Shown piece after piece: positions 1 through 64,000 of a stretch of 64,000 nucleotides of DNA. Source of the stretch: Bdellovibrio bacteriovorus (GTDB lineage: Bacteria > Bdellovibrionota > Bdellovibrionia > Bdellovibrionales > Bdellovibrionaceae). Both the position numbers and the translations under genes were made by a program. The notes below the pieces were generated by a model. It was not told the DNA's origin. It worked only from the letters and a program-made list of their open reading frames with translations, and searched no databases. The stretch covers positions 1,364,001 to 1,428,000 of the forward strand of contig NZ_CP020946.1 of the NCBI RefSeq assembly GCF_002208115.1, in the 5' to 3' direction. Positions within the stretch are counted from its first letter, which is position 1. Every line of letters starts with the position of its first letter.

Positions 1-5
1 CCGCT

Positions 6-626
6 GTGCTTATGTTCACGCCTGTGCTTGACCTCATCATGATGCAAAGAACCGGAGTTGCGGTGTTGAATTGGGTGGGTTGGGTGTCTGTATTCGGCGC
101 CGGATTGACGCTCATGATCCGTCACAAGCTGTCCTGGGTCCTGGGGATGATCCTTTGTGGAATCTTTGTGATCAGCACGCTGGTCAGCCTGTTTAAGGGG
201 TTTGGCGTGGTGGACCCGGCGATCAGCACCGCAAGGGTGCTGGATTGCCTTTTGGTGCTCTTTATCGTGGGCACGGTGTTTTCATTCTTCCGTTATCCTT
301 ACCTGGATCGTCGTCAGAACTGGTTTGCCCCGACGGGAGATCGTTTCGTCGTGGTGACCCCGGTTGTTTTGAACGGCAAAGTAAATGGCGAAACCGTGGA
401 TCTGTCCTATACCGGAGCTCGCATTTCCGTGCCGGAAGGCGTGGAGTCTTTCAAAAAAGACCAAGTGCTGACCCTGGTGCTGTCAGAGATCAACGATATT
501 CAGTGCAAAGCCAAGGTCATCGATGTGAAGGACAAAGTCCTCAGAATCCATTTTGACGGTCTGTCTTCGTCAGAGAAAGACCTGCTGCGCCAATGGCTGG
601 GCAGTCAAAATCTACAAAAAACATAA
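6..626 (+). CDS. membrane protein with C-terminal PilZ-like domain (5' end may be cut)
   Basis: The reading frame is open to the window edge, so the GTG at 6 or ATG at 12 may be internal and the true start may lie upstream. The N-terminal half holds about three hydrophobic segments (roughly residues 16-36, 41-64 and 79-96). The C-terminal part, about residues 105-200, looks like a PilZ domain: it has the DLSYTGARISV segment that fits the D/N-x-S-x-x-G motif for cyclic di-GMP contact. The upstream RxxxR half of the motif is degenerate, so actual c-di-GMP binding is uncertain. PilZ proteins usually act as c-di-GMP effectors; here the inferred role is a membrane-tethered one. The gene ends 71 nt before folE on the same strand. 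Confidence 0.7.
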   Translation: MLMFTPVLDLIMMQRTGVAVLNWVGWVSVFGAGLTLMIRHKLSWVLGMILCGIFVISTLVSLFKGFGVVDPAISTARVLDCLLVLFIVGTVFSFFRYPYLDRRQNWFAPTGDRFVVVTPVVLNGKVNGETVDLSYTGARISVPEGVESFKKDQVLTLVLSEINDIQCKAKVIDVKDKVLRIHFDGLSSSEKDLLRQWLGSQNLQKT

Positions 627-697
627 TTTAAGACCTTTGAGCTTTGCGAACCTGCCGATTTTAGGGCATAAGTGGGCTTTTCGAGCAGGGAATAACG

Positions 698-1420
698 ATG
701 GCAAAAACAACAAAGAAAACCACCAAGAAAACCAGCAAAAAAAGTGTAAATGCAAAACCAGAATCTCAGTTCGCGGATGTCTCTGCATCCGTGAAGCAGA
801 TTTTGGAAAATGTCCGCCCAACTCCGATGATCCACAATGGTCTGACCAACGAAGAAAAGATCGAACGTATCACCGAAAAATTCACCGACATCATGAACAC
901 CCTGGGCTTGGATCTGGATGACGATTCTTTGCGTGAAACTCCAAAACGCGTTGCCAAAATGTACGTGAACGAAGTTTTCGGAGGATTGGATCCCAAGAAG
1001 TTCCCAAAAATGACCGTCATCGAAAACAAGATGAACTACGATCAAATGATCGTGGTGCAAAACATCGGTTGCCTGTCTTTCTGCGAACACCACTTCCTGC
1101 CAATCGACGGCTTCGCAACAGTGGCTTACATCCCAAATAAAAAAGTCATCGGTCTGTCCAAGATCAACCGCATTGTGCAGTACTTCTCCCGCCGCCCACA
1201 GGTGCAGGAACGTCTGACAAAACAAATCGCCGACTGCCTTCAATACATCCTGGGCACCGAACACATCGCGGTCCACATCAACGCAAAACACTACTGCGTA
1301 ATGATGAGAGGCATCGAAGACACCTCCAGCACAACCAGCACGAGCGACCTAAGAGGCCACTTCAAGAGCCGCATGGAAACTCGCGAAGAGTTCCTTGAAC
1401 ACTGCCGAACCAAATACTAG
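698..1420 (+). CDS. folE: GTP cyclohydrolase I
   Basis: Converts GTP to 7,8-dihydroneopterin triphosphate, the first step of tetrahydrofolate and pterin synthesis, in the cytoplasm. The 240-residue protein carries the zinc and catalytic signature [14 protein letters not shown] near residue 125, the [12 protein letters not shown] segment, and the second Cys/His block HYCVMMRG near residue 200. It is longer than the usual enzyme of about 220 residues because of a lysine- and threonine-rich N-terminal extension of about 25 residues that looks disordered. The ATG at 698 follows a weak AGGGAA ribosome site. An intergenic palindromic element starts only 3 nt after its stop, followed by a strong terminator at 1619-1647. 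Confidence 0.96.
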
Positions 1421-1423
1421 CGG

Positions 1424-1573
1424 CTGGTGAAAAGGGCCCATCTGACTGCGTTGTCGGCGGGCCTTCTCGCTCCGACGTGCAGGGAGCACGCCTGCGCTGC
1501 GAGGGACCGCCTCCGCGTGGGCTACACCTCAAAATGCCCCTGGCATTTTGTGCATCTGAGCCCTTTTGACCAG
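1424..1573. repeat. intergenic palindromic element, family 1, copy A
   Basis: The ends are inverted repeats (CTGGTGAAAAGGGC against GCCCTTTTGACCAG) and the core begins CTGACTGCGTTGTCGG, shared with copy B at 19040-19162 and, more loosely, copy C at 14242-14341. Inside, GGCGG pairs with CCGCC, CTCGC with GCGAG, and the apical hairpin is CGTGC-AGGGA-GCACG. Copy A also has an extra AAAATGCC hairpin near 1531-1549. It begins 3 nt after the folE stop and precedes the terminator, so it would be transcribed as folE 3' untranslated RNA. Function unknown. Confidence 0.75.
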
Positions 1574-1618
1574 CCTTGGTCTTGGGTGGGGATGGGGAAA
1601 TAAAAACACGAAAAAAGC

Positions 1619-1647
1619 AAAAGGGAGTCTTTCGACTCCCTTTTTTT
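1619..1647. terminator. bidirectional rho-independent terminator between folE and pepN
   Basis: GGGAGTC-TTTC-GACTCCC stem flanked by an A-run on one side and seven T on the other, so it can stop transcription from both convergent genes. Confidence 0.9.
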
Positions 1648-1694
1648 ATGCGCATTTTAAGGTCGCATTGGATTAGTTGATTGAAGAGGGCAGA

Positions 1695-1836
1695 GGGAAC
1701 GGAAGCGAGCCGGGAGACCGCCCGTAAGAGGGCCTTCGGTGGCGCACGATGCGCGAACCGGGGCAACGCCCCGGCACCGACTGAGCACGGATGCGTGCCC
1801 TCTGAAGCGGCGGACTCCCGGATTGATTCCGAGCCC
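1695..1836. repeat. structured intergenic element, family 2, copy 1
   Basis: A long imperfect outer stem (1695-1722 with 1809-1836, core CCGGGAG/CTCCCGG) encloses a branched fold read on the plus strand: P1 AGAGG/CCTCT, P2 CGGTG (1737-1741) with CACCG (1775-1779), P3 GCGC-ACGAT-GCGC, P4 CCGGGGC-AAC-GCCCCGG, and P5 GCACG-GATG-CGTGC. The same order of stems with different paired bases recurs at 38542-38673 and 61247-61421. It lies 18 nt past the pepN stop on the pepN side of the shared terminator. No recognised RNA family. Confidence 0.7.
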
Positions 1837-1854
1837 GCCGTCCTAAGCAACCTA

Positions 1855-4473
1855 CTAGGTCAAAGCCGATTGCAAAAGTTCGCGAGAGTTCTTGGACAAA
1901 GACTCCACCGCAACCATGCGTTTGATTTGAGTCAGGGCCTTTTCCTTCATGGCTGGTTCCAGCTTGGAAACGAAGTTGAAGGCCGCGCACAAACGGGCAG
2001 CGACTTGCGGGTTCTTTGGATCGATCTCCAGGATCTTGTCGGCATAGAACTCGTAAGCGTTGGTGTTCGGGTCGTTGAAGCGAACAAGGTTCGCACCAAA
2101 TGCACGAAGCAGGGAATAAACATTGTTCGGGTTCGTGATGTTGAATGCCGGATGTTTCGTCAATGCTTTGACGTCTTCCAAAGTCTGCGGACGGTGAGCG
2201 GTGGCCTGAGCCGTGAACCATTTGTTGATCACCACTGAATCGTTCTTCCATACCTCATAGAAGTTCTGCAGAACTTTTTCACGGTGGACAGAGTCTGAAT
2301 CCGCCAGCAAAGACATCGCCGTCATACGGTCGGTCATGTTCTGAGCTTCCCAGTACTGCTTGTTCACGATGTCCATGATTTCCGGTTCGTGCAGTTCCGC
2401 CAGATAAGCCAGGGCCTGATTTTTCAAAGAGCGGTGACCAAAGACTTTCGGGTCACGGCTTTTTGGCTCAACGCCATGGAATTTTTTGTAGATATTCAGC
2501 AACTGAGTGCGGTTTACGGTTGCAATCTCTTTGCGCAAAGCTGTGCGGGCTTTATAGAAGGCTTCCGCATCCAATACCGCTTCCTCCTGCGCCAGAACAG
2601 CGTAACTTGGCAGTTGCAGCATCTTTGCCTTGAAAGCCGGGTCCATCGCCTGATCTTCCAGAATGGAAGTCATGGTGCTGATGAAACGAGGATCCAAAGT
2701 CATCGGTTCTTTGGCGCGCGCCTGCTGGATCATCTTTTTGAACAGACGAAGCCCCAGTTTCTGAGCCATTTCACGACGGTTGAAGGAATCCGTGTCTTTT
2801 TCCATCAGGAAATAAAGATCGTTTTCGGAAGCCTCCCAGCGAAGGTTCACCGGAGCCGAGAATTCACGCAAAATCGAAAGCACCGGACGCTCTTTCAAGC
2901 CTGTGAACACGTAAGTCTCTTTTGGCTCTTTCAGTTCCATCAGGTTTTTGCCGTCAGAGTTCACTGTGATTTTATCGCAGTTCAATGGCAACTCTTTGCC
3001 GGATTTGTCCAGAAGGCCCATCATCAATGGAATGTGGAATGGTTCTTTCGTCGGCTGGCCCGGAGTCGGCGGGCAGCTTTGTTCCAAAGTCACATGGAAC
3101 TCGCCCTTTTCAGCGTCGAATTTTTCCTGAACAGCAACCACCGGAGTGCCGGCCTGGTTGTACCAGCGACGGAACTGAGTGAAGTCCTTGTTGTTCGGAG
3201 TCGCGATCGCCGACGCAAAGTCTTCTGTCGTCACGGCTTGTCCATCGTGGCGTTTAAAGTATTCATCCATACCTTTGCGGAAGCCCTTGCGGCCCACAAT
3301 CGTTTGCATCATGCGGATCACTTCAGATCCTTTTTCATAGATCGTCATGGTGAAGAAGTTATCAACCGCCATGCAGGACTCGGGACGAACCGGGTGGGCG
3401 TTCGGACCCGCGTCTTCTGCGAACTGGCCAGCTCGCAAAGCATCGACGTCCTCGATACGCTGAACTCCACGGTCGGTCATGTCAGCAGAGAATTCCTGAT
3501 CGCGGAACACGGTCAGACCCTCTTTCAGGGACAACTGGAACCAATCACGCAAAGTCACGCGGTTGCCGGTGTAGTTGTGGAAGTATTCGTGTGCGACAAC
3601 GGATTCAATGTTGTGGAAGTCCACATCGGTTGCCGAATCAGAATCCGCCAGCACCAGACGGGAGTTGAAAATGTTCAGCCCTTTGTTTTCCATCGCGCCA
3701 GCGTTGAAGTCATCAATCGCCACGATCATGTAGTCGTTCAGGTCGTATTCAAGGCCGAAGACCTCTTCGTCCCATTTCATGGATTTGTGCAGGGATTCCA
3801 TGGCATGCAGACAGCGGTCCTGCTTGCCGTGGGCCGCGTATACTTCCAGATTCACTTTGCGACCGTTCACAGTTGTGAAAGTGTCGCGGATCACGCCCAA
3901 GTCACCCGCAACCAATGCAAACAAATAGCACGGCTTTTTGTGCGGATCCTGCCAGTAAGCTTTGTGACGGCCGTTACCCAGGTCTTCCACTTTGATGCGA
4001 TCTCCGTTGGACAGCAAAACCGGGTATTTCTTTTTGTCAGCTTCGATCGTCACGGAATAAGAAGTCATCACATCCGGACGGTCAAAGAAGTAAGTGATCT
4101 TTCTGAAGCCTTGAGCTTCGCACTGGGTGCAGAAGATGCCGTTGGATTTGTAAAGGCCTTCCAGAGAGGTGTTGTTCTGCGGTTGCAATTCGGTTTCGAT
4201 TTCCAATGTGAAGCTGTCGGGAACTGACGGAACAATCAGTTCTTCTGCCGTGATCTGGTATTGGTCGGCATTCAATTGGCGGCCGTTGATTTTGATGGAA
4301 ACCAGTTTCAATTCCTCGCCATTCAGGCGCATCTCACCGGGGTGGGTGCGACGAACCTGGGATTTTGCCACGACTCGACAAAAGTCTTCGTTCAGATTGA
4401 AGTCGAGGTTAATGGAATCCACCGTGAAGGCAGGGGATTTATAGTCTTTCAGATAAATTTTTTCTTGTTTCAT
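1855..4473 (-). CDS. pepN: aminopeptidase N (M1 family)
   Basis: A cytoplasmic zinc metallo-aminopeptidase that removes N-terminal residues from peptides. At 872 residues it matches the E. coli type (870). The substrate-recognition motif GAMENKG is near residue 258, and the zinc site HEYFH is near residues 294-298 with the third ligand in the following LKEGLTVFRDQEF segment. The start at 4473 follows a GAGG ribosome site. It is divergent from the small VOC gene with only 26 nt between starts, so the two share a compact promoter region. In a predatory bacterium it would fit breakdown of prey peptides (inference). Confidence 0.96.
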   Translation of the reverse strand: MKQEKIYLKDYKSPAFTVDSINLDFNLNEDFCRVVAKSQVRRTHPGEMRLNGEELKLVSIKINGRQLNADQYQITAEELIVPSVPDSFTLEIETELQPQNNTSLEGLYKSNGIFCTQCEAQGFRKITYFFDRPDVMTSYSVTIEADKKKYPVLLSNGDRIKVEDLGNGRHKAYWQDPHKKPCYLFALVAGDLGVIRDTFTTVNGRKVNLEVYAAHGKQDRCLHAMESLHKSMKWDEEVFGLEYDLNDYMIVAIDDFNAGAMENKGLNIFNSRLVLADSDSATDVDFHNIESVVAHEYFHNYTGNRVTLRDWFQLSLKEGLTVFRDQEFSADMTDRGVQRIEDVDALRAGQFAEDAGPNAHPVRPESCMAVDNFFTMTIYEKGSEVIRMMQTIVGRKGFRKGMDEYFKRHDGQAVTTEDFASAIATPNNKDFTQFRRWYNQAGTPVVAVQEKFDAEKGEFHVTLEQSCPPTPGQPTKEPFHIPLMMGLLDKSGKELPLNCDKITVNSDGKNLMELKEPKETYVFTGLKERPVLSILREFSAPVNLRWEASENDLYFLMEKDTDSFNRREMAQKLGLRLFKKMIQQARAKEPMTLDPRFISTMTSILEDQAMDPAFKAKMLQLPSYAVLAQEEAVLDAEAFYKARTALRKEIATVNRTQLLNIYKKFHGVEPKSRDPKVFGHRSLKNQALAYLAELHEPEIMDIVNKQYWEAQNMTDRMTAMSLLADSDSVHREKVLQNFYEVWKNDSVVINKWFTAQATAHRPQTLEDVKALTKHPAFNITNPNNVYSLLRAFGANLVRFNDPNTNAYEFYADKILEIDPKNPQVAARLCAAFNFVSKLEPAMKEKALTQIKRMVAVESLSKNSRELLQSALT

Positions 4474-4499
4474 GCGGCCTCGCTTCAGATAATAGACGG

Positions 4500-4856
4500 A
4501 TGAGTTTGCTATTCACTTCTATCACAATAAACACCACGCAGCTACAGGGCATGCTGGGTTTTTATCGAATTATCGGCTTTCAATTTACAGCGTCAAAAGT
4601 TGATAAAGGGAGTGAAGTTCACAGAGCCGTTCACAACGGTGTCGAATTTTCCCTGTACAACATCCAAAATCCGCAAAGATCTCAGATTCCAAGCCTGCAG
4701 CTGGGTTTCAAGATTACGGATTTGGAGAAAACAGTGCAGGAACTTGTTAAAGTTCCGGGTGCTATGTGCATTTTAGACCCTACAGACATGCCTGATGGCA
4801 AAAAGGCCATCGTGCTGGATCCCGACGGGCATTCCATCGAACTTTGCGAATTATAA
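4500..4856 (+). CDS. VOC (glyoxalase/bleomycin-resistance fold) protein
   Basis: A 118-residue protein of the vicinal oxygen chelate fold: it opens with a beta-strand segment LLFTSITINT, then LQGMLGFYRIIGF, and ends with DPDGHSIELCEL, the typical C-terminal metal-ligand strand with its Glu. The family covers glyoxalases, dioxygenases and antibiotic-binding proteins; the substrate cannot be told from the sequence. It stands alone, divergent from pepN, and is followed by a hairpin terminator. Confidence 0.85.
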   Translation: MSLLFTSITINTTQLQGMLGFYRIIGFQFTASKVDKGSEVHRAVHNGVEFSLYNIQNPQRSQIPSLQLGFKITDLEKTVQELVKVPGAMCILDPTDMPDGKKAIVLDPDGHSIELCEL

Positions 4857-4865
4857 AAAACTAAA

Positions 4866-4900
4866 AAGCCCCGGGAATCGAGATTCCGCAGGGCTTGTTT
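4866..4900. terminator. bidirectional terminator
   Basis: AAGCCC with GGGCTT, extended by GGAATC/GATTCC inside, between the convergent VOC gene and the exported protein gene. An A-run and a T-rich stretch flank the stem. Confidence 0.75.
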
Positions 4901-4921
4901 TCCGGAAAATGCATCAAAATT

Positions 4922-5674
4922 CTACTTTGCAACTGAAATCGAGAGTGGCAGGGTTTTGAGTTCACCTTTGTCATTCAGTTGAATCCATACACGATAGTCA
5001 CCTGCAGTAGGGAATGTCGCATGCAGCATTCCTGTGTTCGGCGCGCGTCCCTTCATGGGATGAACGTGGATAAGGCGGGTGCCATCCGGAGAAACTGCGA
5101 TAACATGGGCAAAGGCCCCCAGATAAGGGGTAATATCCGCTGGAGTGCCGTCTTGACGGGAAACTGTAAAGTCCAGCATGATCATTTTTCCTGCCTGAAC
5201 TTTTCCGGAAGCAACTTCCACGACGGTGCCGTCAGCAAGGGCTTTTCTTACATCTCCCAATGGTGCTGTTGGAATTTCCTCGAGGCCGCCTTGAATCTGT
5301 GCTTTGACGGATGATGAAAACTCAGTGCCATCAGCAAGTTCCCCCTGGGCCCAGATGAAGTAGTTGCCGTTGACTGGCAGATCCAGCTCAGCCTCCCAGT
5401 TGCTGCCGTTGAAGACGGGGTGCACATGATTGAACTCATGCAAAGATGTATCATAGGCAATAAGATGCAGCTTCTTTGTGTGGGAGTCGACCAGATCCTG
5501 GTCTTTGACCGCTTTATGGGCTTGGTCATCAAATAGATCAAATTTATAGACTATTTTACCGGAATTCAGTTTTCCCTGAATCTCTGGCTCGATGATGATG
5601 CGTTCCGGCCCCCCATGAGCCCATAGATTAAGTGAGGCGAAAATCACAAGACAACCAGTTAATGCTTTTTTCAT
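4922..5674 (-). CDS. exported protein with predicted N-terminal histidine, copper-locus partner
   Basis: 250 residues with a clear signal peptide whose likely cleavage site (LWA|HGGPER) would leave histidine as the first mature residue, as in copper-binding CopC and LPMO proteins. The mature part looks like a duplicated unit: each half has an HVHP motif (NHVHPVF and IHVHPMK) followed after about 20-25 residues by a G-x-Y-x-x-W-x-Q segment (GNYFIWAQ and GDYRVWIQ). The gene diverges from a metal ATPase operon, with two TACCC-N5-GGGTA palindromes between them. Inferred role: periplasmic copper or metal binding. No catalytic function is shown. Confidence 0.7.
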   Translation of the reverse strand: MKKALTGCLVIFASLNLWAHGGPERIIIEPEIQGKLNSGKIVYKFDLFDDQAHKAVKDQDLVDSHTKKLHLIAYDTSLHEFNHVHPVFNGSNWEAELDLPVNGNYFIWAQGELADGTEFSSSVKAQIQGGLEEIPTAPLGDVRKALADGTVVEVASGKVQAGKMIMLDFTVSRQDGTPADITPYLGAFAHVIAVSPDGTRLIHVHPMKGRAPNTGMLHATFPTAGDYRVWIQLNDKGELKTLPLSISVAK

Positions 5675-5703
5675 AGTTCCATCCTTTTTTGAAGTCGCTC
5701 ACT

Positions 5704-5724
5704 GCATACCCCAGGTGGGTATGC
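5704..5724. promoter_or_regulatory. CsoR-like operator 1
   Basis: Perfect palindrome with 8-nt arms GCATACCC / GGGTATGC around a 5-nt spacer. The core TACCC-N5-GGGTA resembles operators of CsoR/RicR-type copper repressors. It lies 30 nt upstream of the minus-strand exported protein gene. Confidence 0.7.
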
Positions 5725-5773
5725 ATGGCGAGGCCATTTGCTGCGCGTTAGGCCGTATTTCTTAAGGTGACAT

Positions 5774-5792
5774 TATACCCCCCATGGGTATA
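5774..5792. promoter_or_regulatory. CsoR-like operator 2
   Basis: Perfect palindrome with 7-nt arms TATACCC / GGGTATA around a 5-nt spacer: the same TACCC-N5-GGGTA core as operator 1. It ends 28 nt before the start of the plus-strand operon. Confidence 0.7.
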
Positions 5793-5820
5793 CCAAGGTG
5801 CTCTCTTTTAAGGAGTCTAT

Positions 5821-6420
5821 ATGAAGAATTTGTCCCTATTTGTCCTTGCTTTCCTTGTCTGGGCTTCCTTTGCTCAGGCACAAGGTTTGCCAAAGGCAGA
5901 AGACTATCGGTCTTTGATTTACAGGATCAGAACCAATGCGGAATTCATGATCCCTTTTCCGGGCATGAAGTCCTCCATTAATTACTCGTTTGAGTTTGCG
6001 CAACCCCTCTATGATCTGCCGATTATTTCCGACATGAACTCCTCGCTCCAGGGAGCGTCCATTTATCGTCATTTCTGGGATCGAATTCTTTTAAAGGACG
6101 GTTCCTTTATTGAAATCAACGGTGAAAAGCTGGCATTGACCTGTGTCTTTGTTGATGGCCAGGACAATCGTTTTGCCAGAAAGTCGCCTTCGCCACTTTT
6201 CCCTGAGTTTGTCATCCGGGTTTATCTGGTTGCGAACGACTATAGTTGTCAGGGGCCCATCAAGCCAGGATGGCCTGAATCCGGGGGCAAAGAAGAGAGT
6301 TGGGATACCTACATTCATTATGAGATTAAAGATCCCACGATTATGCTTCCGGTGGATGCCAAGATCCGCTACCGATGGAATGAATTTAATATGGTCCTGG
6401 TTGACAGGGGTGGCCGATGA
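5821..6420 (+). CDS. exported protein of unknown function, first gene of copper-type operon
   Basis: 199 residues with a signal peptide ending AQAQG. The start follows a good AAGGAG site just downstream of the CsoR-like operator. No family was recognised. The mature protein is mixed alpha/beta with two cysteines (LALTCVF, NDYSCQG) that could form one disulfide in the periplasm. It overlaps the next gene by an ATGA, so it is translationally coupled to it. Its place at the head of an operon ending in a copper ATPase suggests a metal-stress role, but this is context only. Confidence 0.8.
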   Translation: MKNLSLFVLAFLVWASFAQAQGLPKAEDYRSLIYRIRTNAEFMIPFPGMKSSINYSFEFAQPLYDLPIISDMNSSLQGASIYRHFWDRILLKDGSFIEINGEKLALTCVFVDGQDNRFARKSPSPLFPEFVIRVYLVANDYSCQGPIKPGWPESGGKEESWDTYIHYEIKDPTIMLPVDAKIRYRWNEFNMVLVDRGGR

Positions 6421-7331
6421 AATCATTCGTTTTGATTCTGTGCCTGATGATTTTCCCGATCTTCGCAGAAGCAGCACCGTCATGGTATCCCATGCCGAAA
6501 GAGGCCTACAAGTTTGGCGAGGCCTATCCAGAGGCGCAGCAGCTTCTGTATGCCTTCGACTATGGTCATGCGCTGGTTTATGAGCGGTTGTTGCACAATA
6601 AAGGCAAGATCGCGAATCCCAAAGAATTTGAAAAAGAGATTTTGCGCGACATTCTTGTAATTCTCAAGAATCCGCCACCTGTAAAAGTGGATGAGGATGA
6701 TATTGCGCCGGAGTATGTGTTTACCTTCCCGCTGATGGTCAATGCGTTTGACTGGTCCCATATGTTGCATCAATGGGTGCTGGACGTACTGGCAACTTCC
6801 GAGGATCGAGGGGAAGGGATGCATCGTCGGATCAATGAGATATTTGTCCAATACAAGGCCAATCGCAGCCTGGCGATAACGGATGTTTGCAAAACCATGT
6901 TGTTCATGGATGGGCACTACTTCTCCAAAGATTTCCGCCGCAGTTATCCAAGCTTTAATCTCTTGATCTGGTCCTATCATTGGTTCCAGATCCGTCTGTA
7001 CGAGGCTTTGATGAAGCCCCATCGGGCGGAACGGGATCTGGCTGTTCAGGAAACTGTTAAGGAGTTCTGGACCCTGATCAGTGATCTGCCGGATTCAGCA
7101 GAATTTGACATGATGCCAGAGACCGCGAAGGAGGCGCCGACTTTTGCTCGTCAATTCCCTTTGATTGCCGCGGCCTTCGACAATAATCACATGCTTCACG
7201 ATATTGTGTCGGACATCCTGACCTCCAATAAAGTGGCAGCGGTAGATATGCGTAAGTTGGGTGTTGAATACGGCCGTATGGCTCTGGATCCCCAGTCTTT
7301 TAAATCCAACAAGTGTGCAGCTTACCCTTAA
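6417..7331 (+). CDS. exported protein with repeated FDxxHMLH motifs
   Basis: 304 residues with a signal peptide (about residues 1-20, cleaved near AEAAP). No known family was recognised. The protein appears internally duplicated: FPLMVNAFDWSHMLHQW in the middle and FPLIAAAFDNNHMLHDI near the C terminus are clearly alike, with a weaker early cousin FDYGHALVYERL. The His and Met residues of the repeats could bind a metal such as copper (inference). It is mostly alpha-helical. The start overlaps the previous stop by 4 nt and the gene ends 13 nt before the next start. Confidence 0.8.
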   Translation: MKSFVLILCLMIFPIFAEAAPSWYPMPKEAYKFGEAYPEAQQLLYAFDYGHALVYERLLHNKGKIANPKEFEKEILRDILVILKNPPPVKVDEDDIAPEYVFTFPLMVNAFDWSHMLHQWVLDVLATSEDRGEGMHRRINEIFVQYKANRSLAITDVCKTMLFMDGHYFSKDFRRSYPSFNLLIWSYHWFQIRLYEALMKPHRAERDLAVQETVKEFWTLISDLPDSAEFDMMPETAKEAPTFARQFPLIAAAFDNNHMLHDIVSDILTSNKVAAVDMRKLGVEYGRMALDPQSFKSNKCAAYP

Positions 7332-7344
7332 ACAGGAGAATAAA

Positions 7345-7917
7345 ATGAAATCACTATTAACAATTGCAGCGGTTCTTATGTTTTCAGTCACAGGCTTGGC
7401 GCAGGAAGTGACGCTTGCTAAGGCCGCGGAACTGACAGCCCATCGTATTGATCGACTGGTGACCCTGGGTAAGATTGACAGTGGATTTATTTCCCATCTT
7501 GATTCCATTGAAATTGCGCCGACAGCGGATAAGTCTGCAGGTGCCTTCCGTGCCGTGGCGTCTCAAACTCAGCCTGAAACGGGGGCAGCTCTGAAGCTTG
7601 AAGTTTATTTTGATGAAAAGGGCAAGGCTCTTTCCTATCAGGTTCTGCCGGATGGGGAACAGGGGCCGGACAATGCGTGGACAGAAAAAGATGCCGCTTC
7701 ATTGATGGAAAATGCGCTTCACTATGTTCTTGAAAATAATGGCGATGAAACCGTAGCTCTCTTTGACCAGGGCCTGTCTTCTATTAAATTGATCAAAGTT
7801 CAACAGGACGGGAAAGAGATGGCGTTGGGTGTGATGCACTCCACACTGACCAATCTGACTCTCAACGTTTATTTGAATTTGGATGGCAGCTTCGTTGCGG
7901 CTGAGGTGGCACAATAA
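7345..7917 (+). CDS. small exported protein, unknown
   Basis: 190 residues; the ATG at 7345 is chosen because it follows an AGGAGA site and opens a signal peptide ending near GLAQE, while the longer frame upstream lacks both. The mature protein has no family I recognise. It has alternating strands reminiscent of a small periplasmic alpha/beta fold (LKLEVYFDEKGKALSY, LTLNVYLNLDG). Its stop overlaps the next start by one base. It belongs to the metal operon by position. Confidence 0.75.
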   Translation: MKSLLTIAAVLMFSVTGLAQEVTLAKAAELTAHRIDRLVTLGKIDSGFISHLDSIEIAPTADKSAGAFRAVASQTQPETGAALKLEVYFDEKGKALSYQVLPDGEQGPDNAWTEKDAASLMENALHYVLENNGDETVALFDQGLSSIKLIKVQQDGKEMALGVMHSTLTNLTLNVYLNLDGSFVAAEVAQ

Positions 7918-8261
7918 TGAAGCTATTGTGTTTTGTTTCTTCCCTGATTCTTTTTGCGGGAACGGCCAAAGCTTTGGAGCCGACCTATGAGTCCATCAGC
8001 CGGGAAGTGTTTCAATACTCCTGCTATGACTGCCATCACGCCACGGGTACTGGAAAGCGCGTGCCATTGGACAAAGCCTCTCTTTTGAATTCTCCGTTGG
8101 AGCTGGTGATTCCTTATAATCCTGATGAGTCCGGGCTGATTTTAGCACTGGAAAGAAATGATGATAAAAGAATGCCTCCACCAGACGACATCTACGATGC
8201 GGTGACCAAGGAAGAGATTCTGATCATTCGCAAGTGGATTGAAAACGGAGCGCAAGACTAG
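7917..8261 (+). CDS. small cytochrome c-like exported protein
   Basis: 114 residues with a signal peptide (cleavage near AKALE). The heme attachment motif CYDCH is at about residues 38-42, and a possible axial methionine lies in KRMPPPDD. The layout resembles the short c-type cytochrome domain found near the ends of secreted proteins. It would carry one heme in the periplasm, for electron transfer or, given the neighbouring ATPase, Cu(I)/Cu(II) redox handling (inference). It overlaps the previous gene by one base and precedes the ATPase by 32 nt. Confidence 0.8.
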
Positions 8262-8293
8262 ACACTATTTGCGTTTTTTCGATTGAGGAGCAT

Positions 8294-10498
8294 ATGGACA
8301 ATCACAATCACAATCACAATCACCATGGGCATATTCACGAAAACAAAAAGCCGGAGCTGACAACGCCGTTGGCTTCAGCGGATGTTGAATACACTTGTCC
8401 TATGCATCCTCAAATCCGACAAAAGGGTCCTGGGAACTGTCCTATCTGCGGGATGACTCTGGAGCCAGTGACGCCCACTTTGTCTATTGAAGAGGATAAT
8501 ACCGAATATCTGGATATGAAAAGACGCTTTTGGGTGGCGACGGGATTGAGTGTTCCATTGGTCTTTGTAACAATGGGAGGCCGCCACCTGATCCACTCCA
8601 GGGGTTTTTTGGAAGCAATGCCGTGGGTCGAGCTCCTTTTGGCGACTCCAGTTGTCGTCTGGGGCGGATGGCCCTTTTATGTGAAGTTCTGGCAGTCTAT
8701 AAAAAACAAATCTCTGAATATGTTTACGCTGATCGGACTTGGCGTCGCAGTGGCATATATTTACAGCCTTATTGCGGTTCTAATCCCCGAAGTTTTTCCT
8801 GAATCTTTCAAAGATCCGATGACAGGGGAAGTGGGATTGTACTTTGAAGCGGCAAGTGTGATTGTCACGCTTGTTTTGTTGGGACAGGTGTTGGAGCTGA
8901 AAGCTCGGGGCCAGACCAGTGCTGCGATAAAGTCATTGTTGGGGTTGGCTCCCAAGACAGCCCGAAAAGTCATGCCTGATGGTTCGGATGTTGATGTTCC
9001 TCTTGATGAAATTCATGTTGGAGATAAAATTCGTGTTCGCCCAGGGGAAAAAATCCCGGTGGATGGCCTTGTTTTATCCGGCTCCTCTTCTGTGGATGAA
9101 TCCATGGTCAGCGGAGAGCCTGTTCCTGTGGAGAAAACGCAAGGGGCAAAGGTTGTCGGTGCCACTATCAATGGGACGGGAACGCTGCTGATGCAGGCTG
9201 AGAAAGTCGGAAAGGACACCCTGCTTTCCCAGATTGTCCAGATGGTGGCAGAAGCGCAAAGATCTCGCGCGCCAATTCAAAAATTGGTTGATCATGTATC
9301 CGCTTACTTTGTTCCTGCGGTGATTTTAGTGGCGGTACTCACTTTCGTCATTTGGTCGATCTGGGGAGTGGAGCCAAAGCTGGCTCATGCTGTGATTAAT
9401 GCAGTAGCTGTTCTGATCATTGCTTGTCCTTGCGCCTTGGGTCTGGCGACTCCGATGTCAATCATGGTAGCGACGGGGCGGGGTGCAACCATGGGAGTTC
9501 TTTTTAGAAATGCCGAGGCCATTGAGCTGATGAGAAAAGTTGACACTCTTGTTGTGGATAAGACGGGCACATTGACGGTAGGGAAGCCGAAGTTAGTCAC
9601 GGTGATTGCTCTAGGAGAGCATTCGGAAAATGTGCTTCTAAGTCTGAGCTCCGGCCTGGAGATTTTGAGTGAGCATCCTTTGGCGGCCGCGATAGTTTCA
9701 GGAGCGAAAGAAAAGAATATTGAAATCAGTGCAGCTCAGGACTTTAATTCCGTGACGGGAAAAGGGGCTTTGGCGCAAGTGGCGGGATATCAGGTTGCCA
9801 TTGGTAACAAGGCTCTGATGGAGGAAGTTTCCGTTAAGCTGGGAGACTCTGAAGCTCGCGCTGATCAATTGCGGGAAGATGGTCAAACTGTGATGTACGT
9901 GGCAATTGATGGCAAATTAGCGGGACTTTTGGGCGTCAGCGACCCTATCAAAGACAGCACCTTGCCGGCGATTAAAGCTCTTCGAGATGCAGGCATCAAG
10001 GTCATCATGATGACCGGAGACAATAAAAAAACGGCGGCGTCGGTGGCCAAAAAAGTGGGGCTGGATGACTACTTTGCGGATGTTCTTCCTCAGGGTAAGG
10101 CAGATCTTGTAAAGAAGCTGCAAAGTGAGGGATCTTTTGTGGGAATGGCCGGGGATGGTATCAACGATGCTCCAGCCTTGGCCCAAGCTCAGGTAGGAAT
10201 TGCAATGGGAACGGGTACTGATGTTGCAATGAATAGCGCTGGGGTGACACTGATTAAAGGAGATCTGACGGGAATAGTGAGAGCGCGCGGACTGAGCGAA
10301 GCAACATTGAAGAACATTCGACAGAATCTATTCTTCGCATTTGTCTATAACTCATTGGGAGTGCCAGTGGCTGCTGGTATTTTATATCCTTTATTTGGAA
10401 TTCTTTTGAGCCCAATTTTTGCTGCTGCGGCAATGGCACTAAGTTCTGTTTCCGTGATCGTCAATTCCTTGATGTTAAAGAGGGCCAGAATTAAATAA
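8294..10498 (+). CDS. copA: copper-exporting P-type ATPase (P1B-1 type)
   Basis: A 734-residue inner-membrane pump that drives Cu(I) or Ag(I) out of the cytoplasm with ATP. The N terminus is a histidine/asparagine tract ([10 protein letters not shown]), followed by a heavy-metal-binding domain (YTCPMHPQI...CPICGM, residues about 35-60) in place of the usual CxxC ferredoxin-like domains. The ion site [10 protein letters not shown] is near residue 378, the phosphorylation motif DKTGTLT near 421 and the hinge GDGINDAPA near 620. The last two membrane helices carry YNSLGVP and [12 protein letters not shown], the signature of Cu(I)-type pumps. GAGGAG ribosome site. A terminator follows. Confidence 0.93.
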
Positions 10499-10531
10499 AA
10501 TGCCCTTGAAGTGGTTTCAGGGGCATTTTAT
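10497..10531. terminator. bidirectional terminator
   Basis: AAAATGCCC with GGGGCATTTT, inner TTGAA/TTTCA, between the copper ATPase and the convergent S9 peptidase. Confidence 0.85.
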
Positions 10532-10538
10532 TACCGAC

Positions 10539-12518
10539 TTACTGAGGCGTGGTGATAAACTGTGCTGATGAGGCTTTGACCTGTGCCTCAATCGGCTCCA
10601 GACGCCCTTTCAGATATTTCTGCAGGAATTCCTCTGTGATGGCGTTGGCGCCCATGTTGTTGGCCGCTTTGGCAAAGCCGTGTCCCTCGTCAGGGAACAG
10701 TACGTATTCCACTGGGATCTTTTTAGCAGCCATGGCGTTGTAGATCTGATCAGCTTCCGCCTTTTTCACGCGCGGATCATTGGCCCCCTGTAAAATCAGC
10801 AATGGCTTTTTGATTTTATCCACATGAGTCAGTGGAGAGCGCTCTTTCAGAAGCTTCTTGCCTGATGCCGTGGTCGGGTCGCCGACGCGCTTATATAGAT
10901 TCGCACGGAAGCTTTCCCAGTAAGGTGGAACCGTGTTCAACAACGTTTCCAGATTGGACGGGCCGACGATATCCACCGCAGCGGCAAAGGTATCCGGTGT
11001 GAAGGTCACACCTGCCAACGCGGCATAACCGCCATAGGAACCACCCATGATCACGATCTGTTTTGGATCTGCATAGTCGTTCTTAACGGCCCAGTTGACA
11101 GCATCAATCAGGTCGTCATGCATCTTGCGGCCCCATTGCTTGTCGCCGGCATTCAGGAACTTCTTCCCGAAACCTGTGGAAGCGCGGAAGTTCACGCTCA
11201 GAACGTTGTAACCGCGATCTGCCAGCCATTGGTGATAGGGATTGTAGCCATAGTCATCCCGGCCCCAAGGACCACCGTGCACCAGCAAAACCATCGACTT
11301 GCCTGCTTGCTTACGGGCTTGAGTCAAATAGGACACCAGTTGATAACCATCGCGAGACGGGATTTCAACAGCTTCCATGGAACTCATGCGGTCGCCGTAA
11401 GGAATCATGGATTTGGTGTGATACAAAGGCTGGCTCAAAGTTCCGGTTTTGACGTCATAGAAATAAAACGCCACCGGTTTGTCGGTGGAGTCTGCGAACA
11501 GCACCCACTGATTTCCGTCAAGACTCATGGAAGTCACGTTGATTTCGGTATTGAGTTTTTTCTCGATGTTTTCAAAGTGCTTCTGGAAGTCCTTGTCGAA
11601 GAACTGGATATCACGTTTCAGGTAATAAGATGACGCCCACAGCAGCTTTCCTGTCTGTGGGTGCATCTGCAGGCCCTGAATGTCAGAGCGTTCGTCAGAG
11701 GCAACCACCTTGGATTTATCAGACTTGATATCCCATTCGATCAAAGCCGCTTTGTCGCGTTTGCGGCTGTCCAGCAGATAGACTTTGCTGCCGTCATGGG
11801 AAACGTCCACCGCAGAAGATGTCATGCTGTCTTCAAATGGCATCACGGTTTTTTTGACAAACTTTTTACTGCCAGCATTCCACAGGAAGATGGTTGAAGA
11901 ACCGTCTTTGTTCGACTGGCTTGCGATGATCGGGTGGAAGTTTTTATCAAACATGATCCCGGCATAGTTTTCAGTGTTGGTGAAAAGATCCGTGGTGGCT
12001 TTCGTTGTCAGATTCAGAATCTTGTAATCAAAAAACCTTGGATCGCGTTCGTTGGTCATGATGACCACTTCCTGCGGGCGAAGGTGGCTGGTTTCAGCAA
12101 TCTGGGAGGTTACTTTGCCAGGTTTGGTGATTTCTGTGATTTCCCCGGTAGAGACATTCAGGGTGTACAGACCGAAGTTTTCGTCCCCGGCGACGTCCTG
12201 AGTGAAGGTCAAAATGCCCGGAGTGTAAGTCCAATTGTATCTGAAGATGCCACGCTTGGTGTCGTGGGTGACAGGTTTTGCTGTTTCCGGCTTGCCGAAT
12301 TCCTGAGCCCAGATGTTCAGAACTCCTTTGTGGGCGGAAAGATAAGTGACGTATTTTCCGTCAGGACTGATTTTGATGCCGGTGATATCCGGATTTCCAA
12401 AGAGAACTTCGCGCGGAATGTATTCAGCGTTCACGGCTTCCTTCTTGTTCAGGGTTTGGCAGGCGCTCAACGAAAAAATCAGAGCGGCTAAAAATGGCAT
12501 TTTCAATGCTGTTTTCAT
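10539..12518 (-). CDS. S9-family serine peptidase lipoprotein (acyl-peptidase/prolyl-oligopeptidase type)
   Basis: 659 residues. The N-terminal signal with lipobox LSAC predicts a lipoprotein, so it acts in the envelope. The first two thirds look like a beta-propeller (repeated short blades such as ISPDGKYVTYLS), the last third is the alpha/beta-hydrolase domain. The catalytic serine sits in GGSYGGYAAL near residue 494, the acid in GANDPRV near 580 and the histidine in DEGHGFAK near 611. The family cleaves short peptides or N-acyl peptides. AGGAG lies 7-11 nt before the ATG. It stands alone between terminators. Confidence 0.92.
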   Translation of the reverse strand: MKTALKMPFLAALIFSLSACQTLNKKEAVNAEYIPREVLFGNPDITGIKISPDGKYVTYLSAHKGVLNIWAQEFGKPETAKPVTHDTKRGIFRYNWTYTPGILTFTQDVAGDENFGLYTLNVSTGEITEITKPGKVTSQIAETSHLRPQEVVIMTNERDPRFFDYKILNLTTKATTDLFTNTENYAGIMFDKNFHPIIASQSNKDGSSTIFLWNAGSKKFVKKTVMPFEDSMTSSAVDVSHDGSKVYLLDSRKRDKAALIEWDIKSDKSKVVASDERSDIQGLQMHPQTGKLLWASSYYLKRDIQFFDKDFQKHFENIEKKLNTEINVTSMSLDGNQWVLFADSTDKPVAFYFYDVKTGTLSQPLYHTKSMIPYGDRMSSMEAVEIPSRDGYQLVSYLTQARKQAGKSMVLLVHGGPWGRDDYGYNPYHQWLADRGYNVLSVNFRASTGFGKKFLNAGDKQWGRKMHDDLIDAVNWAVKNDYADPKQIVIMGGSYGGYAALAGVTFTPDTFAAAVDIVGPSNLETLLNTVPPYWESFRANLYKRVGDPTTASGKKLLKERSPLTHVDKIKKPLLILQGANDPRVKKAEADQIYNAMAAKKIPVEYVLFPDEGHGFAKAANNMGANAITEEFLQKYLKGRLEPIEAQVKASSAQFITTPQ

Positions 12519-12602
12519 TAAATGGACTCCTGTTTTGCTGAATCATCGTAGGTCAGGCAGATTTGGAGTCAAGAGGCGAGATGCTTTACGCACAATAGAA
12601 AA

Positions 12603-12627
12603 CGGGCCCTATGAGGGGGAGGGCCCG
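12603..12627 (-). terminator. rho-independent terminator of ahpF
   Basis: CGGGCCCT/AGGGCCCG stem followed on the minus strand by TTTTCT, 31 nt after the ahpF stop. Confidence 0.75.
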
Positions 12628-12657
12628 CGAATTTTACAGCAACGTGCCGGTATTCTG

Positions 12658-14223
12658 TTAGGAATGATACATGCGGTCTTCAAATGCCGCCAAAGCGGCT
12701 TTCGCGCCTTCGCCCATGGCAATCACGATCTGCTTGTATGGCGTCGTTGTGACGTCACCAGCAGCATAAATGCCCTTGGCGGAAGTGCGACCCTTTTCAT
12801 CGACGATGATTTCACCGAACTTGGTCAGTTCCACAGTTTCTTTCAGGAACTGACTGTTCGGCACAAGGCCGATCTGCACAAAGATGCCATCCAGGTCCAT
12901 TTTCTCTTCTTTGTTCAAAGAGCGATCCAGATACTGGATCTGCTGAACCTTGTTGCCGTCACCGATGATTTTTTCCGTCTTGGCGCTGGTCACGATGGAC
13001 ACGTTCGGCAGGGATTTCAGTTTGTCGACCAGGATCTTGTCGGCTTTCAGTTGGTCGTTGTATTCAAACACCACGACTTCGCGAACAATGCCGGCCAGGT
13101 CAATCGCGGCTTCCACGCCCGAGTTTCCTCCGCCGATGACGGCCACTTTCTTGCCTTTATAGAAGGGGCCATCACAGTGTGGGCAGTAAGCCACGCCACG
13201 GCCCAGATATTCTTTTTCACCTTCAACACCCAGTTCACGCCATTTCGCCCCTGTAGTGACGATGATCGCGTCGGCCGTCAGGTGTTCGCCACTTTCCAGT
13301 TCGATGGCTTTGACTTTGCTTTCCGTGTGGATCTTTTTCACGCGGCGGTTTTCAAGAACTTTGACCGGATAGCTGGCAATGTGCTGATTCAACTGCGCTG
13401 CCAGTTGAGGGCCTTCGGTGTAAGTCACACCAATCAGGTTTTCAATGCCTTTGGTTTCCTGCACCTGGCCGCCGATTTTTTCCGTGATCATCGCGGTGGA
13501 AAGACCTTTACGAACGGTGTAGATCGCCGCAGACGCCCCCGCAGGGCCGCCGCCGATCACCAGCACATCAAAGTGCCCCAGATTCTTGTTCACAGGTTCA
13601 GAGGGGGCGGCATTGGCGTCAACGCCGAAAGTGGATTCCAGTTTTGCCACCAGATCCAAAAGCTGGATACGGCCGGAGTGGAACATTTTTGCGTTCGCCA
13701 CCAGGCTCGGCACACCTTGGATGCCCAGGGACTTGATGTCGTCCTGAACGTAACCGCCGTCAATGATTTCATGACGAAGACTTCCGTGAATCAAAGCAAT
13801 CTGATTCAGGGCCTGCACCACCTCAGGACAGTTTTCACAGGTCAAAGAGATGTAAGACTGGATTGTGATGTTTTTGTTCAGACGACGAACGCGGTCCGCG
13901 ATCACGCTGTCCAAAAGCTTGCCTTTGCCATCGGTGTTCAGGATGGCCAGAATCAATGAAGTGAATTCATGACCGCCGGGAATACCTTTGAACACGATGC
14001 CCGTGGGCTTGCCTTTATAGTCAATGCGGAACTGAGGCATCGGAGAAGTGCCAGACGCATTCTGCGTCAGCGTGATTTTATCAGAAGTGCTGGCAACACT
14101 TTGAAGCATGTCCAAAAGATCTTTTTGATCTTCGTGAGAGCTGTTCTCATAGACAAGCTCAACCGTATTCTCCAAGGCACCAAAGACTGATCTTAGTTGT
14201 TCAAGAAGAGAAGAGTCTAACAT
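12658..14223 (-). CDS. ahpF: alkyl hydroperoxide reductase subunit F
   Basis: An NADH-dependent flavoprotein that re-reduces AhpC. With the start at 14223 the protein is 521 residues, like E. coli AhpF, and the GGAGG site is just upstream; the longer in-frame extension would run through an intergenic repeat and is rejected. The N-terminal double thioredoxin-fold domain has the redox pair CENC at about residue 129. The FAD site GGGPAGASAAIY follows, and the thioredoxin-reductase-like pair CPHC is near 345. The gene is downstream of ahpC, separated by a GC-rich hairpin and a family 1 element that may set a lower level of ahpF relative to ahpC (inference). Confidence 0.96.
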   Translation of the reverse strand: MLDSSLLEQLRSVFGALENTVELVYENSSHEDQKDLLDMLQSVASTSDKITLTQNASGTSPMPQFRIDYKGKPTGIVFKGIPGGHEFTSLILAILNTDGKGKLLDSVIADRVRRLNKNITIQSYISLTCENCPEVVQALNQIALIHGSLRHEIIDGGYVQDDIKSLGIQGVPSLVANAKMFHSGRIQLLDLVAKLESTFGVDANAAPSEPVNKNLGHFDVLVIGGGPAGASAAIYTVRKGLSTAMITEKIGGQVQETKGIENLIGVTYTEGPQLAAQLNQHIASYPVKVLENRRVKKIHTESKVKAIELESGEHLTADAIIVTTGAKWRELGVEGEKEYLGRGVAYCPHCDGPFYKGKKVAVIGGGNSGVEAAIDLAGIVREVVVFEYNDQLKADKILVDKLKSLPNVSIVTSAKTEKIIGDGNKVQQIQYLDRSLNKEEKMDLDGIFVQIGLVPNSQFLKETVELTKFGEIIVDEKGRTSAKGIYAAGDVTTTPYKQIVIAMGEGAKAALAAFEDRMYHS

Positions 14224-14241
14224 TGTGACCTCCGTTCGGGG

Positions 14242-14341
14242 GAAATTACCTGAAAATTGCAACTGCTGCGTTGGTCGGCGTCGCCGTACAGGAGTACGGC
14301 TTCCTTCTCCCGCCTTGCATTTGCAACTTTCAGCTAATTTC
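14242..14341. repeat. intergenic palindromic element, family 1, copy C
   Basis: Terminal inverted repeats of 21 nt with two mismatches (14242-14262 with 14321-14341, core CTGAAAATTGCAA). The core CTGCTGCGTTGGTCGG...CCGCCTTGCAT is shared with copies A and B. The apical hairpin is CCGTAC-AGGA-GTACGG. It sits between ahpC and ahpF. Confidence 0.75.
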
Positions 14342-14362
14342 TGTTCTGCGTTTGGTGGGCTT

Positions 14363-14382
14363 GTCCCCGCGTGGGCGGGGAC
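14363..14382 (-). other. GC-rich hairpin between ahpC and ahpF
   Basis: Perfect 8-bp stem GTCCCCGC-GTGG-GCGGGGAC, 18 nt after the ahpC stop, with no U-run. It is more likely an RNA stabiliser or partial attenuator than a full terminator. Confidence 0.65.
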
Positions 14383-14400
14383 TCGCATAAAATCTAGAAA

Positions 14401-14967
14401 CTAGATTTTACCAACTAGGTCCAAGCCTGGTTTCAGAGTGGATTTGCCTGGAGTCCATTTCGCAGGGCAAACTTCGCCTGGGTTTGCAGCGATGTATTGA
14501 GCTGCTTGAGTTTTACGGAACAATTCATCAGCGTTACGGCCGATACCGTTGTCCTGAACTTCAGCCAATACGATTTTACCTTCTGGGTTCACCAGGAAAG
14601 TACCACGGTAAGCCAAACCTTCTTCTTCAATGTGCACGCCGAATGCGCGAGTCAATTGGAAGGTAGGGTCTGCCAACATTGGGTATTTGATCTTTTTGAT
14701 TGTCTCAGAAGCATCATGCCATGCTTTGTGAGTGAAGTGAGTGTCAGTGGAAACACCGTAAACTTCCACGCCGATTTTTTGGAATTCAGCGTATTTGTCA
14801 GCCATATCACCCAATTCAGTAGGGCATACGAATGTGAAATCCGCAGGGTAGAAGAAGAAGATGGACCATTTGCCTTTAAGGTCGTTCTGAGTCACGGTTT
14901 TGAAATCACCGTGGTGGAAAGCTTGAACTTTGAAATCTGGCACTTTCGTGTTGATGATAGTTTGCAT
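14401..14967 (-). CDS. ahpC: alkyl hydroperoxide reductase subunit C (2-Cys peroxiredoxin)
   Basis: Reduces hydrogen peroxide and organic hydroperoxides in the cytoplasm using a pair of cysteines, with AhpF as its reductase. The 188-residue protein has the peroxidatic cysteine in TFVCPTELGD near residue 47 and the resolving cysteine in GEVCPAKW near residue 166, the positions known from E. coli (187 residues). The GGAG ribosome site lies in the loop of a small AU hairpin that touches the start codon. Divergent from oxyR with about 200 nt between starts, the classic arrangement for OxyR-controlled peroxide defence. Confidence 0.97.
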   Translation of the reverse strand: MQTIINTKVPDFKVQAFHHGDFKTVTQNDLKGKWSIFFFYPADFTFVCPTELGDMADKYAEFQKIGVEVYGVSTDTHFTHKAWHDASETIKKIKYPMLADPTFQLTRAFGVHIEEEGLAYRGTFLVNPEGKIVLAEVQDNGIGRNADELFRKTQAAQYIAANPGEVCPAKWTPGKSTLKPGLDLVGKI

Positions 14968-15120
14968 TTATTCTCCTTCGAATAAAGTGGTTAGGTTGTG
15001 GCCTTAGGGCCTAAATAAAAATTCAGGTCCACCAGCAGGTTTAGTTGTTAGTGGACATCTTTCGTCTTTGAGACTACGGGATCAACCATTTTTAGGGAAA
15101 TCGATTATAAATATGCATTG

Positions 15121-15135
15121 ATAGATTTTGTCTAT
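15121..15135. promoter_or_regulatory. partial OxyR-type binding site
   Basis: ATAG-N7-CTAT, matching half of the known OxyR recognition pattern of four tetranucleotides spaced by 7. It lies between ahpC and oxyR, 31 nt before the oxyR start. The flanking half is poor. Confidence 0.5.
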
Positions 15136-15166
15136 TGCGGCATAATAGGCCCCAAGGAGCCCTTAT

Positions 15167-16126
15167 ATGAGCCCAAAAGTGAACTTTTCTTTGACGCAGC
15201 TGGAATACGTTATGGCTGTCCATAAGCACGGCCATTTTGCCAAGGCGGCCGAGGCCTGCCACGTGACTCAACCCACGCTCAGCATGCAAATACAGAAGCT
15301 GGAAGAGGATTTAGGGGTGGTGATCTTTGACCGATCCAAAAAACCCATTTTACTGACACACATGGGTAAAAAACTGATTTCCCAAATTCAGACGGTCCTT
15401 TTTGAGTCCAGAAAAATTGAGAGCATTATTCAGCATGAGCAAAAAGGCGCTAAACAAGGAAGCTTGTCTATTGGTGTCATTCCGACGGTGGCTCCGTATT
15501 TGCTGCCTAGACTTTTGCCGGTGGTTGAAGAGCTTTTTCCGGAAGTCGATTTGAACATCAAGGAAATGCAGACGGATCAAATCATCGATGCCCTAAATGG
15601 GGATGAAATTGATGTCGGGGTTCTGGCGACCCCAGTACAAATAGCAAAGATGTTCGAGTTTCCATTATATTACGAACCGTTCTATGTGCTGTGCGAAAAG
15701 AATCACGAATATGCGCACTTGAAGAAAATCAAGTATTCGAATCTGAGCATGGAGGATATCTGGCTGCTGGAAGAAGGCCACTGTCTTCGGAATCAGATTC
15801 TGGATATTTGCTCTGTCAAAAAAGGCAAAGGGCAGGGGCGTCGCTATAAGTTTGAAAGTGGCAGTCTTGAGACTTTGAAAAATCTGGTGGACCTGTATGG
15901 CGGATACACATTGTTGCCGCATCTCGCGACAGAACAGCTTGGCAATCGCAGTCAGATTGTGCCGTTCGAGCGTCCGATCCCGGCCCGCGAAATTGGTCTG
16001 GTTTATCGTCGCGAGCACTACAAAAATGAACTGATCGAAGCTCTTGGCGAAGCGATCCTGAAGTCCATCCCGGAGGACCTGCGCAAAATCCGCCCTAAAG
16101 ATCTGGATGTCCTGCCAATTGCGTAG
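15167..16126 (+). CDS. oxyR: OxyR, LysR-type peroxide sensor and regulator
   Basis: A transcription factor that senses hydrogen peroxide by a reversible disulfide. The 319-residue protein has the N-terminal LysR helix-turn-helix (FAKAAEACHVTQPTLSMQI, about residues 24-42) and a periplasmic-binding-like effector domain. The sensor block EEGHCLRNQILDIC places the two redox cysteines at residues 206 and 215, nine apart as in E. coli OxyR (199 and 208). The AAGGAG site precedes the ATG. Its divergence from ahpC-ahpF indicates direct control of that operon, and probably autoregulation, through the shared 200-nt promoter region. Confidence 0.95.
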   Translation: MSPKVNFSLTQLEYVMAVHKHGHFAKAAEACHVTQPTLSMQIQKLEEDLGVVIFDRSKKPILLTHMGKKLISQIQTVLFESRKIESIIQHEQKGAKQGSLSIGVIPTVAPYLLPRLLPVVEELFPEVDLNIKEMQTDQIIDALNGDEIDVGVLATPVQIAKMFEFPLYYEPFYVLCEKNHEYAHLKKIKYSNLSMEDIWLLEEGHCLRNQILDICSVKKGKGQGRRYKFESGSLETLKNLVDLYGGYTLLPHLATEQLGNRSQIVPFERPIPAREIGLVYRREHYKNELIEALGEAILKSIPEDLRKIRPKDLDVLPIA

Positions 16127-16213
16127 GGGCCTCCAACCCGGTGGTTTATTTTGGAATTCATGGCTGAGTTCCAAGTTCATCCGTGCTAAGTTGTTTTTGA
16201 AAAGAGAAACTTC

Positions 16214-16600
16214 ATGACGACAACAAAAGAAAGAAAGCCCCTTGAGACTCGCGAGGATATCAAAGTTCTTGTCGATGGCTTTTACGCAAAAGTTCGTGCC
16301 GATGGATACATCGGTCCGATCTTCACTGATGTGGCGAAAGTGGACTGGGATGAACATCTGCCGAAGCTTTACAATTTCTGGAGTGACCTGCTGTTGGGCG
16401 AAGACACCTATCGTGGTCGTCCTTTTCCGCCACACACCAAATTGAATTTGGAGCGCGGGCACTTTGAGCAGTGGCTGCGTCTGTTTGTCGAGACCGTTGA
16501 TGAGCATTTCGTGGGCCTGAAAGCCAATGAAGCCAAAGAGCGCGCCTATCGTATTGCGCGCAATTTTATGATCAATTTGCAGTTACTCAGTCTGGAGTAA
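16214..16600 (+). CDS. group III truncated hemoglobin
   Basis: 128 residues, the size of a 2-on-2 globin. Features of the group III class: an N-terminal segment with IKVLVDGFYAKVRADGYIGPIF, the aromatic cluster LYNFWSDLLLG, then PHTKLNLERGHFEQWL, in which the His of GHFEQW is the likely proximal heme ligand. Group III proteins bind oxygen or nitric oxide; the exact role here is open. It follows oxyR by 87 nt on the same strand, which would suit an oxidative or nitrosative stress job (inference). Confidence 0.9.
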   Translation: MTTTKERKPLETREDIKVLVDGFYAKVRADGYIGPIFTDVAKVDWDEHLPKLYNFWSDLLLGEDTYRGRPFPPHTKLNLERGHFEQWLRLFVETVDEHFVGLKANEAKERAYRIARNFMINLQLLSLE

Positions 16601-16703
16601 AGACCTCCGTCGGGTCTGTCTGTTGTTTTACGGCAGTTCAGCCCGAATATCTGTGTGCCTTCTGCGGCCTCGTTTTATTTTTAAAGACAGCGGGAGGTTC
16701 GCC

Positions 16704-17288
16704 ATGAAACTCACTGTCAATTTCACGTCACAAGGCCGCATGCTGGAAGGAACTTTGTTTTTGCCAGAGGATGCTTCCGAGATCTTTGCAGCCTGCCTGT
16801 TTGAAGGTTCAATGACCGGAGCCACGGCGCAAGTGACCGAGCGACTGGCTCGGGAGGTCAGTGCCGAAGGTTTTATCACCCTGATCATGGACCACAGTTA
16901 TTTCAGTGAAGACGAGCAGGCACCACAACCCTGGGAATCTCCCAGCAAGCGCCTGCAGGATATCCGCGCGGCCCTGGATTTTTTGGAAAACCACGCCAGC
17001 GTCGATAAAGAGCGTATCATCGGCGTCGGCGTCAGTGTGGGAGCCGAGTATTTGGCGCAAGTCTGTCAGGAAGGTTGCAGTCTCAAAGGGCTGGTGATCG
17101 TGGAAAGCGCCATGGATGACAGCCGCAATCTGGCCGTGGATCATCTGGATATTCCAACACAGGTGGTGGATGAAACCCATCTTGATTCGGCAGTGGACGA
17201 AATTGTCCTGTGGGCCCGCACCTTGTTTAACGGCGGTCCTGCGCAGGAATCCGCCGGTCGACAGGACTGGAGTGTCTCGGACAAATAG
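16704..17288 (+). CDS. alpha/beta-hydrolase family protein (dienelactone-hydrolase-like)
   Basis: 194 residues from the ATG at 16704, chosen because of the GGGAGGT site just upstream and because the longer frame has none. The nucleophile elbow is GVSVGAEY (about residue 112), the motif G-x-S-x-G. A cap-free small hydrolase fold is likely: EGSMTGATAQVTERLAREVS at the start and a late Asp/His region (VVDETHLDSAV). Substrate unknown. Its stop abuts the stop of the convergent PhoD-like gene, with no spacer. Confidence 0.75.
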   Translation: MKLTVNFTSQGRMLEGTLFLPEDASEIFAACLFEGSMTGATAQVTERLAREVSAEGFITLIMDHSYFSEDEQAPQPWESPSKRLQDIRAALDFLENHASVDKERIIGVGVSVGAEYLAQVCQEGCSLKGLVIVESAMDDSRNLAVDHLDIPTQVVDETHLDSAVDEIVLWARTLFNGGPAQESAGRQDWSVSDK

Positions 17289-18356
17289 TTATTTCAGTTT
17301 GATTTCGACAGAATTCACCACTTTGCTGTTCATGTCGCGAATCTGCATGGACACAGTTTTCATTTTCCAGTCAATTTCGGCCAGGCCGAAGTTTTCCTGG
17401 TTGTAGGTGGCACCCACATAGTGACTGTCAGCGTCCGGGTATTTGTTCGGACGGTTCAGAGAGCTGGCAGTGATGTCATAAAGAGGGCCATAATCTTTCA
17501 AATCTGTTTTCGCGATCGAGGCAATGTGCCGGTCGCCGCTGATGACGATCACATTTTTAGCGCGGGTTGATTTGATCAGATCAAAGAATCTTTGCCGCTC
17601 TTTCGGAAAATTTCCCCATTTTTCAAACTGCGGATCATTGGCAATCATCTGAATGCTGCTGATGATAAAACGAACCTGCGCCGGGCGCTTTAGCTGGGCT
17701 TCCAGCCACTGCCACTGATTTTCACCCAGAATGGTGCCTTCATCCTGAGGGATGTAATTCATCGCTTTGCCTTCAAAACCCGGGCGTTCTTTCAGCGGGC
17801 TGCGATAGTAACGGGTGTCGAGCATAATCACCTGAACCATTTGTTTTTTCGGGCCGATGATTTTGCTGTGATAAACGCCCCCTTGCTCCAGCGGCATGCT
17901 GTTGCGGGTGTAGGTCCAATAGTTCATGAAATCACGGCGGGCGGCATCTTTGCCGGCCCATTCATGACCGCCATCGCGCTGGCCAAAGTCATGATCATCC
18001 CAGGTCGCCATGAAGGGAACTTTTTCACGAACGGCGCGATATTCGGGAACCAGATCCAGCTTGCGGTATTGTTCGGCGATGGGTTGCTGTCCGGACCAAC
18101 TGCCGTAGATGTTGTCACCCGTGAACAAGAACAGATCCGGGTGGGTGGCCGCGATGGTTTTCCAGATCGGCTGAGGTTCATCCTGGTTCGCGCAGGAACC
18201 GAAGGCCACACGTTCAATTTTGGCAGAATAATCGATGCCCCGAGACGGCAGGGTGGACACATAAGTGGTCGCCAGATGCTGAACGTGGGTGGCTTTGTCC
18301 GGGGTCTTGTGAGTGCAGGCGGAAAGCGCCAGTACCAGCAGAATCATTCGCTTCAT
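17289..18356 (-). CDS. PhoD-like alkaline phosphatase/phosphodiesterase lipoprotein
   Basis: 355 residues with a signal and lipobox LSAC (Cys at about residue 14). Metal-binding motifs of the PhoD group of calcineurin-like phosphoesterases are present: FGSCANQ, FTGDNIYG, TWDDHDFG and the later ISGDRHIAS. Members cleave phosphate mono- and diesters such as teichoic acids or phospholipids at the outer face; the substrate is not evident. AGGAG lies 6 nt before the ATG. Nearby is a palindrome TACCCGGGTA (18375-18384), unlikely to be a copper operator because the two halves lack the 5-nt spacer. Confidence 0.88.
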   Translation of the reverse strand: MKRMILLVLALSACTHKTPDKATHVQHLATTYVSTLPSRGIDYSAKIERVAFGSCANQDEPQPIWKTIAATHPDLFLFTGDNIYGSWSGQQPIAEQYRKLDLVPEYRAVREKVPFMATWDDHDFGQRDGGHEWAGKDAARRDFMNYWTYTRNSMPLEQGGVYHSKIIGPKKQMVQVIMLDTRYYRSPLKERPGFEGKAMNYIPQDEGTILGENQWQWLEAQLKRPAQVRFIISSIQMIANDPQFEKWGNFPKERQRFFDLIKSTRAKNVIVISGDRHIASIAKTDLKDYGPLYDITASSLNRPNKYPDADSHYVGATYNQENFGLAEIDWKMKTVSMQIRDMNSKVVNSVEIKLK

Positions 18357-18466
18357 TCGTTCTCCTTGAAACAGTACCCGGGTATTTCAATAAACCCCGG
18401 CGTTTTTGGCAACCATCTTTTGTCTCAATTTCAGACACGGCACGGGCCTTGTATTGATTCTTTGGT

Positions 18467-19039
18467 ATGACGAATAAAATGAAACTTTACAGCAGAACTC
18501 TGGCGATTTTCTTTGTGGGGCTGACTCTTCTGGCAGGTGAACTGTCATTAGCTTCACTTCAGCGCAAAAGTCTCACGGTGAGACAGCCGACAAAGGGCGC
18601 CGCTGTACATGGATTGGCATCCAAACAAAAGCTGCTGCTGGGGTTGAATAAAGCCAAAACTTCCGCTGAAGGCCTGGATTTGCAGATCGGCCGCTATCTG
18701 GAGATTTCCTCGATGGGTGCGTTTCAGCGCTGGCAGAAGAATATTGATTTCGATGCCGTTAAGGACGAGTACTCGCAGCGCGTGCTGAATCATCTGCAGG
18801 CGATGACGGAACTGATGAAGCTTCGTCGTTCCAGTCACGGTCAGTTCAAAAAGCTGTATGAATTTGATTTTCAGAACCTGATCCGAAAAAGTGACTATGT
18901 GCTGTCAGTGAATACGACTCGCACAACGCTGGAACATTCCAGTGAAGATCCGGCTTTCGCGGCCCAGGCTGAAAGAACCTTGGCGGACTATAACGAAGAA
19001 AGAATGCGCTACGACTCCAAAATGATCGCACTTAACTAA
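18467..19039 (+). CDS. exported helical protein, unknown
   Basis: 190 residues. The first 30 form a signal peptide (cleavage near SLASL). No family was recognised. The rest is rich in charged, coiled helices with a hint of heptads (AERTLADYNEERMRYDSK). No clear ribosome site precedes either the ATG at 18467 or the one at 18479. The stop is followed directly by family 1 element copy B and then a terminator. Confidence 0.65.
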   Translation: MTNKMKLYSRTLAIFFVGLTLLAGELSLASLQRKSLTVRQPTKGAAVHGLASKQKLLLGLNKAKTSAEGLDLQIGRYLEISSMGAFQRWQKNIDFDAVKDEYSQRVLNHLQAMTELMKLRRSSHGQFKKLYEFDFQNLIRKSDYVLSVNTTRTTLEHSSEDPAFAAQAERTLADYNEERMRYDSKMIALN

Positions 19040-19162
19040 GGATGGTGAAAAAGGCCCTTCTGACTGCGTTGTCGGGGGACCTCTTTCTCTCCGACGTGCT
19101 AGAAGCATGCCTCCGTTTCAGAGAACCCCCTCCGCCTTGCATAAGGACCTTTTTGACCATCC
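19040..19162. repeat. intergenic palindromic element, family 1, copy B
   Basis: Terminal inverted repeats of 18 nt with two mismatches (GGATGGTGAAAAAGGCCC against GGACCTTTTTGACCATCC). The inner pairing GGGGG/CCCCC and TCTCT/AGAGA replaces GGCGG/CCGCC and CTCGC/GCGAG of copy A. The apical hairpin is CGTGC-TAGAA-GCATG. It starts on the base after the stop of the upstream gene and precedes a terminator, the same arrangement as copy A. Confidence 0.75.
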
Positions 19163-19191
19163 TCTTAAAAGGTACCTGCTTACTTTTGCAT

Positions 19192-19222
19192 AAAAAAAGG
19201 GAGCCAGAAGGCTCCCTTTTTT
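19192..19222. terminator. bidirectional terminator
   Basis: GGGAGCC-AGAA-GGCTCCC flanked by seven A and six T, between the exported helical protein gene and the convergent citrate synthase gene. Confidence 0.9.
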
Positions 19223-19243
19223 GTTTTAACTTTTGGTTAAAAA

Positions 19244-20410
19244 CTATTTGCGCTCGCTGATTGGAGTCACTTTGCGCTGTTCAGCACCCACGTACTCGGA
19301 AAGAGGACGGATGATGCGGTTGTCAGCAGTTTGTTCCATGATGTGAGCAGACCAGCCGGTTGTACGAGCCATTACGAAGATCGGCGTGAAGAAGTCGATC
19401 TCGAAGCCCATCATGTAGTAAGCAGGACCCGCTGGGAAATCCAGGTTCGGGTAGATCTTTTTCTTATCAACCATGACTTTTTCCAAAGCCGTGTACATCT
19501 GCATCCATTTTTGTTCGCCAGTCACGTCCGCCATAACTTGAGCGTACTTTTTCATGGTTGGAACGCGGGAATCGCCAGAGCGGTAAACGCGGTGACCGAA
19601 GCCCATGACTTTTTTCTTCTGCGCCAAAGCATCCAGCATCCACTGTTCTGCTTTTGCAGGATCAGCGATTTCCTTCATCATGTGCATAACCATTTCGTTC
19701 GCGCCACCGTGCAAAGGACCTTTCAGGGCACCAATACCTGCAACAGTTGCAGAGTAGATGTCAGACTGAGTGGAAGTCACAACACGTGCCGTGAACGTGG
19801 AAGCATTGAAGCTGTGTTCAGCGTAAAGGATCAAAGAAACGTCAAAAGCCTTAACAACTTCTTTTTGTGGAACTTTACCGAAGCACATGTGGAAGAAGTT
19901 TTCCGCGATGGACAAATCAGCTTTCGGTGGAATGAAATCCAGACCTTTTTTGAAACGGTAGTCAGCAGCCACCATGGTCGGGATTTTCGCCAGCAACATC
20001 ATGGCTTTGTCCATGTTTGTCGCAGGAGAAGAATCCCAGATACGTGCATCTTCAGCGCCCAGGAAGGAAACAGCCGTGCGGATGGAATCCATTGGGTGAC
20101 ATTTTTGTGGAAGTGCCTTGATCACGTTCAGCAAAGTAGTGGAGATTTCACGGTAGCTGCGTTCCTTTTTGGAGAACTCTGCAAGTTGACCTGCATTTGG
20201 CAGCTCGCCATTGTACATCAGGAATGCCACTTCTTCGAAAGAGCAGTTTTCAGCCAGGTCTTGAACCGGGTAACCGCGATAGATCAAAGAGTTGGTGTGA
20301 GGGTTTACTTTGGATACAGAAGACGTATCCATAACAACGCCATCAAGACCCTTTTTAACGTTCATTTTCTCTGGTTCTGGAACATAATCTGGATTGATAT
20401 ACTCAGCCAT
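19244..20410 (-). CDS. citrate synthase or 2-methylcitrate synthase
   Basis: 388 residues from the start at 20410, which has a GGAGG site; the upstream extension is not supported. It condenses acetyl-CoA or propionyl-CoA with oxaloacetate. Family motifs: LYAEHSFNAST, LKGPLHGGANE (catalytic His), MGFGHRVYR (second His) and SAHIMEQ (Asp/Glu region). This short type covers both GltA-like and PrpC-like enzymes, and prpB and prpD occur about 17 kb away, so PrpC is a fair alternative. It is monocistronic with its own terminator. Confidence 0.88.
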   Translation of the reverse strand: MAEYINPDYVPEPEKMNVKKGLDGVVMDTSSVSKVNPHTNSLIYRGYPVQDLAENCSFEEVAFLMYNGELPNAGQLAEFSKKERSYREISTTLLNVIKALPQKCHPMDSIRTAVSFLGAEDARIWDSSPATNMDKAMMLLAKIPTMVAADYRFKKGLDFIPPKADLSIAENFFHMCFGKVPQKEVVKAFDVSLILYAEHSFNASTFTARVVTSTQSDIYSATVAGIGALKGPLHGGANEMVMHMMKEIADPAKAEQWMLDALAQKKKVMGFGHRVYRSGDSRVPTMKKYAQVMADVTGEQKWMQMYTALEKVMVDKKKIYPNLDFPAGPAYYMMGFEIDFFTPIFVMARTTGWSAHIMEQTADNRIIRPLSEYVGAEQRKVTPISERK

Positions 20411-20596
20411 TTTTCCTCCGGCGAAATCCGCGCAGACGACGCCCATTCGAATGATTAGGAATCGGTGCGTTATATTGCTAATGATTAACGACCAAAGCTA
20501 GCGCGGCACCTGAAGCCGGTCAAGAGTTCGTGCAGGGACTCTACTTTGCGCAGCGGCGGGATTGACGAACGGGAAAGGCCTCCGCACACTTAGACT

Positions 20597-20965
20597 ATGG
20601 AAATATCATTCGCTCTCGTTCCGGCACTTATTCATGTGTACATTTTTGCTCTGGAAAGCCTGCTTTGGGGGCGTAAAAGAACCAATAAGACTTTTGGCGT
20701 CACGGAAAGTGAAGCCGCGACCACCAAACTGATGGCCTTTAACCAGGGTTTTTATAACTTGTTTTTGGCGGTGGCGATTTTGCTCGGTTTGCATTTGCGA
20801 ACAGGGGAGGTCACCCACGCGGCAGGCACCACCCTGGTGATTTATGGTTTGGTGTCCATCATTGCGGCGGGCCTGGTGTTGATTTTGTCGTCACGCCGTT
20901 TATGGCGGGCAGCGCTGGTGCAAATCGTACCGGCTGCCATCGCTCTGGGGCCGTTCCTTTTCTAG
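20597..20965 (+). CDS. DUF1304 family inner-membrane protein
   Basis: 122 residues with four predicted membrane helices (about residues 5-22, 52-68, 80-97 and 103-121) and the conserved start region ALIHVYIFALESLLWG followed by FNQGFYNLFLA. This matches the small DUF1304 membrane family of unknown function. Its stop shares a CTAG with the stop of the convergent downstream gene. Confidence 0.8.
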   Translation: MEISFALVPALIHVYIFALESLLWGRKRTNKTFGVTESEAATTKLMAFNQGFYNLFLAVAILLGLHLRTGEVTHAAGTTLVIYGLVSIIAAGLVLILSSRRLWRAALVQIVPAAIALGPFLF

Positions 20966-22611
20966 AACTGCCCTTCACACACGCCCGGTGTTGTCGTCAG
21001 CACCGGATTCGGGTTGTTTGAGAAGTAATCCTTGATATCCAAGTCCAGGTACAGACTTCCGCTTTTGCAGTTTTTGTAAAGTGCGCGGTACAAGCTGAGC
21101 AAATTGTTTTTGAAGATCTTGTATTCCGCCGCAGTGAGCTGCAATGAGTTGCGGAAATAAGTTTCCATGGCCAATTGGGTTTCAGGCGTGCCAAAGACCT
21201 GACCGTACAAACGCATCACACCCTTATAAGTCTGAGGGCTGAAGTGTTTTACCACCATGGTCGCATTCAGGAACAGATCCGCATTGTCCTTCCAACTGTC
21301 ATATGTGGCAGAGGTTTTTTTGACATCTGCAATCAGAGCGTATTTTTTGGCGGTGTTCATGTCAAAGCCACCGTCGTTGTCTTTCAGAAGCATGACCTTC
21401 AAAGAAACACCGGTTTGCTTGATGGCGCCTAATACCTCCACTTCAGCCGGGGTCAACGTGTTTGCGGGCTTCGCCAGAAGCTCTTTGTATTTTTTGTCCG
21501 AGATACTGTCCAAGGTGCCCTGCGCAGTTTTAAAGAACTGGCGGCGTTTGTAGTGGATGTTGCCGATACGATCAGCCTGATCCAGCAGGAAGTCCATCAC
21601 CAGCATGTCAGATGAATCCTGCATGCCCAGCATCTTCTGACCGGCTTTGCTCAATTCGTTGCTGCCCAGAATTTGGGAAACAGGGCGGGGATCTTTCAGC
21701 AGAGGCCAAAAGACACTGCTGTTGCGGAACTGATCGATGCGGGTCTTGTCCGATTTTAAACCGAAGGCCTCAGCATACAGTTCTTCGTTCCCGGGGTTTT
21801 CAGACAGGACGCCGAAGACCTGCAGTTTGTCTTCGGTCAGGATGCGTGGTGTCCAGTAAGCTGTGCTGTTCGCAGAAAGCCCGCGGCGTTTGCCGTCTTT
21901 GTAGAATGAAGTGGGAACAATGCCCAGGCCGTGAGGTGGCTTCGTGTACACATCCGGCAGTTGGGCGACGTTGCCGTGTTTTGCGCGAACCAAATGGCCG
22001 ATCTGATCGTACCAGTATTGATTCAAATAGGTGTTGCCCATTTGCAAACCCAGATAGCGTCCGGCCAAAGCATGATCTAAAACTGTGTCCAGGCTCACCG
22101 TGCGAAGAACGCTGGGTGGAACGTCCACGGATTTAAACAACTGAGTCAGACGGGAATAACCCAGAATGCTTCCCACAGAAACGCCGGGGGCGGCAAACTT
22201 GAATTTCGCCTCTTTGTCTGGATAGCCGGATTTGGCTTTCAGGGCTTTTTTCGCGGAACGGGTCAGAGGGCAGACGGCTTTTTGAAATTGCGCCTCGGTC
22301 ATTCCTTTGGGGACGGTGTAGAATTCCACCGCGACAGAGGTGCTGTTCACTTTCGGGCACCCATAAAACATCTGTGTCTTGGGATGATCGCCGCGAGTGG
22401 GGTACAGATTCATCGCACAAAGAGCGTCTTCGTCTTTGTTGATCTTGTTTTCCAGGCCCGGGAACCTTTGCAGAAGGTAGCACTTTTCCGGGATGGCTTT
22501 TCCCGAAACTTCAATGTTGTAGGTTTTTACAGCGTGTTTATCAAATTGAGGATCCAGATAGCTGTAGGCATTTGAACTGATCAGTGCGAAAGATAGAAAT
22601 GCAGCAAACAT
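20962..22611 (-). CDS. exported protein with Fam20C-like kinase motifs
   Basis: 549 residues from the ATG at 22611, preceded by GGAGAC; the longer frame upstream is rejected because it crosses a terminator hairpin. A signal peptide covers about residues 1-17 (SNAYS). In the second half DMLVMDFLLDQADRIGN resembles the catalytic block of Fam20C secreted kinases (DMTVFDFL...MDRHH) and LLKDNDGGFD resembles their metal-binding DNG segment. Cysteines near both ends (KCYLLQ, NCKSG) fit a periplasmic location. An ATP-binding lysine was not identified by eye. Kinase activity is inference only. Confidence 0.6.
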   Translation of the reverse strand: MFAAFLSFALISSNAYSYLDPQFDKHAVKTYNIEVSGKAIPEKCYLLQRFPGLENKINKDEDALCAMNLYPTRGDHPKTQMFYGCPKVNSTSVAVEFYTVPKGMTEAQFQKAVCPLTRSAKKALKAKSGYPDKEAKFKFAAPGVSVGSILGYSRLTQLFKSVDVPPSVLRTVSLDTVLDHALAGRYLGLQMGNTYLNQYWYDQIGHLVRAKHGNVAQLPDVYTKPPHGLGIVPTSFYKDGKRRGLSANSTAYWTPRILTEDKLQVFGVLSENPGNEELYAEAFGLKSDKTRIDQFRNSSVFWPLLKDPRPVSQILGSNELSKAGQKMLGMQDSSDMLVMDFLLDQADRIGNIHYKRRQFFKTAQGTLDSISDKKYKELLAKPANTLTPAEVEVLGAIKQTGVSLKVMLLKDNDGGFDMNTAKKYALIADVKKTSATYDSWKDNADLFLNATMVVKHFSPQTYKGVMRLYGQVFGTPETQLAMETYFRNSLQLTAAEYKIFKNNLLSLYRALYKNCKSGSLYLDLDIKDYFSNNPNPVLTTTPGVCEGQF

Positions 22612-22617
22612 GGAAAA

Positions 22618-22643
22618 GTCTCCGTATTGTGAAGCACGGAGAC
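22618..22643 (-). terminator. hairpin terminator overlapping a ribosome site
   Basis: GTCTCCGT-N10-ACGGAGAC followed on the minus strand by TTTTCC and then the ATG at 22611. The 3' arm is also the Shine-Dalgarno of the downstream gene, so it may both end transcription of the upstream gene and limit translation of the next. Confidence 0.7.
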
Positions 22644-22689
22644 TAGGACTGCCGAAATCAAAAACCAAGTTACTTTATTGCAAGCAAAA

Positions 22690-23820
22690 TCAGCGCACGT
22701 ACTTGACGCCGTTTTTTGCATCCAGCGTGAGTGAAGCGGGCAGGGAGCTGAGGCTTTGTTGCGTGCCAGATGAATTGTAATAGCGAATGGTCAGTTGATT
22801 CGTTTCAGAAAAGACAAGCTCCACATAGCCCTGCGGAGTGCGTGTGCTGGTGCCCACCAGGTAACGGGGCGAGCTGCCTGCACACGGCATGGAAACCACC
22901 TGTAACTTTTTTCCATCAGGATAAGTGTAGTGACCGGAATAGAATCCATGGGAATGACCAAAGATGACCAGATCCACATTGTGGCTCAGTAAGATGGCCT
23001 CCAAGGTGTTGCTTCCTGCGGTCCGTCTTTCACCGGCCAGAACACCATTTTCATAAACCGTGGAGCTGTTGGCTTTGCTGCTGACAATCGAATACAGAGG
23101 GATGTGACCATAGACCACGCGGGCCCGGGCCCCTTTGGCGCGTGCGGAAGACAGTTGTTCCTTCAACCATGCCAACTGGGCCGTGCGGTTGGAAAGTTTT
23201 GAATAATTCGCATCATCCAAAGAAACGAAGAAAACATCTTCCTTGATGAAAGAGTAATAGAACGGAAAGTTGTCATCATCGACGTATTCCACGTTGGGTT
23301 TGTTTTTGCCCCAGAAGGAATCATACAAACGGCGTTCCTGCGCATAATAGGCATCGTGATTGCCCGGAGTCGCCAAAAACGGAATGTTTGCATCGCGCAT
23401 GAAGGACAGAACTTTTTTCGAGAACTGATTCCACATGTTCACATAGGTGCTGTCGGAAAGGCTTTTCTTTTCACCGTCGATGTAATCACCCACACCCAAA
23501 ATAGCCGCTGGCTGACGCAAGATCATGGATTTCACAATCGAGATTGTGGCGCTGGCATAGGTGCCGCTGGTGTCGATGTTCATGTCGGCGAAGGCATGAA
23601 TCTTCAGCGACTTGGCGCTGTCTTTGATTTCATCATCGGGTTCAGGAGTTGTCGGTGTTGACGGTTCCTCCGTCCCCGGTACCGACTGGGAATTGTCTGT
23701 GTCCGTGCCCGGATGGGCTGTGCTTAGGACGTCAGAGGTTGATGGGGCACACGCAGCGAGAGTTGAAACGAGCAAAAAGGCCGCAAGAATATTTTTAGAG
23801 GCGGTGACTTTTGTTTTCAT
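22690..23820 (-). CDS. calcineurin-like metallophosphoesterase lipoprotein
   Basis: 376 residues; signal peptide with lipobox LAAC and then a linker rich in Thr/Pro/Glu (about residues 27-65). Phosphoesterase motifs: GVGDYIDG, PGNHDAYY, YGHIPLYS and FGHSHGFY. The first metal motif, normally D-x-H, reads FADMNID here, so the His ligand appears replaced by Asn or displaced. The family hydrolyses phosphate esters; the substrate is unknown. The gene is followed, 46 nt after its stop, by a hairpin that doubles as the ribosome site of the next gene. Confidence 0.88.
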   Translation of the reverse strand: MKTKVTASKNILAAFLLVSTLAACAPSTSDVLSTAHPGTDTDNSQSVPGTEEPSTPTTPEPDDEIKDSAKSLKIHAFADMNIDTSGTYASATISIVKSMILRQPAAILGVGDYIDGEKKSLSDSTYVNMWNQFSKKVLSFMRDANIPFLATPGNHDAYYAQERRLYDSFWGKNKPNVEYVDDDNFPFYYSFIKEDVFFVSLDDANYSKLSNRTAQLAWLKEQLSSARAKGARARVVYGHIPLYSIVSSKANSSTVYENGVLAGERRTAGSNTLEAILLSHNVDLVIFGHSHGFYSGHYTYPDGKKLQVVSMPCAGSSPRYLVGTSTRTPQGYVELVFSETNQLTIRYYNSSGTQQSLSSLPASLTLDAKNGVKYVR

Positions 23821-23931
23821 ACAGTTTGTATCGTAACAATGGTCTAAAAGATTAAGCCAAATTAATGATTCTGAAACGGATGTAAAATGGACTCAGGTCT
23901 AAGTTGGAATTTCTTGTTATTGATATAGGCA

Positions 23932-23965
23932 CAGCCAAATCAGAAGCGGATGATTGGCTGCTTTT
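23932..23965 (+). other. orphan hairpin with T-run
   Basis: CAGCCAAATCA pairs with TGATTGGCTG, followed by CTTTT on the plus strand. No plus-strand gene ends here, so its role as a terminator is doubtful. It lies in the 193-nt gap 23821-24013, where nothing else was recognised. Confidence 0.35.
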
Positions 23966-24013
23966 GTCGAGGTTCAGAATTCTTGTTTAGATTCATTGCA
24001 AGAACTGTAGGCC

Positions 24014-25114
24014 CTAAGGACGGGAAAGATCCCACTGATAACTAAGGCGCAGTTGCAGATCTGAATTGAATAACTTCTGCGTGCCTTGTCGTTCTGTCGA
24101 GTGGTCGGCCGAGGAATAGTCATAGGAAAAGCTATGTGATTGGCCAAACCAGTAAACGCCAAAGCGCCACTGATCTGAAAGCGGGCGAGAGAGTCCCACC
24201 AGTCCATCAAATGAAGTCGCGCTGGCAATTTGGAAGTTTCCGCTACTGGATGTTGCACTAAGGGGCGTCTGATAATGCAGGAATGATTCAACGAACCATT
24301 TGTTCTGGAGCTGCCATTCCATGCGCACACCCAAAGACGCGGTCACGATCTGATTCTGAATCAGGGCCACATCCGTCGCGGATCCCCCGACCAGGAAAGG
24401 CATTTGATGACGTTGCAATCCGCCCAGCAGATAGAACTGGGTGCCAGCGGGGCCTTCGGTGATTTTGCGCATGGCTTCAGCGCCGAAATAGCTCCAGGTA
24501 TAGTCGTCTTTATCTATGGTCACAGAAGTGGGGGTCTGAATTTTACCGGGCATCTGATTGTAAGAAAAAGAATAGATCCAGTTGTCGTTCCACTGCAGGC
24601 GGGCTTCCGCCATGAACGTCGGTGACGTCACTGCACTGAATTGGCCGGATTCCTGCGCATTGGAGTTGGTTTGGTCAAATTTCAGATAGTTCGAACCAAT
24701 CCCTGCCGACAAGGTCAGTTTTCTTACCTGTGGCGGGTGATTTGGTTCGTTGCTTGATGTTTGTGTGGTATCCGGCGCATTGGAGATTGTTGCATTTCTC
24801 TCGGTCATGACCGGAGTGTGCGGCTTTCTGATTTGTACCGGAAATAAACTGTCTACGGCTTTTGGCAGCTTCACGTCTTTTACCGAGTTGACCTCGTTGT
24901 TCACTGGAGAGTCCGTGACAGGCAAAGAAGTGTCACTGGAAGGATCGGATAAAGTGGAGTTGTCACTGTTCTGAGGTTCCGTTGGTGTTGCAAGCTCCTG
25001 ATCGGCTGGATTTGAGGAGTGCATGGAAGGAAGGTAGTACGCAACCATCGTGAGTCCCGCGATAATGATTCCTGTAATTGCATATTTCCAGCGCTTTAAT
25101 TTGGTGGGCATCAT
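24014..25114 (-). CDS. single-helix-anchored protein with beta-barrel-like C-terminal domain
   Basis: 366 residues. One membrane helix (about 11-28) follows a basic start, then a linker of about 90 residues rich in Ser, Thr, Pro and Asn with low complexity. From about residue 130 the sequence has alternating strands with aromatic residues (TLSAGIGSNYLKF, WIYSFSYNQMPGK, WRFGVYWFGQS, LQLRLSYQWDLS), typical of an outer-membrane beta-barrel or a periplasmic beta-rich domain. Why a barrel would follow a possible inner-membrane anchor is odd; the helix could be an uncleaved signal. Diverges from the 2153-residue lipoprotein gene. Confidence 0.65.
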   Translation of the reverse strand: MMPTKLKRWKYAITGIIIAGLTMVAYYLPSMHSSNPADQELATPTEPQNSDNSTLSDPSSDTSLPVTDSPVNNEVNSVKDVKLPKAVDSLFPVQIRKPHTPVMTERNATISNAPDTTQTSSNEPNHPPQVRKLTLSAGIGSNYLKFDQTNSNAQESGQFSAVTSPTFMAEARLQWNDNWIYSFSYNQMPGKIQTPTSVTIDKDDYTWSYFGAEAMRKITEGPAGTQFYLLGGLQRHQMPFLVGGSATDVALIQNQIVTASLGVRMEWQLQNKWFVESFLHYQTPLSATSSSGNFQIASATSFDGLVGLSRPLSDQWRFGVYWFGQSHSFSYDYSSADHSTERQGTQKLFNSDLQLRLSYQWDLSRP

Positions 25115-25306
25115 TATTCAATGTCGGTCACGGAGGCAAAAGTATTAAGCCGTCAGAGCAGGACCTTGGTTTAAATTGTTTGAGTTCCCCTCGTGTTGAA
25201 GCTCGTTGCATCTCGCGATCTCATTGGAAACTCTTAAGGAACACCTTTTATTGATTCTTTACAAAAAGTAACAGAAGATTCACGTTAATCGCCCGATAAG
25301 GGCAGT

Positions 25307-28300
25307 ATGGATAAGCCAGAACGTACCATCAGTCTTAAAACGAGTCGCCTTTACGCAGTTCTTCTCAACAGTCTTCGCGGAGGGTTGCTGGTGACTTTGT
25401 TGGCTTCCTGTACGGCCGATTCTCTTAATTGGGTGCCGGCTGAAAACTCCATCATCTCCGGTAAGATTCATAACTATTCTGCTGACTCAGCTCTTTCGCA
25501 AAAGGTCAGTGCGTTGTCCTGCGCGGCTCCGCAAGTGCATCTTTATAAAGTCGATGGCGCGGGTAATCGTATGGAACCAGCCGTGGATTCTGGTGCGGTG
25601 GCTGCAGATGGCAGCTTTTCGGTGTCCATGAAGTCTTTGGGTGGCAGTCTGCTTACTCGAGGCGTTCTTAGTGATTCTTTTCTATTGCAGGTGACGGGTT
25701 GTTCCAGTGGACTTTATCTGCGCCCAGTGACCGGCAGTAAAGAGCAGGATATCAGCATGGGTTCGTCGTTGATTTCCTATTTAATGAACACCAATCAAAA
25801 AGATAAAATGGTTGAAGCTTTGAAGGCCTCTCCAGAGAATGTGAATCATCTGATTACATTGCTCAGCACTTCATCTTCGTTGGAAGAAGCTTACAGTCGT
25901 TTGACCGGAGATGCTTCTGTACTGGCTAAGTTCACCGAGATATTTGGTTCTCATCCGGATGTACTGGCTTCGGCGGCTCCGGAAATTTTGGATGTGACCA
26001 TTCCCTCCAATGCCATGGAGCACAGTGCGATAGCGCTGAGCGTGGAGGCTCTTCACTGGTCCTCTGGGTATCAGATTGCCTATGAATGGAAATTGGATGG
26101 TATCATTCTTGGTTCTGCTAAAAATATTTCCTACACTGCGAGTGCCAATCAGCAGGGGGTGCATGAACTGGTTTTGACCGTCGGCGAAAGCAACGGGGCC
26201 GGGGGCCTTGATACAAACCGTCCGACTCAGCGTCTGGTGAGGTCTCTGGTGATCGGCAATAATGTGCTGCCGGTGGCACCGACGATGGCGATCACATTGC
26301 CTTTGGTATCAGGCAGTGTGCCGATATCCACCCGGTCTGTGATCGTCACCATCAATACTGGAGCGGCCCTGTCTGGGTGTGAATCCTTCAGCTCTCTCTT
26401 ATTAACGGAAGAGGCCACGGCACCCACCGCGACGGCGGTGTTTCCGATTCTCTGTACGCAGCCCGGAGGGCAGGACGTGCCCTTCAATCTGGCTTCGGCC
26501 GGGGATGGTTTAAAAAATATTTATCTGTGGGCGAAAGACTCTGCTGGGGTCGTGTCGCAAGTGCCGTCCGTCTATGGGGTTCGGCTGGATACGACTGCGC
26601 CGACGGCTTTGATTTCAACCAGCGTGGCGGTTCATCAGAAAAGCAGCACTCAAAGCTTTGCGTTCACCGGCGATGATGGCGGTGGAGTCATTGAACGTTT
26701 TGACTGTAAACTGGACACTGGGGCCTGGACGGCTTGTTCAAGTCCGATATCTTATTCAGGTCTTGGCCAGGGTCATCACTCTTTCTCGGTTCGAGCTGTG
26801 GATACTGCCGGTAACAGCTCCGCAGTTGTCAGTAAAAGCTGGAACGTGGATCTGACCGCACCGGTTTTAAGCCTGGTGTCGACACCGGCCTCCATCACTA
26901 ATTCTTTAAGTGCGACTTTTGAATTGGCGGCATCGGATGTGGGCGGATCTTTGGTCAGCGTTTATCAGTGCAGTATCGACAATGCGGCTTTCGCAGATTG
27001 TCCTGGCTTGTCGTCCTATGTGGTGACTGCGGGAACGCACAATTTCCGCGCGCGCGCATTGGATGGTGCTGGAAATATCTCAGGTCTTCAAAGTTATACT
27101 TGGACTGTGGATACCGCGGCTCCGGTGACGACGATCTCAGCCAAACCGCCGACTTTGACCAATGCGATGACGGCAAGCTTTTCGTTCAGTGCGACGGACA
27201 GTGGCGGCGGCAGCATTGCCAGTTATTTCTGTGAACTGGATGGGGCCGGTTTTAGCGCCTGCAGCTCTGGTAAATCCTATTCGGGTTTGCTTGACGGCGG
27301 GCACATCTTTAAAGTGCGCGCGCGGGACACCGCCGGCAACGACGGTGTTGCGGTCAGCTATTCCTGGACGATTAATACCTCAACTCCAATGGCCTCGATT
27401 TCTCATAACCCGGAGCCGATCACCAAGCTGACGACGGCGTCTTTTGAGTTTGCGGCAGTTCCTCCTCCAGGGGGTTCTATCGTCGGATATCAATGCAGTT
27501 TGAATGGTGGGACCTGGGCGGCCTGTAGCTCACCCAAAAATTATTCGGCTTTGAGCGCAGGATCTCAGCAGTTCTCTGTGCGCTCGGTGGATAATAACTC
27601 CAACGTCAGCACTGCCGCCGTTTATAATTGGTTGATTGATACGACAGCTCCCGTTTTATCTGTCAGTAGTGCGCCGGCGCCTCTGGTCAATAGCACCGAG
27701 GCTCAATTTGTCTTTGCCGGCACGGACAGTGGGGGGGCGGGCCTTGATTATTATCTGTGTCAGCTTGATGGGGGACCTTTTGGTGCCTGTGTCAGTCCGA
27801 AGAATTTTTCGAATCTCGCAGCAGGCGCACATTCTTTTAATGTAAAAGCTGTGGATGCCGCGGGCAATGAAAGCGCTGTGCAGAGTAAGTCCTGGACAGT
27901 GGACGTGACGGCTCCAACCCTGACCCTAAATACTTTCCCCACTTCCGTCACGAATCTGACAACGGCGAGCTTTACCTTTGCAGCCAGTGACGTCGGTGGA
28001 GGAACGGTGGCAGGTTATACTTGTCGTCTGGATACGGCTGCAGCGGCCAGTTGCGCGTCCGGTGTCAGCTTCAGTTCTTTGACGGCCGGAACTCATACAT
28101 TTGAAGTTTTTGCGGTGGACTCTGTTGGAAATACTTCTGAAGTGACCAGCTACACTTGGACCGTGGACTTAACTCCTCCAACTCTGACGATCACTTCGAA
28201 GCCGGCAGAGAAATCCAATACAGTCAGCCCGGTTTTTGCGTTTTCCGCAAGTGATACCGGTGGCGGAACAGTCCTTGGCTATCAATGCAAGCTCGATGGG

Positions 28301-31300
28301 GGGGCGTACAATGCCTGCTCCAGTCCTTGGGCTTTGACGGGCCTTTCTCAAGGCAATCATACGGTTTCCATTTATGCTGTGGATTCGGCCGGCAATAGTT
28401 CGGCGGCAGGCATTTACACATGGACCGTGGATACGGTAGCTCCGGTGATCAGTGTGACTACGCCGGTAGCAAATGGCTTTGTGGTTCCAAGCAGCAATGT
28501 GGGCAGCTATTCCGTAGGGGGAACTTGTTCGGAAGAAGGCACGGCCGTGGTTCTTTCCGGTGTGACATCGGCAAGTGCACCTTGTACCGGTGCAGTCTGG
28601 GGTGCCACGATCGATCTGTCGGCAATGGCAGATGGGATTTATTCTTTGCAGGCTGCACAGACGGATGCCGCCGGTAATACGTTCACCACGGTCGCGCGCA
28701 CCTTTGTTAAGGATACAACGGGGCCGGTGATTAATGTGGCATCCATGCCGTCTTTAAAAGGCGGCAGCACGCAGGCGGTGTCCTGGACAATGACGGAAGC
28801 CAACCCGGCCGCGGGCAGCAGTTTTAACGTTGAAGTTTACAATGGCACGGCGTGGAGCAGCGTGGGAACCAAGATTGTAACTGCGGGCGCGAACTCGGCC
28901 ACAGCTTATGTGTTGACGACGGCGGCAATGCCAGTCGTTTCCACGGATCAGGCTCGTGTGCGCGTGACGTTTGTTGATGCCGCCGCGAATTCCACAACGG
29001 CGAATTCGAATCCGTTTATTATTGATTCCCTGGGGCCGGTTTTAAGTTCCCTGACGGTGAACGGTGGTCTTGTGACGTCTGGAAACAATAACATCCCAGT
29101 GGCGTTGACGGCCGCAGATTCTTTAACGGACATTCAAAAGATCTGCTTACAGACAAGCCATGTGCCTCCGACGTCCACTCATAATTGTTGGGTGAATATC
29201 AGTGCCTATGGTGTGAACCCGGGGAAGAACATCAATCCAACGTCGTTGTATTTCAATGTGGGCCTGGTGTCAGGCAGCTATCCGATTTATGTGTGGTTGA
29301 TGGATGCGGTGGGGAATATCTCAACGAATACCGGTACGGCGATTGATTATGGTTCAGTGACATACAATTCACCGACTCCTCCCGTGATTCAGGCGTTGCA
29401 GGTGACTTCGACGGATACGCCAAGTTCTCCGCCGACCAAGGCGGATTTGACGGTGGGTTCCGGCTCGCCAGTTTATGTGAAATGGAAAGTGGCAAGTACT
29501 GTCGGATTGTCAGCTTCTGCAATTAAAGTCAGCTATACCACGGACGACACCACCTTTGGTGGCGGCCCCACAGGTAGCTATGCCGATGCGGTCAATGGTT
29601 CCTGCAGTTTGGATGGCGGTTATACCGGATGTGTGGTGCTTTCAGCACCAGCAGCCACGTATTTCAAAGTGCGAGTGCAAATCACGGATCTGAAAGGCTT
29701 TATTACCATGGGTCTAAGCCAGCCGCTGAACTCATCCAAAGTGAGTTTTCTGGCAGGAAATACGGATTTGGGCTTGGGCTCCAGCGCGAAGTCGGCTGTC
29801 ATTCTGCCGGATACAAATTATGGTCTGGCCGTTCTGGATGATGGACGGATTTTTGTGATAGACACTCGCGGACTGGCTTGGGTGAATCCGGTGACGGGTG
29901 TTTATGAAATCATCGCAACTAAAGCGGCCAGTTCTTCGGGCGATGGTGGTGTCTTGAGCAATGCCAAGTTCAGTGGTTTGACCGGCATCTGGGCTGATAA
30001 CAATAATGATCTGTTGATCGCCGATGGTAAACGCCTGCGCAAAGTGAATACCAAGGCTGATCCGATGACGATTTCCACGTTGTTGGGTGGTGGCGGCGAT
30101 GCTTCTGACAGTGTGGCGATTGCCACCAACTATAATCCCTCTAGCAATATCAGTCGTCTGTCCATTTCGCCCAACGGGGATATCTATTTCCGCGGTGAGG
30201 GGACATCCGGAAAAATTCGCAAGTACAAAGCCAGCACCGGAGCGATTAGCACGGTCACTATTTCCGGGGTGGGAAACACCTTCTCTGCGACTCAAGACAA
30301 TGCTTCATGCGGTTATCAGGACTATGGTGTGACTTTTGATTCGTCGGGGAATGCAGACAGCTTGATCATGAAAGTTCAAAGCACCGGTGCAAGTGGAGCT
30401 TGCCCTTATGGGGATACCAGTGAATGGAAAGGTTATGCCCAAGCCAATCCAGTGACCGGGGCGGTAAAGTTGCCGGCACCCAACTGGGTGGTGACAGCGG
30501 GTCGTCGTGAAACCATGAAGCTTTACAACAGCAAAGGAGGAGATTTGTATTACGCTTCCTCCGACCGCTCGGTGAACGGAAAAGCCATCTATCGCTTTAA
30601 CAGATCTACATTAGGATGGGACCGGGTTTATGGCGCCAATGCGCACGGAACCTGCGCCGATGGATCGTCGGCCGACACCTGTGCGATTGCGGCTTCCAGT
30701 CTGGCATTCAATTCACAGGGGCAGATCTTTTATGTAGACGGAAAAACCAAGTCCATTCGCACGATTGATGGACAGGATAAGATTCGCACATTGGCCGGGG
30801 ATTCATTGGGTTCGGAAGATGGAACGAAAGGTTCGCTGGTGCGTTTTGCCGGTCTGACAGATGTGAAGCTTCAGGGAACAGATATTTATTTATTTGATCT
30901 TGCGGATGCGCGCATTCGTAAGATTCCTATTGGTGGGAATGTTTCCACTGTGGCGGGCAACCAAGTATCCGGAGAGGCTCCAGACAGCTCTGTGGCGGCG
31001 GAAAAATCGATTCATGTGACTGGCGATAGTCAGCCGGGTCGCTTCATCATTGATGAGCTCACAGGGGATATTTATTATCCTCGGTCTGGCAGTTTGCTGG
31101 CACGAATTGTAAAAGCCACCGGTCTTTGGGAAGATGTGACGACAAAAATATATGGCTATGGTCCGCTTCCATACGGTATCGGGAACGGTCATATTCTGGT
31201 TAATACGTTCTCTTACAGCGGTACCTTGGGGCATGTGAATTCTTATATGAGTATTGTAAATATCAGCACCAAGGCCAGTACCAAGATTGTATATCCTGAC

Positions 31301-31768
31301 AATGGAAGTAATGTCGTCGCGGGCTCGACATTCTGTGCGGACGGGGCGACGCTTAAAGGTTCTTGTAATGCACCGGGATTGCGCGACAGCGGAAATAATC
31401 AAGGCAAATACGATGTTGCGACAGGCAAATGGTTGGCTTATGAAAATACCACGGGCCGGGTTGTGATCTTTGACTTTAACGGTGCCGGGGTGATCGAGAC
31501 ACTGATTCCATTAGGGCGGGGAATTCGCGGTTTGGAAACAGACCGTAATGTGGGGCTTAGCAAAAATAATCTCTATGTCTGTGGTACGGACGGGAAGATT
31601 TATAAATATGATTTGAACAATTCAAATCAAATGACGGAGCTGCCACTGCCAAACACGACAATGACATGTACGGGACAGCTGCATTATTCAGAGTCCCGCA
31701 ACAAACTGATGTTCCAGTATTCACAGAATGGACTGGGTGCCGTGGCGGAATATGATTTGAACCCTTAA
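25307..31768 (+). CDS. giant lipoprotein with Ig-like repeats and beta-propeller tail
   Basis: 2153 residues. A long basic start leads to a hydrophobic segment and lipobox LLASC (Cys 35), so a large surface or periplasmic lipoprotein is likely. Residues about 428-1044 hold seven tandem Ig-like repeats of roughly 88 residues, each opening TAPxLxL and ending W(T/N)VD, with a cysteine pair about 10-11 residues apart (YQCSLDGG...C). Other Ig-like domains follow to about 1400. From about 1490 to the end come short NHL-like blades (SGDGGVLSNAKFSG, LAGDSLGSEDGTKGS). No catalytic motif was seen; an adhesin or interaction role is inferred. GGGC near the start is a weak ribosome site. The stop abuts the lplA stop. 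Confidence 0.9.
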   Translation: MDKPERTISLKTSRLYAVLLNSLRGGLLVTLLASCTADSLNWVPAENSIISGKIHNYSADSALSQKVSALSCAAPQVHLYKVDGAGNRMEPAVDSGAVAADGSFSVSMKSLGGSLLTRGVLSDSFLLQVTGCSSGLYLRPVTGSKEQDISMGSSLISYLMNTNQKDKMVEALKASPENVNHLITLLSTSSSLEEAYSRLTGDASVLAKFTEIFGSHPDVLASAAPEILDVTIPSNAMEHSAIALSVEALHWSSGYQIAYEWKLDGIILGSAKNISYTASANQQGVHELVLTVGESNGAGGLDTNRPTQRLVRSLVIGNNVLPVAPTMAITLPLVSGSVPISTRSVIVTINTGAALSGCESFSSLLLTEEATAPTATAVFPILCTQPGGQDVPFNLASAGDGLKNIYLWAKDSAGVVSQVPSVYGVRLDTTAPTALISTSVAVHQKSSTQSFAFTGDDGGGVIERFDCKLDTGAWTACSSPISYSGLGQGHHSFSVRAVDTAGNSSAVVSKSWNVDLTAPVLSLVSTPASITNSLSATFELAASDVGGSLVSVYQCSIDNAAFADCPGLSSYVVTAGTHNFRARALDGAGNISGLQSYTWTVDTAAPVTTISAKPPTLTNAMTASFSFSATDSGGGSIASYFCELDGAGFSACSSGKSYSGLLDGGHIFKVRARDTAGNDGVAVSYSWTINTSTPMASISHNPEPITKLTTASFEFAAVPPPGGSIVGYQCSLNGGTWAACSSPKNYSALSAGSQQFSVRSVDNNSNVSTAAVYNWLIDTTAPVLSVSSAPAPLVNSTEAQFVFAGTDSGGAGLDYYLCQLDGGPFGACVSPKNFSNLAAGAHSFNVKAVDAAGNESAVQSKSWTVDVTAPTLTLNTFPTSVTNLTTASFTFAASDVGGGTVAGYTCRLDTAAAASCASGVSFSSLTAGTHTFEVFAVDSVGNTSEVTSYTWTVDLTPPTLTITSKPAEKSNTVSPVFAFSASDTGGGTVLGYQCKLDGGAYNACSSPWALTGLSQGNHTVSIYAVDSAGNSSAAGIYTWTVDTVAPVISVTTPVANGFVVPSSNVGSYSVGGTCSEEGTAVVLSGVTSASAPCTGAVWGATIDLSAMADGIYSLQAAQTDAAGNTFTTVARTFVKDTTGPVINVASMPSLKGGSTQAVSWTMTEANPAAGSSFNVEVYNGTAWSSVGTKIVTAGANSATAYVLTTAAMPVVSTDQARVRVTFVDAAANSTTANSNPFIIDSLGPVLSSLTVNGGLVTSGNNNIPVALTAADSLTDIQKICLQTSHVPPTSTHNCWVNISAYGVNPGKNINPTSLYFNVGLVSGSYPIYVWLMDAVGNISTNTGTAIDYGSVTYNSPTPPVIQALQVTSTDTPSSPPTKADLTVGSGSPVYVKWKVASTVGLSASAIKVSYTTDDTTFGGGPTGSYADAVNGSCSLDGGYTGCVVLSAPAATYFKVRVQITDLKGFITMGLSQPLNSSKVSFLAGNTDLGLGSSAKSAVILPDTNYGLAVLDDGRIFVIDTRGLAWVNPVTGVYEIIATKAASSSGDGGVLSNAKFSGLTGIWADNNNDLLIADGKRLRKVNTKADPMTISTLLGGGGDASDSVAIATNYNPSSNISRLSISPNGDIYFRGEGTSGKIRKYKASTGAISTVTISGVGNTFSATQDNASCGYQDYGVTFDSSGNADSLIMKVQSTGASGACPYGDTSEWKGYAQANPVTGAVKLPAPNWVVTAGRRETMKLYNSKGGDLYYASSDRSVNGKAIYRFNRSTLGWDRVYGANAHGTCADGSSADTCAIAASSLAFNSQGQIFYVDGKTKSIRTIDGQDKIRTLAGDSLGSEDGTKGSLVRFAGLTDVKLQGTDIYLFDLADARIRKIPIGGNVSTVAGNQVSGEAPDSSVAAEKSIHVTGDSQPGRFIIDELTGDIYYPRSGSLLARIVKATGLWEDVTTKIYGYGPLPYGIGNGHILVNTFSYSGTLGHVNSYMSIVNISTKASTKIVYPDNGSNVVAGSTFCADGATLKGSCNAPGLRDSGNNQGKYDVATGKWLAYENTTGRVVIFDFNGAGVIETLIPLGRGIRGLETDRNVGLSKNNLYVCGTDGKIYKYDLNNSNQMTELPLPNTTMTCTGQLHYSESRNKLMFQYSQNGLGAVAEYDLNP
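26590..28440 (+). repeat. seven tandem Ig-like coding repeats of about 264 nt
   Basis: Units start near 26590, 26853, 27115, 27375, 27645, 27907 and 28170. All share the TAPxL opening, a Cys pair and the AGN-x-S...SWTVD close. Sequence identity between units is modest, which points to old duplication. Confidence 0.8.
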
Positions 31769-32788
31769 TCAAACTTCAATCTGTCGGCACAGCCACTCTT
31801 CAAGTTCTGACAAACCCAGATTTAGATCCGGATATCTGGCACGAACACTCATAAGGGCTTCACGCACGGCTTCGCCGCGATATGGTTTTTCCCGCAGAGC
31901 TGCGGTGACGTCTTCCACCACATGCGGATACAGACAGTCGGTGTAGATTTTCAAATCCTTGATCTGTCCGTCTTCCACTTTGAAATGGAAATCAAAAAAG
32001 CCCAGTGCCAGATATTCATCCATCTTGTGGCTGAACTCGAGGGTGTTGCCATACAGCCAGTCCCAGGAACTAAGTAAGTCGTACTGTTCTTTCAGTTCTG
32101 GAATCAGTTTTAAACTATCCATGGTCAGGGATTCCACTTCGGCTTTGCCCGCATAGAATTTTTCAAAGGACTTCACCATGGTCATCACGATCTGATCGTG
32201 ATTGATCCCCGGGGATACTTCCGTCAGGTTTGCCACGCGGGCGCGAACGGATTCTTTGCCCTTGGCCTGAAGTTTCTTGGGATTTGGTGTCAGGTAATTT
32301 CCCAGACGGGTCAGGTCGGTATTCAAAAGCAAGGTTCCGTGATGGAAAGCGCGGTCCTTTTTTTCTCGGTAGGCGCTGCCGCTGAACTTGCGCGGACCAT
32401 CGGGGAACGGGATCAGCAGATCATTGCGGCCGGAAGCCTCTCCCTGAATGCCGAAAGTCTTCAAGGCATCAAAGATGATCTGCACATTGTTTTCGCGCTT
32501 ATAGGATTCTTTCGGCGACAGGAAGGTGAAGTTGGTGTTTTGCAGATCATGAAAAACCGCGCCACCGCCCGTCGTGCGACGGGCCAGGTGAACTTTTTCG
32601 TCTTTCATTTTTGCGAGGTTGCATTCAGACCAGGGGTTCTGGTTGCGCCCGATCACCACGGTTTCTTCGTTGCGCCACAGGAACAGCACCTGCTGGGAAG
32701 GATCCAGATTGTGAAAGATCCATTCTTCCGTGGCCAGATTAAGGTGAGGATTCAAACTGTCTGACAGAAACACTTTAAGCTTTTGCAT
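31769..32788 (-). CDS. lplA: lipoate-protein ligase A
   Basis: Attaches free lipoate, via lipoyl-AMP, to lipoyl domains of dehydrogenase complexes and GcvH. From the ATG at 32788 the protein is 339 residues (E. coli LplA 338). Motifs: RNEETVVIGRNQNPWSE, ARRTTGGGAVFHDLQN (lipoyl binding), KFSGSAYREKKDRAFHHGT, followed by a C-terminal accessory domain of about 100 residues. The ribosome site is weak, but the upstream extension is not conserved-looking. It diverges from the guanidine-exporter gene. Salvage of lipoate from prey would be plausible (inference). Confidence 0.92.
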   Translation of the reverse strand: MQKLKVFLSDSLNPHLNLATEEWIFHNLDPSQQVLFLWRNEETVVIGRNQNPWSECNLAKMKDEKVHLARRTTGGGAVFHDLQNTNFTFLSPKESYKRENNVQIIFDALKTFGIQGEASGRNDLLIPFPDGPRKFSGSAYREKKDRAFHHGTLLLNTDLTRLGNYLTPNPKKLQAKGKESVRARVANLTEVSPGINHDQIVMTMVKSFEKFYAGKAEVESLTMDSLKLIPELKEQYDLLSSWDWLYGNTLEFSHKMDEYLALGFFDFHFKVEDGQIKDLKIYTDCLYPHVVEDVTAALREKPYRGEAVREALMSVRARYPDLNLGLSELEEWLCRQIEV

Positions 32789-32944
32789 AGGTCTGAACCT
32801 AGTCCGCCATTGGGGACGGGTCAAGAACGAGGCGGCGCAGGAAGGGAAGAGCAAGCCCGTTCTTTCCCAAATGAGTCTGAACTTTACTTTTTGCCTGTTT
32901 TGCGCTTTAATGATCGGGTATTTCAGTTTCTGCGACTGATGTGC

Positions 32945-32985
32945 CCGGACGATGTGCGACGTACCCGGTCAGGACAAGACGACGC
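32945..32985 (+). ncRNA. guanidine-III (ykkC-III) riboswitch
   Basis: The 41-nt aptamer follows the known class closely, including the tail CGGTCAGGACAAGACG and the pseudoknot partner CCGG segments (32945-32948 with 32965-32968). The GCGACGT (32956-32962) against ACGACGC (32979-32985) helix has one A-A mismatch. A T-run and the AAAGGAG ribosome site of the exporter follow. It senses guanidinium. Confidence 0.9.
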
Positions 32986-33011
32986 TTTTTTCTAACGAAA
33001 GGAGTGTTGGT

Positions 33012-33347
33012 ATGTCTAACACAGTAGCATGGATCATTTTGGCAATCGCAGGTCTTCTTGAAGTCGGTTGGGCTATCGGCCTTAAATACACCGAAGGTTT
33101 CACAAAACTCGTCCCCAGTGTTCTGACGCTGGTTGCACTTGCGGGCAGTATGTTTTTGCTGGCGCGGGCGGCGACCGTGCTTCCCATCGGCACGGCTTAC
33201 GGTGTGTGGGTGGGAATCGGCGCTTTGGGGGCAGCGATTCTGGGGATTTTCCTGTTCAATGAGGCTGCGACCCCGGCTCGCCTGTTCTTCCTAGCTTTGC
33301 TGTTGATTTCCATCATTGGTCTGAAAATGACGGCCGGCGGGCACTAA
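33012..33347 (+). CDS. gdx: SMR-family guanidinium exporter
   Basis: 111 residues with four membrane helices. The signature is the essential glutamate in helix 1 (AGLLEVGWAIGLKYTEG), with PIGTAYGVWVGIGALGAAILG in helices 3-4, typical of the SugE/Gdx branch rather than the EmrE multidrug branch. It exchanges guanidinium for protons as a dual-topology dimer. The ATG at 33012 is set by the AAAGGAG site; the frame extending upstream would run through the riboswitch. The guanidine-III riboswitch upstream directly predicts induction by guanidinium. Confidence 0.93.
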   Translation: MSNTVAWIILAIAGLLEVGWAIGLKYTEGFTKLVPSVLTLVALAGSMFLLARAATVLPIGTAYGVWVGIGALGAAILGIFLFNEAATPARLFFLALLLISIIGLKMTAGGH

Positions 33348-33479
33348 AGTCCCTCATCCCAACGGGGGAGTATTCTGAAAAAAGATCAAATTTGAGAGGG
33401 GATTTGGACTATAGTCCTCTCTCTATTGCCAGTTTTTCATCCGAATCTGTCCAGGTTCGGATAAAGCTGGAGTTGTCGT

Positions 33480-35285
33480 ATGTTCTTCCGTGGATTCAGA
33501 AAACTTTCATTCACTCAACAGTTAACGTTGCCTATCGCTCTTGTCGGAACGGTGGTGCTGGGAGGCATTGCCTTCCTTGCGGTGCAGGACTCGTTTAGGG
33601 ACGCCAAAAAGGCGGCGCACTCGATGTCTGAAGAGATGGGCCGCAAATATGCCCAGCAGATTAAATCGTATCTGGATAAATCTTTTGCTCAGGCCGAAGT
33701 GGTCGGGCGCCATTTTGCGATGGAGACTGAAACTCATCAGCAGGATCGCAGGAAAAGCTATCAGTTGTTGCGTGAAGTGCTGAAAAGTGATTCCCAGTAT
33801 CTGGCGACCTGGTCCGCCTGGGAGCCCAATGCCTATGATGGGAAAGACGCGCAGTTTGCCAACACCGAATATCACGAAAAGACCGGACGGGTGTATCCGT
33901 GGTGGGTCCGTCAGGGTGATGAGATTATTTTTAAGACCTTGTTGAATGAAGAAACCCCGGATCTGGGCGACTGGTATTTCCAGCCGATGCAAAGCAAACA
34001 AAGCATGCTGGTGGAGCCTTACAAGGACACGGTCAACGGCAAAGAGCTGGTGATGACTTCCGCGGTCTATACGGTTGTGCAGAATGGGACCGCCAAGGGC
34101 CTGGTGGGCATTGATATCAGTCTGGATAAAATCAAAGAACTGGTGGCAGAGATCCGTCCTTTTGCTGATTCCCAGTCCTTCCTTGTTTCGGATAAAATGA
34201 TGGTGGTCGCCGGGCCCCATCAGGACGAGGTGATGCAGGAATATAAAGCCGGAGCGGCTTTGCAGGCCCTGTTGCAAAAGCATGAAATCGGCAGCATCGA
34301 CATTGATACCGAACGTGGCAAAGAATTTTTCCTGGTGATGCCGGTGTCGATCTATGATCTTTCGCAGAAGTGGACTCTGGTGATCCGCACTCCGGAAAAA
34401 ACCATTCTGGCTTCCGCGTATGCGTCACTTTGGAGACAACTGGGGTTTTCTCTGGTGGGTCTTCTGATGCTGATGTCTGTGGTGTACTTTGGCGCCAAGC
34501 GTTCCGAGAAAAAGATTTCAACGTTGTCCCAGGGGTTGAGCACATCCTCTGCCGGGATCACGGAGGATATTCAGCATTTGAATTCCACCGGTGGCCAACT
34601 GGCAGAATCCTCAACCCGGGCGGCCGCTTCGATCGAGGAAACGGTGGCGTCTTTGGAGGAAATCACCTCGATGGTGCGCTTAAACACCGGCAACGCCCAG
34701 AATGCGGCAATGTTGTCGGGGGATTCCGCACGTCTGGCCAAGACGGGCGAGGAAAAAATTCTGGAACTGGTGCAGACCATGACCCAGATTGAGTCCTCGT
34801 CCCAGAAAATTGAAGAGATTATTTCAATCATCGACGATATTGCCTTCCAGACAAATCTGCTGGCGCTGAATGCTTCCGTGGAAGCCGCCCGCGCCGGCGA
34901 ACACGGCAAAGGCTTTGCGGTGGTGGCCGAGGCCGTGCGCTCGCTGGCCCAGCGGTCCGCCGTGGCGGCCAAAGATATCACCCAGTTGATTTCCACCAGC
35001 GTGGTGCAGGTGAAGCAGGGGACGGTTTTGGTTCGCGCCAACGGGGATGTGTTGAAACAGATGTCCTTAAGTATTGAAAAAGTGGCGACACTGAATTCAG
35101 AAATCGCCAACGCCAGCCAGCAGCAGTCCGCTGGCATTGAACAGATCAACGTGGCCATCAACCAGCTGGATCAGGTCATTCAAAGCAATGCGGCGGAAGC
35201 CGGCGAGATCGTGAACACCGCCGCCCACATCAGTGAAAAATCTGAAGTGATGAATTCGACGGTGAAGGTGCTGAGCGCCGCCTAG
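33480..35285 (+). CDS. methyl-accepting chemotaxis protein with Cache sensor domain
   Basis: 601 residues. Membrane helix 1 (about 17-37), a periplasmic dCache-type sensor (about 38-315, with [11 protein letters not shown] and [17 protein letters not shown]), helix 2 (about 322-341) and a signalling domain with the conserved tip [20 protein letters not shown] near 455. No clear HAMP domain lies between helix 2 and the signalling helices. No C-terminal pentapeptide for methyl-modifying enzymes. A hairpin ATCCGAA...TTCGGAT precedes the ribosome site. It is convergent with a paralogue and shares a CTAG for both stops. Confidence 0.93.
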
Positions 35286-37096
35286 CTCCCGTGAACCACC
35301 GTGTTCATCTCTGTCACGACAGTCTTCATCACATGGGCCTGGTTCAGGATTTCCTGAACCGTGGCTGAAATCTCCTCGGCCGAAGCGGCATTGGTCTGTA
35401 TGGCCTGATCCAGAGAATTCATGGCTTTGCTGATCTGCTGAATACCGGTGGACTGTTCGTCGCTGGCTGAAGAGATCTCACCATTCAGATGGCTGACCTT
35501 GCGAACCGAATCCACAATTTCTTTCAGGTTGGTATTGGAGCTTTCTGCCTTGCTGCTGCCGCGCTGAACCTTTTCAATGGAGTCATTGATAAGACTGTTG
35601 ATGTCTTTGGCGGCGGTCGCGGACTTTTGCGCCAGGGTTCTGACGGCATCAGCCACCACGGCAAAGCCTTTGCCGTGTTCTCCGGCGCGGGCGGCTTCCA
35701 CCGAGGCATTCAGCGCCAGCAGGTTCGTCTGGAAAGCCAGATCATCGATGACCCCGTTGATTTCGGCGATTTTTTTGGAAGAGTCCGTGATTTCATCCAT
35801 GGCGCCGACCAGGGCGCTCATTTCTGTGTTACCGCGTTCCGCACTTTGATTGGAGTCCGACGACAGGCGAGCGGCTTCCTTGGCATTGTCGGCATTCATT
35901 TTTACCATGGAAGTCAGTTCTTCAAGACTGGCCACGGTTTCTTCGATGGAGGCTGCGGACTCTGTTGCGGACTGGGCCAGATTCTGGCCGGCGCGGCTGA
36001 GCTGGTCGATCGCAGCCGTCACCACGTTTTCAGCCTGATCCAGGCTGGCGGTGAGAGCTGTGAACCGACGGGAGATCCGGCGGGAAATCATAAAGACCGC
36101 AACGCCCATCACCAGAAGGCAGATCAGAAACACGATCAACTGGCTCCATAGCAGGGAGTAAGCACTGGCCAATACTGTTTTTACGGGCGTTGAAATCAGC
36201 ACTCCCCAGAATGTTTTTGAATAGGGAATGGAAACCGGCACCAGCAGATTCAGGATTTCCTCTCCGGACTGGCTGTCCCGGCCGGACTTAAGCAGCAGGC
36301 GGCCTTCGCGCAAGGCCTGTTTAAACTCGGCCTCGGCGAATGGCAAAGTGACTGCTTTCCCAACCTGGCTGGGCTCTGGATTAGTGACATAATTGAAGCG
36401 GTCTGAAATCAGAAAGCCGACAGATGTTTCATAGGGTTTCACGGCCGAGATTTGTTTGTCCAGTTGGGACAGCAGCAGATCCACACCCACAACCCCCAAC
36501 AACTTTTCACCGTCATAAAGGGGAGCCGCTGCAGAGGACATCAGCAGATTCTGTCCATTGACTTCGTCATAGTAGGGCTCAGTCAGAATGCGATGACCTG
36601 CATTTTTAGGGGCCAGGTAAAATTCGCCGTTGTAGTTGATGTCATTTTCCCAGGTCAGGGATCCGTTTTCACCCGAACGGTTCCAGTACGGGCCGAACCC
36701 GCCGATCTTTTCATAACCCGGCTGTCCCAGATAATGAGCATCCTGTCCGTCGAATGCGTTGGGCTCGAAGGTGGCCCACAAACCAAAGACAGACGGGGCC
36801 TGCTCAAGCATGGTCTTTAAAACGGCATTGACCTCTGCGCGCTGTTTGGAGTGTTGTTTGCGCATGGTGCCCAGGTAGGCTTCCACTTGTTGCGCCACCA
36901 TAAGGCTTGTATCCAAATCCGCTTTGAAGGCGTTGGCAAAGGCTTCAGCTGATTTTGTGACCTTGAACTCGGCATCGGCTTGCGCGGTTTTAAAACTGCG
37001 TGATGCTGAAAAGTAGGTTAGAAGTCCCAGAGCGATGAAAGTGATTGTTAGAATGGGCAGGGCAATTTTGGTCTGTAAAGAGAACTCTTTCTTCAT
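35282..37096 (-). CDS. methyl-accepting chemotaxis protein with Cache sensor domain (paralogue)
   Basis: 604 residues with the same plan as the convergent neighbour: helix 1 (about 15-33), a dCache sensor with [16 protein letters not shown] and [20 protein letters not shown], helix 2 near residue 320, no obvious HAMP, and the signalling tip [18 protein letters not shown]. The ligand is unknown; the sensor loops differ enough to suggest a different or partly overlapping ligand range. The pair probably arose by inverted duplication. Confidence 0.92.
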
Positions 37097-37262
37097 TGAT
37101 CTATCTTAGAAGAGAATGTGAGCTCTGACGCCTTGGAAAAGACAATTAAGACTCTGGTCGAAGTTTGCGTCTTGGTTTTTGCAGACATGATGTCCGCAAA
37201 TTAAGGCTAATGCCAAGTTTATTGCAATTTATGAGGGCTTTTAGATTTTGCGTGCCCGAGGC

Positions 37263-37289
37263 AAAAAAAAGGGAGGCTTGTGGCCTCCC
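37263..37289 (-). terminator. rho-independent terminator of prpB
   Basis: GGGAGGC/GCCTCCC stem followed on the minus strand by eight T, 8 nt after the prpB stop. Confidence 0.9.
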
Positions 37290-37296
37290 TTGCGGA

Positions 37297-38196
37297 TTAT
37301 TTCAAAGTGAAGTTGAAGATGCTGGTGTCGAAAGAGTTGTACTCGTCATAACGGGAAAGTGCATACAAGTCTTTGCGAGTCTGCATCTTGTCCAAAAGAC
37401 CCTCTTGAGTGCCTTTGGCTTTGATTTCATTCAAGCCCGCCACCGTCGCACCCATCGCCAGACGGAACGTCGTCACCGGATAGATCACGATGTTGTAACC
37501 AAGATTGGAAAGCTCTTCGTAAGTGTACAGGCGACCTTTGCCGAACTCGGTCATGTTCGCCAAAAGGGGCACGTTCACCGCCTTACGGAACGTTTCAAAT
37601 TCTTTTTCGTTTTCCAAAGCCTCGGTGAAGATGCAATCCGCACCCGCATCAATATAAGCTTTCGCACGGTCGATGGCTTTATCCAAACCTTCAACAGCAC
37701 GCGCATCTGTACGAGCGATCAAAAGGAAGTTTTCATCCATCTTTTTGCCACGAGCTGCCGCCGCCACCTTACGGGCCGCTTCATCGCGAGTCACAAGACC
37801 TTTGCCATCCAGGTGACCACAACGCTTCGGATTGATCTGATCCTCAATGTGGCAACCCGCCAGACCCATCTCGATCATTTCCTGAACCGTGCGAGTCGCA
37901 GACATTGGTTCACCAAAACCCGTGTCGATATCAATAATAGTCGGAAGTTTTGTCGTGCGGGCAATCTGACGACCGCGCTGAGCGACCTCAGTCAAAGAAG
38001 TCAAACCGATGTCCGGGTAACCCAAATCATTGGAAAGCACAGAGCCAGAAATATAAACCCCATCAAATCCCGCTTTTTCAATCGCCATAGAAACCAGCGG
38101 AGACCAAGACCCCGGCATCTGCAAAAGCTTGCCAGACTTCAAAGCATCTCTAAAGTTCTTACGTTTCTGCGCAGGAGTAATTTCAGGAAACAACAT
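37297..38196 (-). CDS. prpB: 2-methylisocitrate lyase
   Basis: Cleaves 2-methylisocitrate to pyruvate and succinate, the last step of the methylcitrate cycle for propionate. The 299-residue protein has the isocitrate-lyase superfamily core: PGSWSPLVSMAIEKAGFDGVY, the catalytic-loop motif KRCGHLDGK (KKCGH type) near residue 122, and IARTDAR. The length matches the family (about 295). GAGG lies before the ATG. Downstream of prpD on the minus strand, but with a 488-nt gap holding two palindromic elements, so it may or may not be one transcript. Confidence 0.93.
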   Translation of the reverse strand: MLFPEITPAQKRKNFRDALKSGKLLQMPGSWSPLVSMAIEKAGFDGVYISGSVLSNDLGYPDIGLTSLTEVAQRGRQIARTTKLPTIIDIDTGFGEPMSATRTVQEMIEMGLAGCHIEDQINPKRCGHLDGKGLVTRDEAARKVAAAARGKKMDENFLLIARTDARAVEGLDKAIDRAKAYIDAGADCIFTEALENEKEFETFRKAVNVPLLANMTEFGKGRLYTYEELSNLGYNIVIYPVTTFRLAMGATVAGLNEIKAKGTQEGLLDKMQTRKDLYALSRYDEYNSFDTSIFNFTLK

Positions 38197-38221
38197 ACAA
38201 GCCTCATCTTTCCTAGCGACC

Positions 38222-38350
38222 GCCTTGGGACAGGGGAAGGGCTCCTTGAACCTTTCGCCTTCAGACAGTCCTCGCGGACGCCATCCCTTCGGGATGAGCT
38301 GCTGCGGAACTCGGCGAACGGCTCAAGGAGCCCTTCCCCTGTCCCAAGGC
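38222..38350. repeat. large intergenic hairpin element upstream of prpB
   Basis: 31-nt terminal inverted repeats with one mismatch (38222-38252 with 38320-38350), plus inner TTCGCC/GGCGAA, a GTCC-TCGC-GGAC hairpin and a CATCCC-TTC-GGGATG hairpin. This is a branched fold unlike family 2. It lies 25 nt upstream of the prpB start. Confidence 0.7.
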
Positions 38351-38541
38351 AGCCCCTGGGTCGATTTCTTTATTTACGTTTTCTTCATTCAGCGCCAAGC
38401 ACGACGTTTCATGCTTGTCTCTCAATGCCCGGCATCGCTTGTTAACGTTGGCAGTAACCGGTTCAGCAGTCATCTTATCACAGTCCATTTCAAGTAGTGC
38501 TCAAGTATAAGCGTCAACAAATTGAACTTATAGAGCGATGA
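38351..38541. other. spacer with nothing recognised
   Basis: 191 nt between two palindromic elements in the prpD-prpB gap. No reading frame, promoter or terminator stood out. Confidence 0.5.
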
Positions 38542-38673
38542 GCTTGAAGGGAGTGGGAAACTGTACTTGGAGGGACCTCTGGGGGCGCAGGAAGCGCGAA
38601 CCGGGCGAACGCCCGGCCCCAGCGAGGCAGGAAGCCGTGTCCCGTAAAGGACAGCTTCCCACTCCCTTCAAGC
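38542..38673. repeat. structured intergenic element, family 2, copy 2
   Basis: The outer stem is a perfect CTTGAAGGGAGTGGGAA (38543-38559) with 38656-38672. The branched fold: P1 GGGAC/GTCCC, P2 CTGGGG/CCCCAG, P3 GCGC-AGGAA-GCGC, P4 CCGGGC-GAAC-GCCCGG, P5 GGC-AGGAA-GCC. The order matches copies 1 and 3. It ends 11 nt from the prpD stop. Confidence 0.75.
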
Positions 38674-38684
38674 GGACCTTCGTT

Positions 38685-40193
38685 CTAGAAGATCCCTTTG
38701 TTGTCGCGTTTGTTGTTCACAAGCTTTTCGATTGGGATCTGAACGTTCAACTGCTGAACTTGTTCTGCAGTCAGGTTTTCCAGATTTTCAACCAAGCCGA
38801 TGAAACGATCGCGTTCTGCTTTGGTGATGATACCTTCAGTCAGAATGTCGAACTTGCGGATGTAGTCAGCACGTTTGAACGGACGAGCGCCCGCCGGGTG
38901 AGCATCAGCTACGCCAAGCTCATCAACGATTTTGGAACCGTCTTTCATGGTGATTTCTACGCGGCCACCGAAGCGTTTTTTGTCTGGATCTGTCTCGTGG
39001 TACCAAGCAGTCCATTGTTTGTCTTCAACGGTGGAGATTTTGTGCCACAAAGCCACAGTGTCAGCACGTTTCGCACGCTCTGGAGCGTAGGAATTAACGT
39101 GGTGCCAAGTGCCGTCCTGCAACGCCACAGCGAAGATGTACATGATAGAGTGATCCAGAGTTTCGCGGGATGCATTTGGATCCATTTTTTGTGGATCGTT
39201 TGCGCCAGTACCAATCACGTAGTGAGTGTGGTGGGACGTGTGGATCACGATGGACTGGATGTCGTCGAAGTTTTTGATCATTGGCTTCATTTTGCGAGCC
39301 AAATCGATCAACGCCTGGGACTGATACTCTGCAGAGTGCTCTTTAGTGTAGGTCTCTAGGATCGCGCGTTTTTCTTCGCCCACTTCTGGAAGTGGAACTT
39401 CGTATTTACCGTCTTTGCCATCAAGCATGTAAGCGATAACAGAGTCTTCACCTTCATAGATCGGAGATGGAGCGCCTTCGCCACGCATAACACGGTCCAC
39501 GGCTTCTACAGCCAGTTTACCAGCATGTGCCGGAGCGTAAGCTTTCCAGGAAGAGATTTCACCTTTACGGGACTGACGAGTCGTGAAGGACACGTGAACC
39601 GCTTGTTGAACCGCTTGGAAGACAGTTTCTGTCGGCAAAGACAAAAGTGTGCCGATACCTGCTGCCGTCGCTGGGCACAAGTGAGCGATATGATCTTTTT
39701 TGTGTTTGTGAAGGCAGATGGCTTTAACCAGGTCCACGTGAACTTCGTAACCAGTCACGATACCTTTTAGAAGCTCTTTACCGTTTTTACCCATTTGCTG
39801 AGCCACTGCCAAAATAGCAGGGATGTTGTCAGCAGGGTGAGAATAGTCCGCGGCAAGATAAGTGTCATGGTAGTCCAACTCACGAACTGCAGTTCCGTTG
39901 GCCCAAGTCGCCCATTCACAGTCAAATTTCTGGTCGTTCGGCATACCGAAGACAGTTGCACCACCGTTGCGCGGGTGAGCAATCGCCATAGCACGAGCAG
40001 AAGCCACCGGACGGCGGTTGGCAGCTGCGATAGCTACGGAAGCATTGTCGATGATACGGTTGATAACCATGTCAGTGACGTCAGCTTTGATAGGGGCATT
40101 GTCAGTTGCGATTTCTGCAATTTTCCAAGCCAGTTGGTCTTTGCGATCCAACTTTTCTTTAGATGGGTACACACGAACTGTATGTTTCTTCAT
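38685..40193 (-). CDS. prpD: 2-methylcitrate dehydratase (MmgE/PrpD family)
   Basis: Dehydrates 2-methylcitrate in the methylcitrate cycle. The 502-residue protein shows the MmgE/PrpD layout: an all-helical N-terminal domain with [23 protein letters not shown] and a C-terminal domain with [21 protein letters not shown], the best conserved stretch. Slightly longer than E. coli PrpD (483). The ATG has an AAAGGA site. It is upstream of prpB on the same strand; the third gene of the set, prpC, may be the citrate-synthase-like gene near 19.2-20.4 kb. Confidence 0.92.
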
Positions 40194-40226
40194 GAATGGG
40201 TCCTTTCTGGATTAAGAAAATGAAAC

Positions 40227-40246
40227 AGCCCAAGCTATCTTGGGCT
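40227..40246 (-). terminator. hairpin between the DOMON-like gene and prpD
   Basis: AGCCCAAG/CTTGGGCT perfect 8-bp stem with a weak T-rich stretch after it on the minus strand. Confidence 0.55.
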
Positions 40247-40288
40247 CCAGAAAGGGTCAAGAATGACCACGGGGAACGGGCGGTTCGC

Positions 40289-40822
40289 TCAATGCGTCGA
40301 AAGGGCGGTCCAGCCGGCTTTATTATGGAAGTCGGCCTGCGGTCCGGGATGGAACAGGGACCAGTAACTTAAGGTACCGTCGACGAACTCGATCACGGCC
40401 GTCAGTCCCAGGCAGGTGAACTCCAAGGGCTTGCGGCTGTCGATTTCAATCTGAAAACGCGCCTCGGCGTCCTCAGAATTTCGTGGTTGCAGGCGAACAC
40501 GGGTGTCGGCCGCCGGGGCCATGTCTTTGCGATAGCTGCTAAAGGAATAAGCATTCCAGTGGCCGTTCGGCGCACAGTTGATCTCCAGATACGCAGATTC
40601 TGGTGTCGCACCATTTCCCAAAAACACCTCCAGGCAGGTGTGTTTCCAAAGTCCGTCTTCACGGCGCTCTGAACTGGAGGACTCGGGCCACTTGATGGCG
40701 TCGGTCGCGCCACTGATCTTAAATTCCACCAGCAGGCGGCTGTCGGAAAGCGGGGTGACCGCGCCTTGCACCTGCAAGGTGTTGGTCAGAGGTGTTTTGG
40801 TGAATGGAGTCAAAGATCTCAT
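40289..40822 (-). CDS. DOMON-like domain protein
   Basis: 177 residues from the ATG at 40822, which overlaps the thioesterase stop as ATGA and has a GGGAG site; the ATG 15 nt further up has no ribosome site. The sequence EDGLWKHTCLEVFLGNG followed by YLEINCAPNGHWNAYSF is typical of the DOMON-like beta-sandwich that binds sugars or heme in other proteins. No signal peptide, so it may be cytoplasmic. Translational coupling to the thioesterase suggests a shared pathway, but no function is known. Confidence 0.75.
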   Translation of the reverse strand: MRSLTPFTKTPLTNTLQVQGAVTPLSDSRLLVEFKISGATDAIKWPESSSSERREDGLWKHTCLEVFLGNGATPESAYLEINCAPNGHWNAYSFSSYRKDMAPAADTRVRLQPRNSEDAEARFQIEIDSRKPLEFTCLGLTAVIEFVDGTLSYWSLFHPGPQADFHNKAGWTALSTH

Positions 40823-41592
40823 TTGCGTTTCTCCCATCCCAGTACGGCGGTGAAAAGGACTTTTTCATCTCCCACACGCAGGCCCTTGTAGGCGCTTTCA
40901 CCGTGGGTCGCCAACTGCACATCGGGGCTGGAGCAGTTGCGGTGGACTTCGACTTCATCACCCAGGTGGGTTTCCGCCAGGAAATTGACGGAGTAGGTGT
41001 TCAGCTTCAGGCTTTTATGCAGATCATAAGGAATGGCATCCAGAATCCACTGGGCGTACTTGGTGTTATTCACATGCTGGTTGATGTCCAGATCGGAGTT
41101 GCGCACACGGTACTTGGCGATTTTTTCGTAAGTGCCGGTCACCGGGATTTTTTCCGGCGTGATTCCCGTGGAACGGGCATGAGCGATCTGATCCCACGGG
41201 CGCAGGGTTTCTGCGGGCAGGATCTTTTTGCTCTGGCGATCCAAAGCCAGCCAACTTGTGGAACACAAGCCGATTTCTTCCCCCGACTGGGTGAGAATTG
41301 CAAATTCCCGGGCCACGAAAGCACCTTCCGGAGCCCGCAGCCAGGTTTGAATCTGGATGTTTTCCCCAAAGCGGGGCCAGGTCTTCATCTGCAGGCTTTG
41401 GCGGGTCAGAACCCAGAACAGTCCTTGTTGTTCCATATCCTGCATGCCAAAGCCCATTTTCTCGGCATGGATCCATGCGGTTTCCTGTAACAGGTTCAGC
41501 AACCCGTACAATCCCAAGCGTCCTAAGGGATTAACTAATAGACTTGTAATGTGGAAGTTCTCTGTCCAAGGGGCGTTGTTAATGTTTGCCAT
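40819..41592 (-). CDS. acyl-ACP thioesterase-like protein
   Basis: 257 residues from the ATG at 41592, chosen because the AAGGAT site is 7 nt before it but nearly touching the ATG two codons earlier. Two tandem hot-dog domains are likely: NPLGRLGLYGLLNLLQETAWIHAE in the first, and RNSDLDINQHVNNTKYAQWILD in the second, the latter matching the catalytic Asn-x-His block of FatA/FatB-type enzymes. It would release free fatty acids from acyl carrier protein or CoA. It forms a two-gene unit with the DOMON-like gene. Confidence 0.85.
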   Translation of the reverse strand: MANINNAPWTENFHITSLLVNPLGRLGLYGLLNLLQETAWIHAEKMGFGMQDMEQQGLFWVLTRQSLQMKTWPRFGENIQIQTWLRAPEGAFVAREFAILTQSGEEIGLCSTSWLALDRQSKKILPAETLRPWDQIAHARSTGITPEKIPVTGTYEKIAKYRVRNSDLDINQHVNNTKYAQWILDAIPYDLHKSLKLNTYSVNFLAETHLGDEVEVHRNCSSPDVQLATHGESAYKGLRVGDEKVLFTAVLGWEKRK

Positions 41593-41693
41593 GCTCATAT
41601 CCTTCAATCTTTTCTGCTGTAAAACAAGAAATGGCTCACATCTCAAACACGGAAAAGATTAGAAATTGCAAAAAAACAGGAAGTAATTTAGAT

Positions 41694-41727
41694 CAAATAA
41701 GCTATAATGTCAAATAAGCTATAATGT
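41694..41727 (+). promoter_or_regulatory. tandem duplicated promoter-like unit
   Basis: An exact 17-nt direct repeat (CAAATAAGCTATAATGT, twice without a gap). Each copy carries a perfect TATAAT -10 box, at 41703-41708 and 41720-41725. The -35 regions are weak. It lies about 100 nt upstream of the XRE regulator, in the 236-nt gap 41593-41828. Confidence 0.6.
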
Positions 41728-41828
41728 ATTTATCTGGATGAGAATATTTTGAAAGCTTTTTGAATGCAAAGGGCTTGTCACACTCGTCATGATGTGTATA
41801 AATAAATTCATCATTAGGTGGAAAACAC

Positions 41829-42107
41829 ATGAGACAAAAAAATATGTTAGCTGATTTTTTGAAGCAAAAACGTGTATCGGCAGGTCTTTCTCAAAGAGAC
41901 GTTGCGGATAAATTGGGCTACTCCACTCCGCAGTTCATTTCCAACTGGGAGCGTGGTGTTTCTCATCCTCCAATCAACGCGCTGAAAAGACTGGGCGAAC
42001 TTTACAAAGTTTCTGCTGATGATCTTTTCGAAGTGACATTGAACGCGACAATCCATGAAGTGACTCAGGATCTTCGCCGCAAGTTTGCCAGCAGCAAAGC
42101 TCGCTAA
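41829..42107 (+). CDS. XRE-family DNA-binding regulator
   Basis: 92 residues. An N-terminal Cro/CI-type helix-turn-helix (LADFLKQKRVSAGLSQRDVADKLG, then STPQFISNWERGVSHPPINAL) fills residues about 7-65, followed by a basic tail. It is a small stand-alone repressor or activator; the target is unknown. AGGTGG precedes the ATG. The upstream tandem TATAAT unit suggests strong or doubled initiation. A terminator follows at 42137-42161. Confidence 0.9.
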   Translation: MRQKNMLADFLKQKRVSAGLSQRDVADKLGYSTPQFISNWERGVSHPPINALKRLGELYKVSADDLFEVTLNATIHEVTQDLRRKFASSKAR

Positions 42108-42136
42108 GCTACAGGTTTTTTGAAACTTGATTATCG

Positions 42137-42161
42137 AAGAGCTCCTTTGGGGGCTCTTTTT
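42137..42161 (+). terminator. rho-independent terminator of the XRE gene
   Basis: AGAGC/GCTCT stem extended by CC/GG, followed by five T, 29 nt after the stop. Confidence 0.8.
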
Positions 42162-42174
42162 GTTTAAGTGCATC

Positions 42175-42843
42175 ATGAGTGTGGCAACCCCAGGGCATCT
42201 TCAAAAATTCAAACTTCTCTGTGAAGAGCTGTCTTCTATGCTGGAGCAGGAGGGGTGGTCCGTTCGTCCTTATTCCCAGGACACTTTGCCTTACTTTCAA
42301 CAGTTGAACGAATCCGAGCAGGCGCAGGCGACGGATCTGATGAATCAGTATCTGGAAATCTGCCGCTCGGTGCACCGCCAAGGCCGTCGTATCAAGGACA
42401 TGTCATTCCTGGTAAAAACGGCCTTGGACTACTATGGGTATAAAATCAGCCAAGAGGGCATGGAACAACTGGTGAATAAGGAAGGGCGTATTGTTGAGTT
42501 TTATTCTCACAAGCACACCCAGTTTTTCCGTTCGTTCAATTTCTTTGAATTTTGCAGCTACACCGTCGAAGACATCTTCTGTCGCAGTTGGCCTCATCTG
42601 TATTCCCGCGCTGAAGAAGTGACGATGCGTATTCTGGAACAGGCCAATTACGTTTTATCCGGTCGTTTGAATCAGCCGGTGATCATCACCGAGGTTCACA
42701 AGATCCAGGAACGTGTGTCCCTGGAGCGTCTGCAGATGTATATGACCCGTCTGTATCTGGAGCCTCTGATCAAGGACGGCAAAGTCGAAGGACTGATTGC
42801 CATCGAAGACTGTGTCTGGGATCTGGCTGATTTCACAATTTAA
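42175..42843 (+). CDS. conserved-looking cytoplasmic protein, unknown
   Basis: 222 residues from the ATG at 42175; the frame extended upstream would use a TTG inside the terminator. No family was recognised. It is rich in helices with aromatic stretches (HKHTQFFRSFNFFEFCSYTVEDIF) and without signal or membrane segment. The end of the gene is 10 nt from the convergent tamA stop. Ribosome site weak (AAGTG). Confidence 0.65.
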   Translation: MSVATPGHLQKFKLLCEELSSMLEQEGWSVRPYSQDTLPYFQQLNESEQAQATDLMNQYLEICRSVHRQGRRIKDMSFLVKTALDYYGYKISQEGMEQLVNKEGRIVEFYSHKHTQFFRSFNFFEFCSYTVEDIFCRSWPHLYSRAEEVTMRILEQANYVLSGRLNQPVIITEVHKIQERVSLERLQMYMTRLYLEPLIKDGKVEGLIAIEDCVWDLADFTI

Positions 42844-42853
42844 GATTTAAATT

Positions 42854-45643
42854 TTAGAAGGTCCCGATAGACAGGTGGAAGCGCCATGGCTCTTCACCTG
42901 GGCGCGCATCCAGTTTCCACGCCCACTCAAGACTTAACGGCCCGACCGGGGTGTTGTAGCGTATGCCAAATCCGGTGGAATCACGGTAAGGGTCGGTGAA
43001 ATGAAGGTCCGTGATTTTTACCGATCCGCCGTCGTAGAACACAGCCCCGCCCAGACTTTCCCAAACCGGGAAGCGCACTTCGGATTTGATCAGATACATG
43101 GTGGAATCCGTCGTCAGATAGTAAGTCGGATCGGTGTCACTGAGGCCCAGATCCTGACGGTTCGGGAAGACCTCTTGAGTTCCGGCTTCATAGCCACGCA
43201 CGGTGGATTGACCACCCAGTGTGAAGCCCTTTTTGTCCCAAGGCACGCCGCCGTCCTTGCTAAGATTTTTCAAATAACCGCCGCGCACCTGATTGGCCCA
43301 GACGACCGGTTGCTTGGACAGATGCCCCACGGTCCAATAGTGGGTGAAACTTAAAGTCGAGCGCCAGTATTCAATCGTCGGGCTGCTGCCGATTTCCGGA
43401 GTTGAGTATTCCGCGTTCCAGCGCGTGAACGTCCCGCGAGTCGGGTTGAACGGGTTGTCGCGGAAATCCAGATCCAACTGCGGGCCGGTGGTGGCGATGT
43501 TTTGTTCCAGCGTATCGTACGGGTAAGAATCATCCAAACCGAAGTCACGGATGGTCGCCAAAGACCACAGATCCCAGATTCCCAGAATGCGTGAAGTGAA
43601 GTCTTTTTCCAGAGAGTAAGTGGTCGAACGCACATCCGACACCTGCTTGATATCGTAATCAGTCACGGTACTGGAGCGGGTGACGTTGATACGGCCGCGC
43701 ACGCGCGAATCAAAGATGTAAGGTTCAAGGTATCCAAGGACCACGCGGCTTTCCAGATACTTGATGTCAGCCACGTTGTAGTTCCCTTCCAGACGCAGGG
43801 AAATCCCGCGGCCGGTGCCCCACAGGTTGCGATAGGCAATCCCGGTGTATCCGCGCAAAGTCAGGGTTCTTTCGTTGGTGGCGCCGGCTCCCAGAGTAAA
43901 GACGCCCGGATCGCGTTCGGTCACTTTCACCAGCACGGTGCGGTTGGCGACGTTGGTTTTTTCTTCCAGTGTGCGGATTTCCACGGAACCAAAGAATCCG
44001 GTTCTTTGCAGACGTGCGACGGATTCTTCCAAATTGGAAGGTGTCAGCAGGTCGCCTTTGTCGAATTCAAGTTCCTTGTGAATCACGTAATCGGAAGTGA
44101 AGGTGTTGCCTTCCAGAATGATCGAAGCCACACGAACCTGGGGCCCTTCAAAGATTTTGAAATTTAAAGTGGCCTTGGTGTTGGTTTCATCATAGGTCAC
44201 CAGATCCGCGCGCTCGTTCAGCAGCAGCATTTCGATATAGCCCTGCTCGCGGTAATGATTTTTCAAACGGGCCACGGCCTCTTCAATCTGGCCCAGTTTC
44301 AGCGGCCCCGGGCGCAGGCGGGTGACCTTCAAAAGCTCTTCCGGGGTGAAGGCCTGATTGCCGGTGAAGGTGACAGATTCCACCACGGTCAGCGGGCCTT
44401 CATCCAGATTGATGTAAATCGTGACGGCGTCACGTTCTTTGTTGTACTGCGTGCGCGTGGAAAGAATCTTGGCCTGCAGGTAACCATTGTTCTGCAATTC
44501 CAGAATCAAATTTTTCAGGCCGGCGTCGATGTCGTCCTTGTTGTAATAACCGCTGTCTACGATGGCCGAACTGTGCTCTTCGATGAAGTTGATATAATAG
44601 CTGTCTTTTTTGCTATAGCGTCCGGTCAGGTTGTACTTTTGCACTTTCACCTGCGGGCCTTCCTCAATGTGGAAGGTCACCTTGCGCTGGAAGTTGCGCA
44701 GCTCTGATTCATCCGCTTTGACTTCGGCGCGGGCGTAACCCTTGGACAGGTAATAGCTGCGAATCTTCGCGGCCAGTTCGGCACTGACTGACGGGCTGGC
44801 AGAATAGTAATTGTCCAGATCCAGCGCGTTTTCGATTCCACGGATCGCCAGGAAACGCACACCCTGATAGTCAAAGTTGTACTTTTCCGTTTTTTCCAGA
44901 CGGTAGGTTAAAGTCACCTGGGATTCGTCCGAGTTAAAGTCCGCCGTCGGTCCCACCAGATCGGCACGGATGTAGCGGTTCTTGGTCAAAAACTCGCGGG
45001 CGTCTTTTTGAATCTTGGAAAGGGTCGCATCGGTGTAGGGATCATTCAGGGCGCCGTCGATCTCTTTCATCAGGCGCTTGTTCAGATCCTCGTTCGGGCT
45101 TTGCAGCACGATATTGTGAACGCGGGTTCTTTTGTTTTCATTCACCCGCACCAGAATCGAAACCGACTCCGGGCTTTCCGGCGGCATTTCGATATCAATC
45201 ACCGCATTGTAAAAACCGATGTCGCGATAAGCCTGGCGCAGTTTTTCTCCGCCTTCGATCAGGGTCTGCTGGTCAAAGACGTCATCCGTCTTCACGCCGA
45301 ACAGGTTTTCAGCTTCTGAAGAGGACATGGTTTTGTTGCCGTCAATCTGAACCTGGGAAATACGACGGGTCAGTTGGAAGTCCAGACGCCAAGGGCTGCC
45401 ATTGCCATCATCAAAAACCCGCAGGCGTTGCAACTGGGGTTTTTGCTGCATAAAGCGCAGGATTTCGTCGACCTGATCCTGGCTCAGGCGTTCTTTGCGG
45501 GCATCCGGAAATCTTTTTTCCAGATCCTGCTGCAGTTCCTGTGGCAGCGTGGAATAGTTCAGATTTTTTTTCGCCGCCCACGCGGGAAGTCCCAGGGACA
45601 GAGCCAAAATCAATGCGGGTTTCAAAAGGGGTGTGCAGATCAT
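42854..45643 (-). CDS. tamA: TamA/BamA-type outer-membrane assembly protein (Omp85 family)
   Basis: 929 residues with a signal peptide (residues about 1-23, PAWAAK). Several POTRA repeats occupy roughly residues 90-560 (VQIDGNKTMSSSEAENLF, VTFTGNQAFTPEELLKV, IILEGNTFTSDYVIHKE), and the C-terminal beta-barrel carries the Omp85 lid motif TVRGYEAG and ends in a phenylalanine. TamA has three POTRAs in E. coli; here more are seen, as in BamA. Direct coupling to tamB (4-nt overlap) favours the TamA assignment. It acts in outer-membrane protein or lipid transport with TamB. Confidence 0.88.
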   Translation of the reverse strand: MICTPLLKPALILALSLGLPAWAAKKNLNYSTLPQELQQDLEKRFPDARKERLSQDQVDEILRFMQQKPQLQRLRVFDDGNGSPWRLDFQLTRRISQVQIDGNKTMSSSEAENLFGVKTDDVFDQQTLIEGGEKLRQAYRDIGFYNAVIDIEMPPESPESVSILVRVNENKRTRVHNIVLQSPNEDLNKRLMKEIDGALNDPYTDATLSKIQKDAREFLTKNRYIRADLVGPTADFNSDESQVTLTYRLEKTEKYNFDYQGVRFLAIRGIENALDLDNYYSASPSVSAELAAKIRSYYLSKGYARAEVKADESELRNFQRKVTFHIEEGPQVKVQKYNLTGRYSKKDSYYINFIEEHSSAIVDSGYYNKDDIDAGLKNLILELQNNGYLQAKILSTRTQYNKERDAVTIYINLDEGPLTVVESVTFTGNQAFTPEELLKVTRLRPGPLKLGQIEEAVARLKNHYREQGYIEMLLLNERADLVTYDETNTKATLNFKIFEGPQVRVASIILEGNTFTSDYVIHKELEFDKGDLLTPSNLEESVARLQRTGFFGSVEIRTLEEKTNVANRTVLVKVTERDPGVFTLGAGATNERTLTLRGYTGIAYRNLWGTGRGISLRLEGNYNVADIKYLESRVVLGYLEPYIFDSRVRGRINVTRSSTVTDYDIKQVSDVRSTTYSLEKDFTSRILGIWDLWSLATIRDFGLDDSYPYDTLEQNIATTGPQLDLDFRDNPFNPTRGTFTRWNAEYSTPEIGSSPTIEYWRSTLSFTHYWTVGHLSKQPVVWANQVRGGYLKNLSKDGGVPWDKKGFTLGGQSTVRGYEAGTQEVFPNRQDLGLSDTDPTYYLTTDSTMYLIKSEVRFPVWESLGGAVFYDGGSVKITDLHFTDPYRDSTGFGIRYNTPVGPLSLEWAWKLDARPGEEPWRFHLSIGTF

Positions 45644-48600
45644 TTAAACTCCCTTTTGAATTCCAGATCCAGACCGAAGATGCTTTGGGATTCCTGCTGC
45701 GTGGACTGCACGTTGGTGCTTTCCTCAGAACCACGGGTTTCAAATGAACCGATGGCCGTGATGTTGCTGTTCAGGAAGTATTCAAGTTTGATGTCATAAG
45801 ACTGCGTATCACCCACGGGGCGGCTGCCGGACACTTTCATTTTTTCTGAAAGGCGGCGGCTTAAAGTGATTTTAGGAACTGAGATATTGCGGGTGGAATC
45901 GTACTGGGACGTCACGGCCAGGTTCAGGCCCAGGGTGCTTTCGAGCTGCTTGTTGATTGGTTTTGCCAAAACAGCGCCACCGATTTCAACACCCAGTTGT
46001 TCAGCCTGCTGACGGGACTGCAGGTTCTGATCCATTGCCGAGGATGTGACGCCCAAGGCGATCAAAGAGATAATGTCCTGCTCTGACAGCGGCGGAACGC
46101 TGTTTAAGTGAATTGTCAGATTCTTGGAAGGCCCTTGGGCCAGCAGGGTGATGTCGTATTCGTTAATGCGGGACACGGCTGAAATGTACAGATTCGGATT
46201 GATCTCATCCGGATCGTTGAAGTCAATCATACCGCTTTGAACATCAAAGACTTTGTCTTTAAAGATGATCTTGGAACGTCTTTCCATGTTGATCTTACCC
46301 AGCAGAACCGGATTGGTCGGAGGCCCCTTGACCTGCAACTGCCCCGTGACTGAACCATCAATCAAAGAGTTTTTGATCACGATATTACGGCTGAGCAGAA
46401 TCTGCAGATCCAGCAGAATGGCTTCAAACTGGCCTTCGCGCAGAAGCTTTGGCAGGTACAGGCTTTGACGAACACCCGTAACACCGCCGGCATCTTCGGT
46501 GAATTCTTTTTCGACCATGGCGCTGGTCACATGATAGGTTCCGGAAAGAGTGAACGGGAACCAGCGGCCCGAGAACAGCAAATCCGCACTGCCGCTGCTG
46601 CGCACTTTATCCGGCACATTGAAGGTGACACCTTCTAAGCGCGCACGGATGGTGGTGGGAATGTCTTTGATCCCGTTGATCTGAATGCCGCCGTCACCAG
46701 TCAAAGTTCCACCGGCAATCTGGCCGTTGATGGAATTAATCAAAATACGGCTTTGCGAGAACACCACTTCCGCAGAAACCTTTTCCAGCGGATGCGGGAA
46801 CCCTTTGATTTTCACAAAGGTGTCTTTGGCGTTGGCGTTCCCCAGGATTTCAGGTTTTAGAACAGAACCTGAAACATTCGTGGAAAGATGAATCGGTCCC
46901 CCCATGTCTTCCAGGAACGGGGTGAAGATCTGCAGCAGGCGAAGATCCGCGTTGGCGGTCACACCCACGTTCAGATTTTCCGCCGTGAAGTTGGTGCCGC
47001 GGATCTGGATCAGATTGTTCGGACCTTGCAGGGTGAAGTTCCGGATACTGGCCACTCCGTGATCCATGGTGATGTCGATGGGGCCGTTATTCGCAAAACT
47101 GAGAGGTCCGCGCTTTAAGGTGAATGTGTCGATGTGAATTTTGCCCGTGGCTTTAAACAGTTCGCCGCTGTCAGATCTTAGGTCCACAGTTGAGGTCAGT
47201 GCGGAATCATACTCGTTGGCCAGATTCGCTCCACCGATCAGGCCGAGCAGGGTGGAATAATTCCAGTTGTTGGTATTAACCTTCATCACCAGTGGCGTGC
47301 GGCTGTTGGCGATCGGCAGTTGGAAATCGGCTTTGACTTTGTTTCCGAACAGGGTCATCTGACCGCCGAAGCTCTGGCGGTTGATTTTCAGGATCAGGTT
47401 TGAATTTGGAATTTCCTGATCTTCAAACAGGGTGTCGGTGATTGCGCCTTTCAAAAGAATCTGCGGCTGGGTGACGGATTCTTTCAGTTCAGCGGCAAAA
47501 TTCAGGTTGCCGGTGATATTGGAATTGATTTTGCTGATGATGTCGGATTCTTCCAAACGCCAGTTTTTTCCATCCGCATAAAGATTCATGATCTTGTCGG
47601 AAGAAATGCCCCCTTGCAGGGTGACGGTGGAATTGGCTCTTTGTAAAACAACTTTGTCAGCTTTGATGTTTCCCTGATTCGCGGAAGCATTGAATTGAAG
47701 CGAGTCGAAGTTTTCCAGACCAATGAAGACGTTCTTGAATGCTGATTCAAGCTTGTAATTCAGCTTCCAGAAATTCAGCGGACCTTCCACATGGGCTTTG
47801 GCAGCGCCCACGCCCTGAACCTGAATTGGCAGCTTATAGATCGGCTCGAACACCTGGGCCACATCAGCAATGTCGGCAGTCGGCACGCTGAAATCGCCGC
47901 TCAGGGTTTCGTTATTCAGGTTCACATTCAGATCGCCCAGGTACTGGGTTTTGTTGATGGCACCGGCAATGTCTTCAAAGATCAGATGGCCTTTGCGGTA
48001 CTTCAGGTCAGAAATCAGATTTCCCAGCGCAAAGTCTTCGAAGACAAAGTTGCGCGCATTCAGCTTCATGTCGAAGATCGCGGCGTCAGAATCCCCCGAA
48101 GTGGAACCCGAGATACTGGTGGATCCGACCATCTTCAAGTTTGCCAGATTGCGGATGTTTTTAAGATCCAGCTTGTCCGTCTTGAAATTGATCTTAAAGC
48201 CTTTTTCGAAATCAATCACCCCATCCGTGGTGCCCTGGCTGCTGCCGACGTTCAGAATTGCCGCATAGGTCACGCTTTGGGTGGTGACCTGGAACTGACC
48301 TTTGGCTTTCATGCTGTCGATATTCACCAAAGGTTTTTTTTTGGGTTTCAGGTCGGTTTTCACCCACAGGTCTTTGCCCGTGATGGAGGCATTTGTGCAA
48401 GTCACCTGGAAAGTCGGACGGATGCGGCCTTCACATGGCAGTTCACCCTCAAGCCCGATGCCCACCGGGATGTTCGCCAGATCCAGGCTTTGGAAAAGTT
48501 TGTACAGATCCAGGCTGTGAACTGTGACCAGGGACTTAAAGCCGTAATTGCCGTCCAGCTCCAGTTGGGACTTGGTCAAAGTCGCTTCACCGGCCGGGTG

Positions 48601-49608
48601 GTTGACCTGCATTTCAGAAAGACTGATGACGCCGTTTTGGTATTCACCCTGAATGCGCGCATCGCCCAGTTCCAGTTTTCCCAAAGTGACGGAGCGGGTG
48701 TTGATGTCGGCGGAAGCTTTGACGTCATCAAGGCCGTTGAACTTGGCATCCATTTCGGTGACCAGTTCGCCGTTGATCACCGGCAGCTTGATGTCCGGGC
48801 GCAGACGCTTCATTTCATTGTAGATGTCAGTCAGGTTGACCTTTGCACTTAGATCCAGAACGCCGGAAGGTTTGATTGCGATTTTGGAAAAGTGGGTCAG
48901 TTCCCCGCGAGTCAGGATTTCAGATTCCCCCAGGCGCACGCCCAGTTGAATGATTTTCAGCGACTGACGGGTCAGATAAAGATGCGTGTCCAAAGATCCC
49001 GCAAAATCACCGACACGACCCAGCTTAACTTGCAGGGACGGGATGTTGGCTTTTGCTGTCAGATTTTTTCCCATGTTGGTTAAAAGCAGGTCGCCGCTTT
49101 CAACATCGACATTCAGCTTCAATTGCTTTGAGGACACATTCACCAGAATGTTTTGCAGGAACACGCGCTGCAGAGGCAGCTTTTCCAGCAGGGCAAAGAC
49201 TTCATCCATCGGAAGTTCTTTGGCCGGGGAGTCATCTTTCAGGAACGGATCGATATTGATTTGCGCGCGCGGGGATTCCGCCACCACTGCTGACAAAGTC
49301 AGGCGGCCACCCAAAAGGTGAAACACATCGACGAAGGCGCGCACACTGCCGATTTCAATCAAAGGCAGGGATTCAGCCAGTTCGCCTTTGCCGCGAATTT
49401 CAATCCCTTCCATGGCCACCGACGGGCGCAGGAATCTTAATGACAATTTTTTGGCGCGAATGCTGACGGGAAGGTTTTCGTCGGAATAGCTGTGGATTTT
49501 ATTCAGCGTCCAGGTTTCAAGTTTCGGCGCAAGATAAGTCGATCCCACCGCCCATAAAACCAGAAAGCACGCCAGTGGCGTCAGTAAAATCCAAAAGGCC
49601 CTTCTCAC
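45640..49608 (-). CDS. tamB: TamB, translocation and assembly module (DUF490)
   Basis: 1322 residues. A single N-terminal membrane helix (about 5-25) anchors it in the inner membrane. The body is long beta-rich AsmA-like repeats (KLSLRFLRPSVAMEGIEIRG near the start). The C-terminal DUF490 region has GKINMERRSKIIFKDKVFDVQSG and SLIALGVTSSAMDQ, well conserved in TamB. It spans the periplasm as a lipid-conducting bridge and pairs with TamA. Both junctions in this operon are 4-nt overlaps, so three proteins are made in a coupled way. Confidence 0.92.
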   Translation of the reverse strand: MRRAFWILLTPLACFLVLWAVGSTYLAPKLETWTLNKIHSYSDENLPVSIRAKKLSLRFLRPSVAMEGIEIRGKGELAESLPLIEIGSVRAFVDVFHLLGGRLTLSAVVAESPRAQINIDPFLKDDSPAKELPMDEVFALLEKLPLQRVFLQNILVNVSSKQLKLNVDVESGDLLLTNMGKNLTAKANIPSLQVKLGRVGDFAGSLDTHLYLTRQSLKIIQLGVRLGESEILTRGELTHFSKIAIKPSGVLDLSAKVNLTDIYNEMKRLRPDIKLPVINGELVTEMDAKFNGLDDVKASADINTRSVTLGKLELGDARIQGEYQNGVISLSEMQVNHPAGEATLTKSQLELDGNYGFKSLVTVHSLDLYKLFQSLDLANIPVGIGLEGELPCEGRIRPTFQVTCTNASITGKDLWVKTDLKPKKKPLVNIDSMKAKGQFQVTTQSVTYAAILNVGSSQGTTDGVIDFEKGFKINFKTDKLDLKNIRNLANLKMVGSTSISGSTSGDSDAAIFDMKLNARNFVFEDFALGNLISDLKYRKGHLIFEDIAGAINKTQYLGDLNVNLNNETLSGDFSVPTADIADVAQVFEPIYKLPIQVQGVGAAKAHVEGPLNFWKLNYKLESAFKNVFIGLENFDSLQFNASANQGNIKADKVVLQRANSTVTLQGGISSDKIMNLYADGKNWRLEESDIISKINSNITGNLNFAAELKESVTQPQILLKGAITDTLFEDQEIPNSNLILKINRQSFGGQMTLFGNKVKADFQLPIANSRTPLVMKVNTNNWNYSTLLGLIGGANLANEYDSALTSTVDLRSDSGELFKATGKIHIDTFTLKRGPLSFANNGPIDITMDHGVASIRNFTLQGPNNLIQIRGTNFTAENLNVGVTANADLRLLQIFTPFLEDMGGPIHLSTNVSGSVLKPEILGNANAKDTFVKIKGFPHPLEKVSAEVVFSQSRILINSINGQIAGGTLTGDGGIQINGIKDIPTTIRARLEGVTFNVPDKVRSSGSADLLFSGRWFPFTLSGTYHVTSAMVEKEFTEDAGGVTGVRQSLYLPKLLREGQFEAILLDLQILLSRNIVIKNSLIDGSVTGQLQVKGPPTNPVLLGKINMERRSKIIFKDKVFDVQSGMIDFNDPDEINPNLYISAVSRINEYDITLLAQGPSKNLTIHLNSVPPLSEQDIISLIALGVTSSAMDQNLQSRQQAEQLGVEIGGAVLAKPINKQLESTLGLNLAVTSQYDSTRNISVPKITLSRRLSEKMKVSGSRPVGDTQSYDIKLEYFLNSNITAIGSFETRGSEESTNVQSTQQESQSIFGLDLEFKREFK

Positions 49609-50666
49609 TGGCCACCCCAGATGCTGAGCAGTGCGCTGGCCGCACGGTAGTGCGGACGGGCCGCCAGCAATCCTTCCATCACTTCAACGGCGGTGTGTTT
49701 TTGGCCAAGTCCCCACAGGGCCTGGGCACGCAGATATGCCGTGGCAAAAAAAGTTTCCGGTTCGTGGGCAAAGACGACTTCGACTTTGGCGAGATCTGTC
49801 AGCAACTCGACAAAACGGCGGCACTTCAGCAGAACCTCCAGGCGGAACCAGATCAGGGCATCGGTTTCATCACTGAAGGACAGTAATGACAGCGCGTCTT
49901 CATAGCTTTCCAGCATGTAAGCGGCAATGGCGAAATCAAAAGCCATGGAAGGATCGGCTTCCGCGTGTTCATGCATACTTTGCATCAGCACTTGCAGTGC
50001 CTGTTCCGTTTCCGGATCTTTCGGCGAAAAATCCTCTGTCTTTACGCCCCGCGAGCGCGGCGTGCGACGGGAAAGAATTTCCAGGGCATAACGCTGCTTG
50101 TGTTCATTCACTTCGCGGCGGATGTCGCTGTCGCCGGGATAAAGTTTTTGCAGACGAGCCAGCAGGGATTTTTCCTGTTCATACAACTGCTGCGTGCGCA
50201 AAGTGATCAGCTGATCCAGCAGCAGACGTTTGTTGTTCAGATAGTCTTTGTGAATTTTGTATTTGCGGTTGCTGCGCCACTCTCCCAGAGTTTGAATGGA
50301 CTGGCGCAAAGCCAGGGAGCGGGATGCTTCCTCCTGGGCGCCGTCTTCCTCGATGCCGTCAATCAGGGCGCGCACGGATTTTTCATCCAGCTCTTCGTTG
50401 AAAGCGCTCAGGGCCTCCAGGAAGTACGGCCAGGGAATCGGGAAGGATTCATTTTCAAGATGGCGCAGAACAAATTCCACCAGCACCAGTTCGTTTCCGG
50501 ACTGAATCAGAAAACGAGAAAGCGCCGTGATGTTATCAAGAGTAAAATGATCCGGAGAAGATTCGATACTGGAGACAAGACGGGATGCCACTTCAGCCAG
50601 ATCGACAGTTTGATCTGAGCCTTGATTGAGTAAATTCTGGATTTCTAACTCAACATATGTGGACAA
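49605..50666 (-). CDS. TPR-like helical protein upstream of tamB
   Basis: 353 residues starting with TTG (50664-50666), which has a good GGAGG site with the terminator U-run as the spacer. Helical repeats are likely, ending in ATAYLRAQALWGLGQKHTAVEVMEGLLAARP, which looks like a TPR pair. A Lys/Arg-rich stretch is in the middle. No signal peptide, so likely cytoplasmic. It overlaps tamB by 4 nt, so a link with envelope assembly is implied by context only. Confidence 0.75.
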   Translation of the reverse strand: MSTYVELEIQNLLNQGSDQTVDLAEVASRLVSSIESSPDHFTLDNITALSRFLIQSGNELVLVEFVLRHLENESFPIPWPYFLEALSAFNEELDEKSVRALIDGIEEDGAQEEASRSLALRQSIQTLGEWRSNRKYKIHKDYLNNKRLLLDQLITLRTQQLYEQEKSLLARLQKLYPGDSDIRREVNEHKQRYALEILSRRTPRSRGVKTEDFSPKDPETEQALQVLMQSMHEHAEADPSMAFDFAIAAYMLESYEDALSLLSFSDETDALIWFRLEVLLKCRRFVELLTDLAKVEVVFAHEPETFFATAYLRAQALWGLGQKHTAVEVMEGLLAARPHYRAASALLSIWGGQ

Positions 50667-50672
50667 GAAAAA

Positions 50673-50740
50673 AGCCTCCGCAATTCATCTGAAACTTTAT
50701 CTCATTATTTTGCGATAAAATTCAGTGGTTGCGGAGACTT
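50673..50740 (-). terminator. terminator of efp that also hides a ribosome site
   Basis: An AGTCTCCGCAA...TTGCGGAGGCT stem with an inner ATTTT-GCGAT-AAAAT hairpin, followed on the minus strand by six T. GGAGG in the 3' arm is the Shine-Dalgarno of the TTG start at 50666. Confidence 0.7.
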
Positions 50741-50755
50741 AATACTAGGCGTTAA

Positions 50756-51322
50756 TTACTTTTGGCTGACGCGCTCTACGTACTCACCTGTGGAGGTGTC
50801 AATACGAAGAACATCGCCTTCATTGATGTGCAAAGGAACGCCTACAGTCAGGCCGGTTTCCATCGTCGCTGGCTTGGTAGCGCCAGTCACACGGTCACCT
50901 TTGATACCTGGGTCTGTTTGTGCCACAGTCAGGTTCACAGCTTTTGGCACGTCACAAGCAACGGCTTTTTCGTTGTAGAACAAGATGACAACTTTCAGGT
51001 TTTCAGTCAGGTAGTACTTTGCTTCGCCCAGGTCGTCTTCAGACATAGCGATCTGCTCGAATGTCTCCTGAGACATGAAGTTGTAGCCCGTGTCGTCCTT
51101 GTACAAGAAAGACATCTCTTTGTTTTCTACGTTTGGAACTTCAAATTTTTCACCGGATTTGAAAGTGGATTCAAGGTTCTGACCCGTCAGCATGTTTCTT
51201 AGCTTGGTGCGGGTGAACTGATTGCCTTTACCTGGTTTAACGTGTTGGAAATCCACGATCACGTAAGGCTTGCCCTCAAGCATGATTTTTAGACCTTTTC
51301 TAAAGTCCGACGTTTCGTACAT
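50756..51322 (-). CDS. efp: translation elongation factor P
   Basis: Relieves ribosome stalling at polyproline stretches. 188 residues, three beta-barrel domains as usual. The modified lysine is Lys32 in the loop KPGKGN, conserved as in E. coli (Lys34) where it carries beta-lysine. The lysine version of the loop predicts EpmA-type modification; no epmA or epmB gene is in the window. C-terminal GDRVTGATKPATMETG and the end GDVLRIDTSTGEYVERV match the family. It is preceded on the same strand by a TPR protein gene, 66 nt away. Confidence 0.97.
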   Translation of the reverse strand: MYETSDFRKGLKIMLEGKPYVIVDFQHVKPGKGNQFTRTKLRNMLTGQNLESTFKSGEKFEVPNVENKEMSFLYKDDTGYNFMSQETFEQIAMSEDDLGEAKYYLTENLKVVILFYNEKAVACDVPKAVNLTVAQTDPGIKGDRVTGATKPATMETGLTVGVPLHINEGDVLRIDTSTGEYVERVSQK

Positions 51323-51388
51323 TGTAAAATCCTTCCTAAATAAGATAAATCAAGGAAGGGCTATAATGTCCTAAACGGGCGTCAGAGG

Positions 51389-52213
51389 TCAACCTTGGGC
51401 GCGGTAGTCTTCTATTTTGCGAAGCATCATCTCAAGGACTTCCAGCTTCCGTTCGCGGATCAACTTCTCACGGGGTTGGATCGGTTTTAGGGGGATGGCC
51501 TCATCAGTGTCGTTATAGCGGACCTGAAGGGTTTTCATGCGTCTTTGGATCTCGGGATGGTCGCCGAATTCCACGCGGGTGTCTTTCAAAAGGGCATGGG
51601 CTTTTTCCAGATCGTTGCGCACAATAAAGGCATCAATCAGGGAAAGCATGCGCTCCAAAGCCTTGTTCGTGGTGATCGGAGCCGGGCGGATGACCACCTC
51701 TTCGATGCCAAAATCCGGGGTGCGCTCGGAGGTTGCTGGTGATTCCAGATTCACTTCCGGCAGTTTGGTCATGGCAAAGACGTCTTCGTCGTATTCATCC
51801 GCCGTCAGGGATTCCAGTTTTTGCACCGCTTTCTGGGCGCTTTTGGAATTTGGATTCAGGAACAAAACCATTTTAAAGGACTTCAAAGCTTCCTTCGGAT
51901 TCTTTTGTGCCAGATGAACTTCGGCCATCAACTGGTGCGCCAGAATGTTTTCCGAGGACAGGGAGGTGGCTTTTTTCAGCGTCTCCAGAGCTTTGGAAAG
52001 CTCTCCCAAATCACGCATCACCTTGGCGTAAGTGACCAAGCCGCCGACAAATTGCGGGTGGCGTTGAACGCCTGCAGTCACGGTTTTGCGGGCTTCCTGC
52101 AGCATTCCCATTTCGCGATAAGCCTCGGCCAGCGGAGCAAAAACCTGAGAATTCGGATCTTTCTCGAGGAGGCTTTGGTACTTTTCAATGGTGCTTGCTT
52201 CAATTTTGGGCAT
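51389..52213 (-). CDS. TPR-repeat protein
   Basis: 274 residues with about four tetratricopeptide repeats in residues 8-140 (FAPLAEAYREMGMLQEARKT, AHQLMAEVHLAQKNPKEAL). A charged linker follows, then a second helical part. No signal peptide. TPRs bind other proteins; the partner is unknown. It runs toward efp, leaving 66 nt. It diverges from ruvC. Confidence 0.85.
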   Translation of the reverse strand: MPKIEASTIEKYQSLLEKDPNSQVFAPLAEAYREMGMLQEARKTVTAGVQRHPQFVGGLVTYAKVMRDLGELSKALETLKKATSLSSENILAHQLMAEVHLAQKNPKEALKSFKMVLFLNPNSKSAQKAVQKLESLTADEYDEDVFAMTKLPEVNLESPATSERTPDFGIEEVVIRPAPITTNKALERMLSLIDAFIVRNDLEKAHALLKDTRVEFGDHPEIQRRMKTLQVRYNDTDEAIPLKPIQPREKLIRERKLEVLEMMLRKIEDYRAQG

Positions 52214-52292
52214 GAATAGATACTAAAGCAGATTGATTGACTAAGCAATAGCTTCAGCTTCAAATAGGGGCGAGAGTTTAAAAACAGGGTGG

Positions 52293-52799
52293 TTGTCTTT
52301 GGTTATTCTTGGGGTCGATCCCGGTTCCCGCATTACAGGTTTCGGTGTTGTTCGTGTGGCGAACGGAAAGATTGAGCATATCAATCACGGCGTGATCGTC
52401 ATGGACGGTGACGACGCTTTTCCGCGCCGGATGACCGAACTGGGTTCTGCGTTCCGTGAAGTCATGGAAAAGTACAAACCCGAACAGGTCGTCATCGAAA
52501 AAATCTTCCTGGGTAAAAATGCCGACAGTGCCTTCAAACTAGGGCATGCCCGCGGTGTGATCATGTATGAAGCCGGCCTGGGCGGCGCTGAAGTTCAGGA
52601 ATACGCCACCCGGTCCGTTAAAAAAGGTGTCACCGGCAACGGCGGCGCCTCCAAAGAGGACGTGCAGGCCATTTTGAAAGTGATGCTGAGCCTAAAAACC
52701 ATCAGCCGCATCGATGCCTCTGACGCCCTGGCCATGGCTTGTTACCATGCCTTTGAAATGAAAAAGAAAGCCCTAATGCAAAGAGCGGTGAGTTTATGA
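52293..52799 (+). CDS. ruvC: Holliday junction endonuclease RuvC
   Basis: Resolves Holliday junctions formed in recombination. 168 residues starting with TTG (52293) after an AGGGTGG site. Catalytic acids: Asp in ILGVDPGSRITGFGV, Glu in VVIEKIFLGKN, and the C-terminal DASDALAMACYHA pair. It overlaps ruvA by 4 nt. Confidence 0.96.
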   Translation: MSLVILGVDPGSRITGFGVVRVANGKIEHINHGVIVMDGDDAFPRRMTELGSAFREVMEKYKPEQVVIEKIFLGKNADSAFKLGHARGVIMYEAGLGGAEVQEYATRSVKKGVTGNGGASKEDVQAILKVMLSLKTISRIDASDALAMACYHAFEMKKKALMQRAVSL

Positions 52800-53386
52800 T
52801 TGGATATTTGCGCGGTAAAATTATTGAAGTGATGAACGACTCCGCTTTGATCGACGTCAGTGGGGTGGGTTATGAAATCCACGCTTCCAGCAACACGCTG
52901 GGGGATCTGCAGACGCTTTTGGGAAACGACATCATCGTCTGGATTCACACTCACGTGCGTGAAGATGCTTTGCAGCTTTTCGGCTTCCACGACAAAGAGG
53001 AAAAAAATCTGTTCCTGTCTTTGTTAAAAGTAAACGGCGTCGGTCCGAAGATGGCTTTAAGCATTCTTTCCGGCGGCCGTCCGGCGCAAATTCATGAAAT
53101 GATCGAAGCGGGTAATGCCAAGGCGTTGTCGGGTTTGCCAAAAGTGGGCAAAAAGACCGCCGAGCAGATTATTCTGACCCTCAAAGGCAAGCTTGTTTCC
53201 ATCGAAGAAGGCGGTGTGGTTGCCAAAGCCAAATCCGTGGCGCACACGCAGATCACTTCAGCTCTTTTGAATCTGGGTTATAAATCCCAGTTGGTGGATC
53301 AGTTTGTTTCCTCCTTGCCAGCGGACATCGCGGTTGAAGACGGTATCCGCAAAGGCTTCCAGACCCTGTCTGGAGGATTGTCATGA
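52796..53386 (+). CDS. ruvA: Holliday junction branch-migration protein RuvA
   Basis: The tetrameric DNA-binding part of RuvAB. 196 residues: an OB-fold N-terminal domain ([12 protein letters not shown]), a tandem helix-hairpin-helix pair ([34 protein letters not shown]) and the RuvB-contact domain at the C terminus. Overlaps both neighbours by 4 nt in the ruvCAB order. Confidence 0.97.
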
Positions 53387-54372
53387 GTCGTATTCTTGAA
53401 GGCGATCCGGTCGAAGGCGAAAAGAGCTGGGAAAACGAACTGCGTCCCCAGAAATTTGAAGACTTCCCCGGTCAGGATGATGTGAAGGAAAAACTGAAGG
53501 TGTTCGTGGCGGCGGCCAAACACCGTGGTGAATCCCTGGATCACGTTTTGTTGTGCGGGCCTCCGGGCTTGGGTAAAACGACACTTTCCAAAATCATCGC
53601 CAATGACATGGGTGCTGAAATCAAGATGACATCGGCTCCGGCGATCGACAAAAAGGGTGACCTTGCGGCGATTTTGACTTCATTGAAGCCGCACTCGGTT
53701 TTGTTCATTGATGAAATTCACCGTTTGAGCCGTCATGTGGAAGAATACCTGTACACAGCGATGGAAGATTATTACATCGACATTGTGACCGGCGAAGGCC
53801 TGGGCGCGCGCTCGATGAAATTCACTTTGGCACCGTTCACTTTAGTGGGGGCGACCACACGGGCGGGGCTTTTGAATCCGCCGTTCCGGGATCGTTTCGG
53901 TATTGTGGAGCGTTTGCAGTTCTATGATAAGGATGCTCTTCGCCAGATCCTGATGAGATCTGCGGAAATTCTGAAAGTTGAAATCGACGAAGAGGGCGCA
54001 GATGAAGTGGCCCGTCGTTCGCGCGGAACTCCGCGTGTGGCGAACAGACTGCTGAAGCGTGTGCGTGATTACGCTCAAGTCAAAGGCAACGGTGTGGTGA
54101 CGAAAGACATCGCCGTGTATGCGTTGAATCAGTTGGGTGTGGATCAGTATGGTTTGGACCTGATGGATCGCCGAATTCTCAGTCTGATACAGGATAAGTA
54201 CGCTGGTGGTCCGGTGGGGATCGATACGATCGCTGCGGCCTTGAGTGAAGAGCGTGACACCCTGGAAGAGGTCTATGAGCCATTCCTGATTCAGGAGGGG
54301 TTCATTCAAAAGACCCAGCGTGGGCGTGTTATCACCGAATTTGCGAAAAACTCAGTTCTTGCGGACAAATAG
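53383..54372 (+). CDS. ruvB: Holliday junction ATPase RuvB
   Basis: The AAA+ motor of branch migration. 329 residues: Walker A GPPGLGKT near residue 60, Walker [10 protein letters not shown] near 110, sensor 1 GATTRAGL and the arginine-finger region, then the winged-helix domain with [16 protein letters not shown]. Last gene of the operon. A GAGTTT-TGG-AAACTC hairpin follows at about 54376-54392 but with little U-run. Confidence 0.97.
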
Positions 54373-54478
54373 CGAGTTTTGGAAACTCGTGGAAATTAGC
54401 TAAATTCTCATATTGAAGCTTCAGAAGTTCGGAAACTGACCCGATAAAATCTCAGGAACACTTTGATTTTAAGGGGCG

Positions 54479-57400
54479 TTGATGGGCTATCAGAATGTCA
54501 TCCGTATTTTCACGTCAGTTTTTCTGATGTGGGCGGTTGCCGGTTGCGGAAATCTGAGTGCTGAAATGTTCGGTAAGGTCGGATCTATTTTGAATCCGTC
54601 TTTGCCGGGGCCAGCTCCTTTGCAATATCCAAAAATCTTGAAAGTCGATGCCGACACCACCGGAGCTTCTTCGGTTTCTACGCTTGCCTTGCCTCGCTAT
54701 ACCACGGCGGGGATTGTTCCTATCCAGGTGCACTTCAGTGGTCCGGTCAATGTGACTGGCAATCCCACGATTGAACTTGAAACCGGAGCGACGAAGCGTC
54801 TGGCGACATATGCTTCCGGTTCCGGCACGAGTATGCTGGTATTTGAATACGCAGTGGTTGCCGGGGATTCGGCTCTGACGTTGGATTACACGGGCACGCA
54901 GGCAATCAACTTAAACGGCGGCTCTATTGAGCCCGCAGAGGATGTCACAGGCACCGCTGATGAAGTCGCCAATCTGCTGACACTGCCAGCTCCAGGGGCG
55001 GCAGAGTCTTTGTCGCAGAGTACGCCGGTATTGATCCGCACCATCCCTGAGGTGAAAAGACTGAGCACCCCGGACACTGACGTGTACCTGGATGGCACCA
55101 GTTTGGAAGTCATTGTAAAATACGATCAGCCAGTGACCGTGACTGGAAATCCGCGCATCACCATTCGCATTGGCAGTAATAATCGTATCGCCAACTATGT
55201 GACTAAGGTATCCCCATCGGAATTGCTTTTCCGATATGAGGTTGTTGTCGGTGATGATGATACGGACGGTATTGAAATGCCTGCGGCTATTGAACTGAAT
55301 GGCGCCACTGTCACCAATCCCGCCAATGAAGTGGCGGTGACAGATCTGCCAGTCAAAGACACGACGGGGATTCTGACTTACACGTCGGCTTTGACGGCAT
55401 CCTTTGTATCCAGCAGTCAGATTGTGAATGAAGATGCGGGCACTTTGAACATTCCGGTGGTGCTGAGTGCTCCCGCTCCGATCGCCTTTAAAGTGACAAT
55501 CGCGGTCATGGGTGACGCAGGTGCAGAGGACTTCACCCTGACATCCAAAGAAGTCAATTTTGCCGTTGGTGAAACGACTAAATATATTCCGCTGACCATT
55601 CTTGATGATGCTGTAGCAGAGCCTGAAAAGAGGATTCGTCTGATTCTGGCGAAAAACTCCCTCGGAAACGGGGGGATGCTCTCGGTGCATGAGGTATTGA
55701 TCCGGGATGATGATTCCGCTGTTGTGGCGCCGAAGGTTGTGTCGTTCAAGCAGGGCGTGGGTTTTGCCTGTGCACTGTATGACAACAACGACCTGAAATG
55801 TTTCGGTGCCAACGACTATGGCCAGCTTGGCAATGGGACTGTGGTCAACACGAATGAACCTTCCGCCACACCTGTTATGCAGAATGTGGCGCATTTTGAG
55901 GTGGGCGGATACACCGTCTGCGCCGCGAACACTTCAGGCGAGATGTGGTGTTGGGGACGGGATAATGCCAGTGCCCTGCCGGGATCCGTCGGTGGCAAAG
56001 TGCTGCAGCCAACGAAATATGTGAATTCCGGAGTCACTCAGGTGGCGGTCAGCTCGAATGCACTATGTTACCTGAAAACCAATAAAGACCTGATGTGTTG
56101 GGGCGATGACTATTCCGGTATTTTCGGTACTGGATCGAACAATGCTTCGCGCACTCTGGCTGCTCCACAGCTTGTCACAGGGCAGGTGGAGGAAATGCGT
56201 CTTATCGCGGCTGTTACCGGAAACACCTTGTGTGCGGTTAAGTTGGATTCCGTAACTCCGTCGCAAAGAAATCTTTTCTGCTGGGGTAACAGATCGACCT
56301 GGTACTCTTCAGGAAGCACGTCCACTGTGCCCGCGACGCCCTTGGCAACCAATATCGTTTCCTATGACCTTTTCAATGACAACATCTGTGTGCAAAAAGA
56401 TGAAGGTGCGCCGACAGTGCGCAAAAACTATTGTTGGGGCAGTGGCGGAAATGGCCAGTTGACTCCGGGAACCAGCGGGGCAGGTTCAACGGTTCCGGTA
56501 GAGATGAGTTCCGACTATAAAGATATGATGACTTCGCAAGAGTCGATCATAGCTTTGAAAAATGACGGCAGTGTATGGACGTGGGGCTCTGGTGGCCGAA
56601 TCCCAGGCGGCAATCCGGTTGTGGCAGCTTCGGCACCAGTGCAATTGATCAGCGGCGGAGTGAAAAGTCTGCTGCGAATGTCTAACAGATATGGCCCAAC
56701 AGATGGCCTCGATCCACGGTGTGTGTTGATGCAGGATTCTTCGGTTCAATGTTGGATGGCCTCGCCGTTACCAGTGAATAAAACACTGCCTGTGACGGTC
56801 ATTCCTGCGGGCGTAGAATCAGTTTCAGTCAGCAATGTGTTCCATGAAAACTACTATTCGGCCTGTTCTTTGATGTCTTCGGGCGAAGTTCTTTGCTGGG
56901 GGCAAAACTCGGTGGGGCAGGTGGGTGATCGAACGCTGTTGCCTCGCTTGGTTCCGACTCAAGCCTTGTCGCGCAATCAGCGACAGATCGCCACAGGGCG
57001 AGAGCGCAGTTGTTCAGTTTCAACCTACGGGGAGCTGAGATGCTGGGGATATAACTCCGCAAACTTGAGTTTGGGTGTCAGTCCTGCCTTCACAAGCTTT
57101 AAAACTCCGAAGATTGTTATTGGTAAAGATGTCAGCAAGGTGGCATTGAATGATGACGGTGGGTGTGCGCTGTTGACGACCGGCGGACTGAATTGCTGGG
57201 GCGACAACAACAGCGGCCAGAGCAAGCCAGGAAGTGCCAGCGTCAACACTCTTCCAAATCTGGTGTTGTCGTCTGGAGTTCGGGATGTTGAAACGTCTTA
57301 CCAGGCAGCCTGTTATATCGCAACCAATGATGATTTGTTCTGTTGGGGGGATAACACCCAAAAGCAACTGGGATTGGGAGACACTGTTGATAGAACAACG

Positions 57401-57868
57401 ATACCAGCGACGCCGTTATTGTCCGGGGTTGACTCCGTCTCTATGGGGGGGCATGAAACCAGTCCGGGCTCTTGTGCCGTCATGAAAAACGGGGACTTGA
57501 AGTGCTGGGGGAGTGGTTTGGCTTGTATGGGGACGAACGGCGACACTCCCACAACATTGCTGACGGATGTTAAGAAAGTCTCTGTGGGGCGTTCCCATAT
57601 GTGCGCGATCGTGGGTGACGAACGCCGCTTGGTTTGCTGGGGGCAGAACCCGAAGGGGCAACTTGGAATAGGAACGACGGTTGATAAATGTTATTCTTCC
57701 GGCCCCGCAACCGTGGTTGTGGAAGGTGTTCGTGATGTCTCTGCGGGCAGTGACAGCACCTGTTTCGTTCTGGAAACGGGTGAAATGAAATGCATGGGTG
57801 ATAATAATAAAGGTGTTGTTGGAACCGCAGATCGCTTCCCATTCCCGCGCACGGTCTGGGGACTGTAG
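54479..57868 (+). CDS. lipoprotein with Calx-beta domain and 14 RCC1-like repeats
   Basis: 1129 residues; signal peptide and lipobox VAGC. The first 300 residues contain two related beta-domains (NVTGNPTIELETGA and TVTGNPRITIRIGS). A Calx-beta-like domain follows (about 305-415: VNEDAGTLNIPVVLS, DDAVAEPEKRIRL). From about 420 to the end lie 14 units of the RCC1 type, each with C-x(about 8)-CWG-x-N-x-x-GQLG or a variant, enough for two seven-bladed propellers. One unit (TWGSGGRIPGG) lacks the cysteines. A surface or periplasmic binding role is inferred. No enzyme motif. Confidence 0.88.
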   Translation: MMGYQNVIRIFTSVFLMWAVAGCGNLSAEMFGKVGSILNPSLPGPAPLQYPKILKVDADTTGASSVSTLALPRYTTAGIVPIQVHFSGPVNVTGNPTIELETGATKRLATYASGSGTSMLVFEYAVVAGDSALTLDYTGTQAINLNGGSIEPAEDVTGTADEVANLLTLPAPGAAESLSQSTPVLIRTIPEVKRLSTPDTDVYLDGTSLEVIVKYDQPVTVTGNPRITIRIGSNNRIANYVTKVSPSELLFRYEVVVGDDDTDGIEMPAAIELNGATVTNPANEVAVTDLPVKDTTGILTYTSALTASFVSSSQIVNEDAGTLNIPVVLSAPAPIAFKVTIAVMGDAGAEDFTLTSKEVNFAVGETTKYIPLTILDDAVAEPEKRIRLILAKNSLGNGGMLSVHEVLIRDDDSAVVAPKVVSFKQGVGFACALYDNNDLKCFGANDYGQLGNGTVVNTNEPSATPVMQNVAHFEVGGYTVCAANTSGEMWCWGRDNASALPGSVGGKVLQPTKYVNSGVTQVAVSSNALCYLKTNKDLMCWGDDYSGIFGTGSNNASRTLAAPQLVTGQVEEMRLIAAVTGNTLCAVKLDSVTPSQRNLFCWGNRSTWYSSGSTSTVPATPLATNIVSYDLFNDNICVQKDEGAPTVRKNYCWGSGGNGQLTPGTSGAGSTVPVEMSSDYKDMMTSQESIIALKNDGSVWTWGSGGRIPGGNPVVAASAPVQLISGGVKSLLRMSNRYGPTDGLDPRCVLMQDSSVQCWMASPLPVNKTLPVTVIPAGVESVSVSNVFHENYYSACSLMSSGEVLCWGQNSVGQVGDRTLLPRLVPTQALSRNQRQIATGRERSCSVSTYGELRCWGYNSANLSLGVSPAFTSFKTPKIVIGKDVSKVALNDDGGCALLTTGGLNCWGDNNSGQSKPGSASVNTLPNLVLSSGVRDVETSYQAACYIATNDDLFCWGDNTQKQLGLGDTVDRTTIPATPLLSGVDSVSMGGHETSPGSCAVMKNGDLKCWGSGLACMGTNGDTPTTLLTDVKKVSVGRSHMCAIVGDERRLVCWGQNPKGQLGIGTTVDKCYSSGPATVVVEGVRDVSAGSDSTCFVLETGEMKCMGDNNKGVVGTADRFPFPRTVWGL

Positions 57869-57911
57869 AATCAAAGGGCCAGGGATATCTTAAAAACGTG
57901 ATTACTATTCG

Positions 57912-57932
57912 AAGCCGGCGTACCGCCGGCTT
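57912..57932 (+). terminator. hairpin terminator after the RCC1 gene
   Basis: AAGCCGGC-GTACC-GCCGGCTT, then TTGTC; 43 nt after the stop, with a short U-run. The rest of the 234-nt gap to 58102 shows nothing clear. Confidence 0.6.
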
Positions 57933-58102
57933 TGTCGTCTGTCGTATTTTGATTCTTTTGCAGGTTTTTATATTGGGGTCCCCTGTATCCTGATAGACTG
58001 ATCAGCGGTTCGCCTGCGATGTTCGGGCGATGTTCTGCAGGACAATCTTTCGGAATCGTTTTGATATGAGAATCCTGGCACTAATTCTTTTGGAGAGCGT
58101 AT

Positions 58103-59107
58103 ATGGCATCAAAGCAGCCGTTGATCATTGAGGTGTTGCGCGGTCCCGTGGTGGAAAGCCAGCACCAGGTGATGGCCGTTGTTGTTAACGAGATCGGCAA
58201 CCTTGTGCAGTACTGGGGGCATCCTCAGTATCTGACCATGCCTCGCAGTGCAATCAAGATGTTGCAGGCTCTGCCGCTGATTGAATCCGGTGCCGCGGAA
58301 AAATTCAATCTGGAAGACAAGCACATTGCTTTGGCCTGCGCCTCGCATCGCGGAGAAAAAGAGCACTTGGCCGCCCTGTCGCAGTGGCTGGAAAAAGCCG
58401 GCTTGAAAGAAGCTCAGTACGTCTGTGGTCCGCATTTGCCTTACGATGAAGCCAGTGCCCACGATATGATTCGCAAAAATCAAAAGCCCAGCGTGCTTTG
58501 TAACAATTGTGCTGGTAAGCATTCGGCGATTATTTCGACCTGTCTGCATTTGGGCGAGGATCCCACGGGATATGAAAAGTACGAACACAATGCGCAGAAA
58601 AGACTGCGTAAGGTTTTAAGCGAAACCATGCGTATAGATCACTCCAAGGTTCCTTATGGAGTGGATGGTTGCGGTATTCCGACGTATGCCGTTCCGCTGC
58701 AGAATATGGCCATCGGGATGTCGACCTTTATTAATCCCAAAGAAGCTCCTGCGCGCAAAGTCGCAGCAGAGCGCATTTTGCACGCAGTCAGGTCCAACCC
58801 GTTTTATATTTCCGGCAGTGACAATTTTGCCACAGCTGTGATTGAAAAGTCACAAGGTCGTGCCGTGATCAAAGGCGGGGCTGAGGGTGTGTTCTGCGGG
58901 GTGCTGCCGGAAAAGAAGGTGGCTTTCGCGGTGAAAGCCGCTGACGGGGCCGGACGAGCCGCTCAGGCTGCCACGGCGATGCTTTTGCTGCAGTTGGGGG
59001 GCTTGAATGAAAGTGAATTCAAGGCGCTTTCCAAATTCACCATGTCTCCTGTCACAAACTGGCGTGGCGACGTGGTCGGGCAAATCCGCATTGCGAAGGG
59101 CTCTTAG
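58103..59107 (+). CDS. L-asparaginase II-type protein (Rhizobium etli family)
   Basis: 334 residues. It belongs to the PF06089-type asparaginases, unrelated to the E. coli AnsA/AnsB fold: EVLRGPVVESQH at the start, ASHRGEKEH near residue 80, LCNNCAGKHS near 135 and VDGCGIPTY near 185 (active-site-like block with conserved Cys, Lys, Ser). It hydrolyses asparagine to aspartate and ammonia. TGGAGAG ribosome site. lpxC follows after 21 nt and is probably co-transcribed. Confidence 0.88.
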   Translation: MASKQPLIIEVLRGPVVESQHQVMAVVVNEIGNLVQYWGHPQYLTMPRSAIKMLQALPLIESGAAEKFNLEDKHIALACASHRGEKEHLAALSQWLEKAGLKEAQYVCGPHLPYDEASAHDMIRKNQKPSVLCNNCAGKHSAIISTCLHLGEDPTGYEKYEHNAQKRLRKVLSETMRIDHSKVPYGVDGCGIPTYAVPLQNMAIGMSTFINPKEAPARKVAAERILHAVRSNPFYISGSDNFATAVIEKSQGRAVIKGGAEGVFCGVLPEKKVAFAVKAADGAGRAAQAATAMLLLQLGGLNESEFKALSKFTMSPVTNWRGDVVGQIRIAKGS

Positions 59108-59128
59108 TTAGGCTAAATTGAAAGCAAG

Positions 59129-60037
59129 ATGTTCTTGCAAAAAACTATTCGTAAAAAGACTGTGGTTCAGGGGATCGGGATTCATTCCGGCGATCCTTGT
59201 ACATTGACCTTCCGCCCGGCTCCGGCTGACACGGGGGTTTACTTCATCCGCACGGATCTGCCAGGCAGTCCTTCGCTGAAAGTCACAGCTCGCAACGTGC
59301 AGGCAACATCTCATCAGACCACCATCGGTGGTCCGGCTTTTTCTGTAGCGACCATTGAACACTGTGTTTCAGCGCTTTCGGCGTTGCGCATCGACAATCT
59401 TTTCATCGAACTGGACGGCCCTGAGATCCCTATCGGTGACGGCAGTGCGCGAGTGTTTCTGGAAGCATTGCTCGCGGTCGGAATCGTGGAACAAGATCAG
59501 CCGCGCAAGTACTGCTATATCACTGAGCCTATTTATTTTAGTGAAGGCGAAAAACACGCTTACGTGGTTCCGTATCATGGACTGCGCTTGACCGTGACCA
59601 TTGATTTCCCCAATCCCACCATCGGAAAACAGACGCTGGATCTGGACATCAACGAACAATCCTTCGGGCGTGATGTGGCCAACGCCCGCACGTTTGGATT
59701 TATGAAGGATGTGGAGGCATTGAAATCCCGCGGTCTTGCCAAGGGCGGCAGTCTTGATAACTGCATCGTTCTTGATGGTGAAACTGTGGTGAATCCGGAC
59801 GGGTTGCGCTGGGCGGATGAGTTTGTCCGTCACAAACTTCTGGATGCCCTGGGGGATTTGGTGACGCTGGAGATGCCTTTGATGGGCCATGTGGTCCTTT
59901 ATAAAGCCGGCCATGATGTCATGAACAAACTGGTGCGCAAGATCTGGGATTCGCCGACCAGCTATCGTCACGTGGAACTGGGTGCGGATATTTCCGACGA
60001 AGTTCGCCGTTATACGGGCTGGACTGTCCCAGTCTGA
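59129..60037 (+). CDS. lpxC: UDP-3-O-acyl-N-acetylglucosamine deacetylase
   Basis: Committed step of lipid A synthesis, a zinc hydrolase in the cytoplasm. 302 residues (E. coli 305). Zinc and catalytic residues are in VATIEHCVSAL (first His), the block FVRHKLLDALGDL (second His and Asp) and YKAGHDVMNKL (general acid His). The presence of lpxC shows that the cell makes lipid A. Confidence 0.97.
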   Translation: MFLQKTIRKKTVVQGIGIHSGDPCTLTFRPAPADTGVYFIRTDLPGSPSLKVTARNVQATSHQTTIGGPAFSVATIEHCVSALSALRIDNLFIELDGPEIPIGDGSARVFLEALLAVGIVEQDQPRKYCYITEPIYFSEGEKHAYVVPYHGLRLTVTIDFPNPTIGKQTLDLDINEQSFGRDVANARTFGFMKDVEALKSRGLAKGGSLDNCIVLDGETVVNPDGLRWADEFVRHKLLDALGDLVTLEMPLMGHVVLYKAGHDVMNKLVRKIWDSPTSYRHVELGADISDEVRRYTGWTVPV

Positions 60038-60126
60038 GACGAATCAGACTGATTCCATTTTTTCTCAACATTTGCCGATCAGTATAATGGTAAAGTAGCA
60101 ATACTGTGCTTCTGGTGGGGGAATGT

Positions 60127-60852
60127 ATGCAGAATCAAAAGAAAATCTGGGGCAGTGCCATCGTGTTTGCTGTCCTTGTCGTTTGTACCCTGAGTTTCCA
60201 AAACTGTGCGCCGAGCTCTTCTGGCTCGGCCTCCAGTGACAATAACAACTCCAACAGCACCGATAGTTCCGGGATTTTGAGTTATCCAAACTCAGGCACG
60301 CCGGTGGTTCTGGTTCCTGGTCAGGCAGTGACATTGAAACTGCAAAAGCCTTCCTATATGGGAAGTGCGGCTGACTATATTTGGATGGTGCCTGGGGATG
60401 ATTATGCGCTGGCTTCTTATTATGGTCTGTTCACTGAAATCAACGGCTATATCTATGTGTCGCTGACGGTGAAGGCGTCTTATAGCTCTGCCAAGAACAT
60501 GCGTCTGTATATTTTGAAAATGTCGGATTATTCGTACGCCGATACAACTGGTTTGGGTATTCGCGTGGATTCCTCCGCCTATGGTTCCCACTATTCCGCG
60601 GACATGGCGACCGAAATCTGTGACAGCCGAGGCAGCTACGTGCCGACATTCATTTACGATCCGTCCAAGTCTGCAGCGGACGCCCTTATCGTCTTTGATA
60701 ACGGTGCCGGTGTGGGATCTTTGGAGTGCAGTTTCGGCGGTACTTCGGTGGATTGCCTGAACACGCCAGCATGGCCATCTGATTGGGCCTCGAAGAAGCT
60801 CACCATTAGTGGTTATAACCGCTGCGGAACATCGACAAGTCGTACCTTCTAG
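60127..60852 (+). CDS. small exported, possibly lipid-anchored protein
   Basis: 241 residues from the ATG at 60127 (GGGGGA site); the start seven codons earlier lacks one. The hydrophobic stretch ends CTLSFQNCAPSSS. The cysteine at about residue 28 looks like a lipobox, but with Gln-Asn before it rather than the usual small residues. A low-complexity Ser/Asn tract follows, then a beta-rich domain with several cysteines. No family recognised. Confidence 0.7.
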   Translation: MQNQKKIWGSAIVFAVLVVCTLSFQNCAPSSSGSASSDNNNSNSTDSSGILSYPNSGTPVVLVPGQAVTLKLQKPSYMGSAADYIWMVPGDDYALASYYGLFTEINGYIYVSLTVKASYSSAKNMRLYILKMSDYSYADTTGLGIRVDSSAYGSHYSADMATEICDSRGSYVPTFIYDPSKSAADALIVFDNGAGVGSLECSFGGTSVDCLNTPAWPSDWASKKLTISGYNRCGTSTSRTF

Positions 60853-60873
60853 CAAGGTTACTGACATGGACAC

Positions 60874-60903
60874 AAAAAGGGTTGGCGTTGCCAGCCCTTT
60901 TTT
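60874..60903. terminator. bidirectional terminator
   Basis: AAAAAGGG with CCCTTTTT and inner TGGC/GCCA, between two convergent genes; it overlaps the stop codon of the small minus-strand gene. Confidence 0.85.
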
Positions 60904-61156
60904 ATTTGAGCCCTTGGATCTTTTTGCCGGATTTGTCCAGTTTGATCGTGAAGGTTTCGCCGTTGTTCATTTTTGATTGAATGAATTCGCAGTAAGGATG
61001 GGTGGTGAAATCGTCGCCGGTTAATTCAAAGTAAGCCAGTTGGGGTGCCGGATTTTCTGCGGTGACATAGATGACAGTCCCGTAGCTCAGCGATTGCTCG
61101 CCCGCTTGTTGAATCCCGCATTGAAGTTGAAGAGCCGTCACCAAAGTCAAAATCAT
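60902..61156 (-). CDS. small secreted or lipid-anchored protein, unknown
   Basis: 84 residues. The start (61156) has no good ribosome site and an in-frame stop lies just upstream, so it cannot be longer. The short hydrophobic start MILTLVTALQLQC has a Gln-Cys, similar to the QNC of the convergent gene, so a lipoprotein is possible. No family recognised. Confidence 0.5.
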   Translation of the reverse strand: MILTLVTALQLQCGIQQAGEQSLSYGTVIYVTAENPAPQLAYFELTGDDFTTHPYCEFIQSKMNNGETFTIKLDKSGKKIQGLK

Positions 61157-61246
61157 GACATTGTTTTACAGCGTCTATCGATAAACGTAAATCCGCAGTT
61201 ACATCTTTGAAATTAATTATTCTACAAGGTGATTCGTAAATCGCAT

Positions 61247-61421
61247 CGGGGGAGTGGGGATGCGGTGGGCACGACGGACTCATGCCTGTGACGAAAGCGA
61301 CCTCTGTGGGCGCCCGGATGGCGCACACCCGCGCGCAGCGCGGGCCACAGCAGAGCCCGGACGGCGTGTCGCGAAGTCGCAGGCAGGAGTACGGCGAGAC
61401 CAGCGCGGCCCCGCTCCTCCG
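61247..61421. repeat. structured intergenic element, family 2, copy 3
   Basis: The outer stem CGGGGGAGTGGGG (61247-61259) pairs with 61409-61421, and P0 (61278-61292 with 61376-61390) adds a near-perfect 15-bp stem. Then P1 GCGAC/GTCGC, P2 CTGTGG/CCACAG, P3 GCGC-CCGGATG-GCGC, P4 CCCGCGC-GCA-GCGCGGG and P5 GCC-CGGAC-GGC. Same order as copies 1 and 2. It ends 16 nt from the stop of the minus-strand gene at 61438. Confidence 0.75.
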
Positions 61422-61437
61422 CCCGGGAGCCAGGAAA

Positions 61438-63090
61438 TTATCTCTGGGATTTCAAGTAACCAACGATGTCTACATCCGGTGGATTCGCGATACCAACGCC
61501 TTGGATTGGACCTGTCAGCTCATTCAGGCTGTAGTCCATGCGGACGTCATAGCGGCGTTCCCACTGATTGCGCAACCATTGTTCGCGCTCATACCAAGAA
61601 CGTTTGTTCGCGTCGTCCTGGCAGGATGCAAGTTCTGCCGGGATACGAGCGCCCCAGCGAAGCTCAATACAGTGATACGGGTCAAAGCTCATTGCAAACA
61701 GTCTTTGTCTTGCAGCTTCCAGATTCATCATCACAGTTTTTCCACTGGTAGTGGTGTACGAGAACTGACAAGCCTGGGCTTTTTGCGCGTAGATATTAAA
61801 CAGATCCTGAGCCAGGTTGCCGCCATTGTAGCGGATGGATGGATCACGTTTTTTGTACTTTTCAATGTTCGCGCGGGTTGACGTCACCAGATCCATGTAC
61901 GCCACTTTCAAACGGGCATCACGGGATGGGGTCGCATAGTTTTCCCACTCGCCTTCGGTACCGAAGATATTCACCGGCAGACGTTCTGGGTGAGGTTTCG
62001 CCGCCACACCGGAAGTTCTGGCAGCATCCACAGCGGCCACACGGTCTTTCAGACTGACGCAAATATCATCGGTCAGTTGCGCCATGTCTTTCAATGGATC
62101 GATGTGTGCTTCACCTTCAGTCAGGCTTAGGCGGATATAATCGTAATAAGTGACTTGCTGACCGCGGAACAGGAACTTGCCTTTGCTCCAGCCGGCACTG
62201 TCTGGTTGAGTTCCATAGAACTGCTCCAGACTGTAGTCACGCAGTTGGTAGTTATTTGCCGCCACGATTTTGCCGCCAGCATAGGCGCCAGAGGAATCCT
62301 GTTTTGCATCAACCAACGACAAAGGGCGGAATTTTTTAAAGCCCGCACCCTGATTCGGGTTTGATCGCACAAACTTCGGAGTGAACATACCCATCGTCAA
62401 AGAATTGTCCGGGTGAGCATCGATATAGAACACACGGCCGTCATCAGTGACTTTATACACCACAGCCACGTGGCCGTTTGGATCATAGATCACGGTGCCC
62501 GGACGGATGCCCTGACGGTCGATCTTCACCGGATAGAAATCAGTGTAAAGTTCCGCGTCTTCGCTGCCGGACATGCGCAAGGTGGCTGAATACGTCAGGC
62601 CAGGAACCACGTCATTCAGGATTTCCAAAGCATTTGGATAGGTGTTTTTGAAGATCCCGTTTTTAGTCAGGACATCATAACGTTTGGTGACCATGTTACC
62701 TTGGGAAGAATAACGAACGTCCTTTACCTTGTCGGTGTTCAGCGGACTGGGTTTGACTTCGGCAGTTACAGAGAACGGCAGACCGTTTTTCCAGGCGAAG
62801 TAACCGCGCAGGTAATAAGGCAGATCCGCACAATCAGAATAGTATTTCAGGCCCGATGGATCGGTTCCATAATACATGTTGGCGGTGCTGAGCATACAAG
62901 TGTTGACCTTGCCGCACTGACGTTTTTCAACGGCGTCACCAAGACGGGCTACGAATTGACCGAATTGTTCTTCGTGATATTCAGTCCACGCAGGCTGAGT
63001 AACGCGCCACTGGGTGGCGGCGTCCTTGCTTTGAGCCTGAGCGCTCAGGGACAACAGTAATATAGCGGAAACACGTACTGCTAATTTCAT
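61438..63090 (-). CDS. exported papain-like (NlpC/P60 or CHAP type) protein
   Basis: 550 residues with a signal peptide (about 1-20, QAQSK). A Cys-His-Asp set can be seen: SDCADLPYYLRGYFAW near residue 87, NGHVAVVYKV near 209 and YIDAHPDN just after. The block is like the cysteine-peptidase fold of peptidoglycan amidases and endopeptidases. The C-terminal half is helical with four more cysteines. A wall-modifying or prey-wall role is inferred. The ribosome site lies in the 3' arm of a 10-bp hairpin at 63091-63116. Confidence 0.65.
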   Translation of the reverse strand: MKLAVRVSAILLLSLSAQAQSKDAATQWRVTQPAWTEYHEEQFGQFVARLGDAVEKRQCGKVNTCMLSTANMYYGTDPSGLKYYSDCADLPYYLRGYFAWKNGLPFSVTAEVKPSPLNTDKVKDVRYSSQGNMVTKRYDVLTKNGIFKNTYPNALEILNDVVPGLTYSATLRMSGSEDAELYTDFYPVKIDRQGIRPGTVIYDPNGHVAVVYKVTDDGRVFYIDAHPDNSLTMGMFTPKFVRSNPNQGAGFKKFRPLSLVDAKQDSSGAYAGGKIVAANNYQLRDYSLEQFYGTQPDSAGWSKGKFLFRGQQVTYYDYIRLSLTEGEAHIDPLKDMAQLTDDICVSLKDRVAAVDAARTSGVAAKPHPERLPVNIFGTEGEWENYATPSRDARLKVAYMDLVTSTRANIEKYKKRDPSIRYNGGNLAQDLFNIYAQKAQACQFSYTTTSGKTVMMNLEAARQRLFAMSFDPYHCIELRWGARIPAELASCQDDANKRSWYEREQWLRNQWERRYDVRMDYSLNELTGPIQGVGIANPPDVDIVGYLKSQR

Positions 63091-63116
63091 AGTATTCTCC
63101 GAGCAGGGAGAATACT
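63091..63116 (-). promoter_or_regulatory. hairpin hiding the ribosome site of the papain-like gene
   Basis: AGTATTCTCC and GGAGAATACT pair perfectly over 10 bp with a 6-nt loop, directly before the ATG at 63090. The Shine-Dalgarno GGAG is inside the 3' arm. Confidence 0.75.
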
Positions 63117-63265
63117 CGATGTCCGGGAAATCCGCCCCTGTCAGGATTTTGTACAGTAGAAACTTCCGGGTTGTCTAAAAGCTGCCGGCGAGGGGCGACG
63201 GATTTCGCGTGTTTTTCGCAGGCTTTTATGGGAAGGAATAGAAATCACCTTTAAGGAGTAGACCC

Positions 63266-64000
63266 ATGATCCGTGTCGCCGCCGCCCAGTATCTGTTGCA
63301 AAAGCATTCCAGCTTTGAGGGCTGGCAGCACTCGGTGGAATCCTGGGTGCGGGAAGCGGTTGAAAACAAAGCAACCCTGCTGGTGTTCCCTGAATATGGT
63401 TCTATGGAACTGGTGTCCTTGATGAAGGAAACGACTCAGCAGGACCCCAAGGCCCAGGTTCGTGAGCTGGACAAACTAAAAGACAAGTTCCTGGAGACCT
63501 ATCAGGAGCTGGCCAAGAAATACCAGTGCGCGATCGTGGCTCCTTCGATCCCGGTCAAAACCGAGCAGGACACCTTCGTCAATCGCAGTTATTTTGTCGG
63601 TCCCAGTGGTGGAGTCGGGGTGCAGGACAAAAAGAACGTCACCAAGCTAGAAGAAGAACTGTGGGGGATTGTCAGTGGCGGCAACGCTTTTAATGTATTC
63701 GAAACCCGCCTGGGTGACATGGCCGTTTGCATGAGCACCGATGTCGAATACCCGGGCCCGGCCGCATCAATGGCTGCTGAGGGCGCCAAAATTCTTCTGG
63801 CCCCCAGCCGCAGTGAAAACCAAATCGACTGCAACCGCGTGCACCTGGGCGCAAGAGCCCGCGCCATGGAAAACAACGCCTTCGTGGTCGTCAGCCAGCT
63901 TTTAGGGAAAGCCCCATGGACCGCCACCGTCACCGAAAACACCGGATATGCCGCCATCTACAGCCCCTTGGAAGAAGGCCACCCCGAAGACGGCATCCAA
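63266..64000 (+). CDS. carbon-nitrogen hydrolase (nitrilase family), cut by window end
   Basis: Open to the window edge with at least 245 residues. The ATG at 63266 follows TTAAGGAG. The nitrilase triad is complete: Glu in VFPEYGSMEL near residue 43, Lys in the KKNVTKLEEE block near 125-128 and Cys in AVCMSTDVEYPG near 154. It hydrolyses amides or nitriles; the substrate cannot be told. The C-terminal end lies outside the window. Confidence 0.9.
   Translation, partial: MIRVAAAQYLLQKHSSFEGWQHSVESWVREAVENKATLLVFPEYGSMELVSLMKETTQQDPKAQVRELDKLKDKFLETYQELAKKYQCAIVAPSIPVKTEQDTFVNRSYFVGPSGGVGVQDKKNVTKLEEELWGIVSGGNAFNVFETRLGDMAVCMSTDVEYPGPAASMAAEGAKILLAPSRSENQIDCNRVHLGARARAMENNAFVVVSQLLGKAPWTATVTENTGYAAIYSPLEEGHPEDGIQ

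Follow-up and report, generated by a model that had tools for sequence, protein, structure and literature searches.

The locus

The stretch of DNA analysed here, referred to as the window, comprises 64,000 nt of a Bdellovibrio bacteriovorus chromosome (NZ_CP020946.1, positions 1,364,001 to 1,428,000). The host genome is a single contig of 3.77 Mb and has Bdellovibrio bacteriovorus among its close relatives. Two neighboring genes on the minus strand, separated by 78 bp, are the subject of this study: a gene for a predicted exported protein with a kinase-like fold and, upstream of it on the same strand, a gene for a metallophosphoesterase. The features are as follows (window coordinates):

20962..22611, minus strand: predicted exported Fam20-like kinase-fold protein, 549 aa (ORF and translation, AF2 model, best Foldseek matches)
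21361..21390, minus strand: second catalytic block LLKDNDGGFD, residues 408-417 (D411, N412, D413; D411 and D413 in 56/56 sequences)
21559..21609, minus strand: first catalytic block DMLVMDFLLDQADRIGN, residues 335-351 (D340, D347, R348, N351), near-invariant in 56 sequences
22102..22176, minus strand: residues 146-170, helix alpha-C with the VPP..R segment after it, where the sequence resembles that of Fam20
22198..22206, minus strand: last part of the strand that precedes helix alpha-C, carrying Lys136/Lys138 as candidate beta3 Lys (conservation and AF2 model)
22561..22611, minus strand: signal-peptide-like N-terminal segment MFAAFLSFALISSNAYS (sequence; hydrophobic segment in family members)
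22617..22644, minus strand: putative RNA hairpin just upstream of the kinase start, its 3' arm carrying the Shine-Dalgarno GGAG 8 nt before the ATG (7 orthologues)
22690..23820, minus strand: calcineurin-like metallophosphoesterase, predicted lipoprotein with LAAC lipobox (Pfam Metallophos, conserved motifs, adjacency)

The probable start of the kinase-like ORF is the ATG at 22611, which GGAG precedes by eight bases; a longer frame that starts from a TTG and extends to 22668 is also present but is not shared by the 85%-identical orthologue. The reading frame is real, since orthologues with 91, 91, 85, 74, 54 and 52% identity extend over about its full length and contain no stops. A hydrophobic, uncharged N terminus of the signal peptide type is present in 54 of 55 family members, compared with 11 of 1120 internal control segments, which supports the secretion proposed in an initial annotation of this DNA. 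Judged by this N terminus, the protein is exported, being either periplasmic or released.

Predicted fold

AlphaFold2 gave confident models for the window protein (27 family sequences, mean pLDDT 89.5, pTM 0.89) and for a 454-aa paralogue encoded in the same genome (L043; 31 sequences, pLDDT 93.0, pTM 0.91). When the window model was compared with the PDB using Foldseek, the best 11 matches were all Fam20C or Fam20A chains (best match: probability 1.00, E 2.8e-3, TM 0.31), followed at insignificant E-values by PI3K delta, ATM, PI4K-II-alpha and HipA. The paralogue model matched DrFam20C first (E 8.9e-6) and then PI3K delta and HipA. None of the C. elegans Fam20, human Fam20C or hydra Fam20B chains was among the matches listed. 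The initial annotation, which made its proposal depend on a kinase fold in a confident model, is thus borne out on this point; of the three structures it had named for comparison Fam20C came out on top and HipA lower, while CotH was absent among the matches listed.

The TM-scores, normalized by query length, are only 0.26-0.34 for the window model against Fam20 and 0.40 for the paralogue, so the relation to Fam20 is remote. Such low global scores, together with sequence libraries in which no match was found, would also fit an unrelated alpha/beta protein that resembles a kinase in its motifs by chance. We regard this as very improbable, as for two proteins that are 26% identical to each other the models gave Fam20 as best match in each case, with other superfamily members next, and as motif order, the D-x6-DR spacing and the alpha-C segment all agree with Fam20. 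From the models we therefore assign a two-lobed kinase-like fold to the exported protein with great confidence, and its placement nearest to Fam20 is well supported.

Conserved residues and comparison with Fam20

To collect family members, 144 genomes of the class were searched with the protein and 369 genomes of the phylum with a profile. In the alignment of 56 family sequences D340, D347, R348, D411 and D413 are found in 56/56 and N351 and N412 in 55/56, while K138 is present in 55/55 and K136 in 53/55; H456 and D523 are also invariant wherever present. The two motifs quoted in the initial annotation are accordingly present and not a product of chance. Members with as little as about 23% identity to the window protein are included, so the catalytic-type residues have outlasted a long divergence. 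Residue hallmarks of the PKL superfamily are present, namely the Lys before alpha-C (K138), the catalytic Asp (D347) and the DFG-type metal Asp (D411); in the AF2 model a strand (133-138) is followed by a helix (146-159). Six Cys are conserved in the family (44, 65, 85, 114, 515, 545).

The likeness to Fam20, whose animal members phosphorylate secreted proteins and sugars, extends over several parts of the protein. Fam20C, Fam20A and Fam20B are likewise exported. Several conserved cysteines occur on both sides, with four conserved disulfides as a feature of Fam20C. The DFLxxxxDR block and the D-N of the second block of Fam20 both occur in the bacterial family, and in the alignment MDFLLDQADR and KDN of the window protein fall opposite FDFLIGNADR and LDN in Fam20 chains. 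The first block reads FDFLIGNADRHH in Fam20B and MDFLLDQADRIGN in the bacterial family, the second HLDNGRGFG in Fam20C and LKDNDGGFD in the bacterial family. Common to both is a D-x6-DR pattern, in which D340 precedes the catalytic Asp by seven residues; its counterpart in Fam20C, D451, is altered in Raine syndrome (PMC7948968). The alpha-C and VPPxxxR segment resembles ILAYYHVSRILGGVGRVPPTVIR of Fam20, and the family HMM scored 3.3-10.1 bits on alpha-C fragments of Fam20A, Fam20B and Fam20C, compared with 0.2 for the best of 500 shuffles. With the catalytic block alone, most Fam20 chains scored no better than shuffles under the family HMM, which we attribute to an insert between the two blocks.

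This insert amounts to about 44 extra residues: D347 and D411 lie 64 residues apart, the corresponding residues of Fam20B only 20, so the Fam20C-style spacing claimed initially does not hold. In the second motif, whose Asn/Asp pattern the initial annotation described as slightly different, D413, invariant in the bacterial family, is replaced by G or A in Fam20 (DND versus DNG/DNA). The Asn four residues past the catalytic Asp is likewise a feature of the bacterial family, unlike Fam20. A further difference concerns the Glu of alpha-C that coordinates Mn, which is essential in Fam20C and replaced by Gln in the pseudokinase Fam20A (PMC7948968), as seen in ERHNAE of Fam20C and QRHNAE of Fam20A chains. 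The family column aligned to it (144, read by hand over a short stretch) is occupied by S, T, V, A or G and never by an acidic residue.

The absence of the essential Glu at the aligned position (for its role see PMC7948968) is the main reason to consider an exported pseudokinase, an option already raised in the initial annotation, in which the fold is kept, phosphotransfer is lost and the protein serves in binding or scaffolding, as Fam20A does for Fam20C; several kinase-fold families are of this kind. We consider it unlikely, because the Asp, Arg, Asn and Lys of catalytic type vary little or not at all across a very diverse family although a scaffold could do without them, and five residues found in 56/56 sequences argue against a decayed pseudokinase. 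The invariant Asp413 could moreover serve as the absent ligand, although such a shift of the metal ligand is no more than a reasonable guess. We therefore hold an active transferase, as suggested by this conservation, to be distinctly probable.

With respect to classification, the original label 'Fam20C-type' is apt in so far as Fam20 is the nearest fold relative, while strict membership does not apply: PF06702 is blind to the family, the motifs are 64 residues apart and the Mn-Glu is missing at the aligned place. Hence we call the protein Fam20-like and not a member of Fam20C; on the models it is Fam20-like in fold and probably also in mechanism.

Other known systems are less similar. The spore-coat kinases of the CotH type (PF08757) are also bacterial proteins with a kinase fold, and CotH phosphorylates surface-layer proteins; it differs in that PF08757 has no match in the host genome and the fold matches listed include no CotH structure. 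HipA, PI3K and PI4K, the next-best fold matches, have a similar catalytic block of the D-R-x-x-N style, but this branch is cytoplasmic, unlike the exported family, and HipA_C has no match in the host genome. Novel kinase families of Legionella, bacterial and formerly uncurated as well, cluster near FAM20 and CotH (PMC9758233). Those are predicted effectors, whereas the Bdellovibrionota family bears signal peptides; the two are set apart here by description.

Distribution of the family

Of the 369 genomes of the Bdellovibrio phylum covered by the profile search, 56 encode the family; as delimited by these searches it is an uncurated kinase-like family spread across the phylum. Scans of the protein and its relatives against Pfam, NCBIfam and PHROGs gave nothing above chance, and neither a sequence nor a family profile search of the PDB gave a relevant match. 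PF06702 did not match the protein by hmmscan up to an E-value of 10, and its cut-off was exceeded in 0 of 192 genomes of the phylum. The profiles of CotH (PF08757) and HipA (PF07804, HipA_C) had no match in the host genome, with positive controls. A search of a viral structure library with the kinase-like protein and a tblastn search of plasmids with the paralogue gave no match, and an exact-peptide scan of genome contigs recovered a single close relative.

The neighboring metallophosphoesterase

The upstream gene product matches Metallophos (PF00149) above the cut-off with an E-value of 2.5e-19. Its GD, GNHD, GH and GHxH motifs are conserved in 12 aligned proteins, while the first motif is DxN instead of DxH, with N81 in place of His.

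A metallophosphoesterase directly adjoins the kinase in 15 of 50 examined kinase loci from four families (f1, f5, f9, f12), in three arrangements: at 12 loci it is upstream and in the same orientation, at 2 it is divergent and at 1 it is downstream. The six orthologues all keep the pair, even at 52% identity, where other flanks have changed, and so do eight less closely related members (L093-L097, L100, L101, L111). Seen from the other side, the phosphatase occurs in 14 genomes of the class (E<=1e-20), 12 of which have the kinase beside it; in the remaining two no kinase was found nearby even at relaxed thresholds. On the kinase tree the pairing appears in three separate places and requires six label changes, where shuffled labels require 12.6 on average.

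As 35 of the 50 examined loci have no phosphatase neighbor, the association is recurrent and not a rule. Synteny within a genus could be inherited, and this, along with adjacency in only 15 of 50 loci, would be compatible with mere positional inertia of two functionally unrelated genes. We think this improbable given that the adjacency recurs in four families with differing flanking genes and in three arrangements, and that adjacency by chance is expected at about 1e-3 per genome (a rough estimate from gene number). The simplest reading of the repeated adjacency is a shared substrate or opposing action, and kinase and phosphatase probably form a functional pair.

A metallophosphoesterase reported to be under selection in Bdellovibrio NC01 (PMC9888234) was considered as the partner and rejected; it corresponds to Bd0054 and has two predicted transmembrane helices, which sets it apart from the predicted lipoprotein described above. 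A PhoD-like phosphatase gene (window 17289-18356) is located about 3 kb from the kinase gene. The two closest relatives also have it close to the kinase gene; it was not found at the same place in the 85%-identical relative.

The leader hairpin

Between the phosphatase and kinase genes a hairpin that encloses the Shine-Dalgarno sequence can be folded in 7 of 7 orthologues. Compared with shuffled sequences its folding gave z-scores of -3.4 to -7.5 in six sequences, and in two orthologues (L086, L087) most of the stem sequence is changed while pairing and GGAG are kept. An Rfam search with the hairpin gave sub-threshold matches only. From this pattern, translational control of the kinase by the hairpin is likely. 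The intergenic region also contains GCTTGCAATAAAGTAACTTGG (window 22665-22685, minus strand), which shows strong conservation among the closest orthologues and may serve the kinase gene as a promoter or binding site.

Possible function

What is new here is the adjacency of kinase and metallophosphoesterase genes and the hairpin at the Shine-Dalgarno sequence. Fam20 has been described as specific to eukaryotes or animals (PMC9758233), and a paper on Fam20 evolution contains no word beginning with 'bacteri' (PMC5865150).

We infer ATP use, phosphotransfer, the substrate and the opposition of both enzymes. The exported kinase would probably bind ATP and metal through Lys138, Asp347/Asn351 and Asp411, with Asp413 perhaps replacing the Glu of Fam20C, and would move phosphate onto a protein or glycan, located either in its own envelope or, in the case of predators, in the prey compartment. 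The metallophosphoesterase, possibly co-transcribed and often lipid-anchored, would probably strip this phosphate or share the substrate. Overall we favor, with moderate confidence, an exported Fam20-like phosphotransferase that works with an opposing phosphatase; whether the substrate is a protein rather than a glycan or small molecule appears evenly balanced.

A different chemistry, such as AMPylation (as SelO) or glutamylation (as SidJ), or an envelope sugar or lipid kinase (as Fam20B, PI4K) has a smaller yet considerable chance of being correct, with the phosphatase then acting on a small product or nucleotide. Nucleotides and sugars are frequent substrates of calcineurin-like phosphoesterases. 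PI3K and PI4K are among the fold neighbors, the PKL superfamily includes such enzymes (PMC10870513) and Fam20B is a xylose kinase (PMC7948968); the present data fail to set these chemistries apart from protein phosphorylation.

The favored phosphotransferase raises the matter of a phosphate donor, for the bacterial periplasm is generally held to be without ATP, so that an exported kinase needs one. A predator growing inside its prey might obtain ATP from nucleotides that the prey releases. More tentatively, Bdellovibrionota might possess a reversible extracytoplasmic phosphorylation by a Fam20-like kinase and a metallophosphoesterase, gated by a hairpin at the ribosome binding site, and predators could use prey ATP to mark the envelope of prey or predator; we rate this broader proposal as somewhat doubtful. 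The origin of extracellular kinases would appear in a new light if bacteria have an exported Fam20-like family with a recurring phosphatase partner, and such a family raises the question of regulated phosphorylation, hence ATP, in the periplasm or bdelloplast of predatory bacteria.

Further members and neighbors

One genome encodes a fusion protein (L016:400-2868 / L131:3902-6373) in which the kinase-like domain is followed at the C terminus by DUF2252, a domain that is itself assigned to the kinase-like clan. Another kinase-like protein of a Bdellovibrio relative (L081:1081-3102) carries NGDRHGFNYL and AIDHGLSFG and matches Fam20B (5xom) by sequence with an E-value of 1e-3. The 454-aa paralogue (L088:7722-9086) is part of an end-to-end gene array (continuing at 9083-13461; also in L089-L092, five genomes). 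The other genes of this array encode a protein with a VTC domain, a domain known from polyphosphate polymerases, a protein of 387 aa, an HlyD-like protein and a membrane protein with DUF4956.

A second recurring neighbor, found at 13 family loci (L090:9313-10113, L092:9445-10341, L093:2373-3062, L103:5125-5904, L132:6470-7294 and others), is an exported protein of about 250 aa with a tyrosine-phosphatase-like loop HCWNGWH(A/S)SG. The loop is without the usual Arg, matches to Y_phosphatase2 and PTPMT1 are weak, and by its sequence the protein may be a pseudophosphatase.
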